Source of the DNA: a virus
Length of the DNA: 50,730 nt
Direction: 5' to 3' (one strand)
IMG/VR virus record: IMGVR_UViG_3300010885_060403
Coordinates: 1-50,730 of that record
The notes beneath the pieces were generated by a model. It was not told the DNA's origin. It ran no database searches and worked only from the letters and a program-made list of their open reading frames with translations. Numbering within the stretch: the first letter of the stretch is position 1; every line of letters starts with the position of its first letter. Below, piece after piece: positions 1 through 50,730 of the stretch. The position numbers and the translations under genes are program-made.

Positions 1-1
1 A

Positions 2-390
2 GCACAAGGAGCTAAAGGGGACACGGGAGCACAGGGTTCTAAAGGGGATACAGGATCACAAGGGGCAAAGGGAGATACAGGAGCACAAGGAGCACAAGGA
101 GCTAAAGGAGATACTGGAGCACAGGGAGCAGCAAACACCGGAGCACAAGGAGCTAAAGGAGATACTGGAGCACAAGGAGCAGCAAACACCGGAGCACAAG
201 GAGCTAAAGGTGACACAGGATCACAAGGAGCTAAAGGAGATACTGGAGCACAAGGAGCAGCAAACACCGGAGCACAGGGAGCAGCAGGAGCACAAGGATC
301 AGCAGGAGCTCAGGGAGCTATAGGAGATCCTTCTCCCGCAGGAGCACAAGGTGCTAAAGGAGCACAGGGAGCAGCAGGATCAGCTAATGC
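2..390 (+). repeat. Collagen-like coding repeats
   Basis: Imperfect tandem units of about 9-36 bases (ggagcacaaggagctaaagg type) encode Gly-X-Y triplets in the fibre gene. They are in frame and diverged at third positions, as expected for selected protein repeats and not for CRISPR or mobile DNA. Confidence 0.85.
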
Positions 391-1258
391 ATCAGGAACA
401 ACCAACTATAATGCTAAATTTAGTGGATCTACTACTCTTGCAAATTCGCTAATTCAAGATGATGGAACTACTATTGGAGTAAACGCGACGCCAAGTGCAT
501 CATATCAGATGTACATAGGAACATCAATAAACGATGGAACATTAGCATTAGATTCATCGGCAAGTGTTAATGCTCTGTATTTCTTAACATCCGGAACTAA
601 AAAATTCGAAATAAGTTGGGATAGTTCTAAGATTATTAGATTACTTCCATATACTTCCGGATCTTTTTTCCAAATAGGTAATCCTGCTAATGCAGCTAAT
701 AGTAATCAAGATTATGTTTTCATTTCAGAAAGCACATACGGAAACGTAATGATTGGTCCAGGTTTAGCAAATGGTCTCGGTAACCTAACGGGTGCAACTG
801 CAGCAACACACAAGGTTCAGATCAAAGGTGCAGCATTTTTTAACAGCTCCATAGATGCTTCCTCATTAGCAACTAGTGGAGCAATAAGCTGTGCATCTTT
901 ATCGGCTAGTGGACAGATAGTAGCGGGTGGAGATATTATAGGATTCTATTCTTCCGATAGAAGATTTAAAGATAATATAGTTAAGATAAACAAACCGCTG
1001 GAGAAAATAAATTCAATGAATGGGGTAACCTGGTCATGGAATGATAATGTTGAAGTGAATGTTAAAAATTCTCCAGCTACCGGATTAATTGCACAGGAAG
1101 TTCAAGCAGTATTTCCTGAAATTGTTAGGGAAAGAGCAGATGGATATCTAGCACTTGATTATCAAAAAATGGCGGGTCTATTTGTTGAATCAATCAAAGA
1201 ACTACATTCTATGGTTCTTAGTTTACAACAAGAAATTGAAAAAATTAAGAATGCTTAA
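2..1258 (+). CDS. Collagen-like tail fibre with C-terminal S74 intramolecular chaperone (5' partial)
   Basis: The reading frame is open from the window edge, so the N-terminus is missing. The first ~130 codons are collagen-like Gly-X-Y repeats ([13 protein letters not shown] type), which form trimeric shafts in phage fibres. A short beta-rich region follows. The last ~105 residues match the peptidase S74 chaperone: [10 protein letters not shown], then [33 protein letters not shown] and a terminal coiled coil. In this family the chaperone trimerises the fibre and cuts itself off using a Ser/Lys pair. The Ser codons at 950-955 and the Lys of SDRRFK fit that pair. It is followed at once by 1262, suggesting a virion-adhesin operon. 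Confident on family; the receptor is unknown. Confidence 0.85.
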
Positions 1259-1261
1259 GAA

Positions 1262-2104
1262 ATGGCAAGAGCAACAAAAGCACTAATTACCAGGCAGGAT
1301 TTAATAGACATGGCTAATGATGGACTGGTACTTCTTCGCCCAGGATCGGGAATAGAAAGTTCTGGAAACTATATTAACAAAGTGTTATCAAGAGAAGAGA
1401 TTGCTAATTTTGCTTATATTTATGGAGGAAATTATGATTTAGGAGGAGGAGTATTTACAACTAGCGTTGTTTTTACCGGGCCTGAAACAACAGCTCCAAC
1501 TCCTGGATTTGCTTACGATCTTGCTACTGTTTCTATATTCAAACCTGATCCATCAGTAGGCGGAAAGAATCCAAATTCGGGATCAATTACGAATGTTTAC
1601 ACAGGTATTCCCCAAGATAAAAATAGAATGACACATTATGGTACAGATGCTAGGTTTAGCGATACTATAGTTTCACCAACAGTGGGTGTCTACAGTAAAA
1701 CGGTTCATATAAATAATCAAAGAGCAGAACAGGGTCTTTTTACAGCGACCCTAACTGTAGGAAAGAGCGGAACAACACCAACAGCTACATACACTAGATC
1801 TAGTGTCGGATCAACGGACCTTTCGGGTAACATTAGACTCGGTAATTTGGTAAATTTTAGTTTGGTTCCGCCATCCGTTTGGACTACTCCGGGAACGTTA
1901 ATTCTGGAGGTGTTTGAAAATAGTGTTTTACAGTATAGCAAAAGCTTAGCAATTGCAGGATATAGTACAGGGTCGCTATCAATAACTAACTATCCAATAA
2001 GGTTTGGTATAAATTATGAATTTAAAGGGAAATCAACAATGGTAAAAGAATTCACCGGTGCATTTAGTAATGTGACGGGTCAAAGAGCTTGTAACTTATT
2101 GTAA
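1262..2104 (+). CDS. Putative virion/fibre-associated protein, 280 aa
   Basis: The start follows the fibre stop by three bases, so the genes are probably co-transcribed. I do not recognise the family. The N-terminal ~55 residues (TKALITRQDLIDMANDGLVL) are helical. The remainder is rich in Gly, Ser, Thr and Val with short beta-strand patterns and no signal peptide or membrane segment. Composition and position between a collagen fibre and another beta-rich protein suggest an adhesin or fibre accessory part. This is inference from context only. Confidence 0.55.
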   Translation: MARATKALITRQDLIDMANDGLVLLRPGSGIESSGNYINKVLSREEIANFAYIYGGNYDLGGGVFTTSVVFTGPETTAPTPGFAYDLATVSIFKPDPSVGGKNPNSGSITNVYTGIPQDKNRMTHYGTDARFSDTIVSPTVGVYSKTVHINNQRAEQGLFTATLTVGKSGTTPTATYTRSSVGSTDLSGNIRLGNLVNFSLVPPSVWTTPGTLILEVFENSVLQYSKSLAIAGYSTGSLSITNYPIRFGINYEFKGKSTMVKEFTGAFSNVTGQRACNLL

Positions 2105-2115
2105 AACAATTTAAA

Positions 2116-3789
2116 ATGGCAGCAACTACAACAACAATAACATTTGATTTTACAGCAACCAACCCATTAAAAAGATGGCAGTTTAATCCAAATGGTGCAA
2201 CATCTTATTTGTTGAGTGATACCACAATTAGCGGACCCACGGCTCAAACAGTTGCTGATGGAAGTCTTTTTAAAATATCCAGATCCGACGATCAATATAA
2301 CGGATTAACAGAGGGGACCGGAGCATCTATTTCTCTTGATGCGTCCATGAATGAGCTATTGGGTATATCAAGTACCAATAAGTTTGTTAAACGTCTAATA
2401 ATAGTTCCGCATTTTAAAGTGTTTAATAACTGGTCAGGCATGAACACATCAGCTTTACAGACTATAGGAGAAGCGGGTAGATGGATTAATACAAACCAGC
2501 CCCTGTCAGTAATGTTTAAATCTAAGATCCGATTTATAAACAGATCTGATGGATATTATATGCAATCCTGGCCTGCTAATGCTGGTGGATTTAATATTAG
2601 TAATACTGGTTGGTTTAATTTTGATACTGATATTAATCTTCTTTCTGTTGGATATGACACAGTTGAATCCTATGCAGCAAATACTGAGGCATTAGATTAT
2701 ATTGGAACCGGAGCTTCAAATGCTCTCTTCATAGACAATTTTAACAACTATAGATATAACTCAGATACTAGAATATTTAATACCGGAAAAATTAGTAACA
2801 GTGTAACTTCCAGTAGTGTTGCAACTCAGTATAAGGTTTTAAATTTTTCCCCAAATAATTTTGATTATGCAACTCTTGAAGCAAGTAGCGATTTCGGTGA
2901 ATATTGGGCATATCCTCTATTGACAACAGATAAAGTTAGATTTGAAATACCATTTGCTATAACAATTCCTCAATTCCAACACGTTTGGACAGATTGGCCA
3001 TGGAATAAATCAAGAAAAACCCTAACCACCGATTTAGTATTTACAAAGATTGAATTCAAAGTGATGTATGATACTGTATCTGAATACAAGACAAAATTCT
3101 GGGCATCATCAGATCCAACCGTAGGTAATAATTACTACTACCAGGAAGTATGGTTAGATCCGGAAAAAACAAAACCTCTTCCTGATGGATATCTAGCAAG
3201 TAATGGTAAATATTTTATTACAGGGGATGGAATTATACAGGGAAGAAGAGTATGTCAAGCTAAGATTGCTTTAACAGCATCAGATAATGGAACAGTATCA
3301 TCAAGCTATCCAACAGCAGTAAGCGGATATGGAGATTACAATTTTAATCCTGATGTTTCTTATATCACATTAGATGCAGCTCCTAATTATCCGATAGTTT
3401 TTGACAGCTGGGAAGCTACAGATTTTGATGGCAACGTCACAACCGTAAGTTACGATTCAACAATTAATGTTTATAATGGATTATATGAAAGTATAAAACC
3501 GATATTCACAGCCAGCACACCTAGTCCAACCCCAGCACCTTCCGGCGATTATGATTATTACTATGCTGATGTCTTCTCTTGTAGCGATTGCAGTGCTTCA
3601 ACTGATACCATAGTGGTAGCATTCGCTGCAGGATCATCAGTAACACTCAACAGATTCTACGTAGCACTCGGAGGTCCTGATGGATTTGCATATAGAATCA
3701 ATAGCTCAACATCAAGTTCTGGAACTGTTTACATTTTAACAACAGCATACGGATCATTCTCTAACTGTAATGTGGCATGTTTTGTTTAA
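2116..3789 (+). CDS. Putative virion/tail-fibre protein, 557 aa
   Basis: It starts eleven bases after the previous stop with MAATTTTITFDF. The sequence is rich in aromatics, Asn, Ser and Thr, typical of beta-structured adhesins. A Pro-rich hinge (TPSPTPAPSG, near residue 473) separates the body from a ~80-residue C-terminal domain with four Cys (SCSDCS and NCNVACF). That terminal domain looks like an independent module. No family is recognised. It closes the fibre cluster and is followed by the tRNA block. Receptor contact is plausible but unproven. Confidence 0.55.
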   Translation: MAATTTTITFDFTATNPLKRWQFNPNGATSYLLSDTTISGPTAQTVADGSLFKISRSDDQYNGLTEGTGASISLDASMNELLGISSTNKFVKRLIIVPHFKVFNNWSGMNTSALQTIGEAGRWINTNQPLSVMFKSKIRFINRSDGYYMQSWPANAGGFNISNTGWFNFDTDINLLSVGYDTVESYAANTEALDYIGTGASNALFIDNFNNYRYNSDTRIFNTGKISNSVTSSSVATQYKVLNFSPNNFDYATLEASSDFGEYWAYPLLTTDKVRFEIPFAITIPQFQHVWTDWPWNKSRKTLTTDLVFTKIEFKVMYDTVSEYKTKFWASSDPTVGNNYYYQEVWLDPEKTKPLPDGYLASNGKYFITGDGIIQGRRVCQAKIALTASDNGTVSSSYPTAVSGYGDYNFNPDVSYITLDAAPNYPIVFDSWEATDFDGNVTTVSYDSTINVYNGLYESIKPIFTASTPSPTPAPSGDYDYYYADVFSCSDCSASTDTIVVAFAAGSSVTLNRFYVALGGPDGFAYRINSSTSSSGTVYILTTAYGSFSNCNVACFV

Positions 3790-3808
3790 ATAAATAGAAA
3801 CATTTTTG

Positions 3809-3816
3809 TATATTTG
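3809..3816 (+). promoter_or_regulatory. TAnnTTTG-like promoter box before leader ORF
   Basis: TATATTTG matches the Bacteroidetes -7 consensus TAnnTTTG and lies 38 bases before the leader ORF. No clear -33 element was found at the usual spacing, so support is weak. Confidence 0.3.
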
Positions 3817-3838
3817 GATATAATTTGAATAGGTAAAC

Positions 3839-3847
3839 GATATATAA
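3839..3847 (+). promoter_or_regulatory. GATATATAA late-promoter-like motif
   Basis: Copy of the recurrent GATATATAA motif, ending six bases before the leader ORF start. If it is a -10 element, transcription would start close to the ATG. Confidence 0.4.
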
Positions 3848-3853
3848 ATCAAA

Positions 3854-3946
3854 ATGAACAAAAGCTTCAACATATTGCCGCTTCACACTACGTCATCATC
3901 TTCATCAAGAAGACCGATAACTCATGTGGAGATCCTAGGTAATTAG
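3854..3946 (+). CDS. Serine-rich 30-aa leader peptide before tRNA array
   Basis: A 30-codon ORF reads MNKSFNILPLHTT, then five Ser, then RRPITHVEILGN. Four of the five serine codons (3893-3907) are UCA. The next gene is tRNA-Ser with anticodon UGA, which reads UCA. A terminator follows 27 bases after the stop, and bases near the ORF end can pair with the terminator's 5' arm. This is the arrangement of amino-acid attenuators such as trp and his leaders. Translation is inferred; the peptide family is not recognised. Confidence 0.55.
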   Translation: MNKSFNILPLHTTSSSSSRRPITHVEILGN

Positions 3947-3985
3947 AAGAAACTTAAACTCATTTTCGTCTAAAAAGCCTAGATC
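3931..3985 (+). promoter_or_regulatory. Candidate antiterminator pairing
   Basis: GATCCTAGG at 3931-3939 can pair with CCTAGATC at 3978-3985 (eight pairs, one bulged C). TTAG at 3943-3946 can add four pairs with CTAA at 3970-3973. The downstream arm is also the 5' arm of the terminator, so the two folds exclude each other. A ribosome at the leader stop codon would cover the upstream arm; one held at the Ser codons would leave it free. Confidence 0.5.
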
Positions 3986-4009
3986 CCTAATAAGATTTAG
4001 GCTTTTTTT
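3973..4009 (+). terminator. Rho-independent terminator (attenuator)
   Basis: AAAAGCCTAGATC at 3973-3985 pairs with GATTTAGGCTTTT at 3994-4006 (13 pairs, one G-U), with an eight-base loop and a T-tract to 4009. It sits between the leader ORF and the first tRNA. Confidence 0.75.
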
Positions 4010-4044
4010 ATTGGGTTCTTTGACATGGTGGGAAATTAAAAATT

Positions 4045-4132
4045 GGAGAGATGGCAGAGTTGGTCGATTGCGTCAGTCTTGAAAACTGAAGAACGGGAAA
4101 CTGTTCCGTGGGTTCGAATCCTACTCTCTCCG
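4045..4132 (+). tRNA. tRNA-Ser(TGA)
   Basis: Acceptor GGAGAGA/TCTCTCC, anticodon arm CAGT-CTTGAAA-ACTG with anticodon TGA at 4080-4082, long variable arm and canonical T-loop TTCGAAT. Discriminator G is followed by CA; CCA is not fully encoded. It decodes UCA, the main serine codon of the upstream leader ORF. Confidence 0.93.
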
Positions 4133-4137
4133 CATAT

Positions 4138-4258
4138 GCCGGTGTGGCGGAATGAATAATTTCAAATTCGAATAGAGATTATTAGACGTCCCGTAATTCT
4201 AGAAAAGGTGGTGTATCCGAAATGGACATCGTGAAGGTAGTCAACCCTTCCACCGGCA
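4138..4258 (+). ncRNA. Aberrant tRNA-Leu-like RNA with D-loop insertion
   Basis: The ends are those of a bacterial tRNA-Leu: GCCGGTG-TGGCGGAAT at the 5' end and CACCGGC-ACC at the 3' end, forming a perfect acceptor stem (4138-4144/4251-4257). The interior is not canonical. A nine-pair hairpin (AATAATTTC/GAGATTATT) interrupts the D-loop, the T-arm-like stem GAAGG/CCTTC carries an eight-base TAGTCAAC loop, and no clear anticodon arm is visible. It could be a tRNA-derived regulatory or decoy RNA, or a decaying tRNA gene. Confidence 0.5.
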
Positions 4259-4273
4259 CCTTATTTAAGATAT

Positions 4274-4359
4274 TCTAAGAACAGCGTCGAGCCGGATTTT
4301 GCGTCGGTCTTAGATTAGATTTGTCCAATGGGAGAGCCGGCCGCGACCCCGGACAAATC
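4274..4359 (+). ncRNA. Double-hairpin structured RNA between tRNAs
   Basis: Two strong hairpins stand side by side: TCTAAGA/TCTTAGA (4274-4280/4308-4314) and the nine-pair GATTTGTCC/GGACAAATC (4318-4326/4351-4359). Both loops contain GAGCCGG. There is no tRNA fold and no ORF. It may be a processing spacer or a stable small RNA like the species 1 and 2 RNAs of the T4 tRNA cluster. Confidence 0.4.
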
Positions 4360-4367
4360 ACTATATT

Positions 4368-4441
4368 GGTTCTGTAGCTCAGCTGGATAGAGCGCCACCC
4401 TTCTAAGGTGGATGTCATTGGTTCGAATCCAATCGGGATCA
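4368..4441 (+). tRNA. tRNA-Arg(TCT)
   Basis: Acceptor GGTTCTG/CGGGATC with three G-U pairs, D-arm GCTC/GAGC, anticodon arm CCACC-CTTCTAA-GGTGG with anticodon TCT, and T-loop TTCGAAT. Reads AGA, a codon common in this AT-rich genome. Confidence 0.93.
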
Positions 4442-4452
4442 CAATTAAGGTT

Positions 4453-4541
4453 GATTGGGGAATGATTATATCTATAGCTCGAGAGTGAATGCCGGCTGAT
4501 ATAATCGGAGTTTAGAGGTATTCACCCCAGTAATGCCAATC
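4453..4541 (+). ncRNA. Structured RNA with H-type pseudoknot
   Basis: Outer stem GATTGG/CCAATC (4453-4458/4536-4541) encloses two crossing nine-pair helices: GATTATATC/GATATAATC (4464-4472/4498-4506) and GTGAATGCC/GGTATTCAC (4485-4493/4517-4525, one G-U). Loops of 12, 4 and 10 bases give ideal H-type pseudoknot geometry. It lies between tRNA-Arg and tRNA-His and is not a tRNA. Function unknown. Confidence 0.5.
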
Positions 4542-4545
4542 GTAA

Positions 4546-4577
4546 AAGAGATCGTCCACTGAACCATCTTTCTCTTT
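4546..4577 (+). other. Hairpin between structured RNA and tRNA-His
   Basis: AAGAGA and TCTCTT arms flank a loop of about 20 bases upstream of tRNA-His. There is no long T-tract, so it is more likely an RNA processing site than a terminator. Confidence 0.35.
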
Positions 4578-4588
4578 CCTTAAAATAT

Positions 4589-4663
4589 GTTGGATGTAGC
4601 CTAATGGTAGGGCAAATGCTTGTGGCGCATTACGCGTGGGTTCGATCCCCATCATTCAACCCA
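4589..4663 (+). tRNA. tRNA-His(GTG) with encoded CCA
   Basis: It shows the extra 5' G (4589) opposite discriminator C (4660) that marks tRNA-His. Acceptor TTGGATG/CATTCAA, anticodon arm AATGC-TTGTGGC-GCATT with anticodon GTG, T-loop TTCGATC, and CCA encoded at 4661-4663. Confidence 0.93.
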
Positions 4664-4667
4664 ATAT

Positions 4668-4743
4668 CTAGATGTAGAGGAGCCAAGTTTATCTCGCTGC
4701 TTTTGGAAAGCAGAGCACGCTGGGGCGGAGCCAGCTATCTAGA
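4668..4743 (+). tRNA. tRNA-Pro(TGG)-like cloverleaf with non-canonical elbow
   Basis: All four arms have tRNA spacing: acceptor CTAGATG/TATCTAG, D-stem GAGG/TCTC, anticodon arm CTGCT-TTTGGAA-AGCAG (anticodon TGG at 4704-4706), five-base variable region, and T-stem GCTGG/CCAGC. The T-loop is GGCGGAG in place of TTCGANN, and the D-loop AGCCAAGTTTA lacks the conserved GG. Both halves of the D-loop/T-loop contact are therefore lost together. It may be an unusual working tRNA or a tRNA mimic; scanners would score it low. Confidence 0.5.
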
Positions 4744-4745
4744 CA

Positions 4746-4805
4746 AAAAGATCAAAGAGACCGCTAAATCGAGTTAGTGAAAATCTACATTCTCTTTGGT
4801 CTTTT
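4746..4805 (+). ncRNA. Long hairpin RNA between tRNAs
   Basis: A 15-pair stem (4746-4760/4791-4805, one G-U) encloses a 30-base loop that itself holds a six-pair hairpin CGCTAA/TTAGTG (4762-4767/4774-4779). It ends in TCTTTTAT, so it may also act as a weak terminator or processing site. Confidence 0.4.
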
Positions 4806-4811
4806 ATATTA

Positions 4812-4885
4812 GGACTTGTAACTCAGTTGGTTAGAGTGCAACACTCATAATGTTGAAGCCCCTGGTTCGAGCCCAGGCTGGTCCA
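4812..4885 (+). tRNA. tRNA-Met(CAT)
   Basis: Acceptor GGACTTG/CTGGTCC with one T-T mismatch, D-loop AGTTGGTTA, anticodon arm CAACA-CTCATAA-TGTTG with anticodon CAT, and T-loop TTCGAGC. The acceptor start and D-arm fit an elongator tRNA-Met; a tRNA-Ile modified at C34 cannot be excluded from sequence alone. Confidence 0.88.
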
Positions 4886-4889
4886 CAAA

Positions 4890-4958
4890 TAGTGTCTTGG
4901 TACGCTCTGAAGAAATTCAACGACAAGGTCTCGGTAAGCGAAACGCGTTCGATCTTAC
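4890..4958 (+). ncRNA. Structured spacer RNA before tRNA-Leu
   Basis: Contains the hairpins CTTG/CAAG (4896-4899/4924-4927) with TGAA-GAAA-TTCA inside it, and GTAAG-CGAA/TTCG-AT-CTTAC (4934-4958). No ORF or canonical tRNA is seen. Confidence 0.3.
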
Positions 4959-4964
4959 TCAAAT

Positions 4965-5046
4965 GGCCCCCTGTTGTAATTGGTAGCCAAGTCAGATTTA
5001 GGATCTGATGTCGCGAGACGTGTCGGTTCGAGTCCGACGGGGGTCA
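4965..5046 (+). tRNA. tRNA-Leu(TAG)
   Basis: Acceptor GGCCCCC/GGGGGTC, anticodon arm TCAGA-TTTAGGA-TCTGA with anticodon TAG, a type II variable arm (GTC-GCGA-GAC) and canonical T-loop TTCGAGT. The D-loop keeps its conserved GG. Confidence 0.9.
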
Positions 5047-5059
5047 CAACAAGATTATA

Positions 5060-5689
5060 CTAGATTAGGGATCTTTTAACTATAGGTTTGGTATATCTAG
5101 TTTTAAAAATTTCAGCCAATTCACTGTGTCCAATTTCTCCATAATGTCCATCATCAACCGCACCTTCAGATTCCTCTGAAATTGTTAGACATCTTATAAA
5201 TTCACATTTTGTTATAGCTCCTCCAAAAGGTGTCCAATGAATTATGTCATTATTAGGAAGAGCCTTGTTTATTAATCTTATCCAAGAATCAACTTCGTGT
5301 GCAAATTTATAGGAAGACCTATTCAACATTATTTCGTCTATTGATTGCTTAGATAAATGATCGAAAAGAGAAAGATCGTAATCATCACCAGGTCTTAGAC
5401 TAACCCAGGTATCGTTTTTTGTCGCCAGTCTAAATCTAACTGGATTTGACCATCCAATTATAACAAAGTCATTTTCTTTTATTTCCCAGATATTTTTACA
5501 GATGTTTTCGAAAATAGCATAATTATCCGAACCTCCTTCCCCTATATTCTTTTTAATGAAACTAAGATCCCTAGATAGAATATCGGAAAAGTTAAGAGGT
5601 TTATAACCCTTCCATTCTATGTATCTTTTTGCCCAGTGCCCAAATCCTTCTGTGTAGGAATCCCCAAATGTCCAAAGTGTGTTCGCCAT
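5060..5689 (-). CDS. SGNH/GDSL-type hydrolase
   Basis: About 209 aa. The start chosen is MANTLWTFGDS (ATG at 5689); the frame continues upstream into the divergent promoter region, so a longer form is unlikely. The block I motif FGDSYTEGFG carries the Ser nucleophile (residue 11). NIGEGGSDNYA resembles the Gly block, and DDGHYGEIGHSEL near the C-terminus supplies the Asp-x-x-His pair. SGNH enzymes cleave ester bonds, often on acetylated glycans. It is divergent from a dioxygenase gene and near glycosyltransferase-like genes, which suggests glycan or surface modification. Substrate unknown. Confidence 0.75.
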   Translation of the reverse strand: MANTLWTFGDSYTEGFGHWAKRYIEWKGYKPLNFSDILSRDLSFIKKNIGEGGSDNYAIFENICKNIWEIKENDFVIIGWSNPVRFRLATKNDTWVSLRPGDDYDLSLFDHLSKQSIDEIMLNRSSYKFAHEVDSWIRLINKALPNNDIIHWTPFGGAITKCEFIRCLTISEESEGAVDDGHYGEIGHSELAEIFKTRYTKPIVKRSLI

Positions 5690-5759
5690 ATTGATAATAT
5701 ATACTATAGAAGTTAAAACTAAAATATTCCAACTATCATATATAAAATAAAACCCCCGC

Positions 5760-6536
5760 ATGTTTAAATATCTTACAAGGGAGGAAGTTCAACAGCTTTC
5801 TTTCGATTGGAAATATAAAGGATATTCCGTAATAGATCTAATCACATCAGAAGAGGCTGATTTAATATCAGAAGATCTTGATAATCTAAGAAAAAGAAGA
5901 AATTCGGTAGACGATAAGTATGGGGAGTATGATCCTTATATCCATCCTCATAAAGAATCAGAGATGGTTGAAAAAATTCTTGTACACCCTAAGATAGTGG
6001 AAGCCATGGAATTTATAATAAATTCTGAGATTCAAGGAATACAAACATGGGCATATTTTAAACCCCCAGGAGAACTTGGTAGAGATGCACATCAAGATGC
6101 TTTCTATGCTCAAACGCAATGGAATAAGACTGCTAATGTTAGTATATCACTGGACGATACTGATGAGTCAAATGGAGGTATTTGGTTTTACGAGGCTTCT
6201 CATTTACTTCCAATTCTACCTATAGGGATAGACGAGGAGAGAGCTAAGCTTAATCCTATTAGATGGAGAAATGAGAGAGGTAAGGCATGTGTTATGCCTG
6301 AAGGACATAATTTTACTAGGATAACCCCATCCATCAAAAAGGGACAAGCAGTTTTTCTGCATTCACATATAGTCCACGGATCTAATGAGAATAAAAGTGA
6401 TCGTTTCAGAAGATCTATCCTGAGCGGATATACAGGCAAAGGATCTCCATTCAGAAGCGGAGAACATATGAAAAGGGAACCAATTGACATTTATGAACTA
6501 AAATTAAAATACTGGGAGGTAAAAAAACTCCAATAG
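5760..6536 (+). CDS. Phytanoyl-CoA dioxygenase (PhyH)-family Fe(II)/2-oxoglutarate oxygenase
   Basis: 258 aa, near full length for the family. The iron-binding triad is visible: HQD (His111, Asp113) and HSHIVHG (probably His206). A following Arg (RFRRS, ~217-218) would bind 2-oxoglutarate. A beta-barrel core precedes it (ANVSISLDDTDESNGGIWFYEASH). The enzyme hydroxylates or otherwise oxidises a small molecule, sugar or lipid; the substrate cannot be read from sequence. It starts a run of plus-strand genes with a glycosyltransferase-like protein and a methyltransferase, so a joint modification pathway is plausible. Confidence 0.82.
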   Translation: MFKYLTREEVQQLSFDWKYKGYSVIDLITSEEADLISEDLDNLRKRRNSVDDKYGEYDPYIHPHKESEMVEKILVHPKIVEAMEFIINSEIQGIQTWAYFKPPGELGRDAHQDAFYAQTQWNKTANVSISLDDTDESNGGIWFYEASHLLPILPIGIDEERAKLNPIRWRNERGKACVMPEGHNFTRITPSIKKGQAVFLHSHIVHGSNENKSDRFRRSILSGYTGKGSPFRSGEHMKREPIDIYELKLKYWEVKKLQ

Positions 6537-6543
6537 ATTTTGA

Positions 6544-7755
6544 ATGAAGCTAATCCACACATTTGTCCCAAATAAGTTTGATCTAAAAAACGAGAAGGAT
6601 AAAACCATAATCTGGAAGGATTTAATGTATGTCCAGATGCTTAGCGTTTTGCTTGCTAATAGGGAATATGGGGGTATTTCATTGTACACCAACAATACGA
6701 TAAAAAAACAAATATTAGATATAGGTGTTCCCTATTCTGACATAGACACTGACATATTACAAGACACCACATCAGATCTATTTTGTATACCTAAACTCAG
6801 GATTTATAGGGAAATAAAAGAACCTTTTGTACATATTGATACAGATACTCTTATCTATAATAAGATAGATTTTTCAAAATTTGATTCGTCCGTAGTTTAT
6901 TCACATCCGGATATTAGACCTCCGTTACATAAAAATGGCGACGATAAGCTTTGGGAGATCTTTAATAATTATCCATCCCTAGGAGATTCAGATTCGTTCT
7001 TTAAATCTGCTAAAATAACATACCTAGATCTGTTTAATAGATTGAATAATGATCATTCAGAATTTAAATTAAACAACATAAAGGTAGGTGATATACCTAA
7101 TATGAATATTATAATTGTTAATGACCATGACAATTTTAATAAGGCATCTCAAATGTCCCTGGATCATTATATAAGAAATAAGGAAGTTATAGACAGCACT
7201 AAAAATGGAGAGTGTTACATAGAGCAGCTAATGATACACCTAAATATGATGGAGATTAGTGAAAAGTATAGAGAAGAAGTTATAGCAAAAAAGACTTTCA
7301 TTCTTAAAGATTCACCATTTATGCTAGATGCTGATTTTGGGTCTCATTTAGACGATTTAAAATTTCCATTCACTATGATACACAATTCTCATAAAGATGT
7401 AGAAATAGATGAAACAATTCACATTAATGGAGTATTATATTCAAGAACTAATGAATATCATGAGCATTACGGTAGAACAACTAAGGTGAATTCGATGGAA
7501 GATATTATAAAATTATTCGATTTTGATTTTTATGGTCTTTCCCACCTAACCTTCTATAAATGGTCTGAAATTTTTCAAGCGATCGTAATAGGATATATTG
7601 TAAAAAACTTTGGAGAAGAATATGTTAGAAGTATTTACGAATATTATAAAACAATTTATCCGGTAGTTTACAGTTTTCCTATATTATCAAAAGGAGAGAA
7701 ATTATATCAGAATTTAACAGGATTTAAATTCGAAAGGATAAAAAGCTTGGTCTGA
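6544..7755 (+). CDS. Glycosyltransferase-like protein (DxD motif), 403 aa
   Basis: The N-terminus MKLIHTFVPNKFDL and the block FVHIDTDTLIYNKIDF (residues ~97-112) resemble GT-A glycosyltransferases, in which the DxD motif binds metal and nucleotide sugar. There is no signal peptide or membrane segment. It begins seven bases after the dioxygenase stop and is probably co-transcribed. tRNA-Gly follows eight bases after its stop. The family assignment rests on the DTD motif and N-terminal pattern, so it is moderate; donor and acceptor are unknown. Confidence 0.5.
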   Translation: MKLIHTFVPNKFDLKNEKDKTIIWKDLMYVQMLSVLLANREYGGISLYTNNTIKKQILDIGVPYSDIDTDILQDTTSDLFCIPKLRIYREIKEPFVHIDTDTLIYNKIDFSKFDSSVVYSHPDIRPPLHKNGDDKLWEIFNNYPSLGDSDSFFKSAKITYLDLFNRLNNDHSEFKLNNIKVGDIPNMNIIIVNDHDNFNKASQMSLDHYIRNKEVIDSTKNGECYIEQLMIHLNMMEISEKYREEVIAKKTFILKDSPFMLDADFGSHLDDLKFPFTMIHNSHKDVEIDETIHINGVLYSRTNEYHEHYGRTTKVNSMEDIIKLFDFDFYGLSHLTFYKWSEIFQAIVIGYIVKNFGEEYVRSIYEYYKTIYPVVYSFPILSKGEKLYQNLTGFKFERIKSLV

Positions 7756-7763
7756 ACAAAAAT

Positions 7764-7836
7764 GCGGGAGTAGCTCATTTGGTAGAGCGATAGCCTTCCA
7801 AGCTATAGGTGGCCAGTTCGAGCCTGGTCTCCCGCT
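7764..7836 (+). tRNA. tRNA-Gly(TCC)
   Basis: Acceptor GCGGGAG/CTCCCGC, D-arm GCTC/GAGC, anticodon arm ATAGC-CTTCCAA-GCTAT with anticodon TCC, and T-loop TTCGAGC. It sits apart from the main tRNA block. Confidence 0.94.
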
Positions 7837-7841
7837 CACAC

Positions 7842-7882
7842 TAAACCAGAATATGTCTAATAAACCATTCTGGTTTATTATT
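7842..7882 (+). terminator. Rho-independent terminator after tRNA-Gly
   Basis: TAAACCAGAAT (7842-7852) pairs perfectly with ATTCTGGTTTA (7867-7877), followed by TTATTATT. It closes the dioxygenase/glycosyltransferase/tRNA-Gly unit. Confidence 0.65.
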
Positions 7883-7898
7883 ATAAAATAGGTTTAGC

Positions 7899-8444
7899 GT
7901 GGATATAGATCAATACTTACAAACCGAAAATTGGTTTGATTATCATTCTTTTTATGATTTTGTATCAGAAAAGAATTATAAAAAACTTGTAGAGGTTGGA
8001 GTCTGGAAAGGCCATTCAGTATCCTATCTGGCTGCTAAAAATAAAGATAGTAAAATATATGCAGTGGATCTTTTTGAATTATCAAGGGAACTATTTCACG
8101 GAGAAATACAAAAACAGATTCCATACATATATGATATCTACAATAAGAATCTAGAACTAACAGGGACAAGAAAAACAATTAGAGATATAAAAGGTCTATC
8201 ATGGGAGGTTGCAAACAACTTTCAGGATCAGACAGTAGATTTTGTTTTTCTTGATGCTTCTCATAATTACGAAAGTGTTACGAAAGATATTAATGCATGG
8301 TTTCCTAAAGTTAGATCAGGTGGTATAATAGCAGGACATGACTATAGTTGGGATGGTGTTAATTCTGCTGTAAAAGAATTTGCAGGGGAAGAATTAGAAA
8401 TACAGACTTACGAAGGAAGCGTTTGGTATATAAATAAAATATAA
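7899..8444 (+). CDS. Class I SAM-dependent methyltransferase, 181 aa
   Basis: The motif LVEVGVWKGHSVSYLAAK (motif I, residues ~30-47), acidic end of strand 2 (IYAVDLFE), and VDFVFLDASHNYESVTKDI followed by GGIIAGHDY are typical of the Methyltransf_24 group. These often modify sugars or small metabolites. The only good start is GTG at 7899. It lies just after the terminator and before a small membrane protein. The target is not evident; proximity to glycosyltransferase-like genes suggests glycan methylation. Confidence 0.78.
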   Translation: MDIDQYLQTENWFDYHSFYDFVSEKNYKKLVEVGVWKGHSVSYLAAKNKDSKIYAVDLFELSRELFHGEIQKQIPYIYDIYNKNLELTGTRKTIRDIKGLSWEVANNFQDQTVDFVFLDASHNYESVTKDINAWFPKVRSGGIIAGHDYSWDGVNSAVKEFAGEELEIQTYEGSVWYINKI

Positions 8445-8448
8445 AAAT

Positions 8449-8679
8449 ATGATTTGGATTATTTACATTTTAAGCATGGTGTATTGCTTATACAAGTTAG
8501 CAAAAAGACATCAAAGAAATGATCTAGGCGGTGGCATTGGTACATCTCCTGGGTTGGATACTATTATGGTGGTCGTATTGGCTCCTTTGTTGACCGTAGT
8601 GGACGTATCATTAACATGGATCAGAATATATAAGGAAGCTGAGGAAGCAAGGCGTAGGAGAACTAATACAATGCTTTAA
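8449..8679 (+). CDS. Small membrane protein, 76 aa
   Basis: It starts four bases after the methyltransferase stop. The N-terminus MIWIIYILSMVYCLYKLAK is a membrane helix, and a second hydrophobic stretch (TIMVVVLAPLLTVVDVSLTWI) follows a Gly-rich turn. The C-terminus is basic (EEARRRRTNTML). No family recognised. Its first 20 bases recur at 9882, where a truncated copy ends after 11 codons. Confidence 0.55.
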   Translation: MIWIIYILSMVYCLYKLAKRHQRNDLGGGIGTSPGLDTIMVVVLAPLLTVVDVSLTWIRIYKEAEEARRRRTNTML

Positions 8680-8692
8680 TAATTAAATACAC

Positions 8693-8853
8693 TGGCCGGT
8701 GATGAAAAGCGTACGCACGGCAGACATACCCTCCTGTCTCGGGGGCGCGGATAACAAGACAGATAAATGGTAATGGGTTGACCACACGCTTGCAAGCATA
8801 AGTGCCATTTATTGAATTGCCGCATGGAGGTTCGAATCCTTCCTGGCCAGCCA
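8693..8853 (+). ncRNA. tRNA-like RNA with large internal insertion, CCA encoded
   Basis: The 3' part is a perfect tRNA end: T-arm GGAGG-TTCGAAT-CCTTC (8826-8842), acceptor CTGGCCA, discriminator G and encoded CCA (8851-8853). The matching acceptor strand TGGCCGG is at 8693-8699. U1-A72 with discriminator G recalls tRNA-Gln. The middle is about 70-80 bases too long and holds further stems CTGTCT/AGACAG and ATAAATGG/CCATTTAT. One reading gives an anticodon arm CCCTC-CTGTCTC-GGGGG (GTC), another puts the insertion inside a CGGCA/TGCCG stem. It could be an interrupted tRNA or a tRNA-mimic RNA; anticodon undecided. Confidence 0.6.
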
Positions 8854-8879
8854 TCAGAAATATTCTGGATAAATTTGAA

Positions 8880-9872
8880 ATGAAAGAAATAATAATCGTA
8901 GGATCTTATTGTAATACTGAAAAAAAACTTCTCTGCCTAATTGATCTGATTGCTAAGGCCAAAGAAAATAATATGGACATATTGGTCTATGGAAGATATC
9001 CTATTCCCGAATACGTCCAATCCATGTGCGACTATTGGATTTATGACAAATCCAATCCAGTATTTAAAACAGATAGAAAAAATTTCATTTGGTATAAAAA
9101 TTTTGGTAAAAAAATAATTAGAACTGTAGAGAATGACTGGGGATTTGCAGCAATAGAGCAAATCATAAAATCTCTAGGAGTAGTTAAAGCTTTCAGCTAT
9201 GAAATTGCTTACTGGGTTAACTATGATGTTGATCTAACTAATTTTCAAAAATTTAAATCTTTATGCTCTGAAAATTTTAAATCATATAGCTGTGTAATGT
9301 ATCCCTGGTCAAATAATGGAATAGGGGTTTGTCTAACATCAATAGGATTTAAAATTAATGAATCATATGCTAGATTAAAAGGGGTTATAACAAAAACAAA
9401 CTATATCTCAATTTTTAAAAGTGACAATTTTATTCCGGAAGATATTTTTAGAAAGATGGTAGAAAGCTCTGAATTGGATTATTTTATATCAGAAGAGTAT
9501 ACACCGATGAGGGCTTCAATTAACTCTGAAGGTGAAAGATTAAATGGAGAAATTCCCGAAGAGTTTAAGAAAACAAAATCGTATTTTGGGAGATGCTTTA
9601 TAGGAACAAGCAGAAATAGCGGTTCTAAGGTAGTTTACATGTCATCGGTTAGGGAGGAAATAAGAGAAATAGTTTTAAATTTTGGTAGCGACGATATTAC
9701 ATTTTACGATTTACAACTGGACAAGTACGGAGCAACTGAAATAAAAATTCCAGATGTCTTCCCCAAGAAGCTTTTGATCAAATCTATCAATGGGAATTCT
9801 ATTGATGAATTATTGGACGATAAACTAGATGCTGACTATTTTAGACTTAATGAGATAGAAAATATAATATAA
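8880..9872 (+). CDS. Unknown protein, possibly glycosyltransferase-related, 330 aa
   Basis: The frame opens at 8802, but that part overlaps the tRNA-like RNA, so the start MKEIIIVGSYCNTEKK at 8880 is preferred. The opening strand (EIIIVGSYCN) followed by LLCLIDLIAKAKENNMDILVYGRYPIP resembles the first beta-alpha-beta unit of GT-A glycosyltransferase-like phage proteins. No clear DxD was seen, so function is uncertain. It is flanked by a tRNA-like RNA and by a truncated repeat of the 8449 gene start, suggesting that the segment was inserted or rearranged. Confidence 0.5.
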   Translation: MKEIIIVGSYCNTEKKLLCLIDLIAKAKENNMDILVYGRYPIPEYVQSMCDYWIYDKSNPVFKTDRKNFIWYKNFGKKIIRTVENDWGFAAIEQIIKSLGVVKAFSYEIAYWVNYDVDLTNFQKFKSLCSENFKSYSCVMYPWSNNGIGVCLTSIGFKINESYARLKGVITKTNYISIFKSDNFIPEDIFRKMVESSELDYFISEEYTPMRASINSEGERLNGEIPEEFKKTKSYFGRCFIGTSRNSGSKVVYMSSVREEIREIVLNFGSDDITFYDLQLDKYGATEIKIPDVFPKKLLIKSINGNSIDELLDDKLDADYFRLNEIENII

Positions 9873-9881
9873 GAATAAAGT

Positions 9882-9917
9882 ATGATTTGGATTATTTACA
9901 TCGTAAGTGTGAAATAA
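9882..9917 (+). pseudogene. Truncated copy of the 8449 membrane-protein gene start
   Basis: Reads MIWIIYIVSVK then stop. The first 20 bases are identical to the start of the gene at 8449, with divergence after that. It is a direct-repeat remnant on the far side of the 8693-9872 segment. Confidence 0.6.
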
Positions 9918-9928
9918 TAAGAATTAAA

Positions 9929-9957
9929 AAAACCCAGATCTTTTAGGTCTGGGTTTT
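9929..9957. terminator. Bidirectional terminator between convergent genes
   Basis: AAAACCCAGATC (9929-9940) pairs with GGTCTGGGTTTT (9946-9957), loop TTTTA. A-tract and T-tract on both sides let it serve both the plus-strand 8880 gene and the minus-strand 9979 gene. Confidence 0.8.
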
Positions 9958-9978
9958 ATTTTGAGGAATATTTTATGC

Positions 9979-10683
9979 TTACGGGTAAGAATTGTATCCT
10001 TCAGCAAATTCGGTTAGATTACCTGATGTGTCTATTCTGCATGTATAGAATGAACCCCCTCCTTGTGGTGAAATTTTGTAATAATTACTAGAATTACTAT
10101 CACCTACAAAGAAAGACCCTGAAGGTATGCTATTATATGCGTCATATTGAGTGTATAATTGGGTGTACTGATTTATTACATATCCGCTTTCTTGATAAAC
10201 TGTCGTTCCTGGAGAATTATCATTAGCAGCATCCGATCTTGTGGCCCACATAATAGAGACATTAAGCATTCTTACCATATCTGCTTCTCCGAATGATGAA
10301 TAAAATCCATTACTTCTTAGCCAGCTATCTGCATTATAGGCATTATCGAAGAAAGGATGCGTAGTAGGTATTTTATTTGCAAGTGCTAAGAATGATGCTT
10401 CAGTCTTTTCGTCAGATTTCCAAAATCTAAGTCTAGGCTCTACCACGGTCGAAGGCCCACCACCTACTGTTCTCCCAGTTACACTATATGTAGTAGTAGT
10501 CTCTCCTATAATGACATGGCCAAACATATCAGATTTTGCTCCTCCTGTCCAGTTTCCTACTGAATAATTGACTGTTCCTGATTCTGCTGTTTGGTTACCA
10601 GCAACTACGACATTGCCAAATATTTGACATCCTGCTATAGGATAAGAGTCTGCTCCTATATGTTTTGCATCAAATCTTTTCAT
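9979..10683 (-). CDS. Hypothetical Gly/Ser/Thr-rich protein, probably virion-associated, 234 aa
   Basis: No family is recognised. The N-terminal ~85 residues are beta-rich with short turns (GNVVVAGNQTAESG, GHVIIGETTTTYS). The middle is more globular (SFLALANKIPTTHPFFDNAYNADSW). The end, YTCRIDTSGNLTEFAEGYNSYP, resembles a surface-exposed beta module. There is no signal peptide. A GATATATAA motif stands 22 bases upstream, as for other late genes here, supporting a structural or late role. Confidence 0.45.
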   Translation of the reverse strand: MKRFDAKHIGADSYPIAGCQIFGNVVVAGNQTAESGTVNYSVGNWTGGAKSDMFGHVIIGETTTTYSVTGRTVGGGPSTVVEPRLRFWKSDEKTEASFLALANKIPTTHPFFDNAYNADSWLRSNGFYSSFGEADMVRMLNVSIMWATRSDAANDNSPGTTVYQESGYVINQYTQLYTQYDAYNSIPSGSFFVGDSNSSNYYKISPQGGGSFYTCRIDTSGNLTEFAEGYNSYP

Positions 10684-10705
10684 ATTTTCTGTTTAATATT
10701 ACAAT

Positions 10706-10714
10706 TTATATATC
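10706..10714 (-). promoter_or_regulatory. GATATATAA late-promoter-like motif
   Basis: Minus-strand GATATATAA, ending 22 bases before the start of the 9979-10683 gene. Confidence 0.45.
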
Positions 10715-10723
10715 TTAAAGTAC

Positions 10724-11365
10724 CTATAATTTAAATTTAAATCCTGTTAATTTTTCTATGTCCTTTTTATCAACCTTATTATTATAAACACCGTCTGGAT
10801 CTGATAAATCATTTTCAAATAAAAATGCAAGCCATTCTTTGCTCTTTTTTATATAAACTACTTTCCAACATTGCTTTGGTACTGCAACTCTTCCTATTCT
10901 TTTTATCTCACCTATATTTCCTGCCCATATATGAACACTATCTTTTATGCCTGCCCATTCTCTAGTTAATGTTTCCAATGTTTTCCAATCTCCTGCATTT
11001 AATCTGTGGTATTGAGCTGCCATATTTGAAAAATAAAAACATTCATCCTGAACCCCGGGTGTTTGACATTGGTTTGATTTTGCTGGCATTAAATGACCTC
11101 TATCAAATCCACTTCCCACATAGTCAGCTGCTATATCAGTTTCTGCAACTAATAATGGATCGGGTTTAAAATTATCTTTTCTAGCTAATGGACTAGCACA
11201 TGCAACTTTAGCTTTTGTTTCCCACCATTCTACCATTACTGGATATTTTTTTGATTTTGAATAATGCGATGTGTAATTTGTGTGTGTTAAAACAACAACG
11301 TCTTGTGATTTTGCAGTGAATGCAAATACAATCATAATGGTGATTCCCAATAAGATTTTTTTCAT
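10724..11365 (-). CDS. Secreted DNA/RNA non-specific endonuclease (beta-beta-alpha metal)
   Basis: 213 aa. A signal peptide is clear (MKKILLGITIMIVFAFTAKS, cut near residue 20). The catalytic block GFDRGHLMPAKSNQ contains DRGH (88-91), whose His is the general base in the NUC1/EndA family. NMAAQYHRLNAGDWKTLE supplies the metal-binding Asn (~123). The protein would be exported through the inner membrane and could degrade host or competitor nucleic acid in the periplasm or after lysis. It begins four bases after the VWA gene and so seems part of that operon. Confidence 0.88.
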   Translation of the reverse strand: MKKILLGITIMIVFAFTAKSQDVVVLTHTNYTSHYSKSKKYPVMVEWWETKAKVACASPLARKDNFKPDPLLVAETDIAADYVGSGFDRGHLMPAKSNQCQTPGVQDECFYFSNMAAQYHRLNAGDWKTLETLTREWAGIKDSVHIWAGNIGEIKRIGRVAVPKQCWKVVYIKKSKEWLAFLFENDLSDPDGVYNNKVDKKDIEKLTGFKFKL

Positions 11366-11369
11366 ACTT

Positions 11370-12983
11370 CTATTTTTTTAATTTATTAACCGGAACATTT
11401 ACATGTTTACCGAATGGCATTTTATGACTAGTCGTCATTGCCCATATCATCTTTCTGTGCCATTTTGGTTTCTCAGGATCCTCTGCCCCTCCGTCAGTGA
11501 AATAAATCATACAAGCTAAATCTTTACCTTTTTTGATTAGATTTTCTTCTACCCATTTAATAGGAGGATCAAATCCGCCATCATTACCACCAGTGGACAT
11601 TTGTTTAGATTTATCTAATGGCTGAGCTGCGGATGCTAATCTATCGACTCCGCCTGAAGGTGGTTCCATACCATCGCTACAATAAATAATGTATATCTCT
11701 TTTGGCTGAAATGTCTTTAATACGCTTCTAGATTCTGCTAAGAACGTGTTATATTCATCCTGACCTATACTTCCTGATGTATCAACCGCAATAACTACAG
11801 TGCCAAATCCTTCTTCTTTTCCCTTTAATCCAGGTAAATATATGTCCCTTGATACAAATCTTCTGTTTGGTATCTTATACATAGTGGGATCATCATCAGA
11901 TTCGGATACGTATCTTTGTAAAATTTTTCTCCAATCAACCTGTGGGTTTACTAAGTCCTCTATGAATTTTCTAAGAGCCGGTGAAACCCCTCCACCTCCG
12001 GTTCCCTTATTGGCTGCTCTTTCTGTTATCTCCTGTATTTTTTTAGAAATATCTTTCTTATCTACTGGTTCTTTTTTCTCTATTTTTTCGTCCCAGTCTT
12101 TCTTATCTTCACCTTCCCCGCCTTTGCTCCATTCTTCACCTGGTTCTCCCTCTTCGTCAGATGACTCGCCGTTTTCCCCTTTATTATCTCCAGGTTCACC
12201 TTTATCTTTACCTGGTTTTCCGTCTTTACCTTTATCGTCTTCCGGTTCACCATCTTCTCCTTTATCATCGCCTGGGGTTCCCTCATCTCCTTTGCCATCG
12301 CCCTCTTCATCGGATGGTTCTTCTTCCCCTTTATCATTTCCTGGTTTACTATCTTCTTTCTTTTTGTCAAACTCCTTTTTGTCAAATTCTTGATCTTCCC
12401 CTCTTACAGAATCAAGTTCTCCCATTATTGTTTCTGATGTTTTTTCTGTGTTTATTTCACCAGGTTCTAATACATCACAATATGATTTATATGTGCTATC
12501 CCCTCCTAATTTTTCTAATTCAGAATATATTTCTTCAGCGGATTTTCCTTCGAATTTAGGATCTTTGTATTTAATAGGAAGTATAGATTTTCCTATTCCT
12601 TCTAAATATGGCTCAGCCGCTATATCACAGGCTTGATTCCAAATAGATTGATCCTTATCTTGTTTTCTATCAAAGTGCTGTAGTGCAAGATGTATAATCC
12701 CTTGGTTAATTGCCCAAATGACTTCATCGTCACTCATTCCTAATACATTTTCTGGATTGAATATAAAAACAGTTCCATCAGTTGAAAAGAATTTGCATTC
12801 TTTAGAAACTGCTACTGGAATTTCTGATAGTACATTTCCGAAAAATCCTCCTTTCATTAAGATTTTAGAAATACACCTTTTCACCTTCATGATTGATTTT
12901 TCGTAATCCTCCTGTGTCATTCCATAATTGGAAAAGTTTTCCTTTAATAACTGATACTCTTTAAAATTTCTTAGTCTTCTCAT
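11370..12983 (-). CDS. VWA-domain protein with degenerate metallopeptidase-like N-domain and capsid-targeting-like leader
   Basis: 537 aa. Residues ~25-130 resemble the putative metallopeptidase domain (DUF2201_N) found with VWA domains, but the expected HExxH is QGIIH (94-98), so zinc catalysis is doubtful. Residues ~200-300 are a low-complexity acidic linker of K/E/D/G repeats. The C-terminal VWA domain has the MIDAS motif DTSGS (401-405). Its partner in bacteria is a MoxR ATPase, encoded one base upstream. The N-terminus MRRLRNFKEYQLLKE|N fits a T4-type head-targeting sequence and cleavage site. Role in infection unknown. Confidence 0.8.
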   Translation of the reverse strand: MRRLRNFKEYQLLKENFSNYGMTQEDYEKSIMKVKRCISKILMKGGFFGNVLSEIPVAVSKECKFFSTDGTVFIFNPENVLGMSDDEVIWAINQGIIHLALQHFDRKQDKDQSIWNQACDIAAEPYLEGIGKSILPIKYKDPKFEGKSAEEIYSELEKLGGDSTYKSYCDVLEPGEINTEKTSETIMGELDSVRGEDQEFDKKEFDKKKEDSKPGNDKGEEEPSDEEGDGKGDEGTPGDDKGEDGEPEDDKGKDGKPGKDKGEPGDNKGENGESSDEEGEPGEEWSKGGEGEDKKDWDEKIEKKEPVDKKDISKKIQEITERAANKGTGGGGVSPALRKFIEDLVNPQVDWRKILQRYVSESDDDPTMYKIPNRRFVSRDIYLPGLKGKEEGFGTVVIAVDTSGSIGQDEYNTFLAESRSVLKTFQPKEIYIIYCSDGMEPPSGGVDRLASAAQPLDKSKQMSTGGNDGGFDPPIKWVEENLIKKGKDLACMIYFTDGGAEDPEKPKWHRKMIWAMTTSHKMPFGKHVNVPVNKLKK

Positions 12984-12984
12984 A

Positions 12985-14475
12985 TTAGATTTCTTTCATG
13001 AAACCCTTATATTTAGTAACAAAAGGTGTTACGTATTGTTCAAGAGAAGTATCTCCTAGATATTTCTTAACTTCTGGGTGTGTTCTCTTAATCATATTTA
13101 ATCCGCTCATTGCGATTTCTCCAGAATCTAAATTTGTTAAATAGGTAATAAAATTAGTAAATTCGTCTTTACTTAGCTGTTGTCCTGAATTATACTTAGA
13201 AATCATGTACATAACAGCATACGATTTTCTTAGATCATATTTTCCTGATGAAGACATCGGTAGTTGTATAGTAGGATCAGTAGGATCTGTAAATACCTTG
13301 GTGATTCTATTAATAGGCCAAACCTTAGTTGTCTCTAAGAAGTCTGTGATAACTGAAGATACTTTTTTTCCAAGATGCTTATTGAATATCTTAGATATTT
13401 CCAATTCACTTAATTGAGTACCGTTTGCTTCTGCTTCTTCCTTTCTGTCCTGATATTCTCTAGCTGCATAATCCCAGGATCTAGGGGTAACACCCATTGT
13501 TGTATCATAGGATGATAAAGATCCCGGCATCATATAGAAATACTCTTGCATCAGATCAACGAATGAAACTACATCATCGCTTAATCCTTTCTTTCTTGCC
13601 CATCCTGTCCAACTTGAAGGATCTGATATAAGATTTACCTGTGCAAATCTATTAGCAAGTGCAAAACTCATGGGTCTAATTAATCCCCCTGGTTCATCTT
13701 CTGGTCTATTTGCAGCAGCAAGAATTAACCATTTGCTAGGAATTTTATAATTAGCACCTGCGATTTCTCTGTCTAGTACAACTTTAAGCATTGCAGCTTG
13801 AACTGACGGATGAGCTCTGTTGATTTCATCTAAAAATATAATTCCACCTTTATCATCTGGACCATTATCTAATGGCCATATCATAGGAAGATAGTTTACA
13901 GATCTTTTAACATCTCCATATTTTTTATCAGCTTCTGCTCCAGGTAGACCTGCAACATCAGTTGGTTCCATTAGACTAAGAATAACTTCTATTACAGGAA
14001 CACCCATATCTTCAAGACCAAATGACTTTACTATCGAAGTTTTTCCTATTCCAGGAGCACCCCAAATTAAAAGGGGTCTTCCAGATTCAGGATTTTTAAA
14101 ATGATATATTAGCTCCTTTTTAAGTTCAGGTGCGCTAACATCATCTATTTCTGGATCTTGTGTCTTTTGTGCAATCTTCCAAGCTGGATCTGATTCGCTC
14201 ATTTCATTTTCGAATTTTCTGGTGAATTTATAATCGCTTCCTTTTGCTCCTTCCGGAAGATGTATTTTTATGAATGGCTCGGGTGATGCTTTATCATCAA
14301 AGCTTTCCGATTCAGGATTATACTTCTTATCCCTAACAGGAATTTCATTTTTATCCTGAGCTTTTACTAAATTCATTAGCCAATTTCCAGCTTTCTTAGC
14401 AATCTCAACTCCTTTTGAAAAAAGATTAGCCTCATTTACTGAGTTGAATGTTTTAAAGTTCTGTATTCTTTTCAT
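12985..14475 (-). CDS. MoxR-family AAA+ ATPase with capsid-targeting-like leader
   Basis: 496 aa. Walker A GAPGIGKT (139-146), the MoxR signature LSLMEPTDVAGLPG, Walker B GIIFLDE (211-217) and sensor region ILAAANRPEDEPGGLIRPMSFALANRF are all present. MoxR ATPases act as chaperones on VWA partner proteins, and the next gene downstream (one-base gap) is such a partner. The leader MKRIQNFKTFNSVNE|A resembles those of the neighbouring genes and the T4 capsid-targeting sequence. An unusual N-terminal extension of ~115 residues precedes the ATPase core. Probably works with the VWA protein, perhaps early after injection. Confidence 0.88.
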   Translation of the reverse strand: MKRIQNFKTFNSVNEANLFSKGVEIAKKAGNWLMNLVKAQDKNEIPVRDKKYNPESESFDDKASPEPFIKIHLPEGAKGSDYKFTRKFENEMSESDPAWKIAQKTQDPEIDDVSAPELKKELIYHFKNPESGRPLLIWGAPGIGKTSIVKSFGLEDMGVPVIEVILSLMEPTDVAGLPGAEADKKYGDVKRSVNYLPMIWPLDNGPDDKGGIIFLDEINRAHPSVQAAMLKVVLDREIAGANYKIPSKWLILAAANRPEDEPGGLIRPMSFALANRFAQVNLISDPSSWTGWARKKGLSDDVVSFVDLMQEYFYMMPGSLSSYDTTMGVTPRSWDYAAREYQDRKEEAEANGTQLSELEISKIFNKHLGKKVSSVITDFLETTKVWPINRITKVFTDPTDPTIQLPMSSSGKYDLRKSYAVMYMISKYNSGQQLSKDEFTNFITYLTNLDSGEIAMSGLNMIKRTHPEVKKYLGDTSLEQYVTPFVTKYKGFMKEI

Positions 14476-14487
14476 TTATTATTTTTA

Positions 14488-15303
14488 TTAATCTTCAAAA
14501 AATCCTGCTGATTTTAGATCGCTAAGATTGTCTATTGTTTTTGCAACCTCTTCTGTTCCAGTTTCTTTTGCTAATGTTGATATTCTTTCAAATGTTCCTT
14601 CTGAGAAGTTTAGTTCTACGAATCCTGAAGGATCTTTTGTAAACATCTTAAGTAGAAGTTCTGTAGGATCATAATTTTTTGCCATTTCCTGATCATCGAA
14701 TTTTAATCCAATATCTTCAGAGCTTGCTGCAAATAATTCTTTAATGAGTTTAGCAGCTTCCTCTATTCCCCCGAATGCCAAATAAGTTAGGGTTTTATTC
14801 GATGGAAATCCATTTCCTATTTTTCTTCCCCTTATATCATCGACATTTTCTTCATCCCATCCTTCTTTTTTCATTAACTCTTCTAAGATCAATGCGTTTC
14901 CTGATTTAAAGTAATATCCTGCGTTTTGCCCAAATCCAGGGACTTTAGCAGTTATTGATGCTACACCTGTTGCTGCACCTGTAGTAAATTCGTCTCCGCC
15001 ATTCATTACTATAATTCCATCATTTGCTGGGGATTTTGTATATCTCATATGCCCTGATACCCCATATTTAGCTCCCATCATATATGGGCTTTTCATTAAT
15101 TCATTTGTTTCTACAGTTGCAGGTACAACCAAATAACCAGCTACGCCAGCATTACTTCTTTGTGAAGGCAATAATAGTTTAGAATTCGGGATGTCAGTAT
15201 CTACAGATTTAAAATTCTTATCTACTGGGACAAATACAAATGCACTTAATGATCCAAATGCACCCTCATTTAAAAATCCTTTAAAATTTAAAACTTTTCC
15301 CAT
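14488..15303 (-). CDS. Unknown protein with capsid-targeting-like leader, 271 aa
   Basis: The start chosen is MGKVLNFKGFLNE|GAFG (ATG at 15303), not the upstream Met of the open frame. It directly follows a GATATATAA motif, and the resulting leader matches those of four other proteins here. LNE|G is an excellent T4 gp21-type cleavage site. The rest is globular, without signal peptide or membrane helix (KVPGFGQNAGYYFKSGNALILEELMKK; IEEAAKLIKELFAASSEDIG). No family recognised. It is the first gene of the operon with the MoxR ATPase, VWA protein and nuclease, so it may be a third component. Confidence 0.6.
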   Translation of the reverse strand: MGKVLNFKGFLNEGAFGSLSAFVFVPVDKNFKSVDTDIPNSKLLLPSQRSNAGVAGYLVVPATVETNELMKSPYMMGAKYGVSGHMRYTKSPANDGIIVMNGGDEFTTGAATGVASITAKVPGFGQNAGYYFKSGNALILEELMKKEGWDEENVDDIRGRKIGNGFPSNKTLTYLAFGGIEEAAKLIKELFAASSEDIGLKFDDQEMAKNYDPTELLLKMFTKDPSGFVELNFSEGTFERISTLAKETGTEEVAKTIDNLSDLKSAGFFED

Positions 15304-15307
15304 TTGT

Positions 15308-15316
15308 TTATATATC
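15308..15316 (-). promoter_or_regulatory. GATATATAA late-promoter-like motif (MoxR/VWA operon)
   Basis: Minus-strand GATATATAA, ending four bases before the ATG of the first gene of the MoxR/VWA operon. The operon would then be expressed late, as expected for packaged proteins. Confidence 0.45.
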
Positions 15317-15386
15317 AAAAAATAAATGCCTGATGTTTGAAATATTTCTTCCTTTTTGGGATAGAAATACAAGATAAAACACCATA

Positions 15387-16166
15387 ATGAAGGCTTTCGG
15401 AAAATTTAACACCGCTATTGATTGGACAAAAGATAAAATGAATGACTTCTGCTATGAGGTTCACACAGAAAAATGGCAAGGTAAGGATATAAAAAATGAC
15501 GATAAATTCGCCATGATTGAGATCCTAAATCATTCATTTACATGCACTATGGTAGAAGATATTCCGGAATTAGTGGAGCAGATTAAGCCTAACCTACCAT
15601 GGGCAGATGATCATTTTGAAGAAAGGGTCAGCGGCAAACCATTAAATCCTCCTCCATCTCACAATTGGTGGCCATTTGCTCAGAAGAATAATGCAGAATT
15701 TGGGGGAACAACTAAATTTTCCCATACCTACCCCGAAAGAATGTGGCCAAAGTATGCTAATGATGCAGAAATACCTCACGAGGGAATAAGATTTAATTAC
15801 GGCGATTTTGATGATGTTATAGATTTATTGACCAAAGAACCTTTTACCAGGCAGGCATTTTTACCTATTTGGTTTCCTGAAGATACCGGAGGGGCAAACG
15901 GAGAAAGAGTCCCGTGTACAATTGGCTATCATTTTATCAGAAGACATAACTATCTCCACATTGTTTACTATATTAGATCTTGCGATTTCTTTAGACATTT
16001 TAGAGACGACATCTATTTAGCATGTAGGAAGGTTATTTGGCTTCTTGAAAGATTAAGAGAGAAAGATCCAGATTCTTGGAATGACGTGAAGCCTGGTATG
16101 TATACGATGCATATAACATCATTACATGCATTTAAGCACGAAAAATTCTTATTGAAGAAAAAGTAA
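15387..16166 (+). CDS. Thymidylate synthase / deoxynucleotide hydroxymethylase-family protein
   Basis: 259 aa. TS-fold features run in order: RQAFLPIWFPEDTG, the nucleophile region RVPCTIGYHFIRRHNYL (Cys177) and YYIRSCDFFRHFRDDIYLACR, matching the YxRSxD phosphate-binding block. Classical ThyA has PCH where this has PCT, and the N-terminal region is divergent. The enzyme could make dTMP or a 5-hydroxymethyl pyrimidine nucleotide. The presence of a dCMP deaminase gene (40839) that makes dUMP favours dTMP, but hydroxymethylation is open. It sits beside a deoxynucleotidase gene. Confidence 0.7.
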   Translation: MKAFGKFNTAIDWTKDKMNDFCYEVHTEKWQGKDIKNDDKFAMIEILNHSFTCTMVEDIPELVEQIKPNLPWADDHFEERVSGKPLNPPPSHNWWPFAQKNNAEFGGTTKFSHTYPERMWPKYANDAEIPHEGIRFNYGDFDDVIDLLTKEPFTRQAFLPIWFPEDTGGANGERVPCTIGYHFIRRHNYLHIVYYIRSCDFFRHFRDDIYLACRKVIWLLERLREKDPDSWNDVKPGMYTMHITSLHAFKHEKFLLKKK

Positions 16167-16167
16167 A

Positions 16168-16202
16168 ACATTTTTATCTGTCGAATAATCTTTTTATATT
16201 TA
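16168..16202 (+). promoter_or_regulatory. Early-type promoter, ACATTTTT-N19-TATATTTA
   Basis: Upstream box ACATTTTT (16168-16175) and downstream box TATATTTA (16195-16202), 20 bases before the 16222 start. The same pair is seen before 18832 and 40607. It resembles the Bacteroidetes TTTG/TAnnTTTG promoter type. Confidence 0.45.
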
Positions 16203-16221
16203 CGTCTAAACTTTAAAATAA

Positions 16222-16473
16222 ATGGCCGATTTTTGTAACAAATGCGCTGAAGAAATGGGATTTCCAACCCCTGATATTGATGTGTATAAAATATTTGATT
16301 CTTTACAACCTGGATTTTTTGAAAACCATATTTGTGAAGGATGCGGATTTGTTGGAATAGCAAAGAGCGAAAATGATGAGCTATTTGTGATACACCAAAA
16401 CGGAGATGGTGAATCAGTTTTTTACAACTATGAAAAATATGAGGGATTAAAAACAGACGACAATGAACGATAG
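16222..16473 (+). CDS. Small zinc-binding-type protein, 83 aa
   Basis: Two pairs of Cys, CNKC (5-8) and CEGCG (~38-41), suggest a zinc ribbon. No other domain. The middle (KIFDSLQPGFFENHI) links the pairs and the C-terminus is acidic. It overlaps the next gene by 11 bases, so translation is probably coupled. An early-type promoter lies upstream. Function unknown. Confidence 0.55.
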   Translation: MADFCNKCAEEMGFPTPDIDVYKIFDSLQPGFFENHICEGCGFVGIAKSENDELFVIHQNGDGESVFYNYEKYEGLKTDDNER

Positions 16474-17008
16474 CCCATCATACCTTAGAGCATCATTAAA
16501 GACTAACAAGCCTCTCGTATATGTTGACATGGACGGGGTGTTATGTGACTTTGATAAAAGACATGAAGAATTGATGTCCAAAGGAATAAATCAATTCCAA
16601 GCATTTAATCACGCATTTGCTTTTAAGGATTTAGATCCAATACCAGGAGCAATAGAAGCCTGGCAATCTTTACAAGAAAAATATGATACCTATATTCTTT
16701 CTACTGCTATGTGGTCTAATACGTATGCATGGACAGATAAAAGAATATGGGTTCAAAAGTACTTAGGAAAAAGTGCAAACAAAAAACTAATACTATCGCA
16801 CAATAAAGGATTATTAAGAGGCGATTATTTAATAGATGATAGAATTGCTAACGGTGTAGCGGATTTCGAGGGTGAACATATACATTTTGGAACTGAAAAA
16901 TTTCCATCATGGAAACAGGTTTTAGACTATTTACTAACCACAGAGGAAAAAGAGAATGAAGAAAATCAAAACGATGATATGGCACAGGATAAAGCGTTAT
17001 CTAAGTAA
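16463..17008 (+). CDS. 5'(3')-deoxyribonucleotidase-like HAD phosphatase
   Basis: 181 aa, the usual size for the family. The HAD motif I is VYVDMDGVLCDFD (nucleophile and acid Asp). A DPIPGAIEAWQSL segment follows, then TYILSTAMW (motif II Ser/Thr) and DYLIDDRIANGV (motif IV). Such enzymes remove phosphate from deoxynucleoside monophosphates and are common in phages that adjust nucleotide pools. It neighbours the TS-like gene. Confidence 0.85.
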   Translation: MNDSPSYLRASLKTNKPLVYVDMDGVLCDFDKRHEELMSKGINQFQAFNHAFAFKDLDPIPGAIEAWQSLQEKYDTYILSTAMWSNTYAWTDKRIWVQKYLGKSANKKLILSHNKGLLRGDYLIDDRIANGVADFEGEHIHFGTEKFPSWKQVLDYLLTTEEKENEENQNDDMAQDKALSK

Positions 17009-17381
17009 GAGAAGAAAATTTGAATTTAGAAAAGCTATTTCCGGTTTAAAAGAGAACCAATCTAAAATAGTAGACATAGCAAATTATTTAATGTCCAACA
17101 AAGGATCTAAATTAGTTTATTCGGCTATTTCAGAAACTTTCTTCATAGAGTATAAGGATGTAATTTGCCGAATAGAGAGTGATAGAATTATTATAACCAA
17201 CGGATTATATTCATACGATATTTCAATACCACATGCTATAACACTTGATTTAACTAAAAGATTTTTAAACCATTTGGAGTCAAGAAAAAGAGCAGTAGAG
17301 AGAAAAATAAATCTAAAATTGACATCCTCTTTAGGGAAAGTACATCAACAAATAATTTCCGTGTCTGAGTCTGGTATTTAA
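16956..17381 (+). CDS. Hypothetical protein, 141 aa
   Basis: It overlaps the end of the nucleotidase gene by 53 bases; an internal ATG at 16974 (MIWHRIKRYLSKRRK) would reduce this. The N-terminus is strongly basic, followed by an alpha/beta region (SKLVYSAISETFFIEYKDVICRIESDRIIITNGLYSYDI). No family recognised. The basic start could bind nucleic acid, but that is only composition. Confidence 0.5.
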   Translation: MKKIKTMIWHRIKRYLSKRRKFEFRKAISGLKENQSKIVDIANYLMSNKGSKLVYSAISETFFIEYKDVICRIESDRIIITNGLYSYDISIPHAITLDLTKRFLNHLESRKRAVERKINLKLTSSLGKVHQQIISVSESGI

Positions 17382-17390
17382 AAAAATATA

Positions 17391-18083
17391 TTATGTTGGC
17401 TGTGGAGGCATTGATCTTATAAATTCTGCCCAGCTTTCATCTCCGGTTGAAGCAATTCTAGGATCCATCATTTTTTCTGCATACGATGCCTTTCCCCCCG
17501 GAATGAGCCATTCTCCAACCTTTATCATAGTTTTATATCCTCTTCTTCCTCCTGCAGTAGCAATTTTTCCAAGTGCACCAGTTGTTTTTCCGGTGGCCGA
17601 AAATTCTTTAAGGGATACTAACATTTTATCAGTATACTTTCCAATTCCTTTGAATTTGGAAAGAAATGATGAGCTTTTGAAAAATCCAACAATTTTTGGG
17701 AAGAATTTTCCTACCAATTTAACAACAGGTGAAAGGATCTTAGCCCCTATTTTTCCTCCTCCTCTTAAAGCCTTTATAAGAAGTGATCCCCCTGCTCCAA
17801 TATATTGCCCGAATATCGGAATAAGTCCTATTGCACATAATCCAGCAAGTAGGTATTCCCCCTGTTTAGCATAAGAAACAAGATTTATTCCTTCAAAAAA
17901 TGATCCAATACCCGGTATTAAAGCTGCAAAATCGAACACCGTGTTCCACCAATGTTCAAAAAGATTCTCACTGAAATCAACAGATTCAAACATCTTAAGA
18001 TTTTCTGATATCTGATCCTTGCTAAATTCAAAGCTTTCTATTAGGCCTGATCTATATTCGCTATAAGTAGACAAAAAATTCAT
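17391..18083 (-). CDS. Hydrophobic, pore-like protein with capsid-targeting-like leader, 230 aa
   Basis: The N-terminus MNFLSTYSEYRSGLIE|S fits the leader and cleavage pattern seen in four other proteins here. Residues ~50-115 are hydrophobic and Gly-rich (FAALIPGIGSFFEGINLVSYA, AGLCAIGLIPIFGQYIGAGGSLLIKAL), like the membrane-active or pre-toxin regions of polymorphic toxins. A basic Gly/Lys-rich part follows. If packaged in the head, it might act on the host membrane during DNA entry. This is inferred; no exact family is recognised. Confidence 0.55.
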   Translation of the reverse strand: MNFLSTYSEYRSGLIESFEFSKDQISENLKMFESVDFSENLFEHWWNTVFDFAALIPGIGSFFEGINLVSYAKQGEYLLAGLCAIGLIPIFGQYIGAGGSLLIKALRGGGKIGAKILSPVVKLVGKFFPKIVGFFKSSSFLSKFKGIGKYTDKMLVSLKEFSATGKTTGALGKIATAGGRRGYKTMIKVGEWLIPGGKASYAEKMMDPRIASTGDESWAEFIRSMPPQPT

Positions 18084-18087
18084 ATTT

Positions 18088-18096
18088 TTATATATC
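18088..18096 (-). promoter_or_regulatory. GATATATAA late-promoter-like motif
   Basis: Minus-strand GATATATAA ending four bases before the ATG of the 17391-18083 gene. It is back-to-back with the plus-strand copy at 18113. Confidence 0.45.
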
Positions 18097-18112
18097 CGAT
18101 ACCGTATTTAAA

Positions 18113-18121
18113 TATATATAA
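18113..18121 (+). promoter_or_regulatory. TATATATAA late-promoter-like motif
   Basis: Plus-strand copy four bases before the 18126 ATG; together with 18088 it forms a divergent pair serving two genes with targeting-like leaders. Confidence 0.4.
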
Positions 18122-18125
18122 TCAG

Positions 18126-18785
18126 ATGAAAACTTTAAAGACATATAAAAACTTTCTTAACGAAGGAATTTTAGATCAGATCTTTGGCGGGGAGGTCGAC
18201 CAGAAAGCAAATACTGAATTAGTTCCTCAGGAAAAAGAGGTGGCAACACAGCAATTAATAGATTTTTTAGGTAAAAAAATAGGAAATGCTGAAGATTCCC
18301 CGATTTATGTTTTTAGTCAGTCCGATTCGGTTCAAGACCTCTACATATCAGTTGAGCTTTTTAATGAAGCTAGGAGATTAGGGTTTGAGGCTGAGAAACA
18401 AGGCACTCTATACACTGCATCAGGGAGATATTCATATTCGGTTTTGGATTGTTCTTCTATGCAATCATTTGACCTAGAAGGAGTGAGATCTGGCCTTTAT
18501 AACATAATAAAAAAGAACGAGTCAGGCGGGATAAAAACAATTATCGAATTTGCAAATATTTCATCGCTACAAAAAGATCAGATATCCAATATATGTGATA
18601 TTATATCCTCCAGACAAATATCTGACCATTCATTAAAATCTGGGGATTTTTTCATTTTATCCGATAATAGTAGCAATCGCAAGGGGGGAAAGGACATTTC
18701 AAATCTTATCCCATCTTTATTTCCCAAAATAGCAGTAGAAAAATTTAAACACATATTTTTAACACAGGTTAAAGATCCAGCATAG
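18126..18785 (+). CDS. Unknown protein with capsid-targeting-like leader, 219 aa
   Basis: MKTLKTYKNFLNE|G is the best match in the window to the T4 internal-protein targeting sequence (IPIII begins MKTYQEF) followed by an LxE|G cleavage site. The body is alpha/beta. IKTIIEFANISSLQKDQISNICDIISSRQI followed by GDFFILSDNSS recalls the Walker B to sensor stretch of AAA+ proteins, but no Walker A is visible, so it is at most a non-catalytic relative. Divergent from the 17391 gene. Confidence 0.6.
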   Translation: MKTLKTYKNFLNEGILDQIFGGEVDQKANTELVPQEKEVATQQLIDFLGKKIGNAEDSPIYVFSQSDSVQDLYISVELFNEARRLGFEAEKQGTLYTASGRYSYSVLDCSSMQSFDLEGVRSGLYNIIKKNESGGIKTIIEFANISSLQKDQISNICDIISSRQISDHSLKSGDFFILSDNSSNRKGGKDISNLIPSLFPKIAVEKFKHIFLTQVKDPA

Positions 18786-18792
18786 ATTTGAA

Positions 18793-18827
18793 ACATTTTT
18801 TAAATTCGTAAAATCCTTGTATATTTG
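18793..18827 (+). promoter_or_regulatory. Early-type promoter, ACATTTTTT-N18-TATATTTG
   Basis: Boxes at 18793-18801 and 18820-18827, ending four bases before the ATG at 18832. Same elements and spacing as at 40552-40586. Confidence 0.5.
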
Positions 18828-18831
18828 TATC

Positions 18832-19059
18832 ATGGAAAATATAAATATCATAAAGGAAGATATTCAGATAATAGATGATTCTATATCAGAAGCTTATAAC
18901 AATCTATACGAGTGCTTAGAATCGCCTAATATAGATTATATTCTTTTAAAAAATGATGCAAAGAAGACATTAAGATCCATGCTAGATCATTTTAGTAATC
19001 AGGAAGAATACGAGAAATGCTCATTAATTTCCTCTATTTTAAAAAAATACGAACAATAA
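18832..19059 (+). CDS. Small helical protein, 75 aa
   Basis: The ATG at 18832 (MENINIIKED) is preferred to one at 18817, which lies inside the promoter boxes. The protein is acidic and all-helical. EEYEKCSLISSILKKYEQ at the C-terminus resembles the UVR helix-hairpin of UvrB/UvrC-type proteins, a protein-interaction motif. No other clue to function. Confidence 0.5.
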   Translation: MENINIIKEDIQIIDDSISEAYNNLYECLESPNIDYILLKNDAKKTLRSMLDHFSNQEEYEKCSLISSILKKYEQ

Positions 19060-19092
19060 GAACAATTTTTAAGGGAAATTATTGGAGTAAGG

Positions 19093-19101
19093 AATATATA
19101 A
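19093..19101 (+). promoter_or_regulatory. AATATATAA late-promoter-like motif
   Basis: Ends 25 bases before the 19127 start. Confidence 0.4.
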
Positions 19102-19126
19102 GACGTAAAGAAATATAAAACATTCT

Positions 19127-19510
19127 ATGCAGAACTTAAAACAAATGGAGGATTACAAAAAAGATAAGCTTTCCAAAGCAGCTCAAGGTGATGATTTAAA
19201 TACACCTGATGTATCTGCTGATACTGATATGGGCATGGAGCCAGAAATCGATTCTACTGACGAATTTCCAGTAGATGAGCCAGCAACAGATACATTTTCT
19301 GCTGAGGACCCTGCTCATTTAGAGGTAGAAGCTAATGCTCCTAGACCTTATATGGTAATTACTAATCTTAAAAAGATCGCAGATCAAGCTAATCAATTAA
19401 TAGGAATGGTACAGGCATCAGGTAAAGTTGAGCAATGGGCAGTAGATCACATCACGACATCTGCTGATGACGTTGAAGAAGTATTCAACTATTACAAGTA
19501 TAAAGATTAA
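19127..19510 (+). CDS. Hypothetical acidic protein, 127 aa
   Basis: The first ~70 residues are acidic and unstructured (DVSADTDMGMEPEIDSTDEF). The C-terminal ~55 residues are helical and end in VEQWAVDHITTSADDVEEVFNYYKY. This helical tail resembles a short domain that recurs in T4-like phage proteins of marine viruses, where function is also unknown. A late-type motif upstream and a terminator downstream make it a single-gene late unit. Confidence 0.5.
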   Translation: MQNLKQMEDYKKDKLSKAAQGDDLNTPDVSADTDMGMEPEIDSTDEFPVDEPATDTFSAEDPAHLEVEANAPRPYMVITNLKKIADQANQLIGMVQASGKVEQWAVDHITTSADDVEEVFNYYKYKD

Positions 19511-19528
19511 CTTTTTTAACTAATATTT

Positions 19529-19557
19529 AAAAGCCTCGGAAACCCCGGGGCTTTTTT
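19529..19557 (+). terminator. Rho-independent terminator
   Basis: AAAAGCCTCGG (19529-19539) pairs with CCGGGGCTTTT (19545-19555), one T-G, followed by a T-tract. Confidence 0.85.
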
Positions 19558-19585
19558 ATTGTATAATAGTTAAATATAAAAAAGC

Positions 19586-19855
19586 ATGATCGACCGTAAT
19601 TTCAGAAAAGTTAAAAACATCGAAAAAGATCTCCAAAAGTATTACAGAGATTATTTTGAAAGAAATGCAACAAAATTTATTTGGAAGTGGCCTTATAAGA
19701 TGTCGGATCTAGGAGCAACCTTTATCTACGAAAATGAGGAATACACATTAATTGGTCAAATAAGCGAGGCAACATTTTTTCTTAAAAAAAGCGATGATGA
19801 ATCTCAATGGTTTGTTGCTGGCCATATATTTCAGGATAAATTCACTAGAAAATAG
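19586..19855 (+). CDS. Hypothetical protein, 89 aa
   Basis: Small basic protein starting MIDRNFRKVKNIEKDLQKYYRDYFERN, a helix, then a beta-rich part (GATFIYENEEYTLIGQISEATFFLKK). No family recognised. It is followed 11 bases later by the RNase H-like gene, so the two are probably co-transcribed. Confidence 0.5.
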   Translation: MIDRNFRKVKNIEKDLQKYYRDYFERNATKFIWKWPYKMSDLGATFIYENEEYTLIGQISEATFFLKKSDDESQWFVAGHIFQDKFTRK

Positions 19856-19866
19856 AAAAATAATAG

Positions 19867-20328
19867 GTGTCAGTGAGGGAGTTTAAAAAAATTGGCAGTA
19901 GCGAAACTGTGGACCTATTAAAATATGTTAAATACATATTAGAAAAAAATCCAGAGACAAAAATCTATATTGGATGTGACAGCCAGAGCTATTCGGGAAA
20001 AACCATTTACGTAACAACTGTTGTTTTTAGATATGATAATAGGGGTGCACATGTTATTTATAAGAAAGAGATACTTCCCAAGGTAAAGGATATGTGGACC
20101 AAATTGTGGGGGGAATTACAAAGATCTATAGATATTGCGGGTTACCTTAGAATAGAAGGAGGCATTAATATACATCAAATAGATCTAGATTATAATAATA
20201 ACCCAAAATATAGATCTAACATGATTGTAAAGACAGCTATTGGATATATGGAAAGCATGGGATATAACTATGCAATAAAACCAGAAACACTTATAGCTAT
20301 TAGCGTTGCTAATGAACTTTGCAGATGA
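19867..20328 (+). CDS. RNase H-like nuclease (DUF458/YkuK type)
   Basis: 153 aa. IYIGCDSQSYSGKTIYVTTVVFRYDNRGAHVIYKKE matches the RNase H-like fold of the DUF458 family, with Asp in GCDSQ at the end of strand 1 as the likely metal ligand and a second acidic cluster at IHQIDLDYN. Starts at GTG 19867 (or a second GTG at 19873). Nuclease activity is predicted by fold only. Confidence 0.65.
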   Translation: MSVREFKKIGSSETVDLLKYVKYILEKNPETKIYIGCDSQSYSGKTIYVTTVVFRYDNRGAHVIYKKEILPKVKDMWTKLWGELQRSIDIAGYLRIEGGINIHQIDLDYNNNPKYRSNMIVKTAIGYMESMGYNYAIKPETLIAISVANELCR

Positions 20329-20345
20329 AACAATAGATTGAAAGG

Positions 20346-20354
20346 GATATATAA
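20346..20354 (+). promoter_or_regulatory. GATATATAA late-promoter-like motif
   Basis: Ends 20 bases before the lipoprotein ATG at 20375. Confidence 0.45.
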
Positions 20355-20374
20355 TACTTAAATTAAAAACAATT

Positions 20375-20545
20375 ATGAAAAAAACACTAGCAATTTTAGC
20401 AGTTTTAGCATTAACATCATGTGGAAACGGAGCTAACAAAGAAGCAACTGCAGATTCAACTGCTGCTCAAGTTGATTCATCTGCAATATCTGCAACTGAT
20501 TCTACAACTGCGCAAATTCCAACAGACAGCACAGAAAAGAAATAA
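20375..20545 (+). CDS. Small lipoprotein, 56 aa
   Basis: MKKTLAILAVLALTSCGNG is a textbook type II signal peptide with lipobox LTSC (Cys16), and SCGN is common in Bacteroidetes lipoproteins. The remaining 40 residues are Ser/Thr/Ala/Asp-rich and likely unstructured. The cargo-free tail suggests a surface or periplasmic membrane-anchored peptide. Phage lipoproteins often block superinfection or help lysis; neither is shown here. It has its own late-type motif and terminator. Confidence 0.75.
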   Translation: MKKTLAILAVLALTSCGNGANKEATADSTAAQVDSSAISATDSTTAQIPTDSTEKK

Positions 20546-20563
20546 CTGGGCTTGAAAAAATAG

Positions 20564-20590
20564 AAAAGCAGGTTTTTACCTGCTTTTTTT
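20564..20590 (+). terminator. Rho-independent terminator after lipoprotein
   Basis: AAAAGCAGGT (20564-20573) pairs with ACCTGCTTTT (20578-20587), loop TTTT, then more T. Confidence 0.85.
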
Positions 20591-20669
20591 TGTGGGTAAT
20601 GAAAATGGTTCAATAAAATCGGAAATCTAATCAGTCTATTGTCTATAATGATCAAATAATTAATGAATT

Positions 20670-21851
20670 ATGGCTAAAGAAAAATCAGCGTCCAAGAAGG
20701 AATTCTCTTTCTTAGACTTGGATAAACAACTTTCAAAAATCGAAGGATTTGAAGCAGGATCTATTTTAGAAGAGAATGAATTCTCGGAGGTTTCCGATTG
20801 GATCGGAACAGGCAATTATGTTTTAAATGCACAACTTTCTGGAAGTCTTTTTGGAGGGGTAGCTAATAACAGATCAATGGGAATTGCAGGGGATCCACAA
20901 ACAGGAAAAAGCTTCCTCTGTATGAATATTGTAAGAGAATCTCAAAAACAGGGATACAACGTAATATACTGTGATACTGAAGGAGCTATAGATAAATCAA
21001 TGGCAAAGAAATTCGGAATTGATACCACTACAGTCAGATATCAACCAATTAAATCTATTTCAGATTTCAAAATATTTGTTGCTAATTTAGTAGATAAGGT
21101 AAAAGCACTTCGTAAAGATGGTGCAGAACCTAAACTACTTTTAGTTCTAGATTCTTTAGGAATGCTTACCACAATGAAAGAATCTGCAGATGCTTTAAAA
21201 GGAAAAACTGCAATGGATATGGGTATTAGATCCAAAGAACTTCGTGGTTTATTTAGAGAGATAACATTGGATCTTACTGGTGTTAGAATTCCATTAATTT
21301 GTACCAATCACACAACGACAGCAGGAATAGGAAGCTTTATGACAACAAAAGAAGCTTCAGGCGGTGATGGTCCTATATTCTCTATGAGCAATGTTATCAT
21401 GCTATCTAAAGCTCAATTAAAAGATAGTAATGATAAAAGAACAGGAATTATTGTTACGTCCACGCCAAAAAAGACCAGATTTACCAGACCATATCCTACT
21501 AAATTTCATATTTCCTTTATTAATGGTATGAATCCATATGTAGGATTAGAGGAATTTGTTTCTTGGGAAACGTGCGGAATTGAAAGAGGTAAATTAGAAG
21601 TTGATAAAAAAACTGGAGAATTGGTATTTACTGCTAGTGCATCATCAACCAAATGGGCTATTGCTCATTTAGGAAAAAGTATATTCTCATCTCAGTTGTT
21701 TACACCAGAGGTTTTCACTGAAGAAGTTTTAAGAAAAATAGACGAAAAAGCAATTAAGCCGCATTTCTTATTGCCAGATCTTTTTGATATAAAAGAACTT
21801 GATGCTATAATTAACGGTGAAGAAGAAACTGAAGAAGATGGAGAAGAATAA
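20670..21851 (+). CDS. uvsX: UvsX-like RecA-family recombinase
   Basis: 393 aa, matching T4 UvsX in size. Walker A is GDPQTGKS (74-81). VIYCDTEGAIDKSMAKKFGI, LLLVLDSLGMLTT (Walker B) and the loop region around TNHTTTAGIGSFMTTKEASGGDG follow in the expected order. UvsX coats ssDNA and catalyses strand exchange in recombination-dependent replication. The C-terminus is acidic (NGEEETEEDGEE). First gene of a replication/recombination run; no GATATATAA motif precedes it, consistent with early or middle expression. Confidence 0.93.
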   Translation: MAKEKSASKKEFSFLDLDKQLSKIEGFEAGSILEENEFSEVSDWIGTGNYVLNAQLSGSLFGGVANNRSMGIAGDPQTGKSFLCMNIVRESQKQGYNVIYCDTEGAIDKSMAKKFGIDTTTVRYQPIKSISDFKIFVANLVDKVKALRKDGAEPKLLLVLDSLGMLTTMKESADALKGKTAMDMGIRSKELRGLFREITLDLTGVRIPLICTNHTTTAGIGSFMTTKEASGGDGPIFSMSNVIMLSKAQLKDSNDKRTGIIVTSTPKKTRFTRPYPTKFHISFINGMNPYVGLEEFVSWETCGIERGKLEVDKKTGELVFTASASSTKWAIAHLGKSIFSSQLFTPEVFTEEVLRKIDEKAIKPHFLLPDLFDIKELDAIINGEEETEEDGEE

Positions 21852-21858
21852 AATCAAA

Positions 21859-22131
21859 ATGAAATATCATATGGGAATATGGAAAGAACTTCCAGCATAT
21901 CCCACAGAAGAAGATATAATTTTTGAATTGAATAGCTATTTAATCAGAGACGGAAGACCACATGGCGAATTTTCAGAGCAAACATTTAATTCTTTTTTAC
22001 CTTCAGGATGGGAAAATAGTAAGCACGGGGAACTAGTAAAATCCCTAATAGAAAAAGGAACATTTAGTAAACAAAAAGAAAAACAAAGCGCTAAGACTGT
22101 TTATAAAATCAAAGATAACCCCCATTATTAA
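21859..22131 (+). CDS. Hypothetical protein between uvsX and helicase, 90 aa
   Basis: The ATG at 21859 (MKYHMGIWKELPAYP) is seven bases after the uvsX stop and is preferred to an upstream Met inside uvsX. The pattern PTEEDIIFELNSYLIRDGRPHGEFSEQTFNSFLPSGWE, then a helix and a basic strand (KTVYKIKDNPHY), is compatible with a winged-helix fold. A small DNA-binding accessory to replication is plausible from context only. Confidence 0.5.
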   Translation: MKYHMGIWKELPAYPTEEDIIFELNSYLIRDGRPHGEFSEQTFNSFLPSGWENSKHGELVKSLIEKGTFSKQKEKQSAKTVYKIKDNPHY

Positions 22132-22133
22132 TT

Positions 22134-23438
22134 ATGATTAATTCCCATTTAGAGAATGTATGGTTCTGTAGTATAGTCTCAGATGCAATATACGTTGAAT
22201 CTGCTAAGCCTTCATTTTTTAAAGATGTTAGATACCAAGAGGCATTTAAGATCGTAAAATCTTTCTGGAAAAAATATTCGCAAATCCCTTCGACACAGCA
22301 AGTTAAAGAGATTGTAAAAATGCTTAAACTTGGGGATAAGCTTCCTGAAAATCAGGTTGATACAATATTTGATATTAAGCTAAGTGAATATGATCCTGAA
22401 TGGTTAAGAGAAAATACTGAATCTTGGATAGAATGGAAAAATCTGGAGCAAAGTGCAATGGATGCCATAACCTATATTAAATCGACAGAGGTTAGCCCAG
22501 AAAATATCAAAGACGTAGTTAATACATTTAAAACTATTGTTAATGAAAGAAATAGTTTAGATTTCTCATTTGATCTTGGATTGGATTTTACTGATCCTGA
22601 GAATCACAAACAACCCAAATCCAGCACATTTTCTTCTGGGTATGACTTCATAGATCTTGTTCTTGGCGGAGGTTTTTCTGCTAAAAATCTTTATGTTTTT
22701 TTAGGACAACCTAAAGTTGGTAAAACATTATGGCTTGGAAATATTGCAGCTCAAGCTATTAGAGCTTCTAGTAATGTTGCTGTAATAACTTTAGAGTTGA
22801 GCGACAGAAAATACATGAAGAGAATGGGGTCAAATCTTTTAGGGATAAAAATGTCCGATTATAACATTGCAACAGAAGACGGAGAGATTATTAAGAAGAA
22901 AATTAGAAATTTAGCTTTTGATAACTTAGCAACGCCCGGACAATTATACGTTAAAGAATTTGGAACAAGCCAGGCATCTGTTTTAGATGTTGAAAAATGG
23001 TTAAGAAAAGTTGAGGAGGTTAAAGGAATTAGATTTAAGATCGTTGTTATTGATTATATCAATATCATGAAGAACTGGAGAAATCCAAATACAGAAAATA
23101 CTTACATGAAGATCAAACAGATAGCAGAAGATCTAAGAGCAATGGGACAAAGAAACGAATGGGCTATTGTTACTGCAACGCAGACAAAACAATCTGAATT
23201 TGATGCAACAGATCTTTCAATGAATTCAGCTTCTGAATCTTCAGGATTAGTTGCAACTGTTGATGGTATGTTCGGTATTATACAGGATCCTTTAATGTAT
23301 TCAAATAATGAATATAAAATAAAAGTTCTTGCAAATAGAGATGAAGGATATAAAAATTCATACAAAAAATTTATAGTAGACTATACACATATGAGGATCA
23401 CAGAGGATCCCAACTCCCAAATAATGAATGAAAATTAA
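22134..23438 (+). CDS. DnaB-like replicative helicase (T4 gp41-type)
   Basis: 434 aa. An N-terminal helical domain (~1-155) precedes the RecA-like motor. Walker A is GQPKVGKT (191-198), then VAVITLELSDRKYMKRMGSNLLGI (H1a region), IVVIDYINIMKNW (Walker B) and WAIVTATQTKQSEFDATDLSMNSASESSGLVATVDGMFGI (H3/H4). It unwinds DNA ahead of the phage replisome. It starts three bases after the 90-aa gene and its stop overlaps the next start. Confidence 0.9.
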   Translation: MINSHLENVWFCSIVSDAIYVESAKPSFFKDVRYQEAFKIVKSFWKKYSQIPSTQQVKEIVKMLKLGDKLPENQVDTIFDIKLSEYDPEWLRENTESWIEWKNLEQSAMDAITYIKSTEVSPENIKDVVNTFKTIVNERNSLDFSFDLGLDFTDPENHKQPKSSTFSSGYDFIDLVLGGGFSAKNLYVFLGQPKVGKTLWLGNIAAQAIRASSNVAVITLELSDRKYMKRMGSNLLGIKMSDYNIATEDGEIIKKKIRNLAFDNLATPGQLYVKEFGTSQASVLDVEKWLRKVEEVKGIRFKIVVIDYINIMKNWRNPNTENTYMKIKQIAEDLRAMGQRNEWAIVTATQTKQSEFDATDLSMNSASESSGLVATVDGMFGIIQDPLMYSNNEYKIKVLANRDEGYKNSYKKFIVDYTHMRITEDPNSQIMNEN

Positions 23439-23896
23439 TGAAACAAAAAAAGCTAATCGAGGAAGTAGAGGTTCCTGAAACAGAAGCAATCCCGATAGAT
23501 CCTTCATATGCTGAATATCTACAAATAGAAGACACATCAAAAGACTATAGATCTTTTAAATCATCAAGAGACGAAGATGATGAAGATTATTTACATCTTG
23601 CTGCTTTGAATGATCTTGTTTATGAAATTTTTCACCGATCAAGATGGTGTGCACTTGGTCCTAATAAGAAAATACCAAAAGATCTGATACCTTTTTTATT
23701 CCAAGATCTATTAGAAGAAATGGCAGAAACTGAATTTAGCACGGTAGAAAAATTTGTTGCAATATGTGATTTTATGAATGTCGGTTATTTAAAAGCCTAT
23801 GAATTAATCCATATGAAGTATAAAGAATTAATAGTTAACGAAATGGATCAAAAATTTGGGATAGTTTCCAAAAAGAAGATCAAGAAAATATTTTAG
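23438..23896 (+). CDS. Hypothetical protein in replication cluster, 152 aa
   Basis: It overlaps the helicase stop by one base, so translation is coupled. Acidic N-terminal ~50 residues are followed by a helical domain (LNDLVYEIFHRSRWCALGPNKKIPKDLIPFLFQDLLEEMAETEF) and a basic end (VSKKKIKKIF). No family recognised. It is between gp41-like and gp47-like genes, so a replication or recombination accessory role is possible. Confidence 0.5.
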   Translation: MKQKKLIEEVEVPETEAIPIDPSYAEYLQIEDTSKDYRSFKSSRDEDDEDYLHLAALNDLVYEIFHRSRWCALGPNKKIPKDLIPFLFQDLLEEMAETEFSTVEKFVAICDFMNVGYLKAYELIHMKYKELIVNEMDQKFGIVSKKKIKKIF

Positions 23897-23897
23897 A

Positions 23898-24995
23898 ATG
23901 AATGTAGCGAAAGCAAAAAGGGTTTGGATGGTAACGGACACCCATTTAGGAGTTAGGAATAGCTCAGAAGAATGGATACAGATCATGAGAAAATACTTTT
24001 TTGAATGGTTTATACCATTGGTTAAAAAAGAATACAAACCAGGAGATATCCTAATCCATCTGGGAGATGTTTATGATTCCAGACAAAGTATTAATTTAAA
24101 GGTTTTAAATCTTTGTGTTGAAATTTTTGGTGAGTTATCCAAAATATTTTCCGATGGTGTTTATGTTATAGTAGGAAATCATGACATTTATGCAAAAGAA
24201 TCCAACGAAATAAATTCATTAGCTTCCCTTAAATGGATTCCAAATATTAATATATTTGAAGATCCAGTATCTATGAAGCTTGGAAAAAGAACGGCTTTCA
24301 TGATGCCATGGAGATCAAATGAAGAAGTTGCAGTGGAATTATTGGCAGAAACGGAAAAACATGATTATCTTTTTTGTCACTCGGATATCAGGGGTTTAAG
24401 TTTTAATAAATACACCAAGATTGAGGATGGAATAGGCTATAATAAATTAGACAATTTTGATAGAGTATATTCTGGGCATATTCATTACTCTCAGAATTTT
24501 GGTAAGGTCCGAATGTTAGGATCACCATATCAGTTAACAAGATCTGATATGGATAATAGAAAGTCAATTCTAGTATTAGATTTAGATTCACAAGAAGAAA
24601 TTCTTTACGATAATAACTTCTCACCTAAGTTTATTAAAATTGGGTTTGATCAGGTCTTAGAAAAAACACCTTTTGAATTAGAGGATATGTTCAGAAACAA
24701 TTTTGTGGATGTTTTAATCGATCCTAAGATAGCAGTTAAAGCTTCATTAGGGATATTAACAGAAATGGTAGCTACACAGCTTAAAACCACCTTTACACCG
24801 ATTAAGGATGTAGAGATGATAGATCAAAATTTAGAAGATGCACTTTTCAATCTTGACGGTAAGAATTTTTCAATTGTCGATTTCGCAGATGAATACATTA
24901 ACGCCTTAAATGAGCCTGATGAGGTAAAAGATAAAATGAAAAAAACAATTAGGGTACTATATAAAAGAACAACAGATAAAGAAGTAGAAGCATGA
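23898..24995 (+). CDS. gp47/SbcD-like recombination nuclease subunit
   Basis: 365 aa. The calcineurin-like phosphoesterase motifs appear in order: VTDTHLGVRN (Asp14, His16), IHLGDVYDSRQ, VIVGNHDIY, FCHSDI and VYSGHIHYSQ. In T4, gp47 pairs with gp46 as the Mre11/Rad50-like complex that processes double-strand ends for recombination-dependent replication. Its stop overlaps the gp46-like start by four bases (ATGA), typical of a tightly coupled pair. Confidence 0.92.
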   Translation: MNVAKAKRVWMVTDTHLGVRNSSEEWIQIMRKYFFEWFIPLVKKEYKPGDILIHLGDVYDSRQSINLKVLNLCVEIFGELSKIFSDGVYVIVGNHDIYAKESNEINSLASLKWIPNINIFEDPVSMKLGKRTAFMMPWRSNEEVAVELLAETEKHDYLFCHSDIRGLSFNKYTKIEDGIGYNKLDNFDRVYSGHIHYSQNFGKVRMLGSPYQLTRSDMDNRKSILVLDLDSQEEILYDNNFSPKFIKIGFDQVLEKTPFELEDMFRNNFVDVLIDPKIAVKASLGILTEMVATQLKTTFTPIKDVEMIDQNLEDALFNLDGKNFSIVDFADEYINALNEPDEVKDKMKKTIRVLYKRTTDKEVEA

Positions 24996-26656
24996 GATTA
25001 ACCAAAATAGAATGGAGGAATTTTGCATCGTATGGTAATAAGATCCAAAATTTATCTTTTGATGAAAATACAGGATTATATTTAGTAGTTGGGGAAAATG
25101 GTGCAGGTAAATCAACAATTTCCGATGTTATAACATATGGGCTATATGGAAAATTAGAAGGAAAAAAACTTAAAGATATTCCAAACAGAATTAATGGTAA
25201 TGCATGGGTAAGAATAACTTTCATTTCTAATGGGGAAGAATATAGTGTAGAAAGAGGAATAGACCCATCTATATTTAATCTTTATGTCAATGGAAATTTG
25301 TACGATAAAGCAGGGTCTAGATCGGTTCAAGAATATCTAACCGACGATATTATACAAATACCTAATTACGTTTTTAATAACACAATATCCCTCTCGATTA
25401 ATGATTTTAAAAGCTTTCTTAAAATGTCTCCTGCTGATAAGAAATCTATCATTGATAAAATATTTGGATTCTATGTGATTAATGAAATGAGAGATTTGTT
25501 GAAAGAAGAATCCAAATCGATCAAAGAAAACATGGCTAGGCTAAATGGTGAAATAGATGGCCTTACAAGAACTCTTTCTAGAACACAAGAAGAATTACAA
25601 TCTCTGTCAGAAAAAATAAAGGAAGATTCTAAAGACAAAATAGGTGATTTAGAAGATAAGATTTCTAAATTCTCATCCTTATTGGAAATACACAAAGAAA
25701 AGGTTAAAGAATTCAATCAACTGGATTTAGAAATTTCAGGGCAGGTAAAATCTGCATACAGAGCTTTAACCACAGCAAAGGAATCTAAAAGAACTATAGA
25801 ACAAAAAATTAGACTTTACGAAAATGATAAATGTCCAACGTGCACCACAGATCTTTCCGGAGCATTTCATCAAAGTTTAAAGGATGATCTTAATAAACAG
25901 CTTAATGATTTTGAAGATAGCATAAAATCTTCTCAAGATAGTTATGACGAAGCCCTAGAGAAAGAATCGGAAGTAAGAAAAGAAAAAGCATCTATAACCG
26001 AAAAGGGAAATAGAATAATGGTTAATATAAATTCAACCAAAGAAGAGCTTAAAAAAATAAAATCAGTATCTGCAATACAGGGATTAGATTCTCTAAAAAG
26101 GATATCCGAAGAAACAAGAGATAGTATTCAGGATTTCTCACAGGAGAGGGTTAAAGAGGATAAAAAATCTGAATGGATAAAAAAGATAGAGGATATTCTC
26201 GGAGACAGAGGAGTTAAACAATTAGCTTTGAAAACTATACTTCCTTCTCTAAACGGAAATATATCAGAATTAATGGAATCCCTACATCTTCCATATACTG
26301 TTACGTTCGATGAGGATTTTAACGCATCGGTTGTTCATATGGGTGAAGAGATATCAACATCTACTCTCAGTACTGGTGAAATGAAGAAAGTTGATTTTGC
26401 AGTGCTTTTATCGGTTATAAAATTGATGAAAATAAGATTTAGCTCAATTAATTTGCTTTTCCTAGATGAGATTTTCAGTTCGGTGGATCCTGATGGTGTT
26501 TATACTATACTAAACACACTTAGAAAAATATGTGATGATCTTGGTTTAAATGTTTTTGTTATAAACCATGCCCCCATGCCTACTGAGATATTTGATTACA
26601 AGATGGAAATACAGAAAAGAAACAACTTTTCTGACCTTCTTGTAGAGAAGGTATAG
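24992..26656 (+). CDS. gp46/SbcC-like recombination ATPase subunit
   Basis: 554 aa. Walker A GENGAGKST (34-42) lies in an ABC-type head. Long coiled coils (~170-275 and ~290-385) flank a zinc-hook CPTC (281-284). The C-terminal half has the signature STGEMKKVDFAVLLS and Walker B LLFLDEIFSSVDPDGV. It forms the Rad50-like partner of the gp47-like nuclease. Confidence 0.93.
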   Translation: MRLTKIEWRNFASYGNKIQNLSFDENTGLYLVVGENGAGKSTISDVITYGLYGKLEGKKLKDIPNRINGNAWVRITFISNGEEYSVERGIDPSIFNLYVNGNLYDKAGSRSVQEYLTDDIIQIPNYVFNNTISLSINDFKSFLKMSPADKKSIIDKIFGFYVINEMRDLLKEESKSIKENMARLNGEIDGLTRTLSRTQEELQSLSEKIKEDSKDKIGDLEDKISKFSSLLEIHKEKVKEFNQLDLEISGQVKSAYRALTTAKESKRTIEQKIRLYENDKCPTCTTDLSGAFHQSLKDDLNKQLNDFEDSIKSSQDSYDEALEKESEVRKEKASITEKGNRIMVNINSTKEELKKIKSVSAIQGLDSLKRISEETRDSIQDFSQERVKEDKKSEWIKKIEDILGDRGVKQLALKTILPSLNGNISELMESLHLPYTVTFDEDFNASVVHMGEEISTSTLSTGEMKKVDFAVLLSVIKLMKIRFSSINLLFLDEIFSSVDPDGVYTILNTLRKICDDLGLNVFVINHAPMPTEIFDYKMEIQKRNNFSDLLVEKV

Positions 26657-26663
26657 AAATTTC

Positions 26664-26672
26664 AATATATAG
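26664..26672 (+). promoter_or_regulatory. AATATATAG motif with Shine-Dalgarno-like AGGAG
   Basis: AATATATAG runs directly into AGGAG five bases before the 26677 ATG. It marks the switch from replication genes to virion genes. SD-like sequences are rare in this window. Confidence 0.4.
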
Positions 26673-26676
26673 GAGT

Positions 26677-26997
26677 ATGGCAATATCATCTAGAAACGAT
26701 ATAGAAAAATACTCTTATTTCTTTGTTACAAAGAATAATAAAAGATCGCTCTCAAATCTCCCTGCAAGCGAATTTCTAATTTACAAATTCGAAAATCCGG
26801 TGTCTGCCCAAAGAGGAAAGACCTTTTTGACCGATGAATATGTTACTAATGTATACGAGCTAGGAGATAATACATATAATGAAGGGTCATTTCTTCATCC
26901 AAAATACACGAATCAGAAGAATTTGCCCATAGAATTCAAATATAATGAACTCCCTGTTATAGATGTATTTGTAGAGGAGAGTAGAAACATAAAATAA
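26677..26997 (+). CDS. Hypothetical protein at start of neck/tail cluster, 106 aa
   Basis: Small mixed alpha/beta protein (MAISSRNDIEKYSYFFVTKNN; EFLIYKFENPVSAQRGKTFL). No family recognised. It is the first gene of the run leading to gp15-, terminase- and sheath-like genes and is separated from the next by only five bases, so it is probably a neck, connector or tail part. Confidence 0.5.
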   Translation: MAISSRNDIEKYSYFFVTKNNKRSLSNLPASEFLIYKFENPVSAQRGKTFLTDEYVTNVYELGDNTYNEGSFLHPKYTNQKNLPIEFKYNELPVIDVFVEESRNIK

Positions 26998-27002
26998 AAT
27001 TT

Positions 27003-27800
27003 ATGAATTTTTTAGATAAATTTAATAGCGATGATATCTTCTTTAGGGGGCTTATCATAGGTATGCTTAAGTCGTTGAATGAAAAAATAACATACTTCCA
27101 AACAACTAGCGGGGGTAAAATACAAGAGATTTACATTCCCTTCTTTTATTCTTTAGCTGGAGATGAATCTTTTTTGCAGGATTTCTACATAAATTACGGG
27201 GATTGCGACGGTAATCCAGCTTTTGCAGAAGGAAATTATGATGTTATACCTAGGGGGGTTTTAGAATATTCAGGATCTAGGGTTAATAATGCATCTACGA
27301 CGAATAAGTATGTAAGGGGAACATACGAAAAAGAAATCATGCAAGATAGCGGGGGTTCCGAAATGAGAGCGTATTCGGCTTATCTTGCGCCTATTCCAAT
27401 TGATGCAACATTTAATCTTAAAATTAAAGTTGATACCACGACGGATGCACTTAAAATACAAGCAAGGGTAATTGAGGTTCTATTTAAAAATTTCATCTAT
27501 TACTTTGAATATAACGGATTTAGAATTCCAGTCCAGGTTTCTTTGCCAGATACTGTTCCAGAAAAAACACCAAATCAGTTTAATTTCAGCTATGGAAGTA
27601 CTAGAGGGGAGGGAATAACATTATCTCTTTCCGTAAATACCGAGACCTATCTTCCTCAGTTAGATATGTCCACTGAAAGATTTAGGGGTAATTTGATGCA
27701 AGGGGGCATTAAAGTAAAAACAGAGCTTGGTGTAGTTCCTGATGATAATTCTACTATTTTAAAGGGGATTGATATCCTTTCCGAAAAGACCATTAAATAA
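27003..27800 (+). CDS. Probable T4 gp15-like tail terminator/sheath stabiliser
   Basis: 265 aa, close to T4 gp15 (272 aa). Pattern: LKSLNEKITYFQT, then IYIPFFYSLAGDESFLQDF, DVIPRGVLEYSG, a region with YVRGTYEKE, and paired beta-strands (YSAYLAPIPIDATFNLKIKVDTTTDALKI). Gene order (before small and large terminase, sheath and tube) agrees with T4 gene 15. gp15 caps the tail tube and sheath for joining to the head. Assignment by order and pattern, not by a specific motif. Confidence 0.6.
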   Translation: MNFLDKFNSDDIFFRGLIIGMLKSLNEKITYFQTTSGGKIQEIYIPFFYSLAGDESFLQDFYINYGDCDGNPAFAEGNYDVIPRGVLEYSGSRVNNASTTNKYVRGTYEKEIMQDSGGSEMRAYSAYLAPIPIDATFNLKIKVDTTTDALKIQARVIEVLFKNFIYYFEYNGFRIPVQVSLPDTVPEKTPNQFNFSYGSTRGEGITLSLSVNTETYLPQLDMSTERFRGNLMQGGIKVKTELGVVPDDNSTILKGIDILSEKTIK

Positions 27801-27806
27801 TTCGCT

Positions 27807-27815
27807 GATATATAG
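27807..27815 (+). promoter_or_regulatory. GATATATAG late-promoter-like motif
   Basis: Ends five bases before the 27821 start. Confidence 0.4.
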
Positions 27816-27820
27816 AAGCG

Positions 27821-29983
27821 ATGACAGATCCTATCATATTTTCGTCTATAGGTAACTATAGAATCATAAACTACAATGCTCCGTTCAAAGGCGTTGAAAA
27901 ATTCAATGGGTGGATTATAGAGACAGAGGAGGAGCAAGAGCCAAGTAGTTATTTATTAAAAGAATTCAGATGGAGTACCAATAATAGCAATTGGTCCCTA
28001 TGGATGCCACTTCATCAAGAAGTTATAGACGGATTGGAATTAAATCCAGATAAAGATCTTTATTTGGAATTTAAATTTACTGCTCATTCTAACGAGGATT
28101 CAAGCCCATATCTTTCGGAGGGGACCAATTTACATCCCCAGATAGTGTTAAACAACTTTGATTTGGATCTTAAATATAAGGTCATAGATTACAGAGATCT
28201 TGCTACTAAACCTGCAATAATGTGTTCTAAAGAGCTATACACAAAGTCTATTATTTTTAATAGTTGCTCTCCTGATAAGCTTTTTAAACCTTACGATGTG
28301 AATAGGGGTATAAATATCTACCAGGATCTAAGTAAGACAGTAAACACGCTATTTGGACATGAAGTTAGTTATTACTCAGTTCAGCCTAATGGTAGAGGTA
28401 AAGATGTTGTATTAAAAGAATACAGCTTATTTGATGTTGTTGATGAGAAGTGTATTAAAGTAATGGTTCCTGGAAATAACTTCCCTGATAATAAACCAAT
28501 ATTCGACACATTTGGTATTCAATTTGAACAACCATTAGAGATACACATAGACAGAAAATACTTTGAAGAATTTTTTGGAAAGGGTGCTGCTCCTAGAAAA
28601 AGAGATATTATTTTCTTCCCTTTAACGAATAGGATCTATCAGATAGAATCTACCTATCTGCACAGAGATTTTAATCTATATCCGGTTTACTTCAAATGTC
28701 AACTGATGAAGTACGAGGTAAAACAAAATACTCAGTTTAATAATAAAGTTGCAGAAAAAGAGCTCCTTGATTACACAGTAAACACCCAGGATCTTTTTGG
28801 CGAAGAGACTAAGAATGAAATAGAAAAGGTAACTAAAAAGCAACAGTATTTCGTTTCATCTCAAAGGAGAAATGAGGATCCTACCAGATCTTATATTGAC
28901 CATTATCTTCCAATTATAGAATTTGATTTAAATAACAATTGGACTATAATATTAAATAGCTATTACGATTTAGAAAGATTTGTTTATGACGATCCTAATG
29001 CTACTAGTAAATCTGAGATAGAAAGACAAGCTGTTAGATATAAATCAATTCCTGCTTTAAGCGATGGTGAAGAATTATCTTTCACGTGTTGGTTTAAAAC
29101 TAGAAATTATATAGACAAAACAAAATTAGTTAATAGACCAGCAGCTAAGGCTTCAATATCATCGTACACACAAGGAGCTGGATTTATAACATATTCAACG
29201 TGGCCCAATACACACAAATTAACAACAGCTGATGAGTATATTTCTATACTAGCTGATGCCCCAAGATCTGGAGGATTCCGTATATTAGAAATTCCTGACG
29301 AATACACATTTAAGGTAAAAGATAACGGAACCGAGATAACAGCATCTCTTGCAACATGGAAAGTACAGAAGGCACAGGCTAGAACATTAGTATACGGCAG
29401 AAACGATCATAATAAAGGGATCTGGATACAAATGATCTGGTCAGGAACAAATACAACACCAACAAGCACTGAATATATTCAAACGGGATCATTCAGAATT
29501 TTGGTTAATAACCTTGAAATTCTATCACCATTCGGAGCAGGAACCCCGACAGCAAACGGAAATTTCATTCCATCCCTTGATGAATGGTACGGATTTGTAT
29601 TTAATTTCTCAAATATTTTTAAACAATATTCTATTAATGTTTGGCAAATGCTTTATGATCCCGAAAATCCAGAAGCACAAACATCAGATTTGGGAATTGT
29701 ACATTACAAAGAGGGATTAAATACAGATAAGTATACATACACCTTAGAATCTAACGTCGAGTCAGATAACCAAAAGGTAACTTGGGGTACAGATAATAAT
29801 GCATATAAAATTTTGGGAGGACCTTTATACTTAAGTAATCTAAGAATATTCCAAAATATGATAGAAAAAGAAAAACAATCAGCGATTTTAAATCAAAATG
29901 TAGTCGGTGATTCACAATTAGCAATCATTATAGATAATGCTAAGCCTGTTCTTAAATTACCTAAGATTGCTAAAAACCGATAA
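27821..29983 (+). CDS. Large neck/tail protein with gp14-like segment and LamG-like C-domain, 720 aa
   Basis: Residues ~225-310 (FGIQFEQPLEIHIDRKYFEEFFGKG, then RKRDIIFFPLTNRIYQIESTYLHRDFN and KCQLMKYEVKQN) resemble the neck protein gp14 of T4-like phages. The C-terminal ~330 residues look like a concanavalin/LamG beta-sandwich (SFTCWFKTRNYI, WIQMIWSG, LDEWYGFVFNFSN, GGPLYLSNLRIF), which usually binds carbohydrate. T4 gp14 is much shorter, so this would be a fusion that displays an adhesin-like domain at the neck. Gene order fits. Confidence 0.5.
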   Translation: MTDPIIFSSIGNYRIINYNAPFKGVEKFNGWIIETEEEQEPSSYLLKEFRWSTNNSNWSLWMPLHQEVIDGLELNPDKDLYLEFKFTAHSNEDSSPYLSEGTNLHPQIVLNNFDLDLKYKVIDYRDLATKPAIMCSKELYTKSIIFNSCSPDKLFKPYDVNRGINIYQDLSKTVNTLFGHEVSYYSVQPNGRGKDVVLKEYSLFDVVDEKCIKVMVPGNNFPDNKPIFDTFGIQFEQPLEIHIDRKYFEEFFGKGAAPRKRDIIFFPLTNRIYQIESTYLHRDFNLYPVYFKCQLMKYEVKQNTQFNNKVAEKELLDYTVNTQDLFGEETKNEIEKVTKKQQYFVSSQRRNEDPTRSYIDHYLPIIEFDLNNNWTIILNSYYDLERFVYDDPNATSKSEIERQAVRYKSIPALSDGEELSFTCWFKTRNYIDKTKLVNRPAAKASISSYTQGAGFITYSTWPNTHKLTTADEYISILADAPRSGGFRILEIPDEYTFKVKDNGTEITASLATWKVQKAQARTLVYGRNDHNKGIWIQMIWSGTNTTPTSTEYIQTGSFRILVNNLEILSPFGAGTPTANGNFIPSLDEWYGFVFNFSNIFKQYSINVWQMLYDPENPEAQTSDLGIVHYKEGLNTDKYTYTLESNVESDNQKVTWGTDNNAYKILGGPLYLSNLRIFQNMIEKEKQSAILNQNVVGDSQLAIIIDNAKPVLKLPKIAKNR

Positions 29984-29987
29984 TTTT

Positions 29988-30782
29988 ATGCCAAGAAGAC
30001 CCCCTAAAAATACCACAGAAAAACCTAATATAGAAGAGGCCCTTAAAAAGAAACAGCAGCTAGAGGACCTTATTTTTTCTAATGAGACATTAGATGGATT
30101 AACTTCCCCTGATATCCCAGCAATGAGACCAGAGAGGATAATGAATTTTGATGCTCTGAAAACAGAGGTTGAAGCAGAGTCAAAAGCTATATTGAATTCT
30201 TTAATCAAATTTCACATGGATACTGATGTTATCAGTGAGGATGATTATGTTAATTATAGAGCTAAGATTGATGCATTAAGTATTTCTACTATGGCATTTC
30301 AAATCAGAACAGCTCAGCACGCAGTTACTAAGATGCTTGACGAAATTGATGCAGGTGGTCAATATCAGGCAAGAAATTTTGAGGTATTAACATCTATGCA
30401 GAATCAATTAATGCAAATGCCTATAAAATTTCAGGAGTATCTTTCAAAGATGGAAAAGACCTATAAGGATCTAAACAATGAAGCAAAAAATTCAGGTAAT
30501 GTCCAACAAAGAGAAATAACAGATAGCGAGGGAAATCCTGTTATGATACCAGGGATTAACGGAGAAGGTGGAACAGTAAAGGTGAGAGGGAATAAAACCC
30601 TAATGGAAGGATTACAGAATGTTATTAAAACTGAGGTTATAATTAAGAAGGCTCAGATAATAGAAGATGAAGATAAAAATCTAATCGATCCTAAAATGAA
30701 GGATCTAATAACTCCAGAAAGTGAACTAAAACAACAAATGGAAGACGAGACTAGAATAGATCTCGACGACGATTTATTTTAA
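29988..30782 (+). CDS. Probable small terminase subunit (gp16 position), 264 aa
   Basis: Start MPRRPPKNTTEKP at 29988, four bases after the previous stop, is preferred to a Met inside that gene. The protein is mostly helical with a coiled-coil-like middle (AVTKMLDEIDAGGQ; MQNQLMQMPIKFQEYLSKMEKTYKDL) and an acidic C-terminus (DDETRIDLDDDLF type). Small terminases are helical oligomers that select DNA for packaging and are encoded just before the large subunit, as here. It is longer than T4 gp16 (164 aa). Confidence 0.55.
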   Translation: MPRRPPKNTTEKPNIEEALKKKQQLEDLIFSNETLDGLTSPDIPAMRPERIMNFDALKTEVEAESKAILNSLIKFHMDTDVISEDDYVNYRAKIDALSISTMAFQIRTAQHAVTKMLDEIDAGGQYQARNFEVLTSMQNQLMQMPIKFQEYLSKMEKTYKDLNNEAKNSGNVQQREITDSEGNPVMIPGINGEGGTVKVRGNKTLMEGLQNVIKTEVIIKKAQIIEDEDKNLIDPKMKDLITPESELKQQMEDETRIDLDDDLF

Positions 30783-30785
30783 TAT

Positions 30786-32594
30786 ATGGCCGAGGAAAAA
30801 CAAGTAAGTAATTATTGGACAACTGAGAGGGTCAATAAAATTATCCAGAATGCGGATGAAAATGGGGTAGATTTTAAAGATGTCGACAATCCATTTCATG
30901 AGAACGATCCTGAGTTAAGAAGGGGTGGAATATTATACGAATATACCGAATGGGAGGTTGATGAATTTAAAAAATGTGCTTCTGACGTTACTTATTTTGC
31001 TAATACCTATTGTAATGCTATGACTGATGAGGGTATTAGAAAGATCACTCTTAGGGATTATCAGGAGCAAATTCTTACCCAATACCAAGAACACCGGTTT
31101 AATATATTTTTAAGCCCCAGACAAAGTGGTAAGACCGTTACATCTTCTATATTTCTTCTCTGGTACCTTCTTTTCAATTTTGATAAGAATGCCATGATTC
31201 TTGCAAATATCGGTGATACTGCAACTGAATTAATGGATAAGATTAAGATTATTATGAAGGGTCTGCCATTCTTCTTAAAGCCTGGTGTATTTGTGTACAA
31301 TGTCATGACCATGAAGTTTGATAACGGATGTAGAATAATGGCTAAGACGACAACTAAACAGTCCTCTATTGGTTTTACTGTTCACTTCTTGTATATGGAT
31401 GAGTTTGCACACATCAATCCTAACTTTATAGGCCAATTCTTTAAATCTGTATATCCTACTATATCATCATCTAAAATATCAAGGATCATTATTACATCCA
31501 CACCAAACGGGATGAATAAGTTCTATGAGATCTATAAATCTGCTATCGAAGGCCATAATGAATTTAATCCAATCAGGGTGGATTGGTGGCAAGTTCCTGG
31601 AAGAGACGAGGAATGGAAAAAGAAAGAGATAGCCAATTTAGGATCGGAAGAGGATTTTAACCAGGAATATGGAAATCAATTTTTAAGTTCATCTAAGCTA
31701 TTATTGGATTCATACACTCTTAAAAAATTAAAGAAGACTGAGGTACAATTTGTTCATAAAGAACTTTTGCCTTTTCAAAATTCAATCATAGATTATAAAG
31801 ACCTGACTTGGCATCCTAGTTTTGATCCCTGTAATTTATGGGAAGATGGGGAAAACAAAAGATTTATAATTTCAGTAGATACTGCAGGGGGAGGGGGAGG
31901 TGATTATAGTGTGGTCAATATATTAAAGATATCGCCAAAGCCTCTGGCAATGATCGAGGAAAAGAAATTTTTTGAAGACGAGTCTGATTTTTTCTCCCTT
32001 CTTCAGGTTGGTTTATTCAGATCTAACCTGATACAAATAGAAGAATTGAAGGTATTTTTAGAAATTTTATGCACCGAGGTATTTAATCCAGAACAAATAA
32101 AGATAGTAATGGAGGTTGACTATAGGGGGGAATATTTAATTGAAAAATTATTAAGTGGTGAAAAACTATTTTCCGAAATGTTCGTCTACACAAAACACAC
32201 TGAGAGTTCTAGACAAATGAAGACTGGCGTTAAAGTTACACCTAAGACAAAAGAAAAGTATTGTGAGGACCTAAAAATTAACACAAGAAATTCAAGAATT
32301 ATCCCAACAGAAATAAATACTATCCTAGAATTGAGCAATTTTGGTGAATCTAGTAAGGGAATTTACCAAAGCCAAATAGGTAAGGATGATATAGCAATGA
32401 CCCTAGTTAACGCAAATTCAGTTTTTGAGTACCAAGATTTCATGTATCTAGTCATGGATATTTATGATACAGTTTCAGAAAAATACAAAAATGCAATCAA
32501 TAAAAAGATAGCAGAATCCGGCGAAGGAGGCCTATCCGGAGATGCTGGAGCAAGGGAAATGGAAACTTATAATGTTTTTAGAGACTTCTTTTAG
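30786..32594 (+). CDS. Terminase large subunit (gp17-like)
   Basis: 602 aa, as T4 gp17 (610). ATPase: Walker A SPRQSGKT (~110-117), Walker B FLYMDEFAH (~202-210) and coupling motif IIITSTPNGM. Nuclease: RNase H-like fold beginning FIISVDTAGGGGGDYS, with further acidic residues at KIVMEVDYRGEY. The protein pumps DNA into the prohead and cuts concatemers. Starts four bases after the small-terminase candidate. Confidence 0.95.
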   Translation: MAEEKQVSNYWTTERVNKIIQNADENGVDFKDVDNPFHENDPELRRGGILYEYTEWEVDEFKKCASDVTYFANTYCNAMTDEGIRKITLRDYQEQILTQYQEHRFNIFLSPRQSGKTVTSSIFLLWYLLFNFDKNAMILANIGDTATELMDKIKIIMKGLPFFLKPGVFVYNVMTMKFDNGCRIMAKTTTKQSSIGFTVHFLYMDEFAHINPNFIGQFFKSVYPTISSSKISRIIITSTPNGMNKFYEIYKSAIEGHNEFNPIRVDWWQVPGRDEEWKKKEIANLGSEEDFNQEYGNQFLSSSKLLLDSYTLKKLKKTEVQFVHKELLPFQNSIIDYKDLTWHPSFDPCNLWEDGENKRFIISVDTAGGGGGDYSVVNILKISPKPLAMIEEKKFFEDESDFFSLLQVGLFRSNLIQIEELKVFLEILCTEVFNPEQIKIVMEVDYRGEYLIEKLLSGEKLFSEMFVYTKHTESSRQMKTGVKVTPKTKEKYCEDLKINTRNSRIIPTEINTILELSNFGESSKGIYQSQIGKDDIAMTLVNANSVFEYQDFMYLVMDIYDTVSEKYKNAINKKIAESGEGGLSGDAGAREMETYNVFRDFF

Positions 32595-32604
32595 TGAATT
32601 ATTT

Positions 32605-32613
32605 GATATATAG
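32605..32613 (+). promoter_or_regulatory. GATATATAG late-promoter-like motif (distal, sheath)
   Basis: First of two copies in the 82-base gap before the tail-sheath gene. Confidence 0.4.
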
Positions 32614-32652
32614 TTAAAGAGCAGGACTCCCCAAAGTTCTAGCCTCGAAAAG

Positions 32653-32661
32653 ATATATACA
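32653..32661 (+). promoter_or_regulatory. GATATATAC late-promoter-like motif (proximal, sheath)
   Basis: Second copy, ending 15 bases before the sheath ATG. Two copies before a very abundant protein are plausible for strong late expression. Confidence 0.4.
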
Positions 32662-32676
32662 AGTAAAAAATACAAA

Positions 32677-35600
32677 ATGGCAAAGAAGTTAACTCTGGAT
32701 CTATCCGTTTTTAAAAGTTCTGGTGTCTACACCTTAGAATTTGATGCTTCTGAAAATATTGTAGTAAATCCTCAGACAGTTAGATTGGTGGTTGGTTTTT
32801 CAACCAAAGGGCCTTTCAACACTCCGGTTTATGTACCTGATGTTCAGACAGCACTTAAAGTTTTTGGCGATATCGACAGATCTTTAGAGAAAAAAGGATC
32901 ATTCTTTCATCGATCAATATTCACTTGCTTAAACAGCGGTCCTGTTTTTGCTTTGAATCTATTAAAATTAAATAACACCGTTACTGAATTATCAGAGCCT
33001 GATGTAGCAAACGGTGCTGATGTTGCAAGATACAGATCTTTCTCTTTAGATACAGCGGAAGTGAATGGTTTAAATCCAACAGAAGAATACACGAAAACAA
33101 ATGCTAATCTTCCTAACCAGGATAAATTAGTATCATCATATTACAATAAAGAGAAATTTTGGTTTCCTGATCCTAATATGCTTCTTGCCACGGTACATAC
33201 AACGGACAAATCAAAATTGTTTAGCTTAGTTAATATAAGCCAAAACCCAATAAGCGTAATAATCAAGAAATCAGTTGATTCTAGATTGCCTATTAAAGGT
33301 TTTGATATAACTGCTAAAGAATATTTTGGAGCTAATAACGTTCCTTCTTTCATAAACCCTAACGATTACATCTCTGATTATTTTGTAGATGTTATTGCAG
33401 TAAGTGGAAATTGGGCTAATTATTCAAAATTATCTCTAGATCCTTTATACTCTAGTTATTTCACATCAAAAGGATTTATTAAAGATCAGATTGATAATTT
33501 CTTATCACTTAAAGAAGTGAATGTAGTTTTCTCTATTACAGGATGTTTAATTCCTGATTTTATAGATCAAAACGGAATTACCCAATACATAAAGACATTA
33601 ATAAATAATCAAATAGGAAGCACAGGAATTTTATGTGCTGTTAACGAAGAAGGATTAGATGATCTTGAATCTGGAGAATATTCATATTTAGATCTGGTTG
33701 GACACCACTTAACTGGGGTATTGGATCCTTCTAATCCTGTAATCACCGAAATTGATTTCTTAAGTTATAGTTCTCCTCTATCTGCAGATTTAACATATCA
33801 AATAGACGAACCAAATTCTCTAAATGATGCTAATAATCCTTCAGAGGAATTAGCAGAGGTTGCTACTGTATTCAGTAATGAATTTGAATCACCATCAACA
33901 ACCGGTATGAACCAAGATGGATTTGTTACATATAGCAGTTCAGCATTAGATGGCGGGTATCCTTACTTACAAACAGCTATCAGCGGAGCTACTAAAGCAG
34001 ATAGGCTAGCAGCTCTTAAAGGATTTTTAACGACAACAGCAGCATCGCCTGCTCCTAAATTTATAGTAGGTAAAGTTACTGGCAATTTAACAGGTAATTC
34101 TAATGCTTTAATAGATTTTGCAAATAATGATCTAGTTAAATTAAAAGTTGTAGAGGTTAAAGAGGTAACAGTTGCACCAGGCAATGTTCAATTAAGAATT
34201 AAATGGTCTCACCCTTTATTCACATCTTCTGCTCCTTTAGTTAGTCCTTATTATGATACTAGTTTATCTGATAATCATTATCAATTCTGTAAATCAGATT
34301 ATTTTGATCTTATCACAGATCCAACCACAACTAAAGATGCTTATTACGGATACGAGGAATCTTCTATCTATATGGATTATGAAAGGGGTATTATTAGCAC
34401 AGGAGACGTTATACGTAAAACATATGACGGATCTTCAGTTCAATACGTTAAATTTGAAAAATCTATCGACAGAGACGATTTCAAAATTATAGAAATGAAA
34501 GCTTATGTAGATGACGTATTTACTACAGTAGAAGACGTAGTTGGATGGAACGCTAGTTACATGATTAATTCTAACGGATCAGGAGATACGGTAGAAAATC
34601 ACATCACAAAGGCAGCGGGTTTAAATATTGTCTCTTTAATAGGTAATTTAAATGAATATGTAGATATCGTTGGACCTATCACAGACAATCAGGTAGAAAT
34701 GACAACTACTCAAGTTGCTGACTCTGGTTTAAAAGTTGGTGATTATCTTGTTTCAGAAGAAACTGATCTATTCAGCAACTCAGTAGGTAACTACTTAAAC
34801 AGATTAACAAAAATTATTGAAGCAAAGAGGGTTGCAGTACCGGGATCTCCTGGAAATTATACGATCTACGTTAAAACAGATAGACCTATTAAATTATTCT
34901 CAGGAAAGGTAAATAAATTTAAGCCTATTCACCAATTCATTGATACATTCAAATTTACATATCTTCCAGGATTTCAATTGAAAGCCAGCCATAGACCAAA
35001 CGGAAGCGATGATAGATTAGATGAAATACTTAATGTTCTATCGGAAACTAACATTTCTAAGACATTATCAGACAGAAATATAATCACATTTAGATATGTG
35101 GTTGATACATTCGATGGTCAAGTACAAACTAATTCTAAATACCAATTAGCATTGCTTGCTAAGAACAGACAAAAATGCTTAGCAATCATAAATGCTCCTT
35201 CTATGGAGAAATTCAAAAATTCAGTAGATCCTAGATTTACCGAATCACCTTCATCAACTAATCCTTCACCTTTATTAAACGCGAAGTATATTGCAGATGG
35301 TGGTAACTTAGAATTAAATCCTTCATTCAGATTTACACTACCTGATGAGGACAGTGGCGCTAAATTCTGCGGTGTATTTGCTCCGTTCTTAACAATTAGA
35401 GAGAATGGTAAGAATTTCAATATACCTCCAGCAGCACACGTAAGTAATAACTTTATTAGAAAATTCGTTACAGGCGAACCTTATTCAATCGTAGCTGGCC
35501 AAAAAAGAGGTGTATTATCAGGTTCAAACTTAGTAGGTTTAGAATATGATTTCTCTCAGGACGATAGGGATTACTTAGAACCATTCGGAATTAATCCGAT

Positions 35601-36009
35601 CGTAAGAAAAAGGAATATTGGATTGGTAATCTTCGGTAACCAAACAGGATATCAAAGAACTAACTCAGCATTTAATAACTTACACGTTAGAGATTTATTA
35701 ATCACACTTGAAGAGAGTGTAGAAGATATCTTAGCTAACTATGTGTTTGACTTCAATGAAGATTCAATTAGACTTGAAATTAAGACTATAGTAGACAACT
35801 ACTTATCAGGCGTTAAAAACGTAGGTGGTATTTACAACTTCTTGAGTATTATGGATTCTTCGAACAATACTCCAGCTATTATCGACCAAAACATCGGTAT
35901 TATTGATATCATTATCGAACCAGCTAGAGGTATCCACAAGTTTATCAACAGAGTAACTGTTGCTAGAACAGGCGGTATTGCTTCAGGAGGATTCATTCAA
36001 TTTAGTTAA
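32677..36009 (+). CDS. Tail sheath protein (gp18-like), enlarged
   Basis: 1110 aa against ~659 in T4. The N-terminus (SSGVYTLEFDASENIVVNPQTVRLVVGFSTKGPFNTPVYV) and C-terminus (FLSIMDSSNNTPAIIDQNIGIIDIIIEPARGIHKFINRVTVARTGG type strands) match the conserved sheath core; the C-terminal strands link subunits in the contractile sheath. The extra length is in the middle (~330-800) and probably forms surface domains. It is followed by tube genes as in T4. Confidence 0.9.
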   Translation: MAKKLTLDLSVFKSSGVYTLEFDASENIVVNPQTVRLVVGFSTKGPFNTPVYVPDVQTALKVFGDIDRSLEKKGSFFHRSIFTCLNSGPVFALNLLKLNNTVTELSEPDVANGADVARYRSFSLDTAEVNGLNPTEEYTKTNANLPNQDKLVSSYYNKEKFWFPDPNMLLATVHTTDKSKLFSLVNISQNPISVIIKKSVDSRLPIKGFDITAKEYFGANNVPSFINPNDYISDYFVDVIAVSGNWANYSKLSLDPLYSSYFTSKGFIKDQIDNFLSLKEVNVVFSITGCLIPDFIDQNGITQYIKTLINNQIGSTGILCAVNEEGLDDLESGEYSYLDLVGHHLTGVLDPSNPVITEIDFLSYSSPLSADLTYQIDEPNSLNDANNPSEELAEVATVFSNEFESPSTTGMNQDGFVTYSSSALDGGYPYLQTAISGATKADRLAALKGFLTTTAASPAPKFIVGKVTGNLTGNSNALIDFANNDLVKLKVVEVKEVTVAPGNVQLRIKWSHPLFTSSAPLVSPYYDTSLSDNHYQFCKSDYFDLITDPTTTKDAYYGYEESSIYMDYERGIISTGDVIRKTYDGSSVQYVKFEKSIDRDDFKIIEMKAYVDDVFTTVEDVVGWNASYMINSNGSGDTVENHITKAAGLNIVSLIGNLNEYVDIVGPITDNQVEMTTTQVADSGLKVGDYLVSEETDLFSNSVGNYLNRLTKIIEAKRVAVPGSPGNYTIYVKTDRPIKLFSGKVNKFKPIHQFIDTFKFTYLPGFQLKASHRPNGSDDRLDEILNVLSETNISKTLSDRNIITFRYVVDTFDGQVQTNSKYQLALLAKNRQKCLAIINAPSMEKFKNSVDPRFTESPSSTNPSPLLNAKYIADGGNLELNPSFRFTLPDEDSGAKFCGVFAPFLTIRENGKNFNIPPAAHVSNNFIRKFVTGEPYSIVAGQKRGVLSGSNLVGLEYDFSQDDRDYLEPFGINPIVRKRNIGLVIFGNQTGYQRTNSAFNNLHVRDLLITLEESVEDILANYVFDFNEDSIRLEIKTIVDNYLSGVKNVGGIYNFLSIMDSSNNTPAIIDQNIGIIDIIIEPARGIHKFINRVTVARTGGIASGGFIQFS

Positions 36010-36032
36010 TTTGATATAAAAATCCGAAAGGA

Positions 36033-36041
36033 AATATATAA
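36033..36041 (+). promoter_or_regulatory. AATATATAA late-promoter-like motif
   Basis: Ends eight bases before the first tube gene. Confidence 0.4.
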
Positions 36042-36049
36042 AATAAAAA

Positions 36050-36622
36050 ATGGCAGGATTACCACATTATACATCTTCTAAGGCAGCGGTTAATAAATTT
36101 GAACCGATTTTTACTAATCAGTTCGAGGTATTGATCACTCCGCCTACTGCTGTAGTTCCCCCACAGGGAAGTCCTAATAACGGGAACATACTTTTAGAGC
36201 ATGTGAAGAGTATAGAGGGATTAGCAGTTGATCAAAACCCTGGTGAGATCACTCAACAGTATAAGAATGCTAAAAGATATTATGCAGGAGCAAGACCACA
36301 AAGAACCGGTCTTGATCTTACTATAAATTTTGAAGTTAACTTAGATGAAAACAATTCGATGTATGTTTTCAAAACTATGAGACAATGGGCAGATTTAATC
36401 TACAACCCATTAACAGGAGCATTGGGTCTTAAAAAAGACTATACTGGAAATATACTTATCAGTGTATTTAATAAAGCAGGCGACGTACACAGAAGAATAA
36501 GTTGCAAAGATTGCTTTATTATGACCCCATTATCACAAATGGATTTAAACTACACCAATACTAACTTGTTTGCTTTAAGAGTTACATGGGCAGTTGATTA
36601 TTTCGATGACGTATTTATATAA
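36050..36622 (+). CDS. Tail tube protein (gp19-like), copy 1
   Basis: 190 aa. MAGLPHYTSSKAAVNKFEPIFTNQFEVLITPP is the typical start of T4-like tube proteins, and LRVTWAVDYFDDVFI the typical end. The middle has the beta-barrel pattern (TGLDLTINFEVNLDENNSMYVFKTMRQWADLIYNPLTGALG). Tube subunits stack as hexamers inside the sheath. A paralogue follows nine bases later. Confidence 0.9.
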   Translation: MAGLPHYTSSKAAVNKFEPIFTNQFEVLITPPTAVVPPQGSPNNGNILLEHVKSIEGLAVDQNPGEITQQYKNAKRYYAGARPQRTGLDLTINFEVNLDENNSMYVFKTMRQWADLIYNPLTGALGLKKDYTGNILISVFNKAGDVHRRISCKDCFIMTPLSQMDLNYTNTNLFALRVTWAVDYFDDVFI

Positions 36623-36631
36623 AAATAAAAA

Positions 36632-37210
36632 ATGGCAGGATTACCACATTTTACTAGTGCAAAAGCGGCAGTAAGCCTTTACGAACCGGTATATTTAAAC
36701 CAGTTCGAGGTTATTATTCAGCCACCTGCTGCGGTTTCTAACCCAGCTGGTACTGCGGGAAGAACCTTAATGGTAGAGAATGTAACACAGATTGGCGGAT
36801 TAGCAGTGGATAAAACTCCAGCACCAGTAATGCAAAACTATAAATTTGCAGGAAGAAGATACGCAGGTGCAGCAGTTGATGATACTGGTGTTAAGATCAC
36901 AGTTAACTTTCAAACAAATTTAGACGATAATAACTCTAATTATGTCCACAAGACACTTAGACAATGGAGTGATTTAGTTTATAACCCATTAACGGGTGCT
37001 ATGGGAATTAAATCTAACTATGCTGGCGGAACATACATTCTAATTAGCATATTTAATAAACAAGGAGATGTTTTTAGAAGAATGAAATTCTTAAATTGCT
37101 TTCCGACTAAAGCTATAGATCCTATGCCACTTACATATGACAATGGAGCAAATATGTACACGATTGCTGCTGAATTTAGAGCAGATTATTTTGAAGATGT
37201 GTTCAATTAA
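36632..37210 (+). CDS. Tail tube protein (gp19-like), copy 2
   Basis: 192 aa, clearly paralogous to the previous gene (MAGLPHFTSAKAAVSLYEPVYLNQFEVIIQPP; VNFQTNLDDNNSNYVHKTLRQWSDLVYNPLTGAMG; FRADYFEDVFN). One copy may form the tube and the other the initiator or terminator ring (T4 uses gp48/gp54 and gp3 for those), or the tube may be mixed. Followed by a terminator. Confidence 0.88.
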   Translation: MAGLPHFTSAKAAVSLYEPVYLNQFEVIIQPPAAVSNPAGTAGRTLMVENVTQIGGLAVDKTPAPVMQNYKFAGRRYAGAAVDDTGVKITVNFQTNLDDNNSNYVHKTLRQWSDLVYNPLTGAMGIKSNYAGGTYILISIFNKQGDVFRRMKFLNCFPTKAIDPMPLTYDNGANMYTIAAEFRADYFEDVFN

Positions 37211-37226
37211 GAATTACTTAAAATGA

Positions 37227-37235
37227 TATATAAAA
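37227..37235 (+). promoter_or_regulatory. GATATATAA late-promoter-like motif
   Basis: Lies just upstream of, and partly merges with, the terminator hairpin after the tube genes. It might start a transcript for the following small membrane gene, but would first meet the terminator. Confidence 0.3.
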
Positions 37236-37265
37236 GGCTTATCCTACCGATAAGCCTTTTTATTT
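37235..37265 (+). terminator. Rho-independent terminator after tube genes
   Basis: AAGGCTTATC (37236-37245) pairs with GATAAGCCTT (37251-37260), loop CTACC, then TATTTG. Confidence 0.75.
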
Positions 37266-37545
37266 GCACATCATTTTAAAAAGGAATAGAACTCCAACAT
37301 GGACGACCCCGGTGATAGAAAAAACAATCAAAAAATACAAAGAAAAAGAAAAAAGACTAGTCTTTTACAAAGATACGTCCCTAATGTTAGCTATGTTCTT
37401 TCTCCCATTTGGCTACGACGCATTGTTCAAGTTAATAATGGACATGAGTGGTTCATATTGGGTAGCAGATATTGTTTTTTATTCAATTTCAGGTTGCTTC
37501 TGGTTGTCGTATATCTTACTTACGAAACGTTTAAGTAGAAAATAG
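37264..37545 (+). CDS. Small two-helix membrane protein, start or frame uncertain
   Basis: The C-terminal ~60 residues are convincing: RLVFYKDTSLMLAMFFLPFG, then a second hydrophobic helix (YWVADIVFYSISGCFWLSYILL) and a basic end. The only start in this frame is TTG at 37264, within the terminator. A better-looking start, ATG at 37299 (MDDPGDRKNNQKIQRK), is in another frame and would need a +1 shift in the A-rich stretch 37317-37356 to join. A sequencing indel, a frameshift, or a true TTG start are all possible. Membrane role unknown. Confidence 0.5.
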   Translation: MHIILKRNRTPTWTTPVIEKTIKKYKEKEKRLVFYKDTSLMLAMFFLPFGYDALFKLIMDMSGSYWVADIVFYSISGCFWLSYILLTKRLSRK

Positions 37546-37626
37546 GATAAAACCCTTGCATTTTCTGAATTATATTTTGTCTTAGATACTAAAAGAGTAT
37601 AGATAGATAAAATATAAAATAGCTTC

Positions 37627-38610
37627 ATGGAAGATAATTTAGACGAGATAGCTTTAAAGCATTTGTCACAAAAAGAAAGCGAAAGCGGATTAGAGTATGA
37701 CAATATCCCAGAAATTCAAGAACCCCCTAAATCTTTAGGTAAAGCTTCATTTGTCCAAGAGATCGAAGAAACAGCATTAGGAATGGAATCTCCATGGAAA
37801 AAGATTCCGTTTACAAATTTACCCTCAGAAGGGTTTGGCTATCCTCCGGAAACTGAAATAACAATCAGATCAGCAGAGGTAGGAGAAATTCGTCATTTTT
37901 CAACAATAGATGAAAACGATCCTATTGATATAGATGATAAAATAAATCATATAATTTCTAAATGCTGTGTAATTAGATGGAAGGAAGGCGTTTTAAATTA
38001 CATGGACATTTATCAAGAAGATAGATTCTATATCTTTATGTCTGTCAGGGATTTGACATTTGTCAAAGGAGAGAACCGAATTTACATCCCTGTTCAAAAA
38101 ACTTGCGATAAAGATGAGTGTCCTATTCCGAGCGATATAGAATTGACATCTGCTATACTTTCTAATTTTAAGCTGGATCTAAAATTAAAGAAATATTATG
38201 ACCATGAAAATGGATTCTTTCAATTGGTTCCAAAAAACGGGGATCCTGCAATTCAATTATTCATTCCTACAATAGGCGTTTCACAAAAAATTAGAAAAAT
38301 CTTAAGAGATAAAGTGAATAGTGGAAAAAAGTATGACGAATCTTTTGCTAGCATGTCTCCCTTTATAATTCCAAATTGGAGGGATCTGTCAGAATCAGCA
38401 TACGATGAATACGAAAGAATCTCCAAAGGATGGACATACACACAATTTGTATTAGCAGATACTATATCCAAACAAATAACTTTCGCAACTAAGAACACAC
38501 TATCAGTTCAGTGTTCAAAATGCAGTGCTGAGGTCACTGCACCTATCCGATTTCGCGGCGGAATCAGATCCCTTTACATTGTTTCAGATATCTTTGGACA
38601 ATTACTTTGA
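37627..38610 (+). CDS. Probable baseplate hub protein (gp26-like), 327 aa
   Basis: After an acidic N-terminal ~50 residues comes IPFTNLPSEGFGYPPETEITIRSAEVGEIRHFSTI, resembling the start of T4 gp26-type hub proteins, which open with a 'LPS.G..YP' block. A C-terminal zinc-ribbon pair CSKCSAEV fits the same group. T4 gp26 (208 aa) lacks the acidic extension. Position after sheath and tube agrees with a baseplate gene. Moderate confidence. Confidence 0.55.
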   Translation: MEDNLDEIALKHLSQKESESGLEYDNIPEIQEPPKSLGKASFVQEIEETALGMESPWKKIPFTNLPSEGFGYPPETEITIRSAEVGEIRHFSTIDENDPIDIDDKINHIISKCCVIRWKEGVLNYMDIYQEDRFYIFMSVRDLTFVKGENRIYIPVQKTCDKDECPIPSDIELTSAILSNFKLDLKLKKYYDHENGFFQLVPKNGDPAIQLFIPTIGVSQKIRKILRDKVNSGKKYDESFASMSPFIIPNWRDLSESAYDEYERISKGWTYTQFVLADTISKQITFATKNTLSVQCSKCSAEVTAPIRFRGGIRSLYIVSDIFGQLL

Positions 38611-38785
38611 TATAAAGTATAAATTTTCAAAGGACTTTAATATCAGCTTTAGTGAGCTTGAGAAGATGCCATATTTTGAATTTCAGATAATTCTAGATAA
38701 GATCAACGAGGCTATTGAAGAAAAGAATCAGAAAATAGTTCAGGAAAAAGACGGCATGGTACCTTTATTTAATTTAGGTAAGTAA
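38525..38785 (+). CDS. Small helical protein overlapping the hub gene (possible gp51-type assembly factor), 86 aa
   Basis: It overlaps the end of the gp26-like gene by 86 bases in another frame; the part after 38610 is clearly coding (FSELEKMPYFEFQIILDKINEAIEEKNQKIVQEKDG). The real start may be downstream of the first ATG. In T4-like phages a small helical protein (gp51, hub assembly catalyst) acts with the hub; size and position fit, but the sequence is not specific. Confidence 0.5.
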   Translation: MLRSLHLSDFAAESDPFTLFQISLDNYFDIKYKFSKDFNISFSELEKMPYFEFQIILDKINEAIEEKNQKIVQEKDGMVPLFNLGK

Positions 38786-38795
38786 TAATCCTATC

Positions 38796-38804
38796 AATAT
38801 ATAG
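38796..38804 (+). promoter_or_regulatory. AATATATAG late-promoter-like motif
   Basis: Ends 17 bases before the TTG start at 38822. Confidence 0.4.
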
Positions 38805-38821
38805 GGTAAATAAATTCCAAA

Positions 38822-40549
38822 TTGGCAGAAGAGCAATTACCAGATTTAAGCACAGACACTAAAAGGGTTGAACACTTCAATAAAAAGGTTGAAGAGTTTA
38901 GGAAAGAGAGCTCAGATGTTGCAGAGGCTCCTAAGCAAGCATTTGATATGGCAAGGCAGTATGCCCAACAACAGGTGTTTCCCCCGTTTGGGTTTATAGC
39001 ATTTCCTGAAGATTCTAAGAAACACACACCGGATGAGATGGGGATCGGTATAGCTGCGGGAAGAGTGTTATTTGGGGCTGCTAGATTCTTAGATGGTTTA
39101 AAAAAAGATTCCCCTGAAAATTTAATACAAAAGGGGATAGACACTTATAGAGGATTTGATGATTCTACTGCAGTGAATGAATTAACAGGAGCCACCAGAA
39201 TGTCTTTTGCAACAGTTAAAGACGGTTTACAAGAAATAAAATCAGCAATTAGCGCTGATGATAAAGAAGCAGAAGATCCATTCGAAAAAAACCCGATCCT
39301 TAGCAAGTTAAACCCTGATGATATAGAAAATTTACTGGACTCTACGGTACTTAAATTCATCAAAGAATTAGGTTTAAAAAGAGCAGATGAAGCTAGTGAT
39401 AAACCAATATTAGATAAAGGTGAGGTATCATTCACAAAGGCAAAAGAACTTGCAGCTAAGACAAATCCGATTGCACCAACAAATATAGAGGCTTCAAAGT
39501 TAAACACAAAAGATGACCCTGAGTATATGGCTAGATTAGAAAAAGCCAAAAAGGAAGATGCTTTGATGGATTCTCTTGATACAAATAAAGCAGGAGCTAA
39601 AATTTCTCCTCGCGAGGGGAAAAAAACAGAGGCTAAGCCGGAGGGGATTAGAGCAACCGAAACCCCTGTTAATACACCTCCCGTAGCTCCAACAACCATA
39701 GAGAAAGCACAAAATGAATTAGTAGCACTTAGCTCAAACGTAACTAGTAACGTAACTAATAATACAACTAGTAATGCAATCTCTGTTACACAAGATCCTG
39801 ATGCAAAACCTAAACCTATATTAAAATCAGAAACACAGGTAAAACAGGAAGCACCAAAGCCAATAGTTACAAAACAAGATGCAACACCGGCGTCAACCAA
39901 TCCTCCAATTGAAGCAAAGAGTGCGGGGACTGCTCCTGTTGGATTGGGAAATAAGAGCTCTGTTTCCGACGACGAAACCCCACTCCTAAAAATGCTAGGA
40001 GAAAGCATGGGGATGTCCGCAGATGATATAGCTAAGATGTTTGCGGGTAAAGAAGACAACTTACAAAAGGGATTAGATCTTACATTTGGTTCTGAAGCAG
40101 AGGCAACAGGAATAAAATCAGATCAGCCAGAAAATCCTGCTAAGTTTTTACCCGATGAACCTAAATCAACGATAGTTGAAAAAGCATCAAATGCTACAGT
40201 AGGACAAGCACAAAAAGTAGCTCAGCAAGCAACTGCTATTTCTACTGCCACAAAAACATCAGAACCTGTTAAGATTGCAGAGGCTGCACCTACACCAAAA
40301 CAAGAGCCTACACCAGAGCCTACACCCGAACCAACACCTCCAGCCCCTGTTCAACCAGAGCAGACTAATACGGAATCTACGGGGACAGAATCTAAGGAAT
40401 CCCCGTCACTCGAAACAAAAACTCCAGAGGATAGTACAAATAAAGAGGCAGGTCCAAGTAATGATGATCTATTGAAAGTTATGAAGGAAATATTAAAAAC
40501 TCTTCAAGGTCCGTTAATAGTTACCGAGAGTACGCCTAAGTACTCATAG
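38822..40549 (+). CDS. Large disordered virion-type protein, 575 aa
   Basis: TTG start (MAEEQLPDLSTDTKRV). Residues ~40-90 are a compact, partly hydrophobic region (QVFPPFGFIAFPEDSKK, GIGIAAGRVLFGAARFLDGL). The remainder is Ala/Pro/Thr/Glu/Lys-rich and probably disordered, with a run of Thr/Asn (NVTSNVTNNTTSN) and PEPTPEPTPP repeats. A last helix (NDDLLKVMKEILKTLQGPL) ends the protein. No family recognised. It closes the baseplate cluster; a hub, tape-measure-linked or scaffold role is possible. Confidence 0.5.
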   Translation: MAEEQLPDLSTDTKRVEHFNKKVEEFRKESSDVAEAPKQAFDMARQYAQQQVFPPFGFIAFPEDSKKHTPDEMGIGIAAGRVLFGAARFLDGLKKDSPENLIQKGIDTYRGFDDSTAVNELTGATRMSFATVKDGLQEIKSAISADDKEAEDPFEKNPILSKLNPDDIENLLDSTVLKFIKELGLKRADEASDKPILDKGEVSFTKAKELAAKTNPIAPTNIEASKLNTKDDPEYMARLEKAKKEDALMDSLDTNKAGAKISPREGKKTEAKPEGIRATETPVNTPPVAPTTIEKAQNELVALSSNVTSNVTNNTTSNAISVTQDPDAKPKPILKSETQVKQEAPKPIVTKQDATPASTNPPIEAKSAGTAPVGLGNKSSVSDDETPLLKMLGESMGMSADDIAKMFAGKEDNLQKGLDLTFGSEAEATGIKSDQPENPAKFLPDEPKSTIVEKASNATVGQAQKVAQQATAISTATKTSEPVKIAEAAPTPKQEPTPEPTPEPTPPAPVQPEQTNTESTGTESKESPSLETKTPEDSTNKEAGPSNDDLLKVMKEILKTLQGPLIVTESTPKYS

Positions 40550-40551
40550 AT

Positions 40552-40586
40552 ACATTTTTTATTACGAAACTTTTTAACTATATTTG
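40552..40586 (+). promoter_or_regulatory. Early-type promoter, ACATTTTTT-N18-TATATTTG
   Basis: Boxes at 40552-40560 and 40579-40586, 20 bases before the 40607 start. Spacing of 18 equals that at 18793-18827. Confidence 0.5.
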
Positions 40587-40606
40587 TATAGTATACTTAA
40601 AAAAAG

Positions 40607-40858
40607 ATGTCAGAGAGTAAAAAAACCTATATTGTATCAAAAGATCTTATTGAAAAGATCGTTGATTTTTTAGAAAACCCGTTCGATAACACAAAAGAAT
40701 CTATAGAGATTCTTAAAAGCAAAGATTCTTTTACTGAAGATGAGATCAACAAAATAGTTGCTCTGTTAGGTAAATTTCCTGCTTATTCTGTATACCCAAT
40801 AATTGATTTATTTAAAGGAAATTTAAAAGTAGAAGAAATTGACCATCAACAAGAATAA
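40607..40858 (+). CDS. Hypothetical protein, 83 aa
   Basis: Small acidic helical protein (KKTYIVSKDLIEKIVDFLENPFDN; ESIEILKSKDSFTEDEINKIVALLGKFPAYSVYPII). No family recognised. It overlaps the dCMP deaminase start by 20 bases and shares its promoter, so it belongs to the early metabolic operon. Confidence 0.55.
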   Translation: MSESKKTYIVSKDLIEKIVDFLENPFDNTKESIEILKSKDSFTEDEINKIVALLGKFPAYSVYPIIDLFKGNLKVEEIDHQQE

Positions 40859-41312
40859 CTACAAAGAACACACAGAAAAAGATTGTCAGGATCTAAAACA
40901 ATTTAAATTAGATACTGTATATCTAAAAATGGCTCAAGTGTGGGCATCTAACTCGCATTGCAAAAGAAGCCAGGTTGGATGTTTGGTGGTAAAAGATAAA
41001 ACAATTATTTCCGATGGATATAACGGAACTCCAACAGGATTTCCTAATATTTGCGAAGATGAAGATAATCAAACACTATCTTCTGTTCTTCATGCAGAAG
41101 CTAATGCTATAACAAAACTGGCAATGAATACAGTTACCTCAAACGGAAGTACAATGTACGTTACGCTATCGCCATGTTTTGATTGTTCGAAACTTATCAT
41201 TCAATCCGGGATTAAAAGAATAGTCTTTTCTGAATTGTACAGAAAGATAGATTCTTTAGATTTGCTTAACCAGGCAGGTATTGAAATAATTTATATTAAC
41301 TTACAACCCTAA
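40839..41312 (+). CDS. dCMP deaminase
   Basis: 157 aa. Zinc-deaminase motifs: HAEANAI (His ligand and Glu proton carrier) and LSPCFDCSKLI (PCxxC ligands). The region SQVGCLVVKDKTIISDGYNGTPTGFPN is typical of dCMP deaminases. It converts dCMP to dUMP, the substrate of thymidylate synthase, and so links to the TS-like gene at 15387. Starts at TTG 40839 or a later codon; overlap with the previous gene suggests coupling. Confidence 0.9.
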   Translation: MTINKNNYKEHTEKDCQDLKQFKLDTVYLKMAQVWASNSHCKRSQVGCLVVKDKTIISDGYNGTPTGFPNICEDEDNQTLSSVLHAEANAITKLAMNTVTSNGSTMYVTLSPCFDCSKLIIQSGIKRIVFSELYRKIDSLDLLNQAGIEIIYINLQP

Positions 41313-41324
41313 ACCCAACACGAG

Positions 41325-41948
41325 ATGGCAAAAAGCATTCAAGACTTAGCAGAAAAATTTTTAGAAACAACTTTAGAGAAAGATTTTAAATATCTCTATG
41401 ATCGAATTAAGCCTGGTTTATTAAATCATTGTAAATCTATTCTTATAGACGAAGAAATTGCTCAGGATGCAGTTTCAAAAACATTTGAAAAGATTTGGGT
41501 AAAGGTTGCTCAGTATGATCCAGCAAGGGGGAATTTTTCGACTTGGGCTTATAACATAGCTAGAAATGAATCCCTTCTTATAAAAAAGAATTCCAAAAAA
41601 TTTACTCCTTTGGTTTATGAATCAGTTGAACTGGAGGGGAGAGATTATGACGAATTCATTCCACTGTCAGACATTACGCCTGAAAGTATTTTTTCAGAGC
41701 CTGAATGGGAAATAAATAATAAAGAAGGTGGATTCGATGATTTATATGAAGTTGTATTGGAAAAGATGGAGCATCTACCAGCAATTTATAAAGATATCTT
41801 AATGGACAGAGAAATTCACAAAATGAAGTATCAGGAAATTGCTGATAAATATAGTATGAAAAAAAGAGCAATAGCTACAAGGATCAGAAGAGCAAGAATT
41901 AAGATAAGAGAAATGTTCCCGGGTATTAAATTAAATTTTATTGACTAA
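41325..41948 (+). CDS. Sigma-70-family (ECF-like) RNA polymerase sigma factor
   Basis: 207 aa. Region 2: IDEEIAQDAVSKTFEKIWVKVAQYDPARGNFSTWAYNIARN, with the usual W-x-Y-x-IARN end. Region 4: LPAIYKDILMDREIHKMKYQEIADKYSMKKRAIATRIRRARIKIREM, a helix-turn-helix. Regions 1 and 3 are absent, as in ECF sigmas. T4 uses the small sigma gp55 for late transcription, so this protein is a good candidate to read the GATATATAA motif. That link is inference. Confidence 0.88.
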   Translation: MAKSIQDLAEKFLETTLEKDFKYLYDRIKPGLLNHCKSILIDEEIAQDAVSKTFEKIWVKVAQYDPARGNFSTWAYNIARNESLLIKKNSKKFTPLVYESVELEGRDYDEFIPLSDITPESIFSEPEWEINNKEGGFDDLYEVVLEKMEHLPAIYKDILMDREIHKMKYQEIADKYSMKKRAIATRIRRARIKIREMFPGIKLNFID

Positions 41949-41949
41949 T

Positions 41950-42420
41950 ATGAAATCACTATTCTTTAGCATCTTTAAAATATTTGGCGTCATTAAGGAC
42001 ATCAAAAATTACATCTTTCTTAGAAAAATAATCAAGGACCAAATGATGGATTCTCCTCTTTGGGTTAAGAATAATCTAAGGGTTGATTGGATAGGAAGAA
42101 TCTATACTGTAGTAAATCTTCCTCCTGAAGTAACAATGGCTCCTGATCTTCCAAAAGAACTCTGGCCTGCTTATTTAATAGATCAATCCAAAGGGTTGAA
42201 CGAATATTTAACTTCATTAAATTTACATGAGATTATAATTCCGGAATATAAAGAAATTCCGGATTCAACATCTTATCTTCTAGTTTACTATCCTTATTTT
42301 AGATCGTTTACAAAATGGTGGATCTATACAAGGATAATTTTCTGGACATCCGTTGTATTAATACAACACTACACCCACTGGTTCTCTAACACGTATCAGT
42401 GGATAATATCACATTTTTAG
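41950..42420 (+). CDS. Hypothetical protein with hydrophobic ends, 156 aa
   Basis: The ATG at 41950 (MKSLFFSIFKIFG) just after the sigma stop is chosen over a TTG at 41941. The N-terminal ~15 and C-terminal ~35 residues (WWIYTRIIFWTSVVLIQHYTHWF) are hydrophobic/aromatic and may touch the membrane. The middle is globular (WVKNNLRVDWIGRIYTVVNLPPE). No family recognised. Confidence 0.5.
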   Translation: MKSLFFSIFKIFGVIKDIKNYIFLRKIIKDQMMDSPLWVKNNLRVDWIGRIYTVVNLPPEVTMAPDLPKELWPAYLIDQSKGLNEYLTSLNLHEIIIPEYKEIPDSTSYLLVYYPYFRSFTKWWIYTRIIFWTSVVLIQHYTHWFSNTYQWIISHF

Positions 42421-42423
42421 AAT

Positions 42424-43170
42424 TTGCAAAACTCAAAAATTGAAAGAAAAAGCTACTCGTGGGGAAGAGCTTACGAAGTTACGAGGGATAGTCATCCCAA
42501 GCTTATTTTACCTTCCGTTACAACTGTTTTAAAGCTCGTCACTGAACCAAAATTCAAGCACTTAAGAGAAAAGTTCGGGGAAACAAGATGGCAAAAAATA
42601 CTTGACGATGCATCATATAGAGGAACTGTAATGCACAGTATGCTAGAAAATTTTCTGCTAGAATTCTCCACATCAAGATCCATAGAAAAGTGCTTACAAA
42701 TAGCACAAGCTACATCAAAAGACATAGAAGATAAAGAACCGCATAACTCAGGACTAATTAAAAAAGGCAGAGATTTATTTTGGAATTTCTATCACGAGAA
42801 TTTCTGGGAGAATATTAAAACAGTGTTACATAATGAGCTTTTTCTTTGGAGTGATTTTAAAGGAGGCTGGGCAGGAGCAACCGATTTTATATTTGAAGAC
42901 TATTTTGAAAATCACGTAGTTATAGATTTTAAATCCTCATCATCACCAAAGGACGAAGATTCTGTTCTATCGTATAAAATGCAAATATCTGCTTACATGT
43001 TTGCTTATGCAGAAAGATCAGGTGTTATACCCGATAGGGGAGAAATATGGATAGCAAATGAGAAAGATTCTAAGTTGCAAAGATTCATAGTAACAAAGGA
43101 CGAGTTTAAAATATACCTCAGACAATTTCTAGATTTACTTGCAGAATTTCAAAAAATACACGGGATTTAA
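42424..43170 (+). CDS. PD-(D/E)XK (RecB/Cas4-type) nuclease
   Basis: 248 aa. The nuclease core is visible: RGTVMHSMLE (motif I His), then GGWAGATDFIFEDYFENHVVIDFKSSSSPK (Asp and D-x-K of the PD-DxK site) and YKMQISAYMFAYAE (QxxxY). These are hallmarks of the RecB-like exonuclease group. It could trim DNA ends in recombination or degrade host DNA. TTG start at 42424, four bases after the previous gene. Confidence 0.8.
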   Translation: MQNSKIERKSYSWGRAYEVTRDSHPKLILPSVTTVLKLVTEPKFKHLREKFGETRWQKILDDASYRGTVMHSMLENFLLEFSTSRSIEKCLQIAQATSKDIEDKEPHNSGLIKKGRDLFWNFYHENFWENIKTVLHNELFLWSDFKGGWAGATDFIFEDYFENHVVIDFKSSSSPKDEDSVLSYKMQISAYMFAYAERSGVIPDRGEIWIANEKDSKLQRFIVTKDEFKIYLRQFLDLLAEFQKIHGI

Positions 43171-43217
43171 CGAAACTTAACCCCCATAGAAACTAAAATA
43201 TAAATAAAATTAAAAAC

Positions 43218-43670
43218 ATGTCAGAAGAAGTTTTACAAGAAGTAGTTATTGACGAAGCTAAAGTTGCTGCGTCCCAAAAAGCATTGGATGCTAAAATGGC
43301 AGAACTTTCTAATAAAGTTTATGCAGTTTCGATGAACGCGGCATCATTGGAGGTATATTTCCAGGTAATTGAATCTATCAAATGGAAGGGTAAAGAAGGT
43401 TTAGGAATTTTAGAAATCACTAAGAAATTGAGCGAGGTAAAGGATAAGGGGATTTCAAATGATGCTATCTTTTTAAATGCTCTTACGATTGAAGCGAGTC
43501 ATTATTTTTTAAACAGATATGAATCACAGGGAAGTAATAATGCAGAAGGATTTATTGATCTATTTAAAAAAATAGAGCAAGCTTTATCAGCGGTTTCGCA
43601 AGACAATAAAGATTTAGAGGATCTTAATAAGGATTTAGCAGCTGCCCAACAAGGATTAGAAGCTGTATAA
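43218..43670 (+). CDS. Hypothetical helical protein, 150 aa
   Basis: Mostly helical, acidic (AKVAASQKALDAKMAELSNKVYAVSMNAASLEVYFQVIESI) with a coiled-coil tail (QDNKDLEDLNKDLAAAQQGLEAV). No signal peptide or membrane segment. No family recognised. It ends the early metabolic run and is followed by a terminator. Confidence 0.5.
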   Translation: MSEEVLQEVVIDEAKVAASQKALDAKMAELSNKVYAVSMNAASLEVYFQVIESIKWKGKEGLGILEITKKLSEVKDKGISNDAIFLNALTIEASHYFLNRYESQGSNNAEGFIDLFKKIEQALSAVSQDNKDLEDLNKDLAAAQQGLEAV

Positions 43671-43701
43671 TTAGACTTTTTTTACAGTTTTGCCCATATA
43701 T

Positions 43702-43730
43702 AGGCCTACTTTATTAAGTGGGCCTTTTTC
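43702..43730 (+). terminator. Rho-independent terminator
   Basis: GGCCTACTT (43703-43711) pairs with AAGTGGGCC (43716-43724), one T-G, followed by TTTTTC. Confidence 0.8.
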
Positions 43731-43735
43731 TTGTG

Positions 43736-43744
43736 GATATATAA
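43736..43744 (+). promoter_or_regulatory. GATATATAA late-promoter-like motif
   Basis: Ends 22 bases before the 43767 start, directly after a terminator; begins the adhesin region. Confidence 0.45.
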
Positions 43745-43766
43745 GGTTTAAGAATATAATAAAAGA

Positions 43767-45266
43767 ATGAAAGAGAATAAGATTTTCCCATGGTTGGTTG
43801 CACTGGCTGCTGCTAGTATTTCTTTCTCTGCTGCTTTCTATTCAATTTTTGGTATAGGTAAGATGTTTGCAGGGGCTGCGACTAACGTTATGATAATGGC
43901 AACCAGCTTAGAATTTGCTAAATTGGTGATTGCATCATTTCTATATAGATTTTGGAATGATGTAAATAAGAGTTTAAGAGCATATTTAACAATTGCTTGT
44001 TTTGTTTTAATATTAATCACATCAGCAGGTATTTATGGATTTTTATCTTCAGCTTATCAAGATACTGCAAATAAAGTAGAGAATTCAGACAAAAGCACCT
44101 TAGTAATAACTAAAAGAAAGGATATGCTGCAGAAGCAGCTGGATCAGGCAGAGAAGCAATTAGAATCTAAGAGTAATAGACAGAATACACTATCAGATAT
44201 GAGAAACAGACAGCAGACAAATGCTGATAATCTTATATCTAACAATAAATCTGCATCTTCGGTTAGAACTCAGATGAATCAATTAAGTAAGGAGAGTGGT
44301 TTGTTAGATAATGATATTAGGGTTTTACAGGACTCTATAGCTTCAAAAACCCAACAAATATCATCTTTAGATAATGAAGTATTAGCAATATCAACAGATT
44401 CCGATCTGGCAAATGAAATAGGTCCATTAAAATACATAGCTAAATTAACAGGTAAAACCTTAGACGAGGTAGTAAACTGGTTTATAATCGCATTAATGCT
44501 CGTATTTGATCCATTAGCTATTGCCCTTGTTGTTGCAGCAAACTTTGTATTCTCCTATATAGGAGGAAAGAAAAAAGAAGCTGATGATTTTGAGGAATGG
44601 AAAAAAGAAAAAGCAGAAGAAGCTGCTAGATTGATAGCTGAAGAAGAAGCTAGATTAATAGCTGAAGAAGAGGCAAGAATAAAAGCTGAGGAAGAAGAAG
44701 CTGCTAGATTGATAGCTGAGGAAGAAGCAAGACTAATAGCTGAAGAGGAAGCAAGAATAAAAGCAGAGGAAGAAGAAGCTGCTAGATTGATAGCTGAGGA
44801 AGAAGCAAGACTAATAGCTGAAGAGGAAGCAAGATTATTAGCTGAAGAACAAGCAAGATTATTAGCTGACATAAAAGCTGCTAGATTACTTGCTGAAGAA
44901 GAAGCAAAAAGAGAAGCAGAATGGGAGGAAATCATATCATTCTCTCCGGAAGAAGAGAATGCTTCTAAAAATTTCATTATTGGAGATACCCCGGTTAAAC
45001 CTATAGAGGAATTTGTAGAAGAAACCGAATATTTCGTAGATTCTTACATAGAGAATGAATCTGAATATATTGCAGAGGATACATTCATCCCAGATGCTGA
45101 AACGGAGGCACCAGAAGAAGAAAAGGAAGAAGAAGATGGTGAATTTGGTGGTTATAAACTAGGAAACGTTTACGAAAAAAAATCGACCAACATAAAGGAT
45201 TACGATAATATGAAAGATGTTCCTAGAGCCATCTTAGTAACTAAGGGTGATCCAACAAGACTATAA
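43767..45266 (+). CDS. Membrane protein with long coiled coil, 499 aa
   Basis: Three or more membrane helices: residues ~8-30 (FPWLVALAAASISFSAAFYS), ~70-95 (LTIACFVLILITSAGIYGFL) and ~240-270 (FIIALMLVFDPLAIALVVAANFV). Between the second and third lies a ~130-residue coiled coil. After the third comes an A/E/R-rich helix made from a 26-residue repeat (AARLIAEEEARL type). The C-terminus is acidic and globular. A late-type motif upstream suggests expression with virion genes. It could be a lysis, superinfection or host-envelope factor; no family is assigned. Confidence 0.55.
   Translation: MKENKIFPWLVALAAASISFSAAFYSIFGIGKMFAGAATNVMIMATSLEFAKLVIASFLYRFWNDVNKSLRAYLTIACFVLILITSAGIYGFLSSAYQDTANKVENSDKSTLVITKRKDMLQKQLDQAEKQLESKSNRQNTLSDMRNRQQTNADNLISNNKSASSVRTQMNQLSKESGLLDNDIRVLQDSIASKTQQISSLDNEVLAISTDSDLANEIGPLKYIAKLTGKTLDEVVNWFIIALMLVFDPLAIALVVAANFVFSYIGGKKKEADDFEEWKKEKAEEAARLIAEEEARLIAEEEARIKAEEEEAARLIAEEEARLIAEEEARIKAEEEEAARLIAEEEARLIAEEEARLLAEEQARLLADIKAARLLAEEEAKREAEWEEIISFSPEEENASKNFIIGDTPVKPIEEFVEETEYFVDSYIENESEYIAEDTFIPDAETEAPEEEKEEEDGEFGGYKLGNVYEKKSTNIKDYDNMKDVPRAILVTKGDPTRL
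44616..44849 (+). repeat. 78-base coding tandem repeat (three copies)
   Basis: Copies start at 44616, 44694 and 44772 and encode EEAARLIAEEEARLIAEEEA-type helix; a degenerate fourth part continues to about 44895. In-frame expansion of a coiled coil. Confidence 0.8.
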
Positions 45267-45275
45267 AAAAGAGAA

Positions 45276-45839
45276 ATGCCAAATATACTATCAACGGATC
45301 CAAGGGATATTAAACATTTAGATTGCAGCCCAGAAAAACAAAAAAAAATTGTTTTTGAAGGATCATCATTAAAAATTTTGATGGGTTCTCAGGTTTTAGA
45401 CACTGTCGATATGTCTTCATTATTTCATCCTGCATCAATAAACGGCGGAAATTTTAAAAAAAGAATTTACATACCCTCTGATGGATCTTATAATTTATAC
45501 GGGGGAAATATAGCACAGGATCAAGGTGAAGTTTCTTTGATTGTAATAAGGGTTAAGTATGATAGGAGTATTCCTGAGGGAGATAGAGTAATATATTGGG
45601 AATATAAAGGAAATATATTTCCTTGTAACAATCTAATGTTCTTAACTGGTAAAACTTTAGATTCAAATCCTCATAAAGGGTGGGACTTGGAGCCATATGA
45701 AGCTGATGTTTCTCCAGCACCCGTTTTTTCTCCATCATTAGATCCTCAGCCAACATCTCCTGATTTATCTTTAGGAGGAATTAAAATAAGTAACCCAACA
45801 TTAAAAGAGGTTGAATTGGAAATATTAGTAATGAATTAA
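45276..45839 (+). CDS. Virion/adhesin-type protein, 187 aa (paralogue of next gene)
   Basis: Beta-rich. The block GEVSLIVIRVKYDRSIPEGDRVIYWEYKGNIFPCNN and end GGIKISNPTLKEVELEILVMN parallel GEVKFLLISAKYSSSF and GGIVLYNPHAGSVDLKIVIA in the next gene, so the two are paralogues. No known family. Its stop overlaps the next start by one base. Probably part of a fibre or decoration complex. Confidence 0.5.
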   Translation: MPNILSTDPRDIKHLDCSPEKQKKIVFEGSSLKILMGSQVLDTVDMSSLFHPASINGGNFKKRIYIPSDGSYNLYGGNIAQDQGEVSLIVIRVKYDRSIPEGDRVIYWEYKGNIFPCNNLMFLTGKTLDSNPHKGWDLEPYEADVSPAPVFSPSLDPQPTSPDLSLGGIKISNPTLKEVELEILVMN

Positions 45840-46492
45840 TGGCAAAAGCACCACTTATATGTCAAGCAGATCTAGCAAATACACTTATTCAAGGAGGGCA
45901 TTTTGACAGATGTACTTTTACTGTGACTAAGGATTCATCAGTGATGAATTCTTTTAGTTTTTGCGATTATTCATTGGATATAGATGACTTTTTTTCACAA
46001 AATGTAACACTGACTGGTGGAAGAGCATTTCTTCTTGATGATGCAGGTCTTGGTAATTCTTTTGGAGAGGTTAAATTCCTACTCATTAGTGCTAAGTATT
46101 CTTCATCATTCACCAGTGATAGCAACAAGTACATCCATTTAATTTATGAAGGAAAAACATACCCAATAGGAGCACTTCATATTTGGACTGGACAACCAGG
46201 GGAAAGTGCAGGATCTGGTATAACTTTAAATCCTAACGGCTCTGGACTAACAAGTCCACAATTTACTGAAGGTGGAATAGTTTTATATAATCCTCATGCA
46301 GGATCAGTAGATTTAAAAATAGTAATAGCATCAGGAGGACCAATTCTTTCCGCTGGTAGTGCATCATCAGGAACAAGCGGAACATCAGGAAGTACCTCCG
46401 GATCATCTGGATCAGCTGGATCATCAGGATCATCAGGAGCTAACAGATTATATTACGGAACTAGCGGAACGATAATAACAATACAAACATAA
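45839..46492 (+). CDS. Virion/adhesin-type protein with Gly-Ser-Thr tail, 217 aa
   Basis: The first ~165 residues are paralogous to the 45276 product. A low-complexity tail of SGTSG/SGSSG triplets (collagen-like spacing) follows and ends in NRLYYGTSGTIITIQT. This layout, globular module plus Gly-X-Y tail, suits assembly with the fibre proteins encoded next. Function inferred. Confidence 0.5.
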   Translation: MAKAPLICQADLANTLIQGGHFDRCTFTVTKDSSVMNSFSFCDYSLDIDDFFSQNVTLTGGRAFLLDDAGLGNSFGEVKFLLISAKYSSSFTSDSNKYIHLIYEGKTYPIGALHIWTGQPGESAGSGITLNPNGSGLTSPQFTEGGIVLYNPHAGSVDLKIVIASGGPILSAGSASSGTSGTSGSTSGSSGSAGSSGSSGANRLYYGTSGTIITIQT

Positions 46493-46501
46493 GAAAGAAT
46501 A

Positions 46502-47221
46502 ATGTCCTATCCTAATATAATATTAACCACAGATCCTAATCTATCTTTTGCGCAATATGATTTTATTCAGATTGTTCATGATGAAAATAATTATATTGAA
46601 GCTAGGGTAATAAGTTATAATACTTCAACTGGTGAATTGATAGCAAATCCTATTCATCATCACGGATCAGGAAGCTTTAATGACTGGAAAATCACGCTAG
46701 CGGGAGAACCAGGAACTGGAACTAGTGGTCAAGCAGGAGCATCGGGAACTTCTGGAACAAGTGGTACAGATGGTACTTCAGGAACTTCAGGCACAGATGG
46801 TACTTCTGGAACAAGTGGTACAGACGGTACTTCAGGAACGAGTGGAACAGACGGAACCTCAGGTACAGACGGTACTTCAGGAACAAGTGGTACAGACGGT
46901 ACTTCAGGAACTTCAGGAACAAGTAATCTTCTTGCCTCTACAGAATGGAATATTGAAAGCGAATATCAAATCAGTAGCAACGAGCAACTTACATTCTCTG
47001 GGGACTATGTTCTTGAAGATTCCAATTTATATATAGAAGGCAGTGACGAACAAGTAGAATATTCAGCGAATAAATTTTTTAAAAAAACTGGTAAAATTTT
47101 CATCGGAGGTAATTTATTGCTTAAGAATTCACAGATAGAAAACGACGGAGAAATAAGTGTTGGAGGTGAAGTTATATTAACAGGTAATTCACAAATAATA
47201 GGAACAGGAACAATAATATAA
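46502..47221 (+). CDS. Fibre-type protein with GTSGTDG repeat, 239 aa
   Basis: The N-terminal ~75 residues ([48 protein letters not shown]) form a small beta module often found ahead of collagen-like stretches in phage fibres. A Gly-Thr-Ser/Asp triplet run (~75-140) follows. The C-terminus is a beta-solenoid-like repeat ([42 protein letters not shown]). Confidence 0.6.
46715..46925 (+). repeat. GTSG/GTDG coding tandem repeat
   Basis: Diverged in-frame units of 9-27 bases (acaagtggtacagacggtac type) encoding collagen-like triplets in the 46502 gene. Confidence 0.8.
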
Positions 47222-47227
47222 AAAGAT

Positions 47228-49549
47228 ATGCAATACATTCAATTACAGGGTCAAAATCCCTCAGAAATGGATACCCCGATAGATGGTAGTTATAATTTAT
47301 TCTTAGATGGCCTGGATGGTACTATTAAACTAAAAAACGATACAGGAGAATTTTACGGGGTTGGTAACGGATTGGTAGAAATAACTTATGCGGCACTCAG
47401 AACTTTACAGACTAATGCTTCAATCATTCCGGGAACTTATTATAAGATTACCAATTTTAGAACATGCTATGACCAACCAGATTTTGATTACAATGGTAAT
47501 GCAATTACAACTGGTAATTATAAACAAGGAAGCATTTCTCCTATAATCGTATTTGGAATAGACCCAGAAAATATTTCTCATTTGGCATATCAACCAGAAC
47601 ATCCACAAGATATAATTCACTATGATCTATCTTTTTCAGTTACTGAGGTAACTGAGGGAGCAGCATTTGGCAGAATAACGTATAGAAAGGATAATTCTCA
47701 GGGAAACTCCTTCGATTATGATTTTAGAGAGGTTCTCTTCAAAAGATATGATGCATATTTTTCCGAAGGTGTTTACGACGGAACAGTTTCTCTTGATTTT
47801 TCAATATTGGGTGTTAACTTTGGTGATGTAACAGGAGTTAATACTACTTTTACAAATTTTAGTACAGGACAAATTATTGGGGTTTTGAACATATCCAATA
47901 ATCCCATCGTATCTTATTATGAAATTGTATCAATAGCAGATAATACCAATATGGTCGTTACTGGAAATGTAATTACCACTATTAACAATACTCGTTTAGT
48001 TGATGCGAACTTAATAACATTAATGTCTTGGAAACCCAATAATATTATTTCCAATACAAATTCCGATGAATTTTTAACTTTTGTAAATTACTCAGAATGC
48101 TTTAATAATACCTGCGAAAATACAGTTGCAGCCACCCTATGGGAAGAAGCAAACCCGTTTTTATTATCAAATAATGTGTTTAGAGATGGTGAGTACATAG
48201 ATAATTCGTTTGGGAGCAATTTTATAAATAACACATTTAATGATGATTGTAATGCTAATACAATCAGGGGTTATTTTTCAAATAATATTATCACTAACGA
48301 TTTTGATCGTAATACAATCAATGGTGATTTTTCCAATAACGTAATTGATTGTGATTTTCAAAATAACCTAATTATGGAAAGTTTTTCTAACAATAATTTA
48401 GGAGATGACGATGGTATTGATTTTAATGACAATATTATCAATGGCCAATTTTACAACAACTTCTTTACCGGCTGGAGTGATTTCGATTATAACACACTTA
48501 AAGAGACCTTCCGTGAAAATATTATACTTAGATCGTTTAGAAAAAATACTATTGTTAACTGTTATGATAATACCTTTGGGGGAGATTTTGAACGCAATAC
48601 AATAGGTGATAATTTCAATTCGAACGTCATTTATCACGACGTTTACGATAATATTATTGGGTCAGAATTCAATGAAAATACATTAGGAACATTCGATTTT
48701 GGTTCATCTTTTGAGAATAATCATATAGATGAGGGCTTTAAGGGAAATTTAATATCAGGTGGGTTTGACCTCAATAAAATTGGTTATGGATTTGTAGCAA
48801 ATGAAATTGGAAGGGAATTTAATCGAAATAACATCGGGAATTTCTTTTATGTAAATGATATAGGAGAAGAGTTTCAAGATAATTTTATATTAAATAATTG
48901 CTATTCGAATGTAATAGGAGATGGGTTTAGAGGCAATCAAATTGGAAACGATTTTTATGATAACAATATTTCTCATAATTTCGGTTTTGGCGGTAGTGAT
49001 TATAGAGGTAATGTAATTGGAAACGGTTTTAATAACAATACGGTTGGAGAATATTTCTATGATAATACCATTAGAGATAGATTTGAATATAACACAGTAG
49101 CTGACAATTTTCAACGTAACAGGGTAGAAACAGAATTAAATGGAATAGATTTTACTGCATTTGTAGGAAGAATTTCCGCTGTGACTTTCGCACCAACAGG
49201 AGCAACGGGCGGAGTTTATGCGGGTTTAACTGGGGCAGCATCAGGCAGTGGTGTAAATGCATCATTTACAGTCAATGTTGTCGGGGGTTTTGTTGATACC
49301 GTTGATATTACGCAAGTTGGAAAATTATATTTAATTAATGATACCGTAACAATATCATCTTACTTCTTTGGTGGTGATACTGATTTAGTTTTAACGGTGA
49401 GTGGTTTATACGATACCCCAATTGTTTACGAGTATTATAACAAAACAATTCAAAGAGGATTTAATGAAACACCTTTAATAACTGCATTAAATAATAGCGG
49501 TGGCTGGTACATATCACCCTACATCAATCAGCCAATAATAGAAGATTAA
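47228..49549 (+). CDS. Large beta-helix adhesin, 773 aa
   Basis: N-terminal ~300 residues are mixed beta. From ~300 to ~640 there is a long solenoid of 11-16 residue rungs with the pattern N-x-I-G-x-x-F-x-x-N (NTIGDNFNSNVIYHDVYDN; NNIGNFFYVNDIGEEFQDN), rich in Asn, Phe and Ile, which suggests a right-handed beta-helix with an Asn ladder. The C-terminal ~130 residues are Gly/Thr/Val-rich. Such proteins serve as receptor-binding tips or polysaccharide-degrading spikes. No catalytic residues identified. Confidence 0.6.
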   Translation: MQYIQLQGQNPSEMDTPIDGSYNLFLDGLDGTIKLKNDTGEFYGVGNGLVEITYAALRTLQTNASIIPGTYYKITNFRTCYDQPDFDYNGNAITTGNYKQGSISPIIVFGIDPENISHLAYQPEHPQDIIHYDLSFSVTEVTEGAAFGRITYRKDNSQGNSFDYDFREVLFKRYDAYFSEGVYDGTVSLDFSILGVNFGDVTGVNTTFTNFSTGQIIGVLNISNNPIVSYYEIVSIADNTNMVVTGNVITTINNTRLVDANLITLMSWKPNNIISNTNSDEFLTFVNYSECFNNTCENTVAATLWEEANPFLLSNNVFRDGEYIDNSFGSNFINNTFNDDCNANTIRGYFSNNIITNDFDRNTINGDFSNNVIDCDFQNNLIMESFSNNNLGDDDGIDFNDNIINGQFYNNFFTGWSDFDYNTLKETFRENIILRSFRKNTIVNCYDNTFGGDFERNTIGDNFNSNVIYHDVYDNIIGSEFNENTLGTFDFGSSFENNHIDEGFKGNLISGGFDLNKIGYGFVANEIGREFNRNNIGNFFYVNDIGEEFQDNFILNNCYSNVIGDGFRGNQIGNDFYDNNISHNFGFGGSDYRGNVIGNGFNNNTVGEYFYDNTIRDRFEYNTVADNFQRNRVETELNGIDFTAFVGRISAVTFAPTGATGGVYAGLTGAASGSGVNASFTVNVVGGFVDTVDITQVGKLYLINDTVTISSYFFGGDTDLVLTVSGLYDTPIVYEYYNKTIQRGFNETPLITALNNSGGWYISPYINQPIIED

Positions 49550-49564
49550 TAAAACGAAAGAACA

Positions 49565-49828
49565 ATGAGAATATGCATATTATGCGAGGAATCAAAAGTC
49601 CAGCAAGCAAGAGAAAAAATGAAAAATGATAGCATCTTGAAAATAGATCTATCACCGACAGGAGAATTACCTGCAACCCACAAATTATGTGTCATGGCAG
49701 TTACAGAAGAAAAAGCTAAACAAATGATGGACTCTGCTGAGTTAACTACTATAGAAGCAATGAATCCTAAAGAATTTTTAGCAAAACATAATTTGAAAAA
49801 AATCGGAAAAGGAATTGGATTCGAATAA
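49565..49828 (+). CDS. Hypothetical protein, 87 aa
   Basis: Small mixed protein (MRICILCEESKVQQAREKMKND; HKLCVMAVTEEKAKQMMDSAELTTIEAMNPKEFLAKHNL) with an alpha/beta pattern like a ferredoxin fold. No family recognised. Its end overlaps the next start by 14 bases. It recurs between fibre genes, so a fibre-assembly aid is possible but unsupported. Confidence 0.5.
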   Translation: MRICILCEESKVQQAREKMKNDSILKIDLSPTGELPATHKLCVMAVTEEKAKQMMDSAELTTIEAMNPKEFLAKHNLKKIGKGIGFE

Positions 49829-50465
49829 TTATAAGATAAAAAGGGGATTTATTACACCATCAGAGTCTAGCCAAATAATAAATTGGATAGACTCAATTCA
49901 TCATGCAGGTAATGGTGCTAATCATCATCTTTCTGAATTGTCAAAAGAACTAAAAGGTAAAACCTACATGTTTGATATTTCGGATACACCTTTTACAAAT
50001 TATATTACAAAATTCCAATCTGTCTCAGACGTTTCAAAAGAGAAGCTACCAGATCTTATTCATGACATTGTTGATAGAATTGCAAAACAGTTTAACTTTC
50101 CCAAAGATCATGTCTTCTTACAAGCAGTAGACATGAATAGTGGCGGTAAGATAAATCCTCACTACGATGCGGCAGTTGATGGACACGTTAATTATAAATG
50201 TAACATTAGTGTTTTATCAGAAGATTATGAATTGTTTTTAGATAAAGATGTTATACAAATCAATCAAGGAGATTTATATGGATTTGAAGCATCGTTGTAC
50301 AAACACTGGACAAACGAATTCAAATCAAGAAGGATCTTTCTAAGTTTTGGGTTTATCTTACCATACGATGTGGTAGGTAGAAAAGAGACAGACGTAAGAG
50401 TTCGATTAAGTAAAAGAATTGAAAGGTATTTCCAGAAAACAATAGAAACCACGCAAAATGTTTGA
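49815..50465 (+). CDS. 2-oxoglutarate/Fe(II) oxygenase-like protein, 216 aa
   Basis: The metal-binding pattern is present: NPHYD (His116, Asp118), distal His (YKHW, ~164) and Arg (SRRIFLSFGF, ~172-173) in a double-stranded beta-helix context (VNYKCNISVLSEDYELFLD; INQGDLYGFEASLYKHW). It may hydroxylate residues of the neighbouring collagen-like fibre, as prolyl hydroxylases do, or act on another substrate. TTG start at 49815; the next gene begins before its stop. Confidence 0.65.
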   Translation: MDSNNYKIKRGFITPSESSQIINWIDSIHHAGNGANHHLSELSKELKGKTYMFDISDTPFTNYITKFQSVSDVSKEKLPDLIHDIVDRIAKQFNFPKDHVFLQAVDMNSGGKINPHYDAAVDGHVNYKCNISVLSEDYELFLDKDVIQINQGDLYGFEASLYKHWTNEFKSRRIFLSFGFILPYDVVGRKETDVRVRLSKRIERYFQKTIETTQNV

Positions 50466-50730
50466 AAGTAAATTAAATAGGGGAAGAGCAAACGGTTACG
50501 CTCCATTAGATGCTGAAGGTAAAGTTCCTTTGGATAAAACCTACGTAGGTGCTAATGGAACGTCTGGAACCTCTGGAGCATCAGGCACATCAGGCACATC
50601 TGGTGAATCCGGTACTAGTGGTACTTCAGGTTCAGACGGAACCTCAGGAAGCGATGGAACTTCCGGTACTAGTGGCATAGATGGTACGAGCGGAACAAAC
50701 GGTTCAAGCGGTACATCAGGAGCTACTGGA
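50458..50730 (+). CDS. Collagen-like fibre protein (3' partial)
   Basis: ATG at 50458 overlaps the oxygenase stop by eight bases. MFESKLNRGRANGYAPLDAEGKVPLDKTYVG is the short anchor motif often found before collagen-like stretches in phage fibres, followed by GTSGTSGASG triplets that run to the window edge. The gene continues outside the window. Probably a second long fibre, comparable with the one ending at 1258. Confidence 0.75.
   Translation, partial: MFESKLNRGRANGYAPLDAEGKVPLDKTYVGANGTSGTSGASGTSGTSGESGTSGTSGSDGTSGSDGTSGTSGIDGTSGTNGSSGTSGATG

Follow-up and report, generated by a model that had tools for sequence, protein, structure and literature searches.

The leader in front of a phage tRNA array is very likely a ribosome-mediated transcription attenuator which ties expression of the array to the supply of the tRNAs that it encodes. 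We hold this view because an open reading frame, a match between its codons and the array, alternative hairpins in the appropriate positions, conservation and recurrence all point to it; the basis is sequence and statistics. Promoter use, translation, stalling, read-through, expression of the tRNAs, closure of the loop, the role of boxA and the trigger are inferred, and there are no transcript, footprint or reporter data. About 140 similar leaders (62 leader entries) were found in metagenomic phages, the Al-Shayeb huge phages and the Prevotella megaphage Lak-C1. It is probable that the phages of this class turn on their own tRNAs when those same tRNAs run short, the regulation being an inference.

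The window, which is the whole stretch of 50,730 bases that was analysed, is an IMG/VR virus record encoding a T4-like set of structural and replication genes. A terminase and a tail-fibre/baseplate protein are among its products, as are RecA-like and tail-sheath-like proteins, the latter two recognised by eye. Similar terminases occur in named phages of many hosts, Tenacibaculum, Flavobacterium and Prevotella included. No GenBank phage matched the window in megablast. The leader and the array are composed as follows.

3809-3816, + strand: candidate promoter -7 element TATATTTG of the TAnnTTTG type (sequence and class-wide enrichment)
3854-3946, + strand: leader peptide ORF MNKSFNILPLHTTSSSSSRRPITHVEILGN, 30 codons, ATG to TAG (kept in the relatives L002, L003, L069 and L095/L270)
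3872-3919, + strand: sensor stretch, leader codons 7-22 (codons compared with the array tRNAs)
3893-3907, + strand: run of five Ser codons, four UCA and one UCU (sequence)
3931-3939, + strand: antiterminator 5' strand (segment 2) GATCCTAGG, overlapping the final leader codons (pairing and folding)
3972-4007, + strand: intrinsic terminator hairpin of 14 bp, with a T run to 4009 (folding; kept in relatives)
3978-3985, + strand: shared strand (segment 3) CCTAGATC, pairing with 3931-3939 or with the terminator 3' arm
4014-4026, + strand: boxA-like element GGTTCTTTGACAT, as in Bacteroidota 16S-23S spacers (0 expected by chance)
4045-4133, + strand: tRNA-Ser(UGA) (tRNA call)
4368-4442, + strand: tRNA-Arg(UCU) (tRNA call)
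4590-4663, + strand: tRNA-His(GUG) (tRNA call)
4668-4744, + strand: tRNA-Pro(UGG) (ARAGORN)
4812-4886, + strand: tRNA with anticodon CAU, called Met (tRNA call)
4965-5047, + strand: tRNA-Leu(UAG) (tRNA call)

We propose that transcription begins 5' of 3854 and that the leader would be translated by a ribosome. When the charged tRNAs for the sensor codons are plentiful the ribosome would reach the stop codon and cover 3931-3939, the terminator at 3972-4007 would form and the tRNA genes would be off. If any of the sensed tRNAs is scarce the ribosome would stall upstream, 3931-3939 would pair with 3978-3985 and the terminator would be blocked, and the polymerase would continue past the boxA-like site and transcribe the tRNA array. 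The phage tRNAs would replenish the supply, and the loop would be closed. The shortage itself might come from decay of host tRNAs, from anticodon nucleases or from the demand of the phage.

The leader and its alternative hairpins

The original prediction described a 30-codon ORF with five consecutive Ser codons, four of them UCA, and direct reading of leader codons 14-18 (TCA TCA TCT TCA TCA) gives exactly this; the first gene after the terminator does read UCA, as had been said. The postulated pairing of 3931-3939 with 3978-3985 is present as 8 bp with one bulged C. A strong terminator had been placed at 3973-4009. It exists, with -16.7 kcal/mol and z=-5.1 for the fold of 3972-3985 with 3994-4007, while its limits have to be redrawn: the stem occupies 3972-4007 and only the T run extends to 4009. 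The antiterminator segment 3922-3992 folds with -16.8 kcal/mol (z=-3.3), and with -16.8 against -16.7 kcal/mol the two forms are therefore balanced. The protector (1:2) pairing, which would make an untranslated leader terminate by default, is visible in the fold of the window; across the set it is found in 38 of 63 leaders, which is weak support (p=0.01). Taken together, the reading as an attenuator holds up, geometry included, in nearly all computational tests, namely the frame-specific codon match, the antiterminator at the stop codon, the terminator, conservation and recurrence.

Conservation in relatives had been suggested as a check. The relatives of the window (L002, L003, L069, L095 and further copies; L270 is the record behind L177) were obtained by tail-protein and pattern searches, and the leader peptide, both paired arms and the terminator are kept in four distinct relatives, L002, L003, L069 and L095/L270. 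One antiterminator pair varies between A-U, G-U and G-C among them and the terminator 3' arm follows; covariation at the antiterminator of this family alone is not significant (one pair, five sequences). A search for further contigs sharing the leader DNA of the family found only three, all already in the set, and tblastn with the leader peptide for named relatives gave nothing useful. The same architecture is found with other sequences in dozens of phages, and together with the conservation in four relatives this means that the leader of the window is not due to chance.

Leader codons and the tRNAs of the array

The sensor codons 7-22 are ATA TTG CCG CTT CAC ACT ACG TCA TCA TCT TCA TCA AGA AGA CCG ATA, and the array tRNAs that decode them are those for Ile2/Met, Pro, Leu, His, Ser and Arg. 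There are thus codons in the leader for essentially all array tRNAs (Ser, Arg AGA, His, Pro, Leu CUN, Ile AUA). The leader also has three Thr codons, some in the sensor stretch, despite an array without tRNA-Thr; the cognate tRNA is lost in the window and retained in relatives such as L003. The CAU tRNA at 4812-4886 is perhaps Ile2 reading AUA, an inference from a leader that has AUA and no internal AUG. Ahead of some other CAU tRNAs the leaders likewise carry AUA without an internal AUG, and other leaders have AUG only; leader content may be able to separate tRNA-Ile2 from elongator tRNA-Met.

In the relatives the codons shift with the array. L002, L069 and L095 have tRNA-Leu(UAA) in their arrays and TTA codons in their leaders, and L002 and L095 have tRNA-Ser(GCU) with AGT leader codons; L069 has an AGC codon without tRNA-Ser(GCU). 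Neither tRNA is present in the window or in L003, where the leader positions read TCA TCA and ACT. The second array in these relatives has a separate leader: MRNQNQYNYYQMPEQGNEGDYMVNDLG in L002, ahead of Asn, Met, Glu, Tyr, Gln, Asp; MVNQSTYNNCYQMSEQGNEMDYMRTDLV in L069, ahead of Cys, Asn, Glu, Tyr, Gln; and MKTQFTYNCNQMPEQGNKGDYMDTDLG in L270, ahead of Cys, Asn, Glu, Lys, Tyr, Gln. Among these second leaders Cys codons occur only with tRNA-Cys, and a Lys codon in the sensor stretch only with tRNA-Lys. The original prediction assigned control to shortage of the first tRNA, Ser(UGA), alone. This needs refinement, since the leader codons span the whole array and shift with it in relatives; the refined conclusion is that the leader senses the whole tRNA set and not only its first member, where regulation is inferred in the absence of expression data.

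For the class as a whole the match was expressed as the fraction of leader codons read by the leader's own array compared with permuted arrays, using decoding sets from standard wobble rules in which CAU was counted as AUG or AUA. With 39 entries the match is 0.516 against 0.353 permuted (z=10), with 62 entries 0.462 against 0.274 (z=15.2), and 42 strictly clustered leaders give z=11.8; in each case none of 20,000 permutations reached the observed value. The entries are not fully independent, some families being distantly related, and permutation among them is conservative if anything. The signal is confined to the frame of the ORF (z=16.3, against z=-0.9 in frames +1 and +2), and the 30-codon ORF of the window is kept in relatives; translation itself is inferred. 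Codon-box tests were significant for Arg (CGN/AGR, p=7e-4) and Ile (ATY/ATA, p=0.017) and not significant for Ser and Leu. Sensing at the codon level, beyond the identity of the amino acid, is therefore supported for the Arg and Ile boxes and not for those of Ser and Leu. The leaders that fit poorly are those of L017, L085 and the second array of L159. A chance ORF or an effect of composition is ruled out by the frame control, the permutations and the within-genome swaps.

One could imagine a general sensor of translation capacity in which any slowing of ribosomes induces the operon, and the match arises because both leader and array follow codons used rarely or read slowly by the host. As many as 96% of the array tRNAs have a codon in their own leader, against 72%, so that many kinds of shortage would trigger such a switch. 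The arrays of one genome have different leaders, however, each fitting its own array: in genomes with several arrays the own array is the best fit for 29 of 32 leaders, and in LR745206 the match is 0.37 against 0.10. A common genome-wide cause, composition included, cannot therefore explain the match, and we consider the general sensor unlikely.

The attenuator reading also demands a particular order within the leader. The codon match is high at codons ~4-21 (0.63-0.83 against about 0.43) and is gone in the last nine codons. It is at these last codons and the stop that pairing with the leader's own terminator 5' arm peaks (-8.2 against -4.4 kcal/mol, window averages). The best duplex per leader has a mean of -13.9 kcal/mol, compared with -7.9 kcal/mol for the terminator 5' arms of other leaders, and 52 of the 63 leaders reach -11 kcal/mol or below, compared with 15% when other leaders' arms are used. 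A background set of other terminators after short ORFs, n=11 only, has a median of -6.6 kcal/mol with 18% at or below -11. The codon sensor is 5' and the antiterminator 3', which is the layout demanded by attenuation.

Promoter, boxA and the occurrence of the class

TAnnTTTG, which we take to be the -7 consensus of Bacteroidota, is found 10-90 nt 5' of 33 of 63 leaders where 3.0 are expected from shuffles. This bears on a simpler reading of the window, that the terminator just ends the tail-fibre transcript, that the array has a promoter at or after 4010, and that the ORF is the decaying remnant of a gene. The terminator does lie between the tail gene (2116-3789) and the array, and TAnnTTTG is present in 4 of 43 terminator-to-tRNA gaps. 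The gap is however short, with a median of 38 nt, and the boxA-like element fills it; that of the window contains no TAnnTTTG, and the motif is instead concentrated in front of the leaders; moreover the frame-specific selection is not that of a decaying remnant. We regard this reading as very unlikely.

Most terminators of the class are followed by an element like the boxA of Bacteroidota rrn operons, although most loci were found through the boxA pattern itself. GTTCTTTGACAT is located ~70 nt before the 23S rRNA and past the spacer tRNAs in L307 and L311, two genomes of the class around a Prevotella MAG, and in sequence and position the phage element agrees with an rrn boxA site as in these rRNA operons; the further criterion of such a site, NusB-NusE binding with processive antitermination, is a biochemical one. 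The boxA-like element cannot override the attenuator terminator because it is 3' of it. We infer that it helps the polymerase to traverse the structured array, a function which is untested. Bacteroidetes have been predicted as hosts of the Lak phages and of the five genomes above 634 kb (PMC7162821). From this prediction and the rrn-type boxA, the phages that carry such leaders appear to be those of Bacteroidota.

To collect the class, viral contigs were searched for the combination of a T run and boxA, and a tRNA T-loop was then required. This gave 153 boxA-plus-tRNA sites, 118 of which have a leader ORF 12-48 nt 5' of a strong terminator, in 39 peptide families. The leader ORFs were picked on position and length and never on composition. 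A finder independent of boxA added Lak-C1, LR756500, LR745206, LR756502 and LR756504; since most loci were found via boxA, sampling is biased and the set gives no estimate of prevalence. ORF starts are uncertain for a few leaders, e.g., the second of L002, and some arrays end at contig ends. Examples are MKTILNILPSILRPSIRRS ahead of Ser, Arg, Pro, Ile, Met, Leu; MKNLFHTTTSSSTSTSSCDEDTRALLRDR ahead of Ser, Ser, Thr, Cys, His, Thr, Ser, Glu, Asp; MKAMILSLCLSLSLSLQKLGVVGVCKVIS ahead of Leu, Leu, Ser, Cys, Ser, Ser, Leu, Leu; MKTKKQQYKQYQPQYKTVMGVYSLFGT ahead of Tyr, Tyr, Gln (then Lys); MKAMILSLCLSLSLSL... ahead of Leu/Ser/Cys tRNAs; and, as the extreme case among the huge phages, MTTTQQIQQQQINQTD ahead of three tRNA-Gln.

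A short ORF with antiterminator and terminator is a geometry shared with attenuators in which the nascent peptide itself arrests the ribosome in response to a drug or metabolite, as in ermC or tnaC, and where codon identity is irrelevant. A switch of that kind is scarcely credible here, as the 39 peptide families have no common peptide motif and codon content tracks the array, down to the codon box for Arg and Ile.

In the huge phages LR745206, LR756502 and LR756504 (L282-L294) the many tRNAs are split by amino-acid group into several operons (Gln; Arg/Ser; Leu/Ser/Cys; Glu/Tyr; Lys/His/Phe). Each operon has a leader of its own, and duplicated tRNA genes are frequent in these operons. No attenuator was found in pT24, PAU, T4, KVP40 or crAss001, and PTm1 and MaF61 are without tRNAs. 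To see whether tRNA operons of hosts also use the switch, ~85,000 genomes were searched with the same pattern. Among 19 matches only one (L237) has a tRNA array after boxA; its upstream ORF did not resemble a matching leader, and this search gave no host example.

Relation to known control systems

The trp, his, thr, leu and ilv leaders of enterobacteria have the same parts: a short ORF rich in control codons, an antiterminator overlapping the end of the ORF, a shared strand, an intrinsic terminator and then the structural genes. The phage leaders meet four criteria of the trp/his type: a leader ORF under coding selection, control codons 5' of the antiterminator that correspond to the operon product, a terminator, and a mutually exclusive antiterminator at the ORF end. 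A rise in read-through at low cognate aminoacyl-tRNA would be expected of them as well. They do not meet the criterion of a classical target (genes for amino-acid biosynthesis or aminoacyl-tRNA synthetases), the targets being tRNA genes. They also differ in that one leader carries codons for many tRNAs, that the product is the sensed adaptor and not an amino acid, and that a boxA-like element follows the terminator. The switch works like the trp/his-type family yet controls a new kind of gene, with regulation being inferred.

In T-box riboswitches, too, antitermination of translation-related genes depends on tRNA charging, but direct sensing of uncharged tRNA by a T-box-like RNA, with the ORF incidental, can be practically discarded: no tool result favours it, T-boxes need no ORF whereas the codon signal is restricted to the ORF frame and requires translation, and the leaders have no T-box structure, Rfam giving no T-box even among matches as weak as E=5 or 10 and no other match near threshold (Thr_leader at E=1 is far below cut-off).

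The rrn boxA sites share GTTCTTTGACAT with the phage element, which is identical to that of the Bacteroidota 16S-23S spacer; the phage copy differs in being placed between the attenuator terminator and the tRNA array, its function there being inferred. Theta (HDV-like) ribozymes beside phage tRNAs (PMC10879173) are likewise cis RNA elements linked to phage tRNA genes, but they serve processing of tRNA ends and not leader-peptide attenuation. For phage tRNAs, a role in replacing host tRNAs that tRNA-targeting defences have destroyed has been proposed or demonstrated (PMC10264068, PMC11555353). These texts contain neither attenuation nor leader peptides, whereas the phage switch would give demand-dependent expression. 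It is a serious possibility, put forward here only tentatively, that large Bacteroidota phages split their tRNAs into operons with an attenuator each reading its own tRNA subset, that tRNA-cleaving defences or decay of host tRNAs trigger the matching operon, and that the phage would in this way sense and replace the tRNAs destroyed.

No report of attenuation of phage tRNA operons was found in the literature searched, most subscription papers being outside its scope, and Rfam and PHROGs hold no matching family. The type of mechanism is known; the target, the many-codon sensor, the self-matching design and the spread in phages appear to be new. The purpose of phage tRNAs and the way in which phages control them have been debated for decades. 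A leader which lists its own tRNAs gives direct evidence from evolution that what is regulated is the supply of just those tRNAs, and it favours use of tRNAs driven by demand or depletion over constant expression. The class makes the question of control testable with ordinary reporters, and the leaders are a record, readable for each phage, of which tRNAs matter together. Ribosome-mediated attenuation is extended from biosynthetic operons to tRNA genes and to sensing of many codons.

Some minor observations concern the array of the window and its surroundings. A stretch of about 126 nt at 4138-4263 is a conserved structured RNA, also found in L002, L003 and L270, which is closed by a stem of 7 bp (GCCGGTG/CACCGGC) and contains a T-arm-like hairpin. 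It is not called as a tRNA by ARAGORN or Rfam, and is perhaps a tRNA-like stable RNA inside the array, a putative analogue of the rnaC/rnaD species of T4. The intergenic stretches at ~4265-4362, 4443-4589 and 4887-4964 are conserved in L002 and L003 without tRNA calls and are possibly further small RNAs. In the window, 5047-5761 lacks the second array (Asn, Met, Glu, Tyr, Gln, Asp) as well as the leader of that array, both of which occur in L002, L003, L069 and L270; the tRNA-Thr of the first array is also missing, and tRNA-Leu is followed by a minus-strand gene. A tRNA-like sequence with a long extra arm (GAGTTAACTGTCC...CCTTAACTC) lies at approximately 11855-11980 in L003 and 5680-5800 in L002 and is not called by ARAGORN. 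L003 also has a tmRNA gene at 583-1007 with the tag ARQEIGASIINMAFANAPVALAA. The motif GATATATAA occurs 7 times in the window where 1.8 copies are expected, mostly directly 5' of genes (e.g., 3839, 20346, 37225 and 43736 on the plus strand and 10706, 15308 and 18088 on the minus strand), and is a possible phage promoter or initiation motif. The gene at 41325-41948 encodes a phage RNA polymerase sigma factor (PHROG 1740, E=3e-18).
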